64,000 bases of DNA from assembly GCF_018320785.1 (NCBI RefSeq), contig NC_054865.1:35278398-35342397 (forward strand), in the 5' to 3' direction. The DNA comes from Cheilinus undulatus. Taxonomy: Eukaryota; Chordata; Actinopteri; Labriformes; Labridae. Both the position numbers and the translations under genes were made by a program. Positions 1 through 64,000 of the stretch are shown here, piece after piece (position 1 is the first letter of the stretch; each line of letters starts with the position of its first letter). The notes beneath the pieces were generated by a model. The model was given only the letters and a program-made list of their open reading frames with translations. It was not told where the DNA came from and did no database searches.

Positions 1-557
1 GTGCATATCTCGAGAGGAGCAGCGTGGAGTGGCACTTCTGGCACACGCCAGAGATGGGCCGGATCACATGCAATGGAATTACAAAGATGGGCTAGAGAGG
101 GGGTGATTTGCTCCAGAGTGCATTATATGTGCAGATCACTGTACAGAGTATGTGGAATTTGAGGGTGACTTAATTCTGAAAAGTCCCTGCTTAGAACCCC
201 TAGAATTTTTCCCTCCCTCACTCGTCCATTCACTGACAGGAAAACAGCAGGAAAACGTCCTGCTGTTTTCTGCTTTTCCTGTGAGGGTAAAGTGTGAAGA
301 AGCAGGCCAGGAAGTTTCAGGGTAGTTTTCAGGTTTTCAGTGTAAAAAGGGCAGGTGTTTGCATTAACACATGCAGCATGACCCTGGGGCTGATACTGAA
401 TCAACCTTTCCATGTCTGTCAGTTACTGTAAGTATAACATGGTGGCCTCCACAGCCTTTCTGTTGCAATTAATGTTAAATGTAGTTAAACATAATGTAAG
501 TTGTTGTTTTAAACCCTTGTATGAGGACATTTTAAGTTTGACATAGTTTTGTCCCAG
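1..557. other. left edge, no assignable gene
   Basis: No exon is assigned here. All three forward frames stay open for about 100 to 170 bases from base 1, so an upstream exon of the gene ending at 1062 could lie near the edge, but I find no convincing donor or family match. The stretch ends in a polypyrimidine-AG acceptor at 556-557. Confidence 0.4.
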
Positions 558-1062
558 GTTACCCCAGAAGCCCCCAAGCACCTCATCTCATCCAGAGACC
601 TAAGTGAAAGTTTTCCCTCTGTAGAGTCAGTGGATTTTGTGGACTCAAACTCCTTAGAGAAGACTGAATTAAGCTGCACAGTAACATCTAAATCACAAGA
701 GGACACAGCAGAAGTCTGGAAGTTTTGTGAGTGACAGCTGCCTGATGGAGCTCTTCAAGAAGTGTCAATCTTGTTGACAGCCCTCTTCCAGAACGAAGGT
801 GAGGCCTTGGGGGTCAAAGTCACACAGATGCGTATGAAAATCACTACTTTAACTCCTTCTGATATCCACCTTCTAACAGCTTTTTCTGTTTTCTATTCTG
901 AAGGCAGCTCTTCACACTTTGAAAAATGGTCCGGACATCTGCACCTGTATTTCATGGGACATAAAACCATCAAAGGTTTTTGAAATACAGAACGCATACC
1001 TCAACCCAGAAGAGAAACAGATGCAAAGGATGGAGTGGGGAGGTTCGCCAGCAGCTACCTGA
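558..1062 (+). CDS. 3' end of an unrecognised gene (terminal two exons)
   Basis: I do not recognise the product. An acceptor AG at 556-557 opens a frame starting VTPEAPKHLISS. Two donors serve this exon: GTGAGT at 727 (exon 558-726) and GTGAGG at 799 (exon 558-798). Both leave phase 1, and both join in frame to an acceptor ending at 907. The last exon, 908-1062, gives a protein-like tail containing LHTLKNGPDICTCISWDIKP and a TGA stop at 1060-1062. The longer exon form carries an in-frame TGA at 732-734, so it is either a nonsense-containing isoform, a decayed exon or an artefact; the shorter form is open throughout. Poly(A) signals follow at 1596 and 1779. The rest of the gene would lie left of the window. 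It could also be a pseudogene, because only two exons are visible. Confidence 0.35.
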
Positions 1063-1595
1063 AAGCACTCCTCTTCACAGTTCAGGTGATGGTCAGTGTG
1101 ATTCATTTGGTTTCAGGGTTAAGAACTAAAAGGTGTTGGACTCTTAGTTGTGTCTTTTTTTTCCAGGAAAAAGATTGACAAAACATCAGTAACTCTGTGT
1201 ACACACTTTAACAGAAATATGCATGTACCCAGTGATTAAAAAATTCCTCAAAGTTAAGATGAGTTTGAGAGAGAATACACAAAAATGACTTGTACAAATG
1301 TCAAGACAAAAATGACAACAGGGTATGTAGTTCAAAGTTAGAAAAGAAATGTTTATTTAAGAATCAGTGGTACCATGCAAACAGACAATAATTTATATAA
1401 GCAGCACATACAGCAGGACAAAAACTTTAGCATTTATCATAACACATTTGCATGTGTAAATCATCCACTCTTTTGAATCAGGAGGCTTTGTTAAAATATT
1501 AATCTAAACTTGTCTGCACATATTGTTTCATTCTGGCATTTCAAACTGCTTTTATTTTGAAACTTTACAACAGATACGGAGCATACTTTACTGCA

Positions 1596-1784
1596 AATAA
1601 ACCATGATGTTTAAACCTTGCTATATACCAAACCAAAATTATTGTGTATTACACCTCTAGTTTATCTTATGTGCAGGGTTGATTGTAAGACTGCATTCAT
1701 GTTTTTTCATTAACAGTCAAGATGGCTGCCACTGAGGCAGGAAGTATTTTCTTTATAAAATGATAAACAAATGAATACAATAAA
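1596..1784 (+). terminator. candidate poly(A) signals of the left-edge gene
   Basis: Two AATAAA hexamers lie at 1596-1601 and 1779-1784, some 530 and 720 bases after the stop at 1062. Region 1063-1595 would be the 3' UTR. This stands or falls with the gene call. Confidence 0.3.
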
Positions 1785-1844
1785 CTGTACTATTACAGAT
1801 AAATTCATTTTGTGTCTCCAATCTGCATATAACTACACTGTAAA

Positions 1845-2165
1845 TCAGTGCATCCATTTTCTATACCGGGGGGCTGGAGTCCATTCCAGCTGTCATTGGG
1901 TGAGAGGCCGGGTACACCCTGGACTGGTTTCCAGTCAATCGCAGGGCTGACATATAGTGACAGGCATACTCACATTCACACCTACGGCCAATGTAGAGTC
2001 GCCAATCAACCTAACGAGTGTGTCTTTGGGAGGAAGCCGGAGTACCCGGAGAGAGCCCACGCAGGCACAGGTAGAGCATGCAACCTGCGCACAGAAAGGC
2101 CCTGACCAGGAAGGAACCTTCTTGCTGCAAAGCAACAGCGCAAACCCCTACGCCACTGTGCAGCC
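1845..2165 (+). repeat. teleost interspersed repeat
   Basis: The segment contains the phrases ATTCACACCTACGG and GGAGGAAGCCGGAGTACCCG, which I recognise from a repeat found in thousands of copies in ray-finned fish genomes. It is more GC-rich than its flanks. I do not assign it to a superfamily with confidence. Short open frames over it are not genes. Confidence 0.7.
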
Positions 2166-2638
2166 CACTGTAAAACTGTTAAACCAAAGAAGATGAAAAT
2201 ACTCTAGTTATGTCAAAGTTTTAAGTAGTGGAACTGTTTTTTGAATAATCCCTGATGAGTTAACAAAACTCAAAACATTATAGGCAAGTGATGATGTGAA
2301 AATTTTAAGTGACTGAAAAAACTGTGTTTGTTTAGTAACAGGTACTTGTCCACTTTAAGTTACATCAACTCAATTTTACTTGTATTTTTTTATGTTAGGC
2401 TGACTCAACGTTTTTTGAGTAAAAATACACTGTGGAGACTTTACTACATATAAAAAAAATCTGTTTAAATCCAACTCAAAACATGTTTTAGCATTACCAC
2501 TGCAATTTTCCCTCATTTCTATCCCATTAACTTAAACTTGGAAATTGAAGTCACCACAAGTGACATTAACCTAAAGGTGCACAATACCAACATGTCTTAC
2601 TCATTTACATTATGTATACATCTATTGTATATTGCAGT
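2166..2638. other. AT-rich intergenic DNA, nothing recognised
   Basis: The stretch is low-complexity and AT-rich, with stops in all frames. I see no repeat family, RNA gene or regulatory motif. Confidence 0.5.
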
Positions 2639-3080
2639 TGCTTCTTCTTCTTCTTTTTGGAGTTTTATGGTGGTTTGCATCCATAGCGTTGCATTTACGG
2701 CTAACTACTGGATTATATGTGTCTTGCAAATCTTAATATTTACATCGTCCACCCAGTGAGTTCCCTTTCCATTATTCTTCTCCGGTCTCCCTACGTCGTA
2801 GTGTGTGCACTTCCTTCCCTCAGTGTGAGGTCCATTTCCTTCCCTGTGATGTCAACTATGTCCAGAACAATTCTGACTGCTTCAAGCACCATTTTTATCC
2901 TCTCCATCTTCCCTTGAATGTCAGCTGCACAGTAAATCACCATTGCAATGAAAGCCAAGAAACGTCTTTTGTCAATGCAAATATTTTGTGCAAACACACA
3001 TCTTCGTTTTACTCCACCACTTTTCTTTTCCTCCCTCCACTCTCCTCCTAGGGTCAGCGTATGACAGTCCACTCTCTGTT
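2639..3080 (-). repeat. possible non-LTR retrotransposon tail
   Basis: Read on the - strand, this ends in a short GAAGAAGAAG simple repeat (near 2643-2656), as the 3' tails of several fish non-LTR elements do. An open - strand frame of 93 codons runs over 2791-3072. It matches no family I can name and has no RNA-binding or polymerase motif that I can see. The repeat call rests mainly on the tail. Confidence 0.3.
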
Positions 3081-3613
3081 CAGATTTTCCTCACTTTCTC
3101 TTCCTTAATACTTTTAGGACACATTGCTGCCCCCGGAAAATGATTTCTCTTGCAATGAAGACATTATCTGGTCGAATATTGATGTCGGTGTCAAGGGGAA
3201 GAATTTGTCTAACTGAATAAGCAACTTCACTCATGGTACAAAAATGTTGTTCCCAAATGCATTCTGGGAAGAGTCTGCAGATAAAGGGATGATTGTCAAA
3301 TAATTTTAGAACAATGACAAAAGATACTTAGAATAATTTAGTACTGTTAAACTAAAAAATATTCAATCAAATCAGAAAAATAGAATAGCTATTTGGAATT
3401 TTTTAGTCAAAACAACTAATATTTTTTTTGCTAACGGCAACGGAGGTATTTTTTAGCCAAATATTCTTGGTCTGTATTGAATTAGTGGCACTTTATTGGA
3501 CACGGATCAATATGGCATCTTTTTTCAATCAAAACTTGGCTGGCTGTCAGTTTCAAGAGAATCTGCATTTCAATGCTTAAACTACAAAAATTAGCCTGTC
3601 TCAAGGAGCCCTC

Positions 3614-5544
3614 GGGCCAATGTTTTGTTTTTTTTTTTTAATTTAAGAATCAAACTTTATTGCACTTTTCAAGATACAAAACAGACTTACAACTCGTATG
3701 TATACAGTCATGTACTTAATGTATATAATTGTATAAAATTATTAAGTGCATTAGCAATAAGAGAAAGAACAAACAAGTGAACATTAAATGCTAGAGGGGA
3801 ATGAGTGTCTATGTAGCGATATCAAACATATTACAAGCTGAAACAGTTTTAATTGCTTTTTGTTTTTCAAAATATTTGATGGAAATCATATATAGACATC
3901 TACAGTAAGATGCTGCAGATGTTTTATCAGTCTGTGGTGGCAAGTGTTCTGTTTTTTGCTACAGTCTGCTGGGGAGGCAGTGTAAAACACAAGGATGCAA
4001 GGCGTCTGAACAAACTGGTGAAAAAAAGCTGGCTCTGTGGTTGGAATTAAGTTGAACTCATTGGAGGATGAGGTGGAGAGATGCACAATGAAGAAGGTGG
4101 AGGCCATTCTGGGGAACATGGATCATCCACTTCATATCTCCCTAAATGACCAAAGAAACAACGGTGGTGGACGGCTCCTTTCTCTTCGCTGCAGGACAGA
4201 GAGATTTAGAAGATCTTTCATACCATCGGCTATAAGACTGTATAATTCCACTGTAAACAGATGAGACTTCCAGACAAATGAATTTCCCTTCGGGGATAAA
4301 TAAAGTTATTGTATTGTACTGTATTGTATATTGCTTGAACTCATTTAAAAAGGTATTGAAATGTGGTCTTTTGCCTGAAAATTTACATCTATGGATATGG
4401 AATTTGGCCAATATAATAATAAGATTTATCAGGAATACACTGTTATTTTCATTTTTGCAGTTTTCCAAGAGTTCAAACAATACATTCTTCCATAGTAATA
4501 CAAAATGTTTATCTATTTTTTTGTGAATGAAATCAAAGAGTTTTTGCCAGAACTTCTTTACACTCGAGCAATACCAAAATAAATGTACAACATTTTCAGG
4601 ACAAATTTTGCAGAAGCTACAGTTGGAATCAATATCAATTTTAAACTTATTTTTAATCTAAAGTTTTGATGGGTAAAACGTATGGATAAGTTTGAAGGAG
4701 ACTTCCTTGACTTTATTGGTGATCAAATACATATTGGGTAAAAGCCAAACCTTCCTCCATTCCACATTATCCACAAACACGTTCCAGTAAGAAATGACAC
4801 AAGGTAAAGATGTTATATCCTTTTGAAACAGTCTCCTTATAGATCTATTGTTGCTAATAGAATGACTGGAACAACAGATTTTACATATTAGAGTGTTTAC
4901 TGGTGATAGTAGGGGTGGGTGTTGACCACCAGACCTAGGTTGAAATTTTAAAAGCATTCATACTCCAGAGGGTATGGCACCAAACACTTTTGGCAAATCC
5001 CCAGGTATTACAGGTATTTTATATTGTGACAAAAATTTTTCATATGTGAAAAGAATACCCTGCCAATTAAAAAGCTGATCTACCAGTAAAATATCGTCAA
5101 ACCAGTTTTTCATGAAGAGAGACTTGTGTTTATATAAGATGTCCTTGTTATTCTAGATGTAATACTTGTGAGGAGAAAAGCTGTGCTTGTAGATAAGTGA
5201 CCATGGTAAAAAGGCTTGGCGATAAATAGCAGACATTTTTACAGTAATTTTATCAGTATCAAAGTTACAGAGAAGAAAAAAATCTATACCACCAAGTTTT
5301 GATAGTATTTGGAGATTTGGAGGTAAGATTTTGATCTTTGGTGATTAGTTCCTGAGTGTTAGACCTCAGTTTTCATTGAAATGTTATAATTTTGTTTAAT
5401 TCAAGCACAGACCAGAAGCCTTAGAGAATCCCCTGATTACATCAGTTGCTACAGCGATTTGATTTTCATCTTTTAAAAACAGTGCCAGTTGAGTTATAAT
5501 TGATTCTTTACCGAAAAGAGAGAGACACCTTTGGGCCAATGTTT
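3614..5544 (-). mobile_element. 5'-truncated L1/Tx1-type LINE with 12-bp target duplication
   Basis: GGGCCAATGTTT occurs at 3614-3625 and again at 5533-5544, and the interval between has the layout of a LINE insertion on the - strand. A T-run (poly-A tail on the - strand) lies directly inside the left copy. The - strand at 4335-4960 encodes recognisable pieces of the ORF2 C-terminus of L1/Tx1-type elements: the conserved NKVKEVSFK stretch, a CSFC..CPENVVHLFWYC zinc-knuckle-like motif and INLIIILAKFHIHRCKF. Stops and frameshifts break the frame, so the copy is dead. An L2-type fragment on the opposite strand interrupts it at about 3890-4330. Exact duplication ends are seen directly; the clade is assigned from memory of the family. 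Confidence 0.8.
3890..4330 (+). mobile_element. L2/CR1-type LINE 3' end nested in the L1/Tx1 copy
   Basis: The + strand frame reads a reverse-transcriptase C-terminal segment starting MLQMFYQSVVASVLFF. It continues as degenerate sequence through a DREI.KIFHTIGYKTV-like region typical of fish L2 elements. The segment ends with the characteristic TTTCCCTTCGGGGATAAATA and a short TTGTA-type simple repeat at 4305-4328. Frameshifts and stops make it non-coding. The opposite-strand L1/Tx1 frame resumes directly after it, so this insertion is the younger one. Confidence 0.75.
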
Positions 5545-6943
5545 CATGCCCTCAGCTCAAACCAGTTCTATCATCGGCAGGTGTGAATGTACTGTTTTAT
5601 AATATTCCCAGAGCACAAACTAATTATGGATGAAGTGTTTCCCACAAACACTGAAATGATTGTTTAAATATATTGTGGTAAATCCATAGGGTTAAATCCC
5701 AAGAAAAGCCGCGGGAGATGCCAGGAAGTAGAACAACAACAGACAGGAAACTATGTATTGGGTAGTCTGATTGGTGCAGACGGTTCCAGCATTTTACCAC
5801 CTTGGTTAAGCGCTACAGTTTTCCCCTCTTAGGAGAAGTAGACTCCCTGTGTCTAAACTCTGTCGTTTCGGGTTAAGGTTTGTGCTGAAGTTAATCTCCA
5901 ACACGACTCTGCATTGAAACCGGGGGCTGAATTTTAAGGAGGTAGGATGAAGATGCAAAACCTGCTCCCTAAACTCTTGAGTGCAGTCTTTGTCCCATCA
6001 TTCACCCTGCTTGTGTGAACATGCTAACGTAGCACAGCCAGTGTTGTGGTGGGCTGATCGGTTATCAGTTCTTGCTGAAATGTAACAAATCAGGACATTA
6101 GAAGTAAAATATACGCATGATACTATATATCGAAAACACGATTTCGCATGATATGCTTAATCCTGTCGCAGAACGCAGCCATTACAGAGCAATAGCATTG
6201 GGAATCAGTAGAGTTAGCTTGTTAGCATTAGCTACCGCTATGTTTAATAGGGTCGTGAAGCTAATAACACAAATCCTAGTAACAGAGCAAGCTACAGCAA
6301 CATAATTGTTTCTAACGTCCTGTTGTGGTAGACAATCTAACGCCAAGTTGTAGTTATGTAAGGAACTATGTTTCATCATTATCTATTTACTTTTAATAGA
6401 AGTACTATTTAATCTTGAGGGAACGATTTAGCTAGCTTTAGGCTGAAATGAAGCTATGCAGTCAATGTCTGATATCAGTGATGAATAATTTTGTAACCTT
6501 AAAGCTACTTTGTGTGTTATTTTTAATTCGTTACTGAATTGTCGTCGTGAACAAAAAAGCCATCAAGACCACCATTATTAAGGGTTGACTATTTATTATT
6601 TTCTTTCAATGGGTAAAACCCCTGCCACAGGTAGGTTTTTATCAAAGTGATCAACAGGTGGTGATTTCTCAATGGGTGATGCAAATAGATTTAAGGAGAT
6701 AGTAGACTATATTTAGTTGTACATGACAATATCTGCTAAAATATAACATGTACCGCTTCTTCCACAGGGGTGACAAAATCAGAACAAACTTCTCACAGAA
6801 GCTTAGATCTTAAATAGAGAAGGTCTGCATAACAGACCTTTTCCTTGTCTGGATCTCATCTAGTATCTAGCAGCAGTATCTAAAATGTTCAAGTAGCATT
6901 TTTAGGCTGTTCAGGCTACCTTAATAGTTTTATTTTCCTGCAG
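5545..6943. other. znf280d promoter region, 5' UTR and first intron
   Basis: The region holds the probable promoter and first non-coding exon (about 5700-5945) followed by an AT-rich intron. The coding exon begins after TTTTCCTGCAG ending at 6943. A possible donor GTAGGA lies near 5940. I see no repeat or other gene here. Confidence 0.4.
5700..5945 (+). promoter_or_regulatory. candidate znf280d promoter/first exon
   Basis: Visible elements are an ETS-like AGGAAGTA at 5723-5730 and an inverted CCAAT box (ATTGG) at 5770-5774. Local GC rises relative to its flanks. The start site is not determined. The position, about 1 kb upstream of the coding start with an intron between, suits a gene with a non-coding first exon. 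Confidence 0.35.
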
Positions 6944-6950
6944 GTTCACA

Positions 6951-9900
6951 ATGTCTGAATTGTTTATGGAGTGTGTGGAGGAGGAGCTGGAGCCGTGGCA
7001 GAAACAAGGCCCTCCTGTCCATTTGATAGATGATGATGACGACGACGATGAGCCCATCTTTGTTGGAGTGCTTTGTATGTCATTTCACATTTTAATTGTA
7101 TTTATGTCAATCACAGAATCACCCTGTTCTGGGGATTTTAAGCCAAGTTCAGACCAAAGATCTGTAAAACAAGAATGTTTTGGAACATAGCTGTGCAACA
7201 GTTGCAGCAGTTTAAAATGAACCGTCGCAGCCGTCTGATGATGTTTCATGCAGTTCAGTTCATCAGATTAAAGCAACTGGATTTTGGATATTGCAATTAG
7301 ATGAATAGGAAACGGGGAATGGAGATCTTATTTTGGTAGGCTTTAAATGACAACAAATATTTATTTAAAGTAGAATTTTTTAAGTAATCACATTTACCAT
7401 TAACTTTTCACCCAAGAGCTTCAGCCTGATAAATATCTCCTTAATCAGTTGTGTATTTAAGTAGGATGCACTTTGTTATACTTGCTATTACATGAGAAAT
7501 TAAAGGCTGCAGTAGTTGTGGTAAATTTGTGGAAAACAATTCTTCCAGACAATATCGTAGTCATAACAAGACTGAGCTTGCAAAGCATTTTTGTTTATAC
7601 CTGTATGTGCTGTGAAATTTTGCTGCCAAACTACAACATTGGTGACAAATTAAATTGAAATTAAAATTGAATTAGTGATGATCAGGAATCATACAGCCTG
7701 GTCTCACACATTATTGAGGTGCTAAAGGTACATGGAGAAACTGTCAATAAGCAGTACTGTCCTTCTTGTAGAGACAGATTTATTGCACAATAACTTAACA
7801 AATAAACCCTTTAAAGTGAGTGACTGTCAGAGTTCTTGCTAAAGAAAAAGTGTATCATCTCAAGTTTCAGGAGTTTGATTTCACTTGCTTTTACAATGTT
7901 GCAGAGCAGCCTGTCATAGGCAGTTGTGAGTTTCAACTCTTCTTTTTTGTTGAATTTTTGGTCTGAACTGAGCTTCAAGCTTTAATATCCCATGTTCATA
8001 GGACCTTTGTTGTCATAATATGACCACTTCTAGACCCTTAAATGATTTAACTCTAGCTTTCTTTAGTCCTGAGGTGGATTTCTTTTTTAGTTTGACCAGC
8101 ATTCATCCTACTGTTACCCCTTGATGTAAGGTGATATGTCAATTCAGTTTTGGCAACTGAACAACTTTTTTGGCAACTTTGGCAAGTTAAAATAAATTTA
8201 TTTTTATGTGATATCTGGGGAAATGGCTCATCAAGATAGAATATGGCATATTATGAAATGCAGATGTGTTTTGACTTTAAGTGGTTTCCAGTGGTTTTAG
8301 GAAGACAGCTTTCATCCTTTGTTTTTCTGTCTTGTAGCATGTTACCTGTTATCTTTTCAAAGGTAGCTTACTTTGGCCCTGTCCTGTGTTCTTACAGCTA
8401 ATAACCAAAAGGATGGTAAGCCTAAACCTCCACCTCCTCAAAGAAAGAGCGCAGAAAAATCAGAAGCAAAGCGTGCTGTTCCTCAGCCAGCTGTAAGCGC
8501 TGCACCTATAATGCTGCCTTTAAATGTGGCTGGAAATGCCGTGAACACCGCACTACCAAATGTGACGACAGTGACCCCACAGCCTGTTATTGTCAACAAC
8601 CAGGTATTAAGGGTTTTAACTTCGTAGATAATCTGCAAAACAATGACCTGTCCAGTGTGGATTTATTATTTCTATTTTTATTTTTCTGAAGGGATTTATC
8701 GTCACATCTCCAAATTTGGCAAACAACAGAGAGCTTCTTGCCACTCTTGGGAACCAATACCCCCCTGGAACTTCATTTACTATCGTATCAGGTAAAGCTG
8801 TGTGATCCAGAGGAGAACATCTCCTTTACTTATTAGTTTAAACCCCAAACTGTCCCATTAGGTCTCTGTCGTTTCAGCTTAGTCTGGTAATGCCAAGTCT
8901 GTTTTTTCCTCTTTCAGCTGGTCAGCAGCAGCTATTTCAGCCAGTCACTCCAGCAGCAGTAATACCTCAGGCAGGTGCTGTCCACAGGCCTCAGGTGCAG
9001 CAGATCAGCAACAACATAGTGACGCTGGCCAACGTCCGAGGCCCCGCTGTTTACTCAACACAACCTACTCCACTTCAACTCAACCTCTCCAACACACAAG
9101 CTCCGCAGACCTTTACTTTACCTGTACAGACAAATAACAACAAAGGTAATGTCCTGCCTGCAATATTGAAATGTACTTCACCATACTTTACTACCAGTCA
9201 GCTGACCTTAACTAAAATTTGAATTTATCTTTTTCTAACAGATCAAAACATGGTCAAACGGGTCTTACCTCCACAGCAAACAGACAACGCAGCAAAAAGA
9301 CTTAAGATTGATATCGGTATGTGTCTGTTAATTATACTGATGCCTTTAATTTTTGTCATTACTGTGGCTGAAACAATACATTGAATGCTTGTGTGTTGGT
9401 AATCACCACAACAAACTATCTCTACGTAGTGTCTACAAACTCCATAATACCAGCAGAAAATGGGGTCAGAAAGCAAAAGTGTCCTAAATGTGACGAGCAA
9501 TTTCTCACACTAGAGACCCTGAAAGCTCATATGTCGGTGAGTAAAAGCATTGTTTCAAGTTATATTCACATTTTTAACATTGTACAATCAGACATCAATC
9601 CAAACATGTTATTTTTTTAGACTTGCTGTGTAACTGTGCACAGCACAGCTATAGACGGCAGTCCAAACAAGCGCATCATGCTTGTCTCAGATTTCTATTA
9701 TGGTCGGTTCGAGGGAGACAAGGCCAAGAAGGAGACAACACTGAGGACCAACAATACATTCAAGTGCCAAAGCTGCTTAAAGGTTCTGAAGAACAATATC
9801 AGGTAGGACTTTGAACTATGTAGACCATAGTGAAATACATTTGTATCACATTTATTATTTTTCTGTGCAGCACATATCAGTAGAAAAATTTAAAATACAC

Positions 9901-12900
9901 CGATTCTGTTGTACAACTCTGGATAGTTTTTCCTCAAACCCTGCACCCCTTTCACCTTGAGTTTTTTCTTGCAATCCTAGTATCTGCCTGCTGGTTTATC
10001 CTGGTTCTGCACCAATCAAACAGCTCTGTAGTCATTATTAAAGTTTGTCATACCAGACCACTCATCAAAAACCCGCAGTAGAGATGCAGTTATGAAAATT
10101 CTTTTAAGTATGAATGATACCAGAATAAGAATTTTCAATATGATACTCTTGAATTAAAACAGTATTGAAACTTGTTTCAATATCACAGCAACAGAAAATG
10201 ATTCCCTGGGCACCTAAAAATAGGGAATTTAGTTAATTTTTACTTCCACCCTTCACATTAGAAAGATTCCCTTAACACAGACCAAAATAAGACACACTGT
10301 CAGCTGTATTGAAAGTACAATGAATATGAATTTTTTAATAAACAATAGGGGTGGGAGAATAAATCGAGCATAGTAGCATAGTATTAGCATAGTATCACAG
10401 TATTTTGTCTGGTGATATATTGTATTGTCTTGTCCACCAAGTATCGTTTTTTTCCCCCCAAATTAATTGCTAATATAAACTGAAGTGTATGATTTTGGAC
10501 AAATAAAATCAGTTGTTGGACAATTGTTTGTCCAGTGAGGTCGGTAGAGGTGTCGGTCATACAGCAGGAGAAAGTTGGTACAACAAACATGGCAGCACCA
10601 GGGGAGGGGCATCAGGAATGCAAGCAGGGCACGATTGAGATGGACATGACACATGAGGTTTGCAAGAAGTGCTACATGAAAATAAAATACTGCAGAAATA
10701 TGACAAACATGAGGGCAAGACTACTGCTAAATTAGCTAAACACTTGAAAAAATGGTATAGATTACAACATTTCACAATATACCGGTACATCTCAAAAATT
10801 AGAATATCATGAAAAAGTTCAATATTTTTGTCACTCATCTCAGAAACTGAAACCCATATATTACATAGACTCATAGCACATAGAGTGAAATATTTCAAGC
10901 CTTTATTTCTTGAAATGTTGATGATTATGGCTTACAGATAATGAAAACCCAAAATTCAGTGTCTCAGAAAATTAGAATATTGTAAAAAAGTTCAATATTG
11001 GAAAGTCATGGTGTCACACCCTAATCAGCTAATTAACTCAAAATACCTGCAAAGGTTTCCTGCGCCTTTAAATGGTCTCTCAGTCTGGGTCAGTAGGCTA
11101 CACAATCATGGGGAAGACTGCAGACTTGACAGATGTCCAGAAGACAGCTATTAGCTGGGTTTCCATTACACTTGGAAATGCGCAAAATCGAAATAGCGCA
11201 ATAGAAAACTGGTAATGGAAACACCTGAATTTCGAAAAAACTCTAAAATATCGCTAAAAAGTTTTTGCGCTTTCATGAGGAGGTTTTGTGTTCTGATATA
11301 TAAATGTATCGCAAAAGTGTCATGGAAACACTTCTTCTGTCTACACGTACCGTGCCATGTTGTCTTGGAGTGACTGGTCATGTGACACCATGCATCACGT
11401 CCCGTGACTTGTAAATGCAGAAAAAGAGACAAGACTTTTCTTAACATCATACTTATACCCTTATACGTGGCTTTTGCCATACATATGGACTTTACCTCTG
11501 AACTATCATCCGTTGCTTTCGTCTTTTGTTCAAATCTATCAAGGCAGCCGGCATGGATGTAACCAAAACCGTACCGACACGCAACAGGTTTTGAGCATCA
11601 AGCTTCCCTGCAGCAGATTCACGCAAGATGAGATTTTACGAGAATTGCAAGGCCTATGCCCAAAACTCCCTTCAATGGAAATGCATTCAAAGCGCAATTG
11701 TACTTAATTGAAATTTAAGAAATATCGCTTTTATATTGCAAAAAACTGTAATGGAAGCCCAGCTATTGACACCCTCCACAAGGAGGGTAAGCCACAAAAG
11801 GTCATTGCTAAAGAAGCTGGTTGCTCACAGAGTGCTGTATCCAGTCATATTCATAGAAAGTTGAGTGGAAGGAAAAAGTGCGTTAGGAAAAGGTGCACCA
11901 GCATAAGGGATAACCGCAGCCCTGAGAGGATTGTCAAGCAAAATCCATTCAATAAATTGGAAGAGCTTCACAAGGAGTGGACTGAAACTGGAGTCGGCGC
12001 ATCAAGAGCCACTACGCACAGACCAATCCTAGACATGGGCTGCAAATGTGGCATTCCTCGTGTCAAGCCATTCTTGAACCAGAGACAACATTAGAAGCGT
12101 CTTACCTGGGCTGTGGAGAAAAAGAACTGGACTGTTGCTCAGTGGTCCAAAGTCCTCTTTTCAGATGAAAGTAAATTTTGCATATCATTTGGAAATTAAG
12201 GTCTCAGAGTCTAGAGAAAGAGTGGGGAGGCACAGAAGAAGAAGTTTCCACAGTCAGTGATGATTTGGGCTGCCATGGCATCTGCTGGTGTTGGGCCACT
12301 GTGTTTTCTGAAGTCCACAGTCAATGCAGCCATCTACCAGGACATTTTAGAGCACTTCATGCTTCCTTCTGCTGAAAAGCTTTATGGAGATGCTGATTTC
12401 ATTTTCCAGCAGGATTTGGTACCTGCCCACACTGCCAAAGTTACCAAAAACTGGTTCAATGGCCATGGTGTTACTGTGCTTGATTGGCCAGCAAACTGGC
12501 CTGACCTGAACCCCATAGAGAACCTATGGGGTATTGTCAAGAGGAAGATGAGAGACACCAGACCCAACAATGCAGATGACCTGAAGGCCGCTATCAAAGC
12601 AACCTGGGCTTCCATTACACTTGAGCAGTGCCACAGGCTGATCGCCTTCATGCCACGCTGCATTGATGCAGTAATTCATGCAAAAGGAGGCCCAACCAAG
12701 TATTGAGTGCATAGAAATGACAACTTTTCAGAAGCCAGACATTTCTGTTTAAAATATCCTTTTTACTGATCTTATGTAATATTCTAATTTTCTGAGACAC
12801 TGAATTTTAGGTTTTCATTATCTGTAAATCATTATCATCAACATTTCAAGAACTAAAGGCTTGAAATATTTCACTCTATGTGTAATGTCTATTTAATATA

Positions 12901-15900
12901 TGGGTTTCACTTTCTGAAATGAGTGACAAAAAATATTGAACTTTTTCATGATATTCAGTTTTTTTGAGATGTACCTATACAGTATCACAAAACTCACCGT
13001 ATTGCAAAATGTTAAAAATCACAATAATATCGAATCGTGACACAAGTATCGTGATAGTATTGTATCGTGGGGTGACTAGTGATTTCCACCCCTAATAAAC
13101 AATGAATACTCAATATAAAGCATTTCCTATAAATTTCCATTGATAATGATCAAAAACAAATGTATGCATGATTTTTATTAACTTCTTATAATCTTATCTT
13201 TAAGATATTTTATGGGCATTAGCAATTGGGCAGAGATTAGGGGTGTAAATCACCAGTTTCATCCCGATATGATACAATACAAATCTGCCATGATACGATT
13301 TCGATGCGATTTGATATGGGGCCCAGGATCGATATCAGGCGATTTTGTGCAAAAAATTCACACTGTTACAGAAAAAAAACAGTTTCTGCAATTCAATTAT
13401 TGACAGGTCTCTGTATTTTATAAAAATATGCCTTTAACAAAAACAACAAAGACCTGATTACCCCTGATTACCTTTAAATTAGGAACACAACTATGCACAT
13501 TTGTGTTAAAACATATTGATTTAAAACAGCAAACATTTTCAGTACCAAACATTTTATTTCCTCACATCCCCAAATCACTCTAAAGCACCAATATGGACTT
13601 TCTACAACCCTTTATAATAATGATCAAAATGTTTGGCCTGTGTTCCCATTTTAGATTTTTTTTCTTAAACTTATTTACGCACATGTGGACTTCAACAGAT
13701 ATTTCTGCTCTATATCAGCCCTTCATACTTTGCACAGGGGCCTGCTAATGTGGCAGATAGTTCATTTTTATAGTTTATTCACCTTATGAGATTTAAATGA
13801 GGTAAAATATGGGGCATATGACGTTATATGATGATTCTTAATCATTTTTTCATTTATTGCAACCTTGATTTTAATAAATGGAAAGGTTAGACAGAATATT
13901 AGAGCAAAGTTTTATTATAAAAGACATTCCTGTGATGTGCAGCTTTATAACAAGAGTGAGGGGGTGGGGGCTATACAGAGAACAGCTGTCCTGCTTGAAC
14001 CACGTTAAGTTTGGACAGCTTATATTTTTATTATAAATCGAACGTGAGACAGCGATGTGAAATAAGTGTATCAAAGGAAATCTGCAGCAGTGACTTTTTC
14101 CTCTCTGGGTATCTGCAGTCTGCTGCAGACAGCACTCGCTTCCTCAGCCATAACAGGTGGAGTGTTTTTATCCGTGAACGATCTCATACGGCGGTTATAT
14201 ACAGATAAAGACGTAGATGTAGTCGACAAACTAAGGGGAGAGATCCGTCCTGCAGTAGCATCTGTCTGAAATATATCCACACAGCAGAGAGAGGAGAAGA
14301 TATCCTCTTTCTGTCAGCGGCGAAACTTTAAGCCACGGCTGCTACTTACTTACTTACTGGGGCGGAAACTGTTAATAGGCATATGGGGGGAATTTCAAAA
14401 TAAAAACATAGCTTGAAGCATCCATTTAGATCGATGTTTTGACTTTCCATCGATCTGACTGGATCATCAATCAACCAATCGATATATTGATGTACATCAA
14501 TGAATCGTTACACCCTTAGCAGAGATGTGAAGCTGTCTTGAGTGCAGCTTCAGCAAAATCATGCGCCTTGCTGCAGATTTGTGAAGAGATGTCGGTCATG
14601 TGTCTTGTTCCTGTAGAATGTTATGACACCATTTTTCCCAACTTTTCTTTGAATCACTGCTTTATAACTATTTGCATTTCCTCTTTGCATTCAATCTCAG
14701 TGCTGATCAACCACTGCTGTGTCGGCTCTGTCTGTCATTGAGAGCACTGTGATGTTATAAATTGGGTTTAAAATTAATAATATAGTTTAAATAATCTTTA
14801 AAAGGCTTTCCTAAAACCAATATGATTCACGGAAACTTAATATGACGAACAGAAGTCTGTCATGCAACAACCTGCACTGAACCTGCAGGATAACTTTCCC
14901 TTACACTCAGACTGTGAGGTTTTAGGCTTTTCTTCATCGATCTGAAGCACTCAGCCCTAATCATTATTTCTCCACTACTGGCATCCTTGTTAGAGACTGT
15001 GATTTAAAAACACGTTTAGAACATTTTGACATGATAGAAAGATTCATCACGTTAGCATCCATACTACAGTCAGAGTACTAGCATGCTAGCTGATAGGTAT
15101 GCTAATGTTTTCATTCATTCTAGACCTTACCTTCGTAGTTGTGGATGTAGCTTGAAACGTATAGTTCGAAACCCTTCTCCTTTTTTGTTGTTGCGGTGTG
15201 GGATAGTGTTTGAATCATGTGGCTCACGTTGTTCACTGTTGTTTTCGGGACATCTTGGAGAGACTGTGTAAAAAATGCCATACTTGCAAAGGGACAGGAT
15301 GACAACCGGAAGTAGTTGGGCTGGTTAACTCCGAATACAGAAGCACGTGTGCATATAGCCTATTGCTTTATTTCTTTTGGTACTTGCAAATGTAAAGATT
15401 AACAGATGAAGAATTGTTTAGACTAGAGCATGAGTTATCCAAAAAGTATCTGAGTATCTAACAGCCATAATTGCTAGAGTGGTTGATTGGTAGTGTCTGT
15501 TTTCATAATCTTAGCAGTTATATTCTCTGGCTGCATCTTTTCCAATTTGAGGATCCTTAAGATATTGTTTGGCAATGTCCACACTGCAGTCAGTATTTGC
15601 TAGTGATGTACATCTGCTGACTTCATCCAGTGAGTCTGATTCGTTTACAAAAAGAGGACACTCAGACTAGACACAGCCCTACTCCAAAACAACAGGAAGA
15701 GCCTACTTTGTTGTTGCACAAAACTTAGTGATGGGGATCGAGAACCAGTTCTAGCTAAGAACCAGTTCCATTTGGTTCAATCCATTGGCATCATTTATAT
15801 TTAGTCCTAATGATTCCCTTATTGATTCCGTTTTCCACCATATTTACAGCAGAATTTGAGACTTTTGCTCTTTAACTCGGCTTTTGTATGCTCCCTCCCC

Positions 15901-18900
15901 CTGCCGAAGATTTAAAAGCACTTATTAGGTTCATTTCTCCAGTAGTGCTGAATTTTGTATGATTGGTGTGATTTTTAAGGTCATCCAGACTACCAGCGGC
16001 TGTGATGAGGAGCCTGTTCCAGATTAAGCTTTTGTTTTTTTTTTTTTGTTTGTTTTTTTCTTTTTTAACCTGCATGACCAATCGATCGGTCTGTGTGTGA
16101 GTGTAGTTTTGGTCGACCAAGATTTTCTTTGGTTGGCTACAGCCCTAGTAATGCCTATGGCCTTATTCACCTCTTTATTGTTTCAAACTGAAAGAGTCAG
16201 CCATGGCTAATTAGAGTCTTCATACACAAGTCAAGCAGCAATAACTGCTCGGATATATAAAAGATATTTTGTGATGTATAAAAACGTATTTCCTTGGGAA
16301 GAATGTCAATTTAAAAATGTTTCTGGAGCGTAGTTTTAATTCTTTACTGAACGTAAATATTCAGAGCAGTTAATTTTGTTTTAGCTGACAAATGAACTAA
16401 CTACTAGTTGTATCTTCGATTTTTAGACTGTTTTCTAGATAAAGTTAATTATTATAGAATTCAGACTGGGGCTTGAAGGGTTTGTTGAAAACACGCCTGT
16501 CCAGTACAAAGTGATTGTGGCCATCCTCACTGCGGTTTTCTCTTCAGATGGACGACAGTTTCAGATGGTTTGCCTCATGGGCCTAAAGATGAAAAATGAA
16601 GGCTAGTTTATCTGGTGTAAGAACTGTTCCTTTGATTAAATAACTGGGCTTCAGTACATCGCAAAAAAAAAGCTTCTGTAAGCTGCTTTTAATGGGGAAA
16701 TACATTTGCACTGCAAGCGCTCTCTCACAGTTGAGGTCATGGTTCACCCACATGAAGATTTCTATTAGGGAAGCTGAGGCAGCAGAACAAGCTCACTGAA
16801 AAATGGACTGTCCCTCATCGGGGCAGCCATGGCAGGAAGCTGTAGAGGTGCTACTTAGAGCTGCAGGGCACTACATCATTAGACAAAACCAAAATCTTTG
16901 TCTAATTGTTGATATTATAACGACATTATAGACTCTTAGGAAGTAGGTACACGTAGAGTACTTCATTTATCTTTAAACCTTTGGGACCTGAACCATAACC
17001 ACTGCATATAAACAGGGTGTAAGATACCGTATATTTTCCCTCTACAGCTTAACAATGGATTGTTTGAAAGCACCCATTAGAAATGGCAAAGAATAGAAAC
17101 ATTTCTTGAATTACTACTTAATCTCCTGCATATGTAAATAATGAGAGTCACAGCTACAGTTTTAGCCGTTATTTTTTGGAAGTGTTTTTATTATTATTTT
17201 GCCATTGATTTACCCCCTTGGGACCTACTTAGAATTTTGTGATACGATTTTGCAAAGATTAGGAAGTGTAGTATTTTTTTTTATTTAATGGGCTGTCGGT
17301 GTATACTCTGTTTACCATATATGATTTCAATCCTTAATTTTACAAATTTGAGTTTGTCTGCACTCTTTCTGCTGAAAGGGATCTCGATCTTAAATGAATG
17401 CCATGAAAGTGACATTTCTGTTCTGTGTGTTTGTGTCTCTTGCAGGTTCATGAATCATATGAAGCATCACCTGGAACTGGAGAAACAAAACAGCGAGAGC
17501 TGGGAAAGCCACACAACCTGCCAGCACTGCTACCGAAAGTACGGGACTCCATTCCAGCTGCAGTGCCACATTGAGGCCGCCCACAGCCCCATCGAATCCT
17601 CTAGTATGATATCGCTGACTTTTCAGCCTAACCTCAAATAACACTGCTGTAACATGATCAGCTTTCACTCATTTTATTTTCTCTCCATTTTTTTAGCCAA
17701 TTGCAAGATATGTGAGCTGGCGTTTGAGTCAGAGCAGGTTCTCCTGGAACACATGAAGGACAACCACAAGCCCGGGGAAATGCCTTACATGTGCCAGGTT
17801 TGTCATGTCATACTTGGTCACTGATTGGTTTGATGTTTTTAGGTAAATGTTCACCCATACTGAAATTGTCTTTGACTGTTTTTACAGGTCTGCAACTACA
17901 GGTCGTCTTTCTTCTCGGATGTGGAGACCCATTTCCGAAGTTTCCATGAAAATACAAAAGACCTGCTGTGTCCGTTCTGTCTCAAAGTTCTGAAAAGCAG
18001 TCATGTGTACATGCAGCACTACATGAAACATCAGGTATGTTGCACCTGCATGTCATATCAGCTTTCGTAATACATGTCTAAAGATATTGCCTAGCAATTT
18101 ACAGATATTAAAGCTCCTTTGAGGAGTTTTCAGACATTTATGAAACTGACTACGAACATGCCTATAAGCCTCTACTTTTGCATGAATCCTAATGGAATAA
18201 ACAGCAACTGGGCTCTTGTTACATCCCTTTTTAATGATGGTGTTCTTTGTTTGCACTTTCATATTTCAGAAAAAAGGCATCTATCGCTGCGGAAAATGTC
18301 GACTTAATTTCCTCACCCTCAAGGAAAAACTGGAGCACAAGACTTTAGGCCACAAGACTTTCCGGAAACCTAAAGCTTTGGAGGGCCTTCCTCCAGGAAC
18401 AAAGGTCTGAATTTGTCATAACATCAGTACAGTTATTATTTTAGCTTTCTTTAAATTAATTTATTATGTTTTATGAATTTGATTCAGCTTTTATTCTCTC
18501 TTTTCTTTTTTTCAGGTTACCATTCGAGCCTCCCTTACAGGAAAGACAACCTCAATGCCGACCTCCCCTGATCGAGCTGGCCTCATTGGCAGTCCAAAAA
18601 ATCAGAAACTGAAAATCAAAATGCCCTTTAACTTCTCCAACACAAAGTCAAACGTCACTGCAGCAGCAAAAACCAAGACGACTCAGAGCAAGAAGCAAAA
18701 TAACCGCACAATCAAGAACAACGTGGTGCTCAAGAATTTCAGGTTATAAACAAAGCCTTTCAGCTCTGCAATTTTCAGACATATAATAGCTTGCAACAAG
18801 CCTTCATGATGGTCGGGGCAAATCTGGCCTCAAATCAGGCCTAAAAATCCTGTAGTGTGTGGCCAGCCCTTCTTTGCCAGAGGCTACAATGTCAAAGATT

Positions 18901-21727
18901 AAAGAGACATCAACATCATAATGCGCCCAATTTTATGACTGTAATGTTTGTCTGGTGTTGGTCCCTCAATTTTTAAGAATTTTTATAGGTAGCCATCATT
19001 AGAACAACAGTGGAATGCTCAATTTCTGCTGCGTTCTTTGATAAGCAAACAGAATTTCTAGATAACAGTAAGTATTTGTGCAGACTTAAAAAAGACAGCT
19101 ATTTGTGCCAATGAAAATAATTTGGCCTTGACATGTGTTAAATGAATGCAGTTGTGCCCCGCGGAAATAATCCAGTTCCTTGCATGTTTAGCTCGGGGTC
19201 CCTTGAATCCATTCAGATTACTAATTTAGACCCCCACCTCCTGGGTATTCATGACAGCAGTGGAATAAATTTATAGACTTTATTAAAGGCTACCTATGTA
19301 CAAAGTAGCTAATTGTGTTTTCAATTAATTTCCCAGACACTGATCATGAGTCTGGCTAAAAATAATTCAGTGTGTAGGTGCTGGTACAGTGGGATTTCTC
19401 TCCTTTAAAAACTAATGAGTGTGATATTTGGATAATTAGTCTTAGTAATCAAAACCAATATGCAGCATTAATCACATGATATGAGCATTTAAGTTAATGG
19501 CTTCAAAGAAAAAGTGGTCTAAATAACATTTTTAAAGCAGTATAATTAAAGACGGTGGGTCGTCTCTAAAAGAAGAAATGCAAAGTGAATTTTAGAGTAT
19601 CTGTTTTTTGCATGCTTGTTTGTCAGCATTCTTACTGGATGATTGAATGCTGTTTTGTGCTTCTTTACTCTAAATTTCAGCATGAGAGGAAAATGTTACA
19701 CGTGCATTGAGTGCAACTCTAAAGTGGAGGACTTTTTGACTCATTACCCCATGGTTTCAAATTGCGGTGCATGCAAATACAAAACAAGTTGCAAAGTTTC
19801 CATTGGGAATCATATGATCAGGTGAGCAAAAAAATTTATATATTTGGTATTTAAGCAACTTAATTTTATGCCTGGTGTTTCTCTGACTAATCTTGTGACT
19901 CTGTCTTTGGCGTTTGTTAGATTTCATAGCACCATTGCCAAAAACCGATTTAACAAAATGGATAACAAGAAACATACGTCTGTGCTAAAGTAAGTATGCC
20001 TAATGATTTATATATTGTACATTAAATCCAGTGTTTTGTCTTTAAGGTTTAACAACAGACCTAACAACAAAGGTTTAATTCCCCCCCTCAGATCAAGCTT
20101 GGTCTGCCAGAACTGTGACTTCCTTGTTGATGGATCAGCAGGTGACGTGATGACGAGACATTTAACTGACAAACCGAGTCACAGTTGCAAAGTTATTCAG
20201 GAGAAAGGTATTTTTTTTGTGTGTTCACTACAGTCTATCCATGGCTTGCATACATAATGACAGTTATGTTGAGAAAGTTGTGTTTTGTTTTTAACCCAGC
20301 AGATATGAAAGCCAAAGGACAAGTGTGAGTAAAAACTGCTACCACATAACACCTCATCAAACCACTATCTTGAATTTGAAAAAAACAAAAAAATAATTCA
20401 ACTTAAATGGACAGAAACATTTACCCTTCTTGAAGTCAGTAATATATTAAATTGCATGATTTTTCTATCACAGGACACTACTTTTTAAAATCACATTCTG
20501 TATACTCCTTTTTTTAGTTTTATAACTTTCTTTTTTTTTACTAGCATGAACATTTACTTTGCTAGTCCCCTGTTCTTATCTACAGTATTTATAGAAAGTA
20601 TTCACTCCCATGGATGTTTCACCCTTTTATTGATTTTATACATCAGTCATGGTCAATATAATTTGGTGTGTTTGACCAAAAGTAAACAAACAAAAAAATC
20701 TTTAATATCAAAGTAAAAACATACTCCTACAAAGTAATGTCAAGCAGATAGAAAATTGGAACATAAAATAAGTGACTGCATAAATATTCACCCCCTTCAA
20801 GTCAGTATTTAGTAGATGCATCTTTGGCTGCAACCCCAGGACTGAGTCTTTGTGGATAGGTCTCAATCAGACGTGCACATCTGGACACTGTAATTTGACT
20901 CCATTCTTGTCAAAACTGCTCACGCTCTGTCAGGTTGCACAGTAATTGGGCGTAAAAAGCTCCTTTCAAGTCTATCCACAAATTCTCTATTAGAGGTCTA
21001 AGCTTTGACTCGGCCACTCCAGAACATTCATCTTGTTGTCTTTAAACCAGTTCTGTGTGTTTTTTGCTGTATGCTTGTTGGAAAATAAATTTTCTCCAAA
21101 GCTGTAGTTTGCTTGTAGGTTGAATAATATTGTCCTTCAGGATTTCCTGTATTTTGTTGCATTTATTTTACCCTTGACCTTTCCAAGCCATCCAGGGCCA
21201 GCTGCCAAGAGGGGTGAATACTTTTTATAGACATTGTAGGTTACTAAGACAAAGTTTAGTTTAGATTGTTAAATGCTCTGTAAAATACTGTTTCTCAAAT
21301 GTTCTTAGTTTGTCTCTTTAATTGATAAGAGTGTATTACTAATGGATGTTTTAAAGGATGCCTGTATAACCATGTCCTTTTCTGTTTGTTCAGGCAATAT
21401 GTCTTGGGGCAGCCAGTAAAAGTCTTGTACCTCGTGTCTCCACCATCGGCTGAAAAACCAAAGGAAATGGATCTGAAGCTAGTTGAAAGCGTTACTCCTG
21501 CAAAGTCTGATGAACCAGCAGGCGATCAGGAAGAAAAAGCTGCAGAAATAATTGAGCCTGAGGAGAATTCTCAGCAGTCAGTGCAGCCTGATGCACCACC
21601 CTCCGGTCCATCAGAGGAGGAACTGGCCATCCCTGAGGAGTCAGCTGGTAACTCAGAAGGTCTCGAGGTTGGAGATCAGCAGTCTGTCCATGAACATGAG
21701 AAAGGGGAACAAAAAGAAGCAGAATGA
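6951..21727 (+). CDS. znf280d: zinc finger protein 280D (ZNF280 / suppressor-of-hairy-wing-like family)
   Basis: Seventeen coding exons join without a phase break into 823 codons plus stop: 6951-7074, 8398-8603, 8692-8791, 8918-9145, 9242-9316, 9430-9536, 9621-9802, 17446-17603, 17697-17797, 17888-18034, 18270-18404, 18516-18742, 19681-19821, 19921-19989, 20092-20207, 20303-20324, 21394-21727. The N-terminus [19 protein letters not shown], an acidic Asp run and DEPIFVG are the family's opening. A long Pro/Gln-rich linker follows. Cys/His fingers start near residues 262 (CPKC), 329, 366, 396, 426 and 458, with another near 480 (CGKC) and atypical ones in 600-705; [15 protein letters not shown] after the main array is also diagnostic. 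The tail is acidic and finger-free. The product is a nuclear, probably DNA-binding protein of limited known function. It is shorter than human ZNF280D (about 980 aa). ZNF280C is the close alternative; adjacency to mns1, tex9 and rfx7 favours ZNF280D. Confidence 0.93.
7075..8397 (+). other. znf280d first coding intron, nothing recognised
   Basis: Donor GTATGT at 7075 and acceptor TTACAG ending at 8397. The interior is AT-rich single-copy-looking DNA without a repeat or RNA gene that I can identify. Confidence 0.5.
10780..12978 (+). mobile_element. Tc1-like transposon with broken DD34E transposase, middle layer
   Basis: Inverted ends share GGTACATCTCAAAAA (left from about 10782, right complementary ending near 12976) and extend about 200 bases, flanked by TA. 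The + strand carries a Tc1 transposase. Helix-turn-helix sequence ([19 protein letters not shown]) lies at 11790-11860. The first catalytic Asp is in LFSDESKFC (near 12160), the second in [10 protein letters not shown], and the Glu in [11 protein letters not shown], with 34 residues between the last two. The frame ends with GGPTKY at 12706. It is interrupted by an inserted element at 11153-11764 and by frameshifts around 12095-12260, so it cannot make transposase. Confidence 0.88.
11145..11767. mobile_element. small non-autonomous DNA element inside the Tc1 transposase gene, inner layer
   Basis: The Tc1 coding sequence breaks at GACAGCTATT and resumes at GCTATTGACACCC. The insert ends are near-perfect inverted copies: AGCTGGGTTTCCATTACA at 11153-11170 against its complement at 11747-11764, one mismatch in 18. 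The duplication can be read two ways: 3 bp (ATT) outside those ends, or 8 bp (CAGCTATT at 11145-11152 and 11760-11767) overlapping the right end. The first keeps the inverted ends symmetrical, the second would suit a hAT. Interior open frames match nothing known. Confidence 0.75.
13230..14526. mobile_element. hAT-like non-autonomous element
   Basis: The 8-bp duplication GCAGAGAT lies at 13230-13237 and 14519-14526. It flanks inverted ends TAGGGGTGTAA (13238) and GTTACACCCTTA (ending 14518). Subterminal GATACGAT / ATCGAT-type motifs occur at both ends (13260-13345 and 14430-14515). The 1.28-kb body has no transposase. Confidence 0.85.
18743..19680 (+). other. znf280d intron, nothing recognised
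   Basis: The intron runs from GTTATA to TTTCAG. It is AT-rich and I see no repeat with definable ends. Other znf280d introns shorter than 1 kb are likewise empty, except the last (20325-21393). Confidence 0.45.
20298..20302 (+). other. NAGNAG tandem acceptor of a 22-nt znf280d exon
   Basis: The acceptor of the shortest coding exon reads CCCAGCAG|ATATG. Splicing after the first AG (20299) adds three bases (one Ala); splicing after the second gives the 22-nt exon 20303-20324. Both keep the frame, so two isoforms differing by one residue are possible. Confidence 0.6.
20580..21240 (-). mobile_element. Tc1/mariner-superfamily remnant in the last znf280d intron
   Basis: The outer ends are inverted: ACAGTATTTATAGAAAGTAT near 20583 and ACTTTTTATAGACATTGTA ending near 21238. 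The interior on the - strand is a decayed transposase 5' region of a repeat abundant in fish (phrases such as CACATCTGGACACTG and CGCTCTGTCAGGTTGCAC). Related copies lie at 27590-28762 and 55890-57430 in the opposite orientation. Confidence 0.75.
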
Positions 21728-23860
21728 ACATGTATGACAAGAAACAACACGAGATGACTTCAATTATGAATTAAAGAACAACTGCTTCTTAAGCAAGCCC
21801 CATTCTTTCTTATGTATCAAACATTCTCTTCCCGTTACTGATACTTTGACTGTTTCTTTTCCCCTAAATAATCATGTGAATGTCATGCCAAGTTTGACAA
21901 AAATATCCATGGCTTATAAAGATGTAAAGATTCTTGTTTTTTATGAATACAAAATCCATCTTTGCTATATGTTATCACCCTCTGAGCTATATAGTTGAAG
22001 ATTTCTATTATACTAGAAAAACATTACTGACAGATTCCAGACATCTGTGTGTTAGCATTTTTGATTCGACCTAAATGATTGTAGCTTATTTTGTATTTTA
22101 AAAAGCACATTACTTAGCCCCACTTTGATCCCCATCAGCAGCTAGGGTGTTTTTTTTTTCTCTAGTTAATGGTGTAGGTGCAACACTCCTCTCTGTGTCA
22201 TACAATCTGCATGCTCACCCTGTCCTGTGATTTAATGATGCAGTTTAAATTTTCCATGCAGTCTTACCAAAAGTGCAGGCACTGATGCAGTGTGATTTTA
22301 CGTTTCATTGACATTCAAAGCAGTTTGAGTGCCAGTTTTAAACAAAGGTGTGGAAGCCCCAAGTGGATCCATTTTTTTAAAGATTTACCCAATTTTCTGT
22401 GATATAAGGAAATTTTTGGTTGTTTTCTAGAGGTCTTGATTTATTGATCTTGTGTCTTCTGAGTAGCAACAGCGAAAAAGAAGGGTAAGGCTTACTCAAA
22501 AGTAAGCATTTTACCTTCACTGTGAATGGCATAAAGGGGCAACAAAGTGATTCCCCCCTCTGAGCCAGCTTTGGAGGTAGCAACTGAGGCATTACAAAGA
22601 TGACATGCGATCGGTGTAGCCAGCTTGGGAGTAAAGCGCCTTGTGTGTAGAGTTCCGCAGTGCAAGGTGATTTAAAAGGTGTAGACGCCATTAGCACTGC
22701 TTTGTGGAACGCCTTAACATGTAATGACAGTGGAGCTTTATGACTGTTGTGAAAACAATGTATGAAAATGCCTGTAAAAACAGTGCTAACTGAACTTTAG
22801 TGTGGGCTGGCCAATCACAGTGATGGGCCAGTTCTCTTATCACCAGGAAAGTCTCCCCTTATGAGAAAACAAGCCTAGATATCTCATGATAATTAGATAA
22901 ATAAATGTGCTAGGATGGGAAAAAAGAGAAGGCAAAATCTTAAGATAACAGCTGGGTAAAAATACTATGAGAAAATGGAGTATAGGAGATGTATGATTAT
23001 GTGTCTGTTTAAGTCTTCCATACAGAGCATTTTTTCTTTTCTTTTTTTTCTTTTTTTAGGGTTTAGCTTTGTTGAATTTTTATGTCAAAAGCAGCTGTGT
23101 TCAAAGAACTATCATAAAGTGACTGTAGGGAATGTAAATCCCTTTCTTAGAGGACAGCTGGCTGCTTGATTACACATACATTTGGGATGGTAAAGTCAAA
23201 GACATGCCTAATTATTGGAGAGTATGCACTTTTTAAAGAAAAAACAAACCTGACAGTTTTAAGTTTGGTGTTAGGTAAAGGAAAAATTTACCAGCTGGTT
23301 TGAACATCCCCAATATCAAAAATGCTTTATACTACAAATACAGTAGGATATGTGTGAACACTATTAGTGTCAGGTTGTTTTCCTAAGAAAAAGATATTTG
23401 TATGGATAAAAAATGTCCATTATTTGAGGAGTAGGTAAAACGGAATGTGTAACCACTGAACCGAAGTAGATATAACTGTACAAATGTCAAGTTACTTTTT
23501 CCTTTGCATAAAGAGTGCCAAAAGGCATTTTTTTCTGTAGCTCTGGTAACTAAATATAACAATAACTAGTTTACTTTTTGTGACCTAATATCCTTAAAGT
23601 TCCTCTTTTTTATTAGTATGTTTTTCAAAAAAGGGATTTCACTTGTACATACAGCATTGGTAGAGCAAGACTGTAAATTCATAAATGTCTACCATGGCAC
23701 TGTTAATGTAACCACTCCTAGTCCCTTTTGTTACATTCCGCAAAAAGTATTGTGTTCCCCTCAGGACACATTCTCCTCAGCGATCCACTACACTACACAA
23801 CTTGGTTTGTATGAGTGTTTTCCTGATTATGTAAATAAATCTTTACTATGTAAGGTTTGA
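21728..23860 (+). other. znf280d 3' UTR
   Basis: No repeat or gene is seen between the stop and an AATAAA at 23834-23839 in the context ATGTAAATAAATC, the best poly(A) signal in the interval. A 2.1-kb 3' UTR is inferred. Earlier weak signals could give shorter transcripts. Confidence 0.5.
23834..23839 (+). terminator. candidate znf280d poly(A) signal
   Basis: AATAAA is followed within about 25 bases by a T/G-rich stretch (CTATGTAAGGTTTGAG...CTTGAGTCTT), the usual downstream element. Confidence 0.5.
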
Positions 23861-24024
23861 GACCTTGAGTCTTATTTGCTCCTGATGTTTCTCTTTGTAA
23901 AGAAGGTCATGTGGGTGGATAAAGAACCGAAGACGGGCTTTAAATTTGGCTGTTATGTTTAATTCAACTTTAAACAAACCCTATTCATAACAGTCTGTTG
24001 TACTCTAGGTGAGTACCATTGGCT

Positions 24025-24704
24025 CTGTGCATCCGGAAAGTATTCAGACCCCCTGCACTTTTTTTGTCACGTTGCTGCCTGATACTACTGTTGAAAAAAC
24101 TTAACTTTTATTCTCATTAATCTAATCTCAGTGCCTCACAATGACGAAGTGAAAACAGATTTTTTTTTTTTTTTGCAAATGTATAAAAATAAACTGAAAT
24201 ACCATTGACATAAGTATTCAAACCCTTTTCAAAACACTTGAAATTTAGCTCCGTTTCCTCCCATTTCTTTTGATCTTTGCTGAGGTGTTTCTACACCTTG
24301 ATTAGAGTCCATCTGTGGTAAAATAAACTGATTGGATGTGGTTTGGCACACACCTCTCTTTGGAAGGGTTGGATTCATGGTCACCTGTGAGGCCTTCTAT
24401 AGAGAGGCATGTGCCTTGCCAAATCATGTCTAATTTAATTTACCACAGGTGGACTCCAATCTAGGTGTAGAATCACCTCAGCAAAAACAGAGAATTTGCA
24501 AAGAGTCTGAAAACTTTTGTCGATGTGATATTCTTTTTTGTTATTAATTTGCAAAGACATAAATACATTATGTTTTTTTTTTCATGATGAGGCACTGAGG
24601 GTAGATTAATTAGAATTAAAGTTATTTTTTTAATTGTAGCATCAGGCTGCAACATAACTAAATTGACAAAAGTGAAGGGGGTATGACCTTCAGAATGCAC
24701 TGTA
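24025..24704. mobile_element. internally deleted Tc1-like element
   Basis: The left part reads GCATCCGGAAAGTATTCAGA, the start of a very common salmonid/teleost Tc1 family. The right part ends CTTCAGAATGCACTGTA. The interior retains the untranslated leader typical of that family (GGTTTGGCACACACCTC, CTATAGAGAGGCATGTGCC) but no transposase frame. Confidence 0.75.
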
Positions 24705-26190
24705 TATTTGACACTTGTAGCTTTATCAAAGGCTACAAAACCATCTTTACAAGAGCAAACAAAAGTGTGCTAAGAGAGTATGACACACTTTGACTGATCC
24801 TATATGCCATACCAGATGAGCACAAGTTAATTTGCTTAGCCCATCTATAGTTTGACCTTTTAAACGCATAAAATAATCAAGAAATAGACAAGTAACAGTA
24901 CCAAAATTAACAAAAAAAACAAAAAAACAATGGTTCCCAACTGTTCTAGCCATGGGACCCACTGCCACCTCCTTAGCATGAAGTCATAATCCAAATTTCC
25001 AGAAATGTTCAACAAATTCCCTTTATAAAAACTGTTGCAGGTTGGGCTGTGTATAGAGCAAAAACATTTAACAACTGAACAAAAATATTGGGAAAAACTT
25101 TGGGAGGGCATGCATGCAAACATGGCATTTCACTCTGTTTACCATCATAATCAAGATTTCAGTTGTTTTTTAAAGATTTTGAGAAATGAAGACTATCGTG
25201 GGAAGCCCAGCTTTCTTGGTAATATTTCTATCCAAGATATCAGGATGAATAAATCAAAATCACAAGAAAAAAAAACTGGAATTTATTCCTTGTCCAGCAA
25301 AGCAGAGTAAAATAATATTAAATGAAACATAACTGCCTAGAATTCTGTAAATCCAATTTTTTCCAGGCACCAATTTGCAACCTACTTTAAGTAGCTCTGC
25401 AATGTAATTTTGGGAATAAGTTCACCAGTTGAAAACCACTGATGTAAAACATACATCAAGACTGAGAACATTGAAATTGTCAGTAAGAATCAAAATAAAC
25501 AATGTACACATGGGGCATGAAAATCAAATGTAAAACTGCATGCTCTAATTTAGACAGGGTTTTTTTTCCCCAATAATTCAAGAGCACTTAAACATGGGGA
25601 CAATTTTACAGCTAGAGTCAGTGTGCATTTCAAAACCAGAATCCATGAAAAGTAATTAAAAACAACATACAATCTGATATACTGTAATATACTGTATCAT
25701 GTACTGTATAATGTAATAATGTCAAGCTTATGTAAAATTATAAAAATAGTACTCAAAAAATAATGGACGGCATGTATGTCCATCTTAAAAAGTGGGGGGA
25801 AAATGCCTTTAAAAAAAGGAAAGAGACCTTCAATTTTAGTTTTTTTGTGGGCTTTTCAAAATTAACTTTCTTTGTACAGATATGCAATGGAGACATTCGC
25901 TGAGTATGCAAATACAATAAAGGTACTTAACGTAGAAACAATAAAACCCATCATGAATAAAGTATTTTGATTAGTAATGAAAAAATGTCCAGGGGACAAC
26001 ATACCACAATAGCCAAATAAGAACATTGTTTCGTCTGTGGCCGTAGTTGTAGTTTAAATAAACAGCTCCGTTTCTTTTTGAAAAGCAAGAGTGGTTTCTC
26101 ACTGTGGTCCAATTACATTTATGTCTGTAAACCTTTGCTATATTTCTTTTTTAAAAAACAAAGGTTTTTCTTTCAGTAGTTTGGTTTTCC
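24705..26190. other. intergenic between znf280d and mns1, nothing recognised
   Basis: The stretch is AT-rich. A - strand frame at 24860-25123 and a + strand frame at 25035-25310 overlap one another and match no known protein. A short run of ACTGTA/TACTGTAT-type repetition lies at 25678-25715. No RNA gene is seen. Confidence 0.45.
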
Positions 26191-26196
26191 CGGATT

Positions 26197-26258
26197 TGAC
26201 GTCATCGTAAATCCTCATTTTAATTGGTCGAACCACAACGCGGCGTTACCAAGACGAC
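26197..26258 (+). promoter_or_regulatory. mns1 promoter: CRE, CCAAT and X-box half-site
   Basis: A perfect palindromic CRE, TGACGTCA, is at 26197-26204. An inverted CCAAT box (ATTGG) follows at 26222-26226. GTTACC, one half of an RFX X-box, is at 26245-26250 with a poor second half (GACGAC). The cluster is 170-230 bases before the proposed start codon, in a locally CpG-rich patch within AT-rich DNA. Confidence 0.5.
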
Positions 26259-26425
26259 GAAACGCCAAACACCCTAGGGGACCAGAGTTAAGTTAACGAC
26301 AGCTAGTTCATTTATAAGCTTAATTGCAGAATAAAAAAAACTTTGTAGAGCAAAGTTTGATTTATCTACTGATATTGAGAGTTGTTCAGTGAATAAAGCG
26401 GGAAAGGACGATAGGCACCTCAAAT

Positions 26426-29400
26426 ATGGTACAGTACCAACCGAAGTTAAACTGAACGTTAGCTTGGCTGCTACAGACTTAGCAGCTTAGTTTACAGCAC
26501 GTGTACTGTTTCATGTCTTCGTTGTTTTTTTCTTCTTCTCCTTGGGACAGAGTCGTCACTGGATGTACAGCCAGCAGCAGAGGTTGCTGTCTCAGCGCCA
26601 AAGTCAGGAGCAGCACAGGGCAGAGGAGGCCCGGCGTCTGGATAGAGAGAGGCAGCTACAGGCCAGTCTGCGGGACCAGGAGGGCTTTGACAGGAGGAGA
26701 CACCTGCGACAGGTACAGGACGAGCTCAAGATGAGGCAGATGGAGAGCGATCTGCTGAAGGTATGTTATATAATGATGGACAGGCAATGTTGCTATAAAC
26801 GTAACCTGAACAGTATAACACAAAACCCTGTCGTATTACAAGCTATTAATATTATAGGAAACTAAAGCCTAGTTGAGCAAGGCATAAAGAAGTTTATGTA
26901 GTCTGAAATTTAATGTTTCTTCACAGCAGACAGAAACTTTGTGTCATGATCAGACTTGACTAACCTTTAATCTGTGATGGAAAAATAACTTGGTTATTAC
27001 TTCAGTTTTTTGACAAATTTGAAGAAAATAAAGTTTTCATTCAACATTTAACTGTGTGGGTATCAGAGACTGTGAAGATGTTTTTATTAGCAAACTCTGA
27101 AAGTTTCAATCATTAAAGTGTAATTTTATTTCACAATGCTTTGCAGTATTGTCAGCATGTTACCACTGACTTAACCAATTTCAAATGTAGAGAACACTTT
27201 TATTTTCTTACAGGCAGAGGAGGAGAAGACAATCAAAGAAAAGCAACTTGAACAAGAGGAAAGAATAGCTAAAGAGCTGGCCCGTATCAACTTTGAGAAG
27301 CAAAGAGAGGAGAAAATGAGGCAGCATATCAAAGAGAACAGGTATGCTCACTTAGCTTAGTTGTTTAATCTTGTCCACAATGCAAGTCTGACACTCATTG
27401 TTTGTGCATTTCCTTTCTCTGCTGATGCTGTCTTGTATTCCTTGTTATTTTTGAAAAGTCTATCTTAACGTTTCAGCCTGGAGCTCCAAGAGTTGGAGTT
27501 AAAGCTGAAATCTGCTTATCTGAACAAGGAAAGAGCCGCACAGATTGCTGAACAGGAAGCTATGAGGTTTGAGACAATGGTGAGCCCTGTCTTCATTTTT
27601 TAAAATTACTGACAAAAAAAAAATCAAAATATAATTTGGCTTTTTGACAAAAAAAAAAAAACCCTCCACAATGTAAAAAAAAAAAAACAGGTTTCTACAA
27701 TGTAATGTTAATTAAATAAAATATGTAAGGGAAAAATACGTGACTGCATAAATATGCACCCCCTTTACAGTGACTGACCTATGTCCAACTGATGTCCAGC
27801 CAATTGGTTCTAGTATTCTCACAATTAGTGAAATTGGGATCACCTGAGTGCAGTGAATGTTTAAAGTGATTGTAGTATAGAGACACCTGTGTCTTGAACA
27901 TCAATTCACTGGTTCATCAGTATTCCTGGCACCCATTACACCATGAAGATGAAATAACACTTGAAGCAACTTAGTGAAAAGGTTGGAAGATAGTTTTTTG
28001 GTCTGATGAGAACAGAATGGTGCTCTTTGGCCATCAGAAAAGATGCTATGTTTGGTAGAAACCAAACACTTCACATCACCACAAACGTACCATCCCCACT
28101 GTGAAGCACAATGGTTACAGCATCATGCTGTGAGGATGCTTCTCAGCAGCTGGCCCTGAAAGACTTTAAAGGTAGAGGGTAAAATGAATGTGGCAAAATA
28201 TAGGAAAACAATCTTATTCAGTCTGCAAGAGAACTACTGCTTGGGAGAAGATTTATTTTCAAGTAAGACAATGACCCCACACATACAGTGAAAGCTACGC
28301 ATAAATGGTTCAAAGACAAAGTGAATCTTCTGTAGTTGCCAGACCTCCTAGACCTCAATTCAACAGAGAATTGTGGCTGAACTCGAAAAGGGCTGTCCAT
28401 GCCTGATTCCTGTGCAACTTGACAGAGATTTGCAAAGAAAAATAGAGTAAAATTGCGGTGTCCAGATGTGCAAGCCTGATTGAAACCTATCCACACAGAA
28501 TCAGTGCTGCGAATTAAGCCAAAGGTACATCTTCTAAATACTGACTTGCAGGGGGTGAATATTTTTGCAGTCACTTTTTTATATTTCATATTTTTATTCA
28601 TGTGACCTGACTTTGTTCAAACCTGTTTTCACTTTGACATTAAAGAGGTTTTTTATGTCATTTTTTGGACAAAAAAAAATTCAATTATCCACAATTGATT
28701 TATAAGACCAATGAAAGGGTAAAACACCCAAGTGAGAGAATACTTTTTATAGGCACTGTATATCTGTTTTTATTATTTACAGTTTGTATTGAGAAGGTTT
28801 GATTAGCTGTAAGACATATGTAAAGTGATATTTTGATGCACATTATTGTTTGCTACAGTTGTGTTGGTACAGAATAATCCTGAGTTTAGATTACAAGCTT
28901 TACAGTACATACCCTCTCTCTCTCAGCGCAACGAGGCAGCCTATGCCCACTGTATGAAGCTTGAACAAGAGCAAGCAACCGCTGAACAGCAGAAGCTGGA
29001 GAAGAAACACCAAGAGGAGGTGGTGCAGTATCAGAGAGAGCTGGAGCAGCAGCTGCTGGAGAGGGAGTACAAAAGACAAGAAGCTTATGAGGAGTTCCTC
29101 AAAGAGAAGCTCATGGTGGATGAGATTGTCCGCAAGATTTATGAGGAGGATCAGATGTAAGGGATTATTAATCCTCATTACTGGAAAGTGTTTCAATATC
29201 TCAATTCTGTTTGAGAATTTGTTCTCTACTTGAGTGGAGTACATTTTAAATTAAAACTACTGTTTTTCTAAAGGGAGAGGCAGCTGAAACTGGAGAAGGT
29301 CAGAGCCACTCAGCAGCACATTGAAGAGTTCAAGAGACAGCAGGCCAAGTGGAGACGGATGGAGCAGGAAAAGATGGAGGAGGAGAACAGACGCATCAGG

Positions 29401-30591
29401 GAGTTTGCAAGCTATCAGCAGCACATGGAGGAGGCCAGGATGGCGAAGATCAGGGAGCGAGAAGAAGCAAAAGAGCATCTGCAAAAAATAGTTGAGATAC
29501 CATTTTCTCCCAAAAATGCTACTTTTGTATTATCATTCAATGAGATTTGATTCTCAACTCATTTCTATTTCACTGCAGCTGACTGAGAAGATAGAAGAGG
29601 AGAAGCAGCAGCGTGAAGAAATGGAGCGAGTGCGTGAGGAACTTTGTTTAGAGGAACAGGAGGAGGCTAACAGGCAGAGAGAAATTGTAAGTATGGCTGC
29701 TTTAATGTCTCACTATTTAAACAGCCATTAATATGTAGTTTTGTTCACTGATTATCACTTATGTGCACCATTTACTACATACTATTGTGTTTCTTCCTTC
29801 CATGAGTGGCATGTGCTGAGTCTTGTGTCCTCTGGTGCTTTGATCTTTTAGTGTATCTAAATAATCTTAGGAATATTTTATAACACGTTTATCTAACAGG
29901 AAGCGATGGAGAAGAAAATCAGACACAGGCTGATGATGCAGCAGACCTATCAGGAGCAAATGGCTTTCAAAGAGATGCGTAGGCAGGCAGAGAAAGAGGA
30001 AGAGGAGGCCTTCAGGAAAATGATGATGGCCAAGTTTGCAGAGGATGACCGGATTGAGCAGATGAACGCTCAGAAACGACGCATGAAGCAACTGGAACAC
30101 AAACGTGAAGTGGAGAAACTGATAGAGGAAAGAAGACGACAGATTCAGGCTGATATGGTACAGAACACTCTGAACATTTACAGAGAAAATAGGGCTGATT
30201 CATTGAACATTATAAAGCTGATCTATCTGTTATTTTTTAATGATGTGCTTTGATAATAATGTTGGTTTCTTTTCTAAAGGAACTGGAGGCCAAAGAAAGA
30301 GCAATTGAGCAGGAGAGAGAGGTGCTGCGTAGACAGATAGTTGAAGAAGAAAGGCAGAAACTTCTTAAACGTCACGCAACAAAACTCCTTGGATATCTAC
30401 CAAAGGTATGAGGCAGCACAAGATTCCTGACTCATTTAACATTATATTCTAAAGATGACACATGCATGTGACCCTGCATCTTTTTCCAGGGCTTGCTCCG
30501 TGTAGAAGACCTGCAGCACTTTGATGAAAACTTCAGGAAAAACTTTCAAACTCGTCAGACAGATATGTTCTCTGATGAAGATGATGAGTGA
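26426..30591 (+). CDS. mns1: meiosis-specific nuclear structural protein 1 (axonemal inner protein)
   Basis: Ten coding exons: 26426-26428, 26551-26760, 27214-27341, 27477-27579, 28927-29156, 29274-29490, 29579-29686, 29900-30157, 30280-30405, 30490-30591. They join cleanly into 494 codons, against about 495 in man. Nearly the whole protein is a charged Glu/Lys/Arg/Gln coiled coil of the trichohyalin-plectin-homology type. Diagnostic blocks are LKEKLMVDEIVRKIYEEDQ, KFAEDDRIEQMNAQKRRMKQ and ATKLLGYLPKG; the tail is acidic and ends DEDDE. MNS1 is a microtubule inner protein of motile cilia and flagella and is needed for sperm tails and left-right patterning. The first coding exon would be the ATG alone, before a 122-bp GT-AG intron; if exon 1 is non-coding, translation starts at the ATG at 26563. 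The 1.3-kb intron 27580-28926 hosts a transposon. Confidence 0.95.
27590..28762 (+). mobile_element. Tc1/mariner-superfamily remnant in an mns1 intron
   Basis: The right end reads GAATACTTTTTATAGGCACT at about 28740-28759. The left end is obscured by A-rich runs. The + strand holds a decayed transposase with GPEHRL-type frames broken by stops. It includes the segment decoding to a TIPTVKH...IML.GCFSAAGP-like block, which is Tc1 transposase just before the second catalytic Asp. It is the same family as 55890-57430. Confidence 0.75.
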
Positions 30592-30703
30592 ATCTTTATG
30601 CTTAAATAATTTGTTATGCCACCAAATGGCAAATTAAAACTCTATTTTTAGTGACCACACAATTCTTTGTTTTTTTTCTGTTTTTTAAGCACTTACTCAG
30701 AAT

Positions 30704-30709
30704 AATAAA
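30704..30709 (+). terminator. mns1 poly(A) signal
   Basis: AATAAA lies 113 bases after the mns1 stop, in the narrow gap shared with the converging tex9. Confidence 0.65.
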
Positions 30710-30734
30710 AAAGTGATTGTGAGGCATTTTCTAA

Positions 30735-30740
30735 TTTATT
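30735..30740 (-). terminator. tex9 poly(A) signal
   Basis: TTTATT on the + strand is AATAAA for tex9, about 155 bases beyond its stop. The signals of mns1 and tex9 are 26 bases apart on opposite strands, so their mature 3' ends probably overlap by a few tens of bases. Confidence 0.6.
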
Positions 30741-30895
30741 TGACTTGTGCTGTGAGACCTTTAATACAATCCTTTAGAAAAGATCAAAGTTTGTCTGATG
30801 GCAATAATAAGAAAAGACACATTTCTTCTGATCCATCTTGATGCCTTATTAGTTTTGTTTCACTGAAGTCATGAGAACAATGAACCTCACAGTAT

Positions 30896-35738
<4,843 letters not shown>

Positions 35739-35767
35739 CCTGCCGCAACGATGACGGAGCGGCTCTG

Positions 35768-35780
35768 GTTGCATAGCAAC
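35768..35780. promoter_or_regulatory. X-box-like RFX site at the tex9 start
   Basis: GTTGCATAGCAAC is a 5+3+5 palindrome close to the RFX X-box (GTNRCC, 0-3 bases, RGYAAC): the right half AGCAAC is perfect and the left half GTTGCA has one mismatch. It lies 30 bases upstream of the tex9 ATG. RFX2/RFX3-type factors drive cilia and spermatid genes through such sites, which fits tex9. Binding is inferred. Confidence 0.55.
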
Positions 35781-36057
35781 TGATTCCACAACACGCACTT
35801 AGTACGGCAGCTCTGTACGGACAATTTGAGGCGAACTTTCGATGAAAGACCATCGACTCCGAACGTTTTATCTGTTAAGGACTTATGGAAAAGGCCAAAA
35901 CAAAACCACAGGTCCAAAAATAGATTATACATTTTTTTTTTCAGTTTAGTCTCATATCATATAGCCAGTCTATGAACATTTTTAATAAGAAAGTTAACTA
36001 TTGTTTAAGACAAACGAAAATGAAATAAACCATAAGTAATATATCAGTGAATAAATA

Positions 36058-36165
36058 GATAATGATAATAAAAATGATAAATGATGATGATGATGATTAT
36101 TATTGTTATTATGATTATTATTATTACCATTATTATTCATAATAATAATAATATCAATAATAAGA
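36058..36165. repeat. ATT/ATG microsatellite tract
   Basis: Mixed runs of GATGAT, ATTATT and AATAAT triplets lie between tex9 and rfx7, inside an AT-rich stretch spanning about 35930-36360. A - strand open frame over it, rich in Asn, His and Ile, is an artefact of the repeats. Confidence 0.85.
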
Positions 36166-36889
36166 AAAATACTATAAATTATAAAAAACTTTAAATAATA
36201 ACATATAAACAGATAAATAAACATATACATAAACAATCCAAAACAACAAATAAACAATAAATAAATAAAATCAGAGCAGTAGCCCAAAGAGTATAACTAT
36301 ATTTACTATATATTAACTATATATCTCGAAGCTGCATGATAGATAAATAAAACACTACTGTATATTTAAATGAATTTATTTTCAAACAGCACTTAATTCA
36401 ATGCCTGTACATGCAGGCTACTTAGGTGAATTCAGCCCTCCTCTATCTTCACTTTTTTCTCTTTGGAAACTTTTGTATGTTAATAAAAAATAACTTATTT
36501 GTGTTTTGTCTGGCTATTTTAGGGTAGTTTGTTCTGGTCTTATCTGACCACTATTGTTTCGTTGTTTTTTGTTTTTTTTGTTTTTTTTTTTTTTTGTTTT
36601 TTAGCAAAACGCCATTAAGGGCTTAAATAAATCATGTAGTGCACCAAATTATCATCATCTGGGGTCTTTTGGTTCTCACATGCCTTTTTCACCTCATAAG
36701 AAATCGAGTCAATAACTCCATTAAACAGTAAATAAGTACACAAATATTGGCATGTATATATCTATCAAAATTATTCATCAGTTAAGAAAAAAAATATCTA
36801 GTTTGTTTAACTGCAAGGTAAGCTACACAAAATGACATTCATGGTAGCCCATTCTGGTCCAGCTTAGTCCTCTGCTTACATGTTGTTTT

Positions 36890-37302
36890 TAATTCTGAGG
36901 GTCTTGTTGCGCATGCGTGTACCCAGCAGCTACTACTCACCATGCACATGCAGAGAAATCCCATAACGTGAGGTGCTCAGCGTACCGGAGGGACAAGCTA
37001 GTTGTTTTTAGCTGCTTGTGTACTGGTTACATCTGTATTTTTATCCATGCATCACCTGACGTCTGAGGGCGACTCGTAGTTTTGCTGCTCAGCGTCTTTA
37101 TTTTACCAAGTGTCCGGTCTTCAAACGAGCGATGTCGGAGGAGGACTGGGCGGCAACAACAACAACAGGGCGCGCTGCTGTCCCGTTAGCATCGCAACGT
37201 CCTCTTGTCCATGACGCTTAACACTGCACGGAGAGTATACCCGTCCTCCACGCCTCCCGTCCAGCCCAGCCTAGTCCAGTCCGGTACCGAGGCCCCGCCG
37301 TG
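36890..37302 (+). promoter_or_regulatory. rfx7 CpG-rich promoter and 5' UTR
   Basis: GC and CpG content rise sharply from about 36900 and stay high through the first exon to about 37430. TGCGCATGCG, a near-consensus NRF1 site, is at 36908-36917, roughly 395 bases before the start codon. No TATA box is evident. This is typical of a broadly expressed vertebrate gene. Confidence 0.6.
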
Positions 37303-40300
37303 ATGGCCGAGGAGGACCCCCAGCAGCAAGCGGACTGCGGGGCGACGAGGAGCCTGCCCGGCCTGCTCCCCGGGCTGCAGGGCGCTGAGGCCAGTGCCCT
37401 GCAGCTTCGGATCAAGAACTCCATCTGGTGAGAAGGTGTTCATGTGCTGCTATGTGCAGGATTTGACGCTGTGAGGGAAATCAATCAACATTCAATAACA
37501 GGTTTACACTTGATGCATTGGTCAATTAATCAATACTAACAGCCAATTTAACCAGTTAAAATGATCATACAGGAGTACTTCATAAGTGACCTTGTAGATG
37601 CTTGATGCTTCCTCAGCAAAGTGAATGATATAAAAGTAACTAACACTGGTTAATCGAGGATGTATTCCTTTACTTATGCTATTTCTAATGCAAGCACTTT
37701 TCTTTAATATTCCATTGGGTATTATAATATGCAGTACATCATATTTTATAAGCTGATAAGATGTTTGAAATAGCCTACAGATGTATAATAAGTAGTAGCA
37801 ATGAGTCTTGAAGGTATCTGTTGTCATCACTTTAGTGTAATTTTGTAAAAAGTTTGTTACACAGTCATGGGATAAAAGCCCTGAATAAAGGTACCTAACT
37901 AACATACGTCAAAAATAGTTTTTAGCACTATACTTGAATGAGTCTTGTTGTATTTCGCCACTGTAAGGAGCTTTAAAGGTGTAATAAGACGTAGTTTCCA
38001 TTCAAACTGAGTGTCCAAAGCTTAAAGAGTTCATTTGATGATGTCTCAAGCTGGGGAGGAGGATTGACTCTGTGGGCATGTCAACTTTATGCTATAAACA
38101 CGTTGGTTCTTCATGAATGAATATATGATGAAGTTTTCATTTATTAGGCAGAGGGCTTCTCAAAGTATCAGCCTGTATGTAACAGAATTGATGCTAGAGA
38201 TGTATCATGTTTGTTCATTTTTCACTAAACCGTAATGTTTATGTCAGGATTAAATCATCTGATCATTTTATTCAGTTTCCAATAAGTTTTCATAAAGTGC
38301 TTGTGCTCATTCGTCAGTTATACTGTGGATAAAATTGTACCATTAAAACATATGATCAGCTAACAAAATGATAAAATACTGCTATACCTGTACATGAACA
38401 CACCTTTAGCTATGTTCACACTGCAGTTAAAAGTGATGATTTTTATGCTTATTTGTGACTCATCAGATTTTATTCTGACAGTGTGAACAACACAAACCAC
38501 ATGGAATCTGTTCTTTTCATATCAGAATCACGCCACTTTCATATGTGGTTCTAAAATGGGTACATATCTGATCTTTTGGAATTCAACTACAATGTGAACA
38601 GCCAAACAAAAAAATTCAGATCTGAGAAAAGATCAGAATGAAGCATTAAGGCCTGTTGTTTGAATGTAGCCTTTTATAATAATCCAACTTGCATGTATAA
38701 TTGTGTAATTCAATAGGTCATGGTTTTGCCTCGCATCTTCCTCCTCATTTCCTCTTTGTTGATTGGTTAAAGATTGGTTAAATTCATTGTCATAGTAGTA
38801 AGAAACCATCTTTATTCTTTCTGACTGTATACTCAGTTCCCTTCAACTTTATTATCAAGATACTTCAAGTTTGCGTAAACCAGCATTGTACAGTGTGTGC
38901 AAACTGTATCAGTATCTAAATTTACTGTGTAGTTCATACCAGACTGGAGTATTGTCTTACTTATCCAAAATATTTTCATCAAGTTATTGTAAAGCTCATT
39001 GTAATCAGAAGCCTTTGCTTACAACTAAAGAAGTATTTAAATGATTGAATGATGTTTGAATATTACCGAATGAAGATATAATAGCGTAAACTTAAACAAC
39101 AAAACATAATTAGTTAACTACAATACTTGGCTTTAAGTGCATGTAAAGTATAAATTTAGCAGCTCGGAATAAAGAAGATAAGCACCAGTGCCCCCCCCCC
39201 CAAAAAATATGTAAGTGTTAGGGTAGTCAGTATAATTGTGTATATTGGTATATTGTCAGTAGTTGGCACTATCTAAGGCTGCGTTCTAACTTAAATGTTA
39301 TTCTACGTATGAATGGAGCTGATCACTACTATATTACTATATGTTAAACAGCTATAAAATGTCAAAAGGCTGAACCACCAGCCAGCACAACAGTTGAAAA
39401 CTTGAACAGAAAAAAGGAAACAAATATTAAAAGCAATGCTTCTAATATATGTTGATTCTTTTTAAAAATAATGTACTGTTTTCTGTCAGAATTAAAGGAG
39501 TTTGTGGCCAGCTGCTCTCATTCCCTTAAAGCTCCTGTGAGATGTTTTAGTTGATAATGAAATAGACTGAATTTAATAGTAGTGTGTAGGGGTGTGACAA
39601 GACACTTATTTCACGAGACGAGACAAGATTTAGGCCCATGAGACAAGACGAGATTTTACACTTTTGTTTTAATTTTGAAAAAAATACATGGGTGGATAAT
39701 ATGTCCTTTATACAACTGGAAGTCATAATTGCAAAGCATGCAGATCTATTCGGAAAAGTTTAAACTACTGTAACTCCTCTTGTACTGAATAGGCTATCAA
39801 TGCTTACACACAGTTCTTCTTGTCTAACTCTGACTCAAACTGTACATTTTTATGCTCTTCACATCAAACCTTTCATTTTAACAATCTACCACATCTTTAT
39901 TCTACTACACTATGCACTCATTGCTACAATTACAATAATTATATTTAATATCATATTTAAGTTCATATAATAAAAGCATTTAGACTATTGAGAAAGTACT
40001 TTAAAAACTGTTTACAACAGAGTGAAATATAAAGAGCTATATCAGTAAAATCAAACTATTTCTCATCCTTTTTAAGTACATCCATATTTAAAACACTCAA
40101 AAGAAATCTTTCTGTCAATAACACATTTACAGTAATTTAGAGAAATAGATTATTTTTTCGTTTTGTGGTCTTTTTTTCTCATAACAGCTTTGACACTGTT
40201 GGACATGACACACAGATGTACGTTATGTGTGTGCGTTGGTGAGCGAGTGTGTGTCTCCACTCTGCCTGCTGTCAGAAAACACATAGGATGTGTTTAACTG

Positions 40301-43300
40301 GAGCTAAAACTTCGCTTTTTGGAGCTAACTATGAACTTTATGGAGCTCAGACAGAGTTTGTTTTGCTAAGTTTACTGCTGCAGTATACAACGGCCCATTG
40401 CGCTACACATGCTAAGCTTCTGATGGTGATATGCACAGTTAACAGCTGACGGACATGTGACTGACAGACGGTGAGACGAGAAGGAGACATGATGAAGTAG
40501 CGACTGAATCAAAGTTACAAAGTCACAGATACTGGCACTATGAGTGAGTCTGCGTGCACACATGAACTAAATGTTCATTATGATGAACTAAACGTTATGA
40601 CGAACCTAATATGCATAGGCAGATCATGTGCGGCCCCAAGTAGCACACGCGGAGGAAGGGGTGGGGGTTGGAGTGATGATCTTAATGGGTCACGGATCAG
40701 CTCTGATTCTTCATTAGTTCCACCACCAACAATTATAAAGTGTCTAGGGCATCTTTGTAGTCTTTTATAATTTTCAGTTTGGTATTGTTTTCAGTAAGAA
40801 GAGCTGCTGCTTCAAGTGTCTGCACAATATTGATCTCGCGAGGTGAATTTTTCTGCGATGAGAAATCTCATGCTGTTTTGATCTCACAAGATCTCATACG
40901 TCACACCCCTAGTAGTGTGTCTCTATGGCCTACAGCAGCAAACAAGACAATCTGAGAGAAGATTTATCATTTCTATTTAGCTATTTTCTGCCAGAACAGC
41001 CTTTTATAAAATCTGTAGATATAAAAGTGAGCTATGATAGCTTTTCCATGTATACAGAATGAAATTAGCAAAGAGATAAATCATACATCTTTGTCCATGG
41101 GTGGCGCAAATGTCAACAAACTTTCCTCACAGGAGCCTCAAATATTAATATATATTATGTGATTTTTCATCCAAAACATTGCTAGAAACATGTACCCACC
41201 CTCCCTGTGCAAACCTACGTCCCTGATTGGCCTGCTCCCAATATCTTTAACCCTTAATAGGATTGGAGCATAAATGTTGACGTTCACCTTGATGACCTGC
41301 TCCTCAGGTTCTTTGTTGAATGAGACAGTCATGGGGTCATGTGGTTCATTTACAACATCACCTCTTCCTAAAGTAAAGTTGTGCAAAAGAAGGAGCGGAT
41401 TTTCATTAAAGCCAGCCAATCAGAGGGTAAAATTCACCAGGAAATAAACCACACAGAGTCACTGGAAGCCTTTCTACCTTTTTTTTTTTTCTTGTTTGTT
41501 TTTGTTTTTTTGTTTGTTTATTCCCTATTTTGTGATTTAAGTGTCAGGTGTCGTTAAGTTAACCTATCTGCCAAATCTGCTCACTTGCGGCTTAATGAAA
41601 GTCTTTCCCGCTCAGAGAGCTCCCTGGCCCCTGGTAACAGTGAATTAAAGTGAACTGTTCTTGTCAAGGCTTAGAGCGTCCTCTGATTCTGACCTGTCTC
41701 TGAAATTGACCCGCCTTCTGTCTCACTGTCAACAACAGCCTGACCTGTCTGCAGATTAGGAACTAGATCTGAACAGGTTATACTTGTGTCTGCAGTCGCT
41801 CTTTGTGTTTCATTCACTGGTTTAAATCAGTAGGATGAATGTTTTCTAATGCTTATTTTTTCCTTGAAAATATTTTCACAAAGATAATTCCCAAAGGTCC
41901 ATAGACAGATTAAAGGGTGACGTGAGTCAGCCGATTTTAGCCTGCTCAGCCCTGACTGATGACCTGCTGGTCCTCTCAAATATAACCAATTTGTTTCTGA
42001 TTTCAGACACAGGCTAATGAGGCATTTCATGCTGTGTGAACAGAAAAATAGATACTGAACTGACAGGCGCACACACAAAAGGCCATCATGTTGGCACTAT
42101 GGACGTGAGGCGCCTATCAGCAGTGGAGAAAAAGCTTTGAAATGCTCCATGCACTTAAAGCAACTATCTGCTCTTGGTGGATCTGTGCATCCCTATGTAT
42201 TTGTGCGCCCCTACTTCCTCTCTCTCAAGTGGGTTTGGGGACAGTGGGATGTAAATAAATTATTTCATTAATATTTCTGTAATATTCTTTGGTTACGGTG
42301 GAACACCTAAGTGATAAAACCCCAGCATATGAAGGTGTTTGCACCTCATGCAATTTAATTTATTTTTTAATGAAAAGTTCATCAACAGTCAGTGCTTTAT
42401 TATGAATATAAAATCTGATGTCTTTGAAGGTGGTGTCCAAAAACTTTTCCGGGCCATTACAGTTTTTTCAAAGATTGTTTAAAGAAACATAATCTTTGGC
42501 AAAAATGGGTAGCAGGACAGACCAGAAAAAAGGAAAAAATTGGCAAGCAGTGCATCTCTAGGTATCTCAGGCACGATATAGAAAAAATTGAAATATGCAG
42601 TAATATTAGACTTGTGACTATGATTAATTAACTGAGATTGAGCTGTAATTATATGAAAATTTCATATCACAATTTTGTGACCATAATTAGCATGGTAAGC
42701 AGTATAATCATGGTGTTGTTAATATGTGATGTAAATGATTAAAAAGTACATGTCACACTGAAATTGTTTCACCAGTTTTTATATATATTAAAAAAAAACA
42801 AAATTAACATTAAAACATTAACATGTAAACGGTAAATGGACTTGAGCTTATAATGCGCTTTTCTAGTCATCTGACTCCTCAAAGTGCTTTATCACAGCAG
42901 GCCACACCAACCCATTCATACCCATTCACTCCACATTCACACACTGATTGATCGTAGAGGTTGCTGTAGAGAATTAGCCATCAGTATTAGATAATCACTT
43001 TCAAAAGCATTCATACCCACTTACATGTCACCAGAGAAGCAGTGGGAGCAAATTGGACTAAAGTGTCTTGCCCAGGAACACACTGACTATGTGACTGCAG
43101 GGACTGAACCCACGACCTTCTGACTGCAAAATGACCAACTCCACCTCCTGAGCTACAGCTGCCCCCGTGGCTCAGTTGGTAGAGTGTGAAAAGTAAACAT
43201 AGAAAATCACTTTGATCTTTTTTGATACCAAAAGCTTTTACAGATATTATATCCATATATCCATATATTTTATATGTTTGATAGAACAGAAAAGTAGTGA

Positions 43301-46300
43301 GCTGCGGCAAGGGAGAGACAGGGAGAAAGATAGCATAGTGGTGGGCAGTCAAGCAGAGAGAGTAAGGTCTGGTAGTCACAAAGTGGTGATGCAGAGATAT
43401 AAGATGTTATTTTCTAGGGATGCATATTATCTGCATGATAACTGTATTGGCACATATTAGCTTATAAAGTTGGATATTAGTATCCGCAGATATGAACATT
43501 TCTGCTAATATTTACAGCCAGTATATTGAGCGTCCATACCAGCAGTATCGGACTCTACACACTCAAACAGGGGCCATTGTGAGCCCTGAAAATTTTAAAT
43601 GAAGCCACAAATGGACCCTAAACCTTCCAGACTGTCTACTTTCCCACTCCTCTCTCAGCTTGACTACTGCCTTGCTGCCACAATGCTCTTTAACCCAATG
43701 TAATCAACCACTAACTGCTATAGCAATGATAGCATTTTGTAGGAACAGAGCAGTTTAGCACTGTTTTGATCTAGATAATGTGGATAAAGTTGTCCAGAGG
43801 CTGTGTGAAGTTATATTCACTTATAACCAAAGGACTGATGATGAAATTCAGCTCAAGGATCTGGACGCAACTGCAAAAGAGATTATAGGCAGGCAGTGCT
43901 AGCACTGCTAACATTAGCCACACTCTTCAAACCAACTTCGCATCATTAGAGCGTGAAGTTGGGTTACAGAATGTATTTAGACCACTTGACTTTAGAGTAG
44001 TTGACTAAATGCAGTCGTGTTTTGCTTTTAATTTGATGTGAAATTATAGGCCTAAGAACATCACTAGTGTGTAATTATCAGTGCCATATTGGCTAAAATG
44101 AGTTTGGAAATAGCTGCATATTAGATATCAGCAAAAATCCAAAATAATGCGTTCATATTATTTTCTGATTATTTCTCGGCAGTTGTGCTCCAAAGAGCTT
44201 AGAAACACAACGTCTGCTCACAAATGTGCAGGAAAGTTGCAGGGTTTTGTTTTTTTTTACTGCTAAAGACACACTCCGTCAGTGCCTGTTGTGTGCCTTT
44301 GCCTTGCCCTCTATCACAGCTTCTATCCCTTTCTTTTTCTCTTTGGCAGTCAGCAAATTTGTTTCATTAAGTCCCTTCAATATATCATGAAAATGCATGC
44401 ATAAAGGTAATTATCTGTTGCAGACAGACAGCTAATTATAGGAAGTGTCCTGTGTTCTGGTATCTAAAAGTTTTCTATACTTCTCAACATGCAGACTTAC
44501 CTTCAGTAGACCTACAAAACAAACCTACGTTGCATGCTGCACCTGCATGCCTACGTCTGGAAGACTGTTCGGTTTTAGGTTGTTACTGGACAGCCTGGAG
44601 GCCTAGTCCCTGAGATCATTTCAAAGCACTATAATCTACCATCTCATCCCTAAAGTGGGATAAATTAAAGATAGCTTATTAGCACTCCCATAAGCTTTTT
44701 ATTTTTTAACCAATTTTTAAAAATAATTCTGAGTGTTACTAATATCCTGTTCAAGCTTTATCTGATGCCATCAAAACGGTGTTAAAGTATTATCATTGTA
44801 CTCAGGCATTCATCAGGAAGTTAAATTGTGCTTTTGCTGAGAGAGAAAGCATGACTTGTTAAATAGTTTATTTATTTATTTATTTTATTTTATCAGGAAT
44901 ACTCATCATGCTATAACAGGGAAATAAAGATTGATTTCCCAGCCCTACCGTAAACTTGATATTTGTGAGGTATTTAAAGTCCTGGGGTAAATGATGAGCA
45001 CATTTATAAACTAATACAGAAGACATGGGTGTACAGAATAACAGGAAAAAAACTGCGATATTTGAGAAGTAAAACTAAAATTATGGTCAAGAAGAAGTGT
45101 TTAACTAACAAGAAACTCTATAACTAATAAAATTCTACCTTCTAGATTAGATTAGAGTGGTACTAAGCAGATGTAAAGTATATCTACACATGATAAACTG
45201 TGCTCTACATGAATAAATGCTTTCTGTTAAAGACAATGTTAGCACAGTGTCTTCCTCTTTTTACATATGACAGCATATGTTCCTGGCGTGGGATATATGA
45301 CCTGAGAGATGCTAAAGGGAGGGTCGACACATACCAATCATTCCTCCGCTTTATAAATAAATACACTTTAGACATGAGAGCTCATATTACACCAGCTTCA
45401 TACTAATTTATACTATGTCTTCATTTTGCAGCAAATCTGTTCAATCCAAGGTGGAAAACATACTTGTGAGTATTGTTTTACTGTTTTTACCTTCAGTTTG
45501 CATTTTTATTGATTTTTAAAAATCTTTTCATGTTAAAATGTTACTCTGTTTTATATTTGTGGCCCCAGCATGAACGGCCAACCATTTATGTTTTGTGTTT
45601 GAAGGACTACAGCTTATTATATACCTGATTATATGGAAACTGTCAAAGGTTGTTTCACAGTTCAAGGAAGAATCAGTTAAAATTTGGCACATATGAGACT
45701 TAGGGTGAAAAGGTGTTTTAGGATTTCCGTGCTTTCTAAGTGTATTTTTTGTCATTTTTCTTTTTCAAACAAGGTTGATTAAAGTTTCCCAGAACCTAGA
45801 AGACTTTATTCCACAGGACGTCATCTTGGTTTGTAGTGTGTGAGGTGAATTCAGGGACACGGATACTGATGTGTAGTGAGTCTATGGTGACAACAAAGGA
45901 TTAACCTCTGAAAGCAGCTTCATGATTAGGTCAGATATTCTTTCAGTAAACCAGCATCATATAGTTGTCTCCTTTATGAATAGAGTGTTAATCATGTTAT
46001 GTAAGCCAAGAGTGCCTGTAGTCTGGACCTGTTTAAGTTTACCTTTGATATTTACATAATATTTTCAGCCCAAAATAAGAAAATGTTGAACTGAAGATAA
46101 TTTAATTTACGGATTCAATGATTAAGGGTTTAATGTGGTAAAATATCAAAACTAATTCAATAAACATTTTATTCATCAATTTACTGTAAAAACAAGCCAT
46201 TACTCACTTTAAATGTGTGGGTACTATAATTATTCTGTTTGTGCCTGAAAAATTGCCCAAAGTGATTCATCCTCTATCAAGTTATTTATAATTAACTTTT

Positions 46301-49300
46301 ATTAAATTTAGCACAAAAAGTAAGGAAAATTGTGGTAAGGGGTGAGCAGCAGGGCTGAGTATGTGGGTTGCACCCATGAAAAATTTCCCAGATCTTCTCT
46401 GCCAATGTCAAACAGCTTATTCTGCCATTGACTCTTGTTTGGTGGATTTGATGATTGAAGTCTGAAGAAACAAGACATATTGGCAATCTAACAATTTGTT
46501 CATTTAACAAACAGGAGCCTCAGTAGCGTGTGGAAGAACCATACACAGCCACAACAGCCTGGCTCCTCCTCCTCATGCTGGTCATCAGCCTGGTCACACA
46601 CTGCTGTGGAACGGTATCCCAATCTTCAACTAGTATTCGTCACAAGCTGGCCAACATGAATGTGTTGGTCACTCCGGCAAAAGAGAGACCAACACAACCA
46701 GAGAGATACCTTGATGAGACTCTGTAACTAGTATCAATCCCATATCTCCACAGTCTAGGACCAAACTCTATCCTCCAAGATGATAACGCTCACCCCCATA
46801 GAGCAGAGACTACCTCCAGAATTTGGGAGTGGAGAGGATGGAATGGCCCAGTCCTGACCCCATTGAACACTTGTAGGATCAGCTTGGGCTTGTGCCAGAG
46901 TATCCAACTCAACAGCATTGGCTGACTTGGGACAAATGCTGGTTGAAGAATGGGATGCCATCCCACAGCAGTGTGACCAGGCTGGTGACCAGCATGAGGA
47001 GGAGGTGTTAACTTTGCAATATGTCTTGTTTCTTCAGACTTCAATCATCCAGTCTACCAATCAATATCAAACAAAAGTCAATGGCAGAATAAACTGTTTG
47101 GCATTGGCAGAGACGATATGATGGGCGCAACCCACATACTCAGCTCTGCTGCTCATCCTACAAATGCATGTTCCTTACAAATGTGGCATCATTTTAAAAA
47201 GAAAAAACAGGCTTTCCAACGGTATAAGATTTATTGCCAAGATAATTGTTACAACAAAGAAATAATCAACCAAACACAAATTGCCTTGCTTTTTGTGATA
47301 AGTTTATGTTTTTTATTTAAGATTTTTACACCTTTATTGTTGAGATAGTACAGTGGATAGGGTTGGAAACTGGGGAGAGATTAGATTGGGGGATGACCTG
47401 CAAGGAAGGTAAGATTATGTGTCACAAGCAGAGGTGTCAAGTAACTAAGTACATATACTTCATTACCTTACTTAAGTAGAAATTTTGGGTATCTATACTT
47501 TACTGGAGTAATTATTTTTCAGCTGACTTTTTACTTCTACTCCTTATATTTTCTCGCAATTATGTGTACTTTCTGCTCTTTACATTTTAAAAATAGCCTT
47601 GTTACTTCTATTTCATTCCAGCTTGTTTTCATTCTGGCTTGTCATCGTTCAAAAAAACACTAAAAAAAACCCAAAAACCTATCCAGATAAATCGCTCCAT
47701 CAGGATAGAGTGAATTTGATTGTGGTTGGATGAGGAGTATAAACATAATACTATTCCGACACCCTATTGGTTTATATGATCCATCGCACCTGCGCACGAC
47801 ACAAATCACATCACACTCCAGCAAGCAAATAGCAGACGTATGTAGCCTAGTACGAAGATGTCCGTGGCAGAGACTCAAAAGAACTGGAGTGAAACGTCCC
47901 AATCAAGCACCAGTGAGGAGGTTGGTAGCCAGGAAGACCAATACTTATAGGCAATTAGTCATCATATCTTCCTCTCCGTGAAACACACGTTAATGCTCAG
48001 TAGTACACATGTATGGTTCTTGAATGTATTTGCATTGTACTAAAATGTGTTCATTTTCAATGGGCATAAATACGGCTGAAACAAGTGCATCCCAAATTTT
48101 TCAACATTAACATTTTAATATAACATTATAGTCATTATGGCCTTTAGAAAATGTTTTTTTGGGGAGGTGGGGTAGTGCACTATAGGCCCCTGTGGCGCGG
48201 CATAAGTTTTTGTCCTTAATGGCAGTTTTTCCCCCTTACATTACTTTTACTTTTATACTTTAAGTAGTTTTGAAACGACTACTTTAAGACTTTTACTTGA
48301 GTAAAAAGCTTGAGTTGATACTTAAACTTCTACAGAAGTCTTTTTAAACCCTAGAAACTATACTTCTACCTGAGTAATGAATGTGAATACTTTTGACACC
48401 TCTGGGTATTTGGGCATTCATTTTTTTTTTAAATTTTATGTTTAGTCAGCTATGATAGTCCACCAAAAGCTGGGCAACATCACATTTGCAATTAAGCCTA
48501 AAGAAAGTCACTGCTCCCAACCAAAACCAGCTGGTGGAAAAAAATATCTCAATTTGTACTTTTTTTTTGTACAATTTATGCTTTTATGTGTACATGAAGA
48601 GAGAACACCTTAAACATTTATCATTAAGCTAATGGGGGGGGTAAGTGGGTTTTGTTTCTTTACTGGACTGTGCCAAACTAGCCATTTTAGCCTATTTCTG
48701 GTCTGGACCCTCTTTAACCGACTTCATGTTCAACAGATCATAATGAAAGTGGTCTACAAAACTGAAATCACACAACATTCAAATTTAATCCTAAATCAGG
48801 CTCTTTTGGCGGTTTTTGTCTTTACTTGAAACATTTGAGTATCACAGCATCTGTTCTTCACACTTTTTGGTGTATTTAAGAGGCTCATGATGCTTTTTGG
48901 CTGTTGGCTATGAAAATAATAAATCTTTTGTTTTTATCTTAAACCATATTCACATCACAGACTCATTTCAAGTTAGTTAATTGTTGTTTTTTTGACCATT
49001 GTTGTCTTAACCCCTAGAAAATTATTGTTCTGGTAGTAATGGATAAAATTATATGAAACAAAGCCAATAACTACCTTTAAGCTCTTTTTTCCAAGCACAA
49101 AACAAAATTCTTAGATTTCATAATTAACAGAACAATAAGTGCATATTAGGTCAGGAAACAGGAATTCCTAAACGTGCAAATCTGGAATAACTCATCAGTA
49201 ACTATTGAAAACTCCTAACTTCATCGGGAGACATAAATTAACTGTGGTATCTATCAGGTATTGTAAAACAGAATTCGGTTCTTTCTTTCAAGATCTGAAG

Positions 49301-52300
49301 GTTAAATATTAATGAAAGCTTACTGAATCTTTTGAATATTCACATTTGGGAAATTGGATAAAAAGGAACTTAAATCTTGAAATTACAGTTCCAGCAGAAA
49401 TAGGGAAACTAAAATTGAAAAGGAAAAACTGGGACTACTAATAGGTGCTGTATATAGTATTCCTATTAAAGGTCAACATAACAAACAGTTATCCCCTTTT
49501 ATAACAAATGCAATGAAGGTCTCAATATTGTAAATGCAAAAACAAAATGTAAGGACTGCTCAAAACTTACATATGTTACCACCAACAAAAATCTGTCAAA
49601 TTCAACATAGGTTTAGGACAAGAATATATTTTAGAAGAGACACAATCTAGAGATTTGACTGCAGCTTATCTGATACATGTTTAAATGCAACTCTCAGACT
49701 GACTCCCTCATATATGCCTTTTAGTATTGTGTCAAAATAAGAGAAACTTGGTATCATACTTAAAAGTGGATCTCATTAAACTGTAATAATAAAGTGGAAT
49801 TTTAATCAGTGATTTGTGTCTTTCAAAATTGTGGCAAAATAAAATATCGAGTGGGAGGCAAATTTTATTTTCATTGTTAGTCTGTGTAAAACTAATAGTG
49901 CAAAACTGGAAAAACAAAGAAGCATCCACTCTTCAAAAATAGAAAGCACTAATGAAACATTTGAATATTGAACGGACAATATAGCAGGACAACAGTAAAG
50001 AAAGGCTAAAAGGCTAATGGCATCCTCTTAATAATAAACAGCAAGGTTTATCCAGACTAAATTTGTAATACAAAGTCCATAGATACATAAAGCACTGATA
50101 TAGTTTGAAATTGAAATTCGTTATCACTAAAATGACTTGTTTTTGCATGTATTCCTCATGGCTGCTCAGTGTTCATCCAACCATGAATCGTGTGCTGTGG
50201 TTCCCTAACAACCAAGTGGTTAAAGAGAGAGGACTCACAAAACAGCATTTATTCTTAGGAGCCAGTTGAGAGAGAGAATATTTCAGAGGAAAGACATATG
50301 CGTCTGTGCACTCAGCACGCAGCAAGCTGTCTGCTAAGGAAAGTGAACAGCAGAGGATTGTAGTTCACCTTACACGCTCCCCTGCTCCGTCTCCGTCTGT
50401 CTGTTCTTACTATATGTGTGCACGTCTGTGTGGCTCAACTTTATTTCTGCATACTGTCTGGCAGAATGTTCAAGTTTACCACCTATGCACTACTAGGCTT
50501 AAATTCAAGTTATATTTTGCCTCTCACTCTGAGCTCAAATGCCTCACTGTTGGGATGGTGTGCTCATTGATGAAGCTTAGCTCCAAAAACGTTTGTATGA
50601 GCTAAGTCTGGTAATGAAGAGTAGTCTAGCAATGCACTGATGCAATTTTGGACTCAAACTAGACATGTTTTTTTGTTTTGTTTTGTTTTTTCAACAAGAT
50701 AGTTGAATTAATATAACAGGTCAGAAAACTTTCCTGTTTTGCATCACTGATTGTTTTTCTTTTTACTTTCCAAATATGTAATCTTCACTCCCAGTGACTT
50801 AAATAACAGATTAGAATGAAAATTTCATTTTTTCCTAAGTATTTCCAAAGTGCTGTTAAATAAAGCAACACATTTTTAACTCGATTCAGAGAAATGAAGT
50901 CAATGCCACAGTGCAAAAAAACTGCAGTACAGCGAGTGTCCACTTGAGGCTGGCTGCAGGAACACTGGCAGTCATGTGCACAACACATGTTAAAAAGCTG
51001 TTCTTTTACACTAGAAATAAACTGTTTTACAACCTGATTCAGAAAAACGAAATGTCTCTCAGCTAATGTCTTGATGTCCTCAAGCTGTACAGAGCATGAA
51101 TTTTTTTGTACCACAATCATTTTGATCATATTTAGGAAAAACAACAAATAGTTTGTAAGGCAGACGCTACTCATCTGTCAACCAGAATGCTAGCTAGCTT
51201 AGCTGACAGGAAACCGAGCTCAGTTGGCAGGCCATTTGGTTGATCCAAAGTTCAGCTGAGACAGCGATTTCAATACGGAAGCTGCTGCGGATTGGCTTCA
51301 AAAGCAGTTTGAGTCCGCCTATTGTAAGCAGACAGCTGACATCACACAGGGTTTCTTCAGTTCTTTTTACAGTCTATGGTTCTGTCCCCTTTTTGCTGGA
51401 TAACAGCCTGCAGTCGACTGTTGTAGTACTCAGCAAGTCTCTGACACGTCCTCTGAGGAATCCCAGCCCATTCGTGTTTGGCAAATCTCTCGAGCTTCTC
51501 CAGATTTGACGGCCTTCTGGCATGGACCTTTGTCTTCTGTTCACCTCACAGATTTTCACTCAGATTCCAGTCAGGGCTTTGCTCAGGCCAACCAGTAAAG
51601 TTCACTTTGGTCTTCTGGAGGTAGTTATTCACCAGGAACCAGGCAGGTTTTGTTGGTCATGTTGGTAGACAAAGCAACAACAAAGACCAATTTTTCCTGC
51701 TGACTGCTTGAGGTCTTCTTTCGGATCTTCACATATCCATCTTTCTTCATGATTCCTTCCACCTTGATGAGATTCCCAGTTCCAGATACACCAAAGCACA
51801 CTAGTTTCTTTCCAAAGTCTTTGAAATCTTTCTCTTCCTTCCTCTGCCACAATTATCCATGATGCTTTTTCAAGTGACAGCTCAAACCCTTACTGATGGT
51901 TTTATACTGTGTGTAAATTGGAAGATAAACCTGTTTTAACTTGATTTTTCCAGATTTGAGGATTACAACATTAAACACATCATTGCTTAACAGTGGTTTG
52001 TGCTTTGGCTCAACAGAAAGGTCAGATCTAAAGGGGCTAGTAGTTTTGACCTTGGTAGTTTTTTTGTGATATAATATTGTTTCTGTAAAGTAAAATAATG
52101 TAAGCATCCAAGATAAAACTATGATGGTTTGGAAAGATGTATTAAAAATTATTTGCTCTGTTTAACAGCACTTCTGAAATACTTGATTATGATGGGAATC
52201 TCATATGTTTGTTTTGTTTTTTTTTAAAATTACTTTAATCACAATCATTATGGACTGATGAAATCATCAAGTTGTTGAGAATGCTGAATAAGAAGTCTCA

Positions 52301-55300
52301 AGCTGGAGAAGGCACCTTTCATTTTCTTCAATTTCATGGCAATCCTTCCAGCAGTTGTTGAGAGAATTGAGTAAATTTTACGATAGTGAATGATTTTATA
52401 ATGTGATCTGATATTTCAATTGTTAGAACAACTATAAAGCGCTGCAATACAAGACCAAACAAATAAGATTTTATACTGCATTGCTCTTCTTGATTGGTAA
52501 ATTGCCTCTACATATGATATTATTTTGTCTTGATGAAGAGAAAAGCCAAATATCTTTTTTCTATTTTTACAGCAAGATGTGGAGAAATTCTCTGATATTG
52601 AAAAACTCTACCTCTACCTTAAGTTGCCTTCTGGTCCCAGCAGCAGCAGCAGCAGCACTGATAAAAGGTAAGAATAATCCTGCCCTCTGACTGAATACAG
52701 TATAAATGTCTGTTTGCTGCTGTCTTTAAATGCTTTGTATGTGAATGACAAAGAGATACAATTATTGTCACACACGCACACTCTCAGCATGAGGTAAGAG
52801 AACTGAGTAGGTAAAGTGTTGCAGCTTTTGTCTTTTTATTTAATCAATTAATGATCCTTATCTGCTCTCAGTGACCAGAGCGCCCTGTCATCAAGCCGCA
52901 CGCAGCAGATGCACGCATTCAGCTGGATCCGCAATCACTTAGAAGAATACCCAGAAACCTCTCTGCCAAAACAGGAAGTCTACGATGAATACAAGTAGGT
53001 TCAAAAAGGGGAATGTGTTTGCTATATACAAAACGTGATTTCAAAAAGTTGGGACAATGTGTTAACTATGATTTGCAAATCCTTTTCCATCTACAGTATA
53101 TTCAATTAAATACAGCACAAAGACAGAACATTTGATGACAATTGATTGTTCCACAAAAGTTGGGATGGGAGCATATCTATCACAGTGTCACATCCATCAT
53201 CTTTTTTTCTCACAACACTAAGTAAGGGTCTGGGGACTGAAGATACCAATTACTGAAGTCCCATTATTCCTTAATGTTTATCTTAAGTTACTTAACAGTG
53301 CGTGGTTGCTGTTCTCATATTTTCTATCATAATGCACCATTCATTTTCACTGAGAGATGGGTCTAGTATCTGTAGTCAAAGCCATGCTTATGAAACTCCT
53401 CTAGATTGGTTTGCCTTTGTCTGGCTGGTAAAAGCAGGGGCATCATAACAAAGACCGATGTTTCTCCAAAAACCTGTTTGCCTCTCAGCATTTATGGTAC
53501 TTTCACAGAAGTGCAAGTCACTCATACCATTGTCACTAATACACCCCAACAGATACTTGATTTTAACAGGGTTCCTGCAGATATTTAAATAGTTTTAAAT
53601 TAAATATTATAAATTTAAGGCCATAAAAATCTTTACAAATTTTTATTCATACTAGTGAGTGTTCTTAAATTTTAGAGACACTTTGACTTAGACTTGTCTT
53701 TATCCAATGTTTCTTTTCTACATACATTTATTAGATCTTTTTTGAGTAAATGCTTTTTGTGTGTTATGATAAATATCACTATACCTTACACTGATAAAAA
53801 AATAATCAAATGTAGATGTTTATGACTAAGAAAAATCTCTTTTCCTATATTGATTGACATTTCATTTACAGTGAATTACACCAGATAAATAAGCTCTGTC
53901 CGCTGGGATGAGAAATCTCACACGCCTTTCATTTTATGGTATTAATTTTTCTCAGCTCGGGTCTTAAACTTGATACTTAAAAGCGCTAACTTACTTAAAA
54001 GTGTGTTGAACCTTGTTTTGAACTTTGCATTAATAATAATCAGGACAATCCTGTTCCTCTATTCTCCAGAGAGCTCCATGGTCATTATTTCCAAAAACAA
54101 TTTGAAATGTGGACTTGACAGACCACATCACACTTTAGGCCTGTCCGTCTCAGATAAGTTGGGCCCAAAGAACTCGTTGATGCTTATGGACGTTGTAAAC
54201 ATACGGCTTTTGCTCTGGATGGTAAGCGTCTTCACTTAGATTTGTAGAGGCAGTGACATACTCTGTTAGCTGACAATGGTTTTCTGAAGTGTTCCAGAAA
54301 CCACATCGTAAGATCTATTACAGATTGATGTCGGTTTTAAATATAGTGCTGCCTGAGGGGTCGAGGTCATGGGCATCCAGTGCTAGTTTTTGGCTTTACC
54401 CCTTATGTGAAGGTATTTCTCCAGATTCTCTGAATCTTTTGATGATATCATGGACCACAGATGGGGAAATCTCTAAATTTCTGCAACATTGTTTATAAAA
54501 TGTTGGATTGTCAGTGCGGTCTTACACAAAATGGAGAATCTTGTGCCATTGTTGATTGTGAATGAGCCTTCTAGGAGTGCTCCTGTTATACCCAAAAAAT
54601 GTTACCAAAACTTATTACCTATTAGTCTACGTACCTGTGGGATTTTCCATGTTTTCCTCACCTTTTACACAATGGCCCAACATTTTTGGAATTGGAGTTA
54701 GTACATTAATAAATGTTTTTGAACACTACCAGTGATTTTCAAGCAGAGACTTTCAATCTTGCAGTATCTCTTATAGAATTGTATTACTCATAGTTTCTCA
54801 TTGAACACAAACTCTATTTTTTACCCTTAACTTCACTATGTGTTTGAATATTTTCATTGAAGTTGGACCTTTGAATGGATGAGCTACTAATGTGTGAGAT
54901 TCTTACTCTGGCGGCTGAAGCGTCAGTATAAATAGACGCAGCCAGCCTGGGAAATCACAGAGAGCAACATGTGTTGGTAATATTAGAATGGAAAGTCTGA
55001 GACAGCCATTGAAATGTTCTGACAGTGTTATGTAACTGTCTTTTTAACTCTAGCAGATCAGAAATACTGCGCCCTCCAGAAATATTGGCGCCTTTCAGAC
55101 AGACAGGTGAAAAGGCTTTAAAGAGACGCAGTATGCTTCACTTCAAAACAACAAAACATTTTGCTTAGTTTGTAGTAACATGTTCAGTAAAGTCAGTCAG
55201 AATCTTTTCCACACTACATGTAGTTCATTTTTTTTTAAGTCCCTAAAATACTCACAAAACTCTTGTGAAAATTCAAAACGGGGGGATTGTTGCAGTAAGT

Positions 55301-58300
55301 AGCACATATTAACACATTACAGAAGTACTAAGTACTTTATGTAAGATGAGAATCAGGTATGAATGTCACTCAAAGTAGTTTACAACATGTTCTCATTTAC
55401 AAATGTGTTGAACTGTGAGCTACTATTAAGCTCTAGTGTTGCAGTTTTACACACTTTACGTATTTTTATTTTAGAGCCTCCGTCAGTGCCTGCCGTGCAC
55501 CCCACGCCCACTTTCAATACATAACCAGTACAGTCCAGCATTTTCCATACATCAACATCAGCAGTTTGTTGTTACTGAACTCTCACATTTTCAGCTGAGA
55601 AGAAAAACTCACCTTTTGAACATAGCTCTGCTCACCAGTGTCACTTCTCCCTAATAGACCAATCAAAATCAAGAAGGGGTGGGACTTCTAATATCAGCCT
55701 TGTAAACAACAATGGTGGGTGAGACCTAGATTATTTTGAGGGTACAGCTGCTGCAAATATCAGGACAGGATTCCTTTACATTATTTATGTTTTCTATGTG
55801 ATACTGAATAAAATAAGTAAAAAGAGCTAATTATACACAATCTTATGAGGGGAACAGAAGTCAGATTTCATAACATGGCAACCACAAATGCAAAAAAAAG
55901 TAAAATCATGGGTATTGCCAGTGAGAAAAAGAAAATTGGCAAAAAAATATGAAAAACCCTCTTTAATTCAAAGTGAAAACAGATTTCTATGAAGTAATGT
56001 CAATTAAACAAAATATGAAAGCTAAAATAAATGATTGTATGAATTTCGACCCCTCTTTTAAGTGACTGACCTAATTCAACAGAGGTCCAGCCAGTTGGTG
56101 CTAGCAGTCTCACAACTGGTGAGTTGGGGATCACCTGAGTAGAATGAATATGTCTCAAGTGATTTTAAGTGTTGCAAGAGCCGGCTCCACAACAAGCTGC
56201 AGGTCGCCATGGTGGGTCATAAAGTCGATATGAGTTACTTATACAAACACCTGGGAGAGGAGACGTCGGTGCTGAAGGAGCTCTCAGATGGCTTGTAGTA
56301 TAGTATAGATTGTTGTATAGACACCTGTGTCTGGAAGGTCCATTCAGTGGTTAATCAGTATTCCTGGCTACCATTGCACCATGAAGACAAAGGAACACTC
56401 CAAGCAGCTCAGAAAAATTCCAAGGCACAGTTCAGTTACATCCATCATCAAGAAATGGAAGGAATGTGGCACATGTGTAAATCTGCCTAGATCAGACCGT
56501 CCTCACAAACCGTGCAAGGAGACTAGTGAGAGAGACCACCAAGACACCTATGACTACTCTGAAGGAGTTACAAGCTTCAGCAGCTGAGATTTGAGAGACT
56601 GAATGCAACAACTGTTAGACAGGATCTTCACCAGTCAAAGCTGTACGTAGAGTGGCAAAGAAAAAGACACTATTGAAGAAAAATACATATTAAATCTCGA
56701 CTAGAGTTCACCAAAAGGCACATGGGAGACTCCATGGTCAAGTGGAAGAAAGGTCTTTGGTCTGATGAGGCCAAAATGGTACTTTTTGGCCATCAGACAA
56801 GACACTATGTTTGGTGGACACCAAGCACTGCATGTCATCACAAACACACCATCCCCACTGTGATGCATGGTGGTGGCAGCGCCATGCTGTAGGGATGCTT
56901 ATCAGCTGCTGGCCCTAAATTACTTGTTAAGGTAGAGGGTAAAATAAATGCAGCAAAATATGGGAAAATACTGGAGGACAATCTAATTCAGTCTTCAAGA
57001 GAACTATGGCTTGGGAAAAGATTTATTTTCAAGCAAGACAGTGACCCCACGCTTATAGCAAAAGCTCCACAGAAATGGTTTAAAGACGACAAGGTGAATG
57101 TGCTGGAGTGGCCGAGTCAAAGCCTAGACATCAAATCCAATAGGGAGATTGTGGCTGGACTTGAGAAGGGCTGTTCAAGCCTGATCCCCACAAAACCTGA
57201 ATGAGCTTGAGCAGTTTTGCAAAGAAGAAAAGAGTAAAATTTCAGTGTCCAGATGTGCAAGCCTGATTGAGATCCTTCCACACAGACTCAGTGCTGTGAT
57301 TTCAGTCAAACTGCATCTACTAAATACTCACTTGAAGGAGGTGAATATTTCTGCAGTTGCTTATTTTACATGAAATAATTTTATTTCATTAACATTAATT
57401 TGTAGTAGTCTGTTTTCCATTGATGTTAAATTTGTATTGTCTTTTGTCCAGAAAGCTCTCCACCAACTTATGATGAAAATATCTAGTTTTATTGCTGCTT
57501 AACTCTCCCACGGATCAAGATCTATGATATCAGATCTTTCTTGTTAATTTTTAATTTCTTTTTCGCTGGAGAACCAAGTTAAACCTCCAGATAAAAAACA
57601 AAAACATTCAAGTTCTTTGCTCTTAAACCAAAATTGAGACTGAAAAACACTTAAGTGTTGTGCTGCTGAATGAAGCTGCAAGTTGTTTTATTTTTCTTTC
57701 AGAACTTCTTTATTTGTTCAAGCCAATATTACCTCAAAAAGAAATAAAAAGGTACTCTATAATACAAAATAATAGTAATACAAGTTAGAGATGCACAGAT
57801 TGTGAAAATTTGGGCCAATATTGATGATCAAAGTAGCAATTTAAAAAATTGCCTACCAATACCAATGTTTTTTTTTTAATCATCCCTTCTTTTGGTGCGA
57901 CCCTCCCACTGGGCCAATATTTTCTCTTGTGTTTGACCATGAAAACAGATCAATTTGTCCAATGGGTGAGCTCTTCTGCCCAGTATGAAATGTTTGATTC
58001 AGCAGTTAGGTGAACTGGATGCCAATATTTAATTGATATGGCACAACAATTAAACATTGGCTACTGATAGCTTTTCACAACACATTGTTTACAGGTAGCA
58101 GATGTTTGTTAACAGGGCTGATATCAGCCTAATACCAGTGTTAACGCATATAAGACAGAGATACTGATATGAATTAAACTTTACCTGTATAGCGCCAATT
58201 CATAACAAATGTTTTCTCAAGACTCTTTACTCTTTATTAGATTATCCAGAGACACTTAACATGTGGCAAAGTAGAACCAAATTCATGCAGAACAGCCATT

Positions 58301-61300
58301 GTGTTGCACATTTAAAACTTAATGTGGTGATATGTTACCACATCGTATGATATACGATTTATGGTATAAAACTGTGGCTTTATTCAAAACAGGCATGAAT
58401 CATCTTTGTCATTCTTTATATTCTTCTGTGTTTATTGTGTTTCAGGAGCTTCTGTGACAATCTGAACTACCATCCCCTGAGTGCTGCAGACTTTGGAAAG
58501 ATGATGAAAAACGTCTTCCCCAACATGAAGGCACGTCGACTTGGCATGAGAGGAAAATCTAAATATCCTTTACTGGAAAGGGTTTTAACCGTCTGGTCTC
58601 TGACTCTGGTCACAGACCATCTGCTGCTGCAGTTCATAAGCTCTCTAAATATAGATGTGAGATGAAATAAAGTCCCCCTCTGCCTCAGAAGCACAAGCAT
58701 AATACAGAGGGCCCTTTGGGGGAGTCTGTTCTTTTGACCTTCATGACGCAATTGTGTCCTTTTTTGTCAGACAGCTATGTTAATATTTATGACCTTTAGT
58801 TGGTGGGGTCAATCAAAGTGTCATTGTGTAAGGTGAGATCCCACATCAGTCATTTATGGATAACAGTGTGAAAAAAACTTAACTGTTTTTCTTTTGAAAC
58901 AATTTTTTCTTCATCCTCAAATGAGCAAAATGCAAAGATGCTAACATTGATTATTAATTTATATCATAATTCTATTAAAAGTACTTATTAAAAATGTACA
59001 AAAAATAAAAACCCAGACATTCACTTTAAAATGACAGACACAGAGGTTAAATTGACTCAAACACAAACAAAAATGACAGCATCACAAGAAATTAACAGAA
59101 TATCACTTCGTGCCTTTCTGTTTTCACTAAAACCCATAAAAGAAAATGAAAACTTTAAATGTATCAGTTCATGGTGTCAGTATGATGAGTTGTACTATAC
59201 ATAAATGTGATTTAAAAGCACATGCTTCAGACACAGTTGCAAAAAGATTGCTTTAAAAAGACCAATTAAATGTATCTAATGTTAGCAAATTTCCTCACAG
59301 GACCCAAGCACGTCCTCTAAAGAAAATGTGGGACAGACAATATGTATTGAAATCAATAACACTGATTCACACTGAATCATTTTGTACAGTTGATCTTCAC
59401 TGCAAAGCTTAAAAAATGTTTGGTTTTGTCATCTGTGGGGTCACTTTGAAACCTTTGCCTGACTGTCATAAGGCTGATCCATCTTGAAAAGCTGCAATCC
59501 ACATTTGTGCGACATTTTGGGAGAACGAGGCGGTAGCTGTGGGTGGGGTAAAGTTGTGCTGTAAGCTTTTAGCAATGGCTGCCTCCAGTGTTGTAATTAG
59601 CTCAGAAGGAGCTATAGTTTAGCAACAGTTTTGTCACAACTGGACCACATTTTTTATCTAAACAAGAAAAAAGATGTTTAAGCTCTTCTGGCGACCTGTT
59701 TTGGCAGGAGTTTGTGATCATTACTGGTGAGGGGGGCTTGTAGTGTCAGCCAGTGTGCACAGTTGCTGCTGGTGAAGTGATTAGCTTGGATGTAGCCCCA
59801 GTGGCAGTTCTATAAAAAATGGATCACATTTGTTTATTTAAACAAGAGCAAAGAGTCGCACTGAAAGCTTTTCATGACTGAGAAGATGTGTTCCCTCTTC
59901 AGCCAACCTGTTTTGGTATGAGTTTGCAATCATTACTGGGTGGGTTGGGTTGTATTGTAAGTCAGTCCAATGGCTACCGCCATGGTAGCGATTAGCTTGG
60001 ATGTAGTCCTGCCTTGCCCAAACGCTTTGTATGGGAGGTTTCCCAGATGAATGTGAAATATATCCATGCAATGGATATATGAAACAGTCTATCTGGAGTG
60101 TCAGGTTAGTCACTTTGCACTTAACAGCAGATTCTCTTAAAATAAACATCCATATTAAAACACAAACACATATCCAGAGCTTGAAAAAGTATCTGATGGT
60201 ATTTCTGTGAGAACTTTGGCCATAGAATAAGGTTGCACCATTCTTATTGCAAACATTCAAGCAGATTTGATGTGTTTGATGACTGAGGCAATATATCTGA
60301 GCTGAAATTTAACATGCTGCTTCTAACAGCTTATATCCAAGTCAAGATGCTGATTTAAGTGAAACTTGGTGTGCTGTCTTAATTTTACAGAGGCAACTTA
60401 GGGATTAGTCCTGAAAATAATGAGCTCTGGATTTGTTGTCTTTGCATCATTAAAGTTATGGGGAAAACATTCCTTTTTCATTTGTTTGTCCAAATTTAAA
60501 AAAACAACACATTAGCATATTTTGTTTGGAAGTTGAAAAGTTTGGGAAAGTATTGTTACAAAAGAAACATTTTATAATAACAGAAGAAGAGAAAACTGAT
60601 TTTGCAGTATCCCTTCGTTATTCCTTGAACTGTACATTACCATTCTTCTTCCTCCTGAATCATGTTTTTGTTCTTAACACCAGTGTACATATTGCTACAG
60701 TGGACTAAGAAAGAAGCCCTTTGTTCACATGCCATCATTACCGACTCTGGATATCCATAATACAGGAGACGTAAGTGCATTAACATCTTCATCCTGCTAA
60801 TGATGATATAATTTGCATAAGTGACTGAATCTATTTGTTTTCTGACTTTCACAGCTGTGCCATGCAGCATGCCAAGTATTTCTAACTCTTATATGAACTG
60901 TTTTTAGCTCCAGTGTGACCTCCTGGAGTCAGCAGGCCATCTGAGTAACATAAAGGAGGAGGTCCGATTCGCAGCCTGTGACCTCGTGTGTGAGTGGGCC
61001 CAAAAAGTGCTGAAACGCCAGTTTGATGCCGTAGAGGATCTAGCTCGCTTCCTTGTTGACAGCCATTACATCAGCAACAAGTCCTTGGCTGCTCTCACCA
61101 TTACAACAGGCACAGCAACAGGTAAGACTCACCACACCTGTGACTCATGCCCCCGTGTGGAAACTGGCCTGTAGTGGCATCTGGTGGCTGACGGCTGTTA
61201 CCGCACATGACAGTCTACAGAAGCCAGAAATGAGGTTCAATTAAGGTCGTCACAAAATTCAATACTCCTGTACTTTATAATACCACAAGCTTTGAAATGA

Positions 61301-62503
61301 CAGGTTGTCTGTTATAAGAATCAGCAATAGCATTGAAAAGTACATCTGCTTTTAAGATGTATTAGGTCATATTTTAAACCCAAAGCCAATGAGTCAAATT
61401 GCATATGTACACACATTGGCAATGCTGGAGTGCCAGTGTATTTGTGCAATTTATACAGTGTGGAGGAGTTTTCTATCAAGTTTGTTTATCAAATACAAGC
61501 AAGTAACCAAAGTGAATGCGGAGGACTTCAGTTTTTGTTTTTGTGATCTTGACACAAATATGAGATAATGTTAAAAATTCTAGTATTTTAAGATGCCTGA
61601 AACTTTTACATGTATTGATTATTGTTGATCACACTGTATGTTCAGGTGTTCTGCACAATGCAAGATATACTTATAGTTAAAAAAGAATCAACAAGTGCTT
61701 GTGCACTTTAGAAACAGACTGTTAGACTGAAGATACAGCGGCTGGTATTAAATTTGGTCTAGTTAGAATAAATTATTTGTTTGGCTGGAAAGTTCTGCTG
61801 TTGATTTTTGCTCCTTTTTTCCATTCCTCTCTGTGTTTTGATGCCTTTTTTGTTTCTCGTACTTGTAGCAATATTGACCAATTAAGGGTTTTAACTGTTG
61901 ACAATTACTAATGTTATGCATTTTCCATATTAATATATTTCATTAATTTATTTTTAAATTTTCAGTTTAATTGAATGTTTTTTCCGTATTATTGAATATA
62001 TTTTTCCCCTTATGTATATACTTTTGTATAATTCATTTATATATATTGTAAGTAGATTTGATCATTAATTTTGGCATTCTTGGTCCTTAGAAAGATATAA
62101 ATTTGCTTTCAATAAAAGTCTAATCACCAAACCGTATTGCACATGTAACTTCAGGCTTTACTTTAACTACATCTGCTATATTTACATTTTAAAGAATGAA
62201 GTCCTTCTTTTTCTTTCTACAGAGGTTCATACTCCTCCGGCGGTCTCAGCGTTCATCCCCACTGCCGAGGCTCACTCTTTCCAGCCTCATGTGACAACGT
62301 TGTCCTCACCTTCTGTCGATGCAAAGCAGCAGCTGCAGAGGAAGATCCAGAGGAAACAACAGGAACAGAAGCTGCAGTCACCTTCACCTGGAGAGGGACA
62401 GGCCAAGAGGATTGACGAGAGTTTGCCCTGTGCTAGTCCCCTGCCTCAGTCACCTCAGCCAGCTATCGGCATCATGGTCGCTGCTGTATCGAGCCCCATC
62501 ACA
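37303..62503 (+). CDS. rfx7: regulatory factor X7, N-terminal part (3' end beyond window)
   Basis: Eight coding exons: 37303-37427, 45432-45465, 52573-52667, 52872-52994, 58446-58562, 60689-60770, 60908-61121, 62223-62503, together exactly 357 codons ending in phase 0 at a GTAAGA donor. The start MAEEDPQQQ and the block [20 protein letters not shown] are RFX7's own. The RFX winged-helix DNA-binding domain spans about residues 98-174, from [13 protein letters not shown] to [18 protein letters not shown] at 180-185 fits the PxLPxL motif bound by ankyrin-repeat partners such as ANKRA2. A conserved helical segment ([20 protein letters not shown]) and a Gln/Lys-rich region follow. RFX7 is a nuclear transcription factor. 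About a quarter of the usual ~1,400 residues is here. Intron 5 is AT-AC type. Exon 3 encodes a six-Ser run. Teleosts may carry rfx7a and rfx7b; I cannot tell which this is. Confidence 0.95.
37428..39578 (+). other. rfx7 intron 1, first part
   Basis: Apart from a MITE-like element at 38408-38671, I recognise nothing. A G-poor C/A run (CCCCCCCCCCAAAAAA) occurs near 39192. No gene is supported. Confidence 0.45.
38408..38671. repeat. MITE-like element with GTTCACACTG ends
   Basis: The left end GCTATGTTCACACTGCAG and the right end GGCCTGTTGTTTGAATGTAGC are diverged inverted copies of the same terminus. The body is about 260 bases with no coding capacity. Flanks CCTTTA and CTTTTA may be the decayed duplication. 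Confidence 0.5.
39579..40919. mobile_element. hAT-like non-autonomous element in rfx7 intron 1
   Basis: A perfect 8-bp duplication GTAGTGTG lies at 39579-39586 and 40912-40919. It flanks inverted ends TAGGGGTGTGAC (39587) and GTCACACCCCTA (ending 40911), an exact 12-bp inverted repeat. Subterminal GAGACGAGAC / GATCTCA motifs occur at both ends. No transposase frame exists in the 1,325-bp body. The intact termini suggest a comparatively young insertion. Confidence 0.88.
42835..43180. repeat. teleost interspersed repeat
   Basis: It begins TAAATGGACTTGAGCTTAT and contains GCGCTTTTCTAGTCATCTGAC, AGTGTCTTGCCCAGGAACAC and GAGCTACAGCTGCCCC, all phrases of a very common fish repeat. The right end contains TGGCTCAGTTGG, which resembles a tRNA A-box, but no tRNA fold follows. 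Confidence 0.7.
43419..44150. repeat. possible degenerate hAT-like element
   Basis: The left part starts AGGGATGCATATTATC, with GATATTAGTATCCGCAGATA motifs. The right part near 44110-44140 has GCATATTAGATATCAGCAAA. This is the look of a fish repeat family starting AGGGATGCAC. I find no duplication. A similar patch with GAGATGCACAGATTG lies at 57788-58160. Confidence 0.3.
45466..46334 (+). other. rfx7 intron 2, first part, nothing recognised
   Basis: AT-rich intronic sequence without definable repeats, between exon 2 and the fold-back element at 46335. Confidence 0.4.
46335..47162 (-). mobile_element. Tc1/mariner-like element with long inverted arms
   Basis: The sequence at 46341-46375 (GAGCAGCAGGGCTGAGTATG) is matched in reverse complement at 47123-47158. 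The match continues inward for about 200 bases on each side, so the arms can pair. Between them the + strand retains decayed transposase text: a catalytic-region block decoding to DDNAHPHRA (46780-46810), then a frame related to NPLNTC and the segment TTGGCTGACTTGGGACAAAT. The transposase is interrupted by stops and deletions. The strand label follows no intact gene. Confidence 0.65.
47429..48404. mobile_element. non-autonomous DNA element with CAGAGGTGTCAA ends
   Basis: CAGAGGTGTCAAGTAAC at 47429 is mirrored by ACTTTTGACACCTCTG ending at 48404. Both subterminal regions carry acTT-rich text (TACTTAAGTAGAAATTT on the left, TTTACTTGAGTAAAAAG on the right) of a known fish family. The 976-bp body has no transposase. 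I find no clean duplication outside the ends. Confidence 0.65.
48405..51189 (+). other. rfx7 intron 2, middle part, nothing firm
   Basis: AT-rich. Section 49120-50060 reads on the + strand like badly decayed coding sequence with many stops, possibly an old LINE, but no motif clinches it. A - strand frame of 129 codons at 50785-51174 ([16 protein letters not shown]) has no recognised domain or splice context. Confidence 0.4.
51190..51378. repeat. short teleost repeat ending TTTTTACAGTCTATGG
   Basis: The segment contains GGAAGCTGCTGCGGATTGGC and ends CAGTTCTTTTTACAGTCTAT, both familiar from a dispersed fish repeat. It abuts the Tc1 remnant at 51380. Confidence 0.5.
51380..52140 (-). mobile_element. 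degenerate Tc1-like element
   Basis: The - strand decodes to Tc1 transposase pieces: [20 protein letters not shown] (51855-51730) followed by [10 protein letters not shown] and a degraded region where the second catalytic Asp block should be. The 3' portion near 51380-51560 still encodes the terminal region. Frameshifts split it over two frames; both ends are eroded. Confidence 0.7.
53030..54702. mobile_element. unclassified DNA element with AAAAAGTTGGGAC ends
   Basis: The left end has TTTCAAAAAGTTGGGACAAT and the right end has GGCCCAACATTTTTGGAATT. These are inverted copies with a few changes; the family is very common in teleosts. The body shows decayed text such as CACTTTAGGCCTGTCCGTCT but no intact transposase. 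I leave the superfamily open. Confidence 0.65.
55890..57430 (+). mobile_element. Tc1/mariner-superfamily copy with a foreign-looking insert
   Basis: Same family and orientation as 27590-28762 but longer. The + strand retains the transposase N-terminus ([19 protein letters not shown], a helix-turn-helix stretch, 56420-56475). It also keeps the middle block ([14 protein letters not shown], 56845-56885) with later catalytic regions eroded. Compared with the mns1-intron copy it carries about 125 extra bases at 56174-56297. Confidence 0.75.
56174..56297 (+). other. coding-like insert inside the transposon
   Basis: A GC-richer stretch interrupts alignable transposon sequence. One + frame reads [20 protein letters not shown] and continues to [10 protein letters not shown] followed by TAG, 40 residues with balanced composition. 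The element's usual text (ATAGACACCTGTGTCT) resumes downstream. I do not recognise the protein. It could be a captured exon fragment, a retrocopy piece or chance. Confidence 0.4.
58563..60688 (+). other. U12-type AT-AC intron of rfx7
   Basis: The intron starts ATATCCTTT (58563-58571), the textbook U12 AT-AC donor. It ends AC (60687-60688), preceded by a branch-point-like TTCTTAAC at 60671-60678, about 11 bases before the end. No GT donor at the exon edge would work. Removing exactly this segment joins AA|A into Lys165 and restores KSKYCYSGL, conserved in RFX7. Within the intron, 59640-60010 is a diverged direct duplication. Confidence 0.92.
59640..60010. repeat. diverged tandem duplication
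   Basis: Two adjacent units of about 165-200 bases share CACATTTTTTATCTAAACAAG / CACATTTGTTTATTTAAACAAG-type text, ACCTGTTTTGG, TCATTACTGG and GATTAGCTTGGATGTAG. No coding meaning is evident. Confidence 0.6.
61122..62222 (+). other. rfx7 intron 7, nothing recognised
   Basis: GTAAGA to TCTACAG. AT-rich DNA without definable repeats or other genes. Confidence 0.45.
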
Positions 62504-64000
62504 GTAAGAAAGCAGGACTCTTTTTTTTTTTTTGGATATGAGTTGAAACAGTCACACATTTTGGTGGATATTGACCAGATTTACTCACTGACTATTTTTA
62601 AGTGAGTGTAGACTTTTTATTAAAAGATTAGACTAGTCTTTTTCAACATGTCTGTGACATCTTTTTGGCAAGATAGGAATTAAACTTTGAGAAAGACCCA
62701 ACCCTGATCATCTTAAAACTCTCTGTGCCAATTAAATAAAGATCTCAAATCAGAAGATGTAGTCCTTACAGATCAGATGTTATTGTTTACATTTTAATAC
62801 ACGTAAAATAGGGTAAACATAAAAAGCAAAAAGTTGTGCCCCAATTAACATTAATGTGCTTCAGAGCACGAGTTGAATCTACTTAAATAAGACTGTCCTT
62901 TTTTTTTCAATTTGGCTGTAAATATGTGCTGTATATCACCACAGCATTACATAGATTTAGAAAAGCCAACTAGTTGACCCAGAAATTGATATTTTTTATA
63001 TGTCGGTCATTAATAAATTCATCACCTTTGAACTTTTAGGCAGTCCAAATTTCAGAAAATTTTGTTTGCTCTCTTTTGATTGCCAGTTTTTGTAAAACTG
63101 AAAAGGCAAGGCAAGTTTTATTTTTAAAAAACAAAACATTTATAACATTAACAACATTAAAATATAGCAAGAGGACTTTAGGAAAGAAGCATGTCATACT
63201 TTAAATTAAAAAGAAAGCTTAAAAATAAGAATGTAAAAACTTAAAAGTAAGATTGTAAACTTGCTCTTTACGCCATGCAGAGCTCTGGTGGACACAGATT
63301 CACCTGCTGTTCTTACCTAATTGAGATAGATGGGGTCTAACAGTCCATCCCAGAATGTCTTCCCAAGGATTTAGACTCACAGTTCACTCCATCTGTGTCG
63401 AGTACAGCCCAAAGCTGTGCTGGAAACATCTTGCAGGGTTGTTGTGGTTGAAAAATCCACTCACAGTCATGTATTGCTTCAGCTTGGAATTGATCTCAAG
63501 TTCCTTGAATTCTTAGTCTTTAATTTTTTGCTCTAAATTTGCTTTTAATCATTCAAATTAATGAGAACATTAAAGTATGTTGGGTCTGACAATTATAAAC
63601 AAATAACTATAAGTAATCAGCTCTGTGCCCACTCAAGAATTCAGTGCTTTGAAGTCACTGACCTAAGAGTCTAACTCTTGCCGACATAGATTCACAGACA
63701 TTGTCTTAGTCTAATTGAAATAAAATTGAAATAAATTCTGTTGCCCAGAATATCTTCCTTACAGTTTGCTCCATCAGTGTTGATTCACAGCTAACAGGTT
63801 ATACCCGTTTGTACTTAAGATGCCCAGAATGCATTAAAATGGTAATAAAAGAGGAAGAACTGTGTCATTATCCCAGACTTATGGATGGTAATATGATACT
63901 CCTGTGGGAATGTCATATGTACTTAAAATTAGTGCAGGTATTAAAATTAACTGGTGGAAATTAGATAACATGTTGCCAGATTTTAAGCTAGAATTCAGTT
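62504..64000 (+). other. rfx7 intron 8 (incomplete), with weak internal repeats
   Basis: The intron runs out of the window. Blocks at about 63280-63400 and 63680-63800 share ACAGATTCAC/ATAGATTCAC, CCCAGAATGTCTTCC/CCCAGAATATCTTCC and CACTCCATCTGTGT/TGCTCCATCAGTGT, an old direct duplication. The last 150 bases read like decayed LINE text but are too short to call. Confidence 0.45.

Follow-up and report, generated by a model that had tools for sequence, protein, structure and literature searches.

Within the 64,000-nucleotide window analysed here, the whole stretch of Cheilinus undulatus DNA under study, part of a vertebrate gene, probably rfx7, is carried on the + strand. The exon encoding the middle of its RFX DNA-binding domain breaks off inside a conserved motif, and the read-through frame ends at 58665, as a first-pass annotation of this DNA had pointed out. 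The locus thus poses a question of splicing: which intron interrupts the domain, and which of the two spliceosomes would remove it? The first-pass annotation had proposed a U12-type AT-AC intron. The features on which the answer turns are as follows.

52872..52994, + strand: upstream exon coding for the beginning of the RFX domain; its donor, GT at 52995, scores 6.74; start placed by eye after CTCAG
58446..58562, + strand: RFX-domain exon followed by the AT-AC donor; placed by sequence, site scores and the Pfam RFX_DNA_binding match of the joined protein
58563..60688, + strand: predicted U12-type AT-AC intron, 2126 nt, phase 2; placed by sequence, scores and the same intron in two paralogs
58563..58571, + strand: putative U12 5' splice site ATATCCTTT, exact consensus; kept as ATATCCTTT in a second rfx7 gene (C9) and as ATATCCTTC in rfx5
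58657..60683, + strand: nested GT-AG alternative, probably cryptic; donor GAT/GTGAGA, acceptor ACACCAG/T
60671..60678, + strand: putative branch-site element TTCTTAAC; probable branch A at 60677, 11 nt before 60688
60687..60688, + strand: 3'-terminal AC of the intron; shared by C9 and by rfx5, where it is free of shift ambiguity
60689..60770, + strand: exon coding for the last portion of the RFX domain; its donor is the GT at 60771; placed by Pfam on the joined protein

The identity of the domain is clear. When the exons 52872-52994, 58446-58562 and 60689-60770 are joined, their product matches Pfam RFX_DNA_binding with an E value of 8.7e-31 (106.8 bits, cut-off 27), and its top relative in the PDB is a chain named RFX5 (8zjr, E 2.3e-35), with hRFX1 (1dp7) also among the best. 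The name rfx7 is drawn partly from the stretch FIPTAEA... in the frame 62069-62605, which we take to be that of the human protein, and partly from a nearby gene that encodes a TPH domain, presumably mns1, the neighbour of RFX7 in man. This neighbour is represented by two exon-like frames at 28837-30250, with TPH matches of E 3.2e-14 and 1.2e-21, and is probably mns1. Searches of other pieces add little: Pfam gives zero matches for 52538-52669 and 60908-61123 and sub-cut-off matches only for 62249-62560, a scan of the window against Rfam at gathering scores returns 0 matches, and no relative is confirmed in the prokaryote and viral collections searched, as expected for a vertebrate gene.

Both termini ascribed to the intron are found in place, namely ATATCCTTT at the start and AC at the end, the 3' terminus reading GTGTAC. 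Translation of the exons joined at 58562/60689 restores the motif KSKYCYSGL, and when the solved RFX5 and RFX1 chains are aligned over this junction zero residues are missing or extra. The assertion that only this pair of cuts restores the motif stands up to a shift: ATAT follows both cuts, so that five equivalent joins yield an identical mRNA, and AT-AC termini appear only in the unshifted one, whereas the rfx5 gene described below is unambiguous. For the window gene, the protein locates the intron with a tolerance of four bases, short of single-base precision.

The internal signals fit a minor intron. Splice sites and branch sites were scored with approximate matrices, and on this footing the scoring of both ends suggested in the first-pass annotation gives a maximal value for the ATATCCTTT donor and 10.0 for the branch site. 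U12-type AT-AC introns carry a branch element like TTCCTTAAC some 10-16 nt ahead of their 3' end. The branch-like element announced about 11 bases upstream of the AC is indeed there, as TTCTTAAC at 60671-60678 with its A at 60677, and 7 of 9 bases match the consensus; in the span from the branch A to the intron end, further AC or AG dinucleotides occur at 1, 3 and 6 nt and are presumably too close for use. The flanking introns are ordinary, with GT donors after 52994 and 60770 and AG acceptors before 58446 and 60908; a branch site of this kind is missing from the acceptors at 58445 and 60907, which score -3.5 and -1.5 as against 10.0.

Taken alone, the donor and branch motifs mean little, because neither is rare in the window relative to shuffled sequence. 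RTATCCTTT has 3 matches on the two strands against a shuffle mean of 1.5, with at least 3 in 19 of 100 shuffles, and TTCTTAAC followed by AC has 2 matches against a shuffle mean of 2.01. If distance is ignored, an equal 7-of-9 branch match arises in 813 of 5000 shuffled versions of the intron's final 40 nt and in 1306 of 20000 random 40-mers from the window. Position is far more restrictive: the chance of the donor at one place set by the protein is about 1e-5, and on the approximate matrices 11 of the 7199 AC sites on both strands of the window have an equally high branch score at a distance of 8-18 nt. Among the three perfect donors in the window, only that at 58563 has an AC with such a branch score within 5 kb.

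More telling evidence comes from paralogs in the genome from which the window derives (1.17 Gb, 46 contigs). The DNA of the RFX-domain exon has one other genomic match, in the second rfx7 gene (C9), which is 88% identical and ends at intron position 11. A search with the RFX profile identifies 10 places, and the exon limits seen in the window gene (profile 29-31 to 70) recur in C9 and in an rfx5 gene (C16), the latter matching the RFX5 chain with E 3.8e-28 as compared with 1.8e-19 for the window gene. In C9 the junction reads ATATCCTTTACA, 1623 nt, ...CCCCTTAACTTATTCTCAC, then ATACTGTTATAGC; the intron has the donor ATATCCTTT, a CCTTAAC with its A at 11 nt and an AC end, and one of four equivalent joins is AT-AC. 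In rfx5 it reads ATATCCTTCACC, 226 nt, ...CCCTAACCTGCCTGGTTGATAC, then GTACTGTTACAGC; here the donor is ATATCCTTC, a CCCTAAC has its A at 16 nt, the intron ends in AC, and as a shifted join is impossible AT-AC is the only reading. All three introns are in phase 2, within the lysine codon before YCYSG. Ten of their first 11 bases are identical across the three genes, and beyond this the alignment breaks up. The AT-AC cut is accepted despite the ATAT ambiguity of the window gene because C9 and rfx5 repeat the intron, the latter unambiguously.

Donors were read at nine of the 10 RFX places, L013 being left out. Four genes (L005-L008), presumably rfx1-3 to judge from sequence, have GT donors some codons earlier, after RRLGTR; three of them read unbroken through SKYHYYG, and for L007 the 3 kb examined showed no SKYHYYG exon. 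In L012 and L014 a GT follows FGK directly. The donors of the rfx1-3-like and rfx4/6-like genes are thus GT and located elsewhere, and this sequence comparison assigns the AT-AC intron to the RFX5/RFX7 branch within this genome. Since rfx5 and rfx7 both keep the codon, the phase and the U12 signals, the intron would most simply be older than their split. According to a 2008 study, RFX5 and RFX7 arose by a single duplication that predates the split of the mammals compared (PMC2533330).

The machinery for minor splicing is represented in the same genome by Rfam matches over cut-off for U11 (C16), U12 (C21), U6atac (C3) and U4atac (C15 and C24). With these four minor snRNA families matched, the exon join and the same intron in C9 and C16, the assignment of a U12-type intron to the RFX domain is supported. 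By eye, AAAGGA of U6atac is complementary to UCCUUU of the donor, AAAGG of U11 to CCUUU, and GUAAGGA of U12 to the branch element with one A left out, from which pairing can be inferred. The donor ATATCCTTT would be paired first by U11 and then by U6atac, U12 would pair with TTCTTAAC except at the branch A, and the AC situated 11 nt beyond that A would serve as the 3' end, so that the joined exons would read through the RFX domain between SK and Y. The intron would have been present before rfx5 and rfx7 separated. A conserved phase-2 U12-type AT-AC intron, removed by the minor spliceosome through these pairings and predating the rfx5/rfx7 split, is the reading to which a probability of about 95% may be assigned; the act of splicing, the snRNA pairings, the age and a disabling of the domain on loss of minor splicing are what we infer from the sequence.

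Two readings would dispense with a minor intron. Some AT-AC introns are substrates of the major spliceosome, according to the part of PMC6717393 available, and U12 features could have arisen here by accident in an intron removed by the U2 machinery. This is countered by an exact U12 donor with a suitably spaced U12-like branch site, and by the retention of donor and branch in two paralogs whose introns otherwise differ, and the idea is very improbable. Even less credit is due to the notion that the intron is really of the common GT-AG type, with different cuts or a further exon, and that the AT-AC join misreads it. Its foothold is the ATAT repeat, which leaves the exact cut in the window gene open; yet 18 frame-preserving GT-AG pairs were enumerated and all of them fail to restore the motif, SK is followed directly by Y in the solved RFX5 and RFX1 chains, and the AT-AC arrangement is repeated in two paralogs. 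The earlier claim that a GT-AG gene model would fail here therefore holds as regards the motif. The truncation it named as one outcome need not follow, as the best pair leaves an open frame with a 33-residue insert.

That pair, 58657/60683, calls for closer attention. Among the 18 it is the only one with two good sites, and its use would add 99 nt, or 33 residues, with the frame kept and no stop. On the approximate matrices its donor scores 6.34 and its acceptor 4.49, which correspond to the 96.8th percentile among 3649 GT sites and the 88.9th among 4224 AG sites; two real donors close by score 6.74 and 7.27. Such qualities recall the Drosophila prospero twintron, in which a GT-AG intron is nested in an AT-AC intron and gives a product 29 residues longer (PMC3564746, in the part available). 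The likeness extends to an in-frame GT-AG pair adding some 30 residues and to a transcription-factor DNA-binding region as the site of the insert, as far as the available parts of PMC3564746 and PMC6865273 describe it; the difference is that the rfx7 isoform is a putative one and that its pair has no counterpart in the two paralogs. It is conceivable, though improbable, that the major spliceosome also uses this pair to make a regular isoform with the 33 extra residues. The best frame-preserving GT-AG sum is 10.8 in the window gene against 4.2 in C9 and 1.9 in rfx5, and a twintron is placed second because the paralogs have no comparable pair. A pair as good is moreover within reach of shuffling (18, 88 or 95 of 2000 shuffles, according to the constraints imposed), the Pfam score drops from 106.8 to 95 bits with the insert, and Table 1 of PMC3564746, with its 18 human twintron genes, includes neither RFX7 nor RFX5. 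Sequence comparison thus suggests that 58657/60683 is probably a cryptic site. It carries a warning for annotation: where only GT-AG sites are allowed, a gene model may come to include a believable but false in-frame insert of 33 residues.

Ordinary minor splicing of an A-type intron is, on the sequence signals, the best reading, and the rfx7 intron looks real and old, an ordinary instance of the known U12-type AT-AC class. It resembles other vertebrate members in donor consensus, branch element, AC end and branch-to-end distance, in a phase other than 0 and in being a single such intron beside GT-AG introns. There is no difference in kind; what distinguishes it is its location, the RFX domain of RFX5/RFX7. 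Among minor introns, AT-AC introns account for about 24% in mouse and 22% in man (PMC6717393). In the literature searched, RFX7 or RFXDC2 was not found in connection with minor splicing; intron databases and supplements may well list the intron. The term RFX is absent from the main texts, in the portions available, of PMC6717393, PMC10639083, PMC7367187, PMC6865273, PMC8034651, PMC12332006, PMC8329584 and PMC8280824. The kind of intron is well known; what the present analysis adds, as judged by alignment, is its conservation in three genes: in a single genome an AT-AC minor intron is kept at one codon of three RFX5/7 genes whose introns are otherwise unalignable.

Some consequences may be drawn by analogy. 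In the available part of PMC8280824, loss of CENATAC in human cells affects 92% of A-type minor introns, via retention or the use of major splice sites, and splicing is less efficient for A-type than for G-type minor introns; a dependence of this sort and a lower efficiency would apply to the rfx7 intron as well. A bolder proposal is that the intron is ancestral and retained throughout the RFX5/RFX7 branch, so that the less efficient A-type splicing gates the DNA-binding domains of RFX5, a regulator of MHC class II, and RFX7, a regulator in the p53 pathway; on failure of that splicing in this species, the strong nested GT donor of rfx7 would give rise to a protein with the 33-residue insert instead of a functional one. 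This is doubtful as matters stand. If human RFX5 and RFX7 keep the intron, inefficient RFX5 splicing would be a candidate to test in those minor-spliceosome diseases that show immune signs, one of which is the subject of PMC13087456.

Several minor observations concern the surroundings. U4atac has two places over cut-off, L018 (C15) and L019 (C24), at 97.4 and 84.3 bits, and U11, U12 and U6atac have one each. The window also holds sequences related to transposable elements; the Tc1-like ones, taken with the gene copies, suggest that the animal is a fish. Inside the intron 52995-58445, the region 56321-57204 is a decayed Tc1-like element with a weak Sleeping Beauty HTH match below cut-off; its inverted arms, 55962-56014 and 57378-57430, are 74% complementary, and two further frames of the element region gave zero Pfam matches. 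Another Tc1-like transposase lies at 11708-12706, with DDE_3 over and a Tc3-type HTH under cut-off, and a reverse-transcriptase-associated zf-RVT match below cut-off at 4142-4657 on the - strand is perhaps a LINE remnant. Within the AT-AC intron itself, an old 84-nt direct repeat, 76% identical, occupies 59671-59754 and 59883-59966, and the start of the intron (58550-58680) has a TGGTCT...AGACCA stem and a fold better than that of 196 among 200 shuffled versions (z -2.17).
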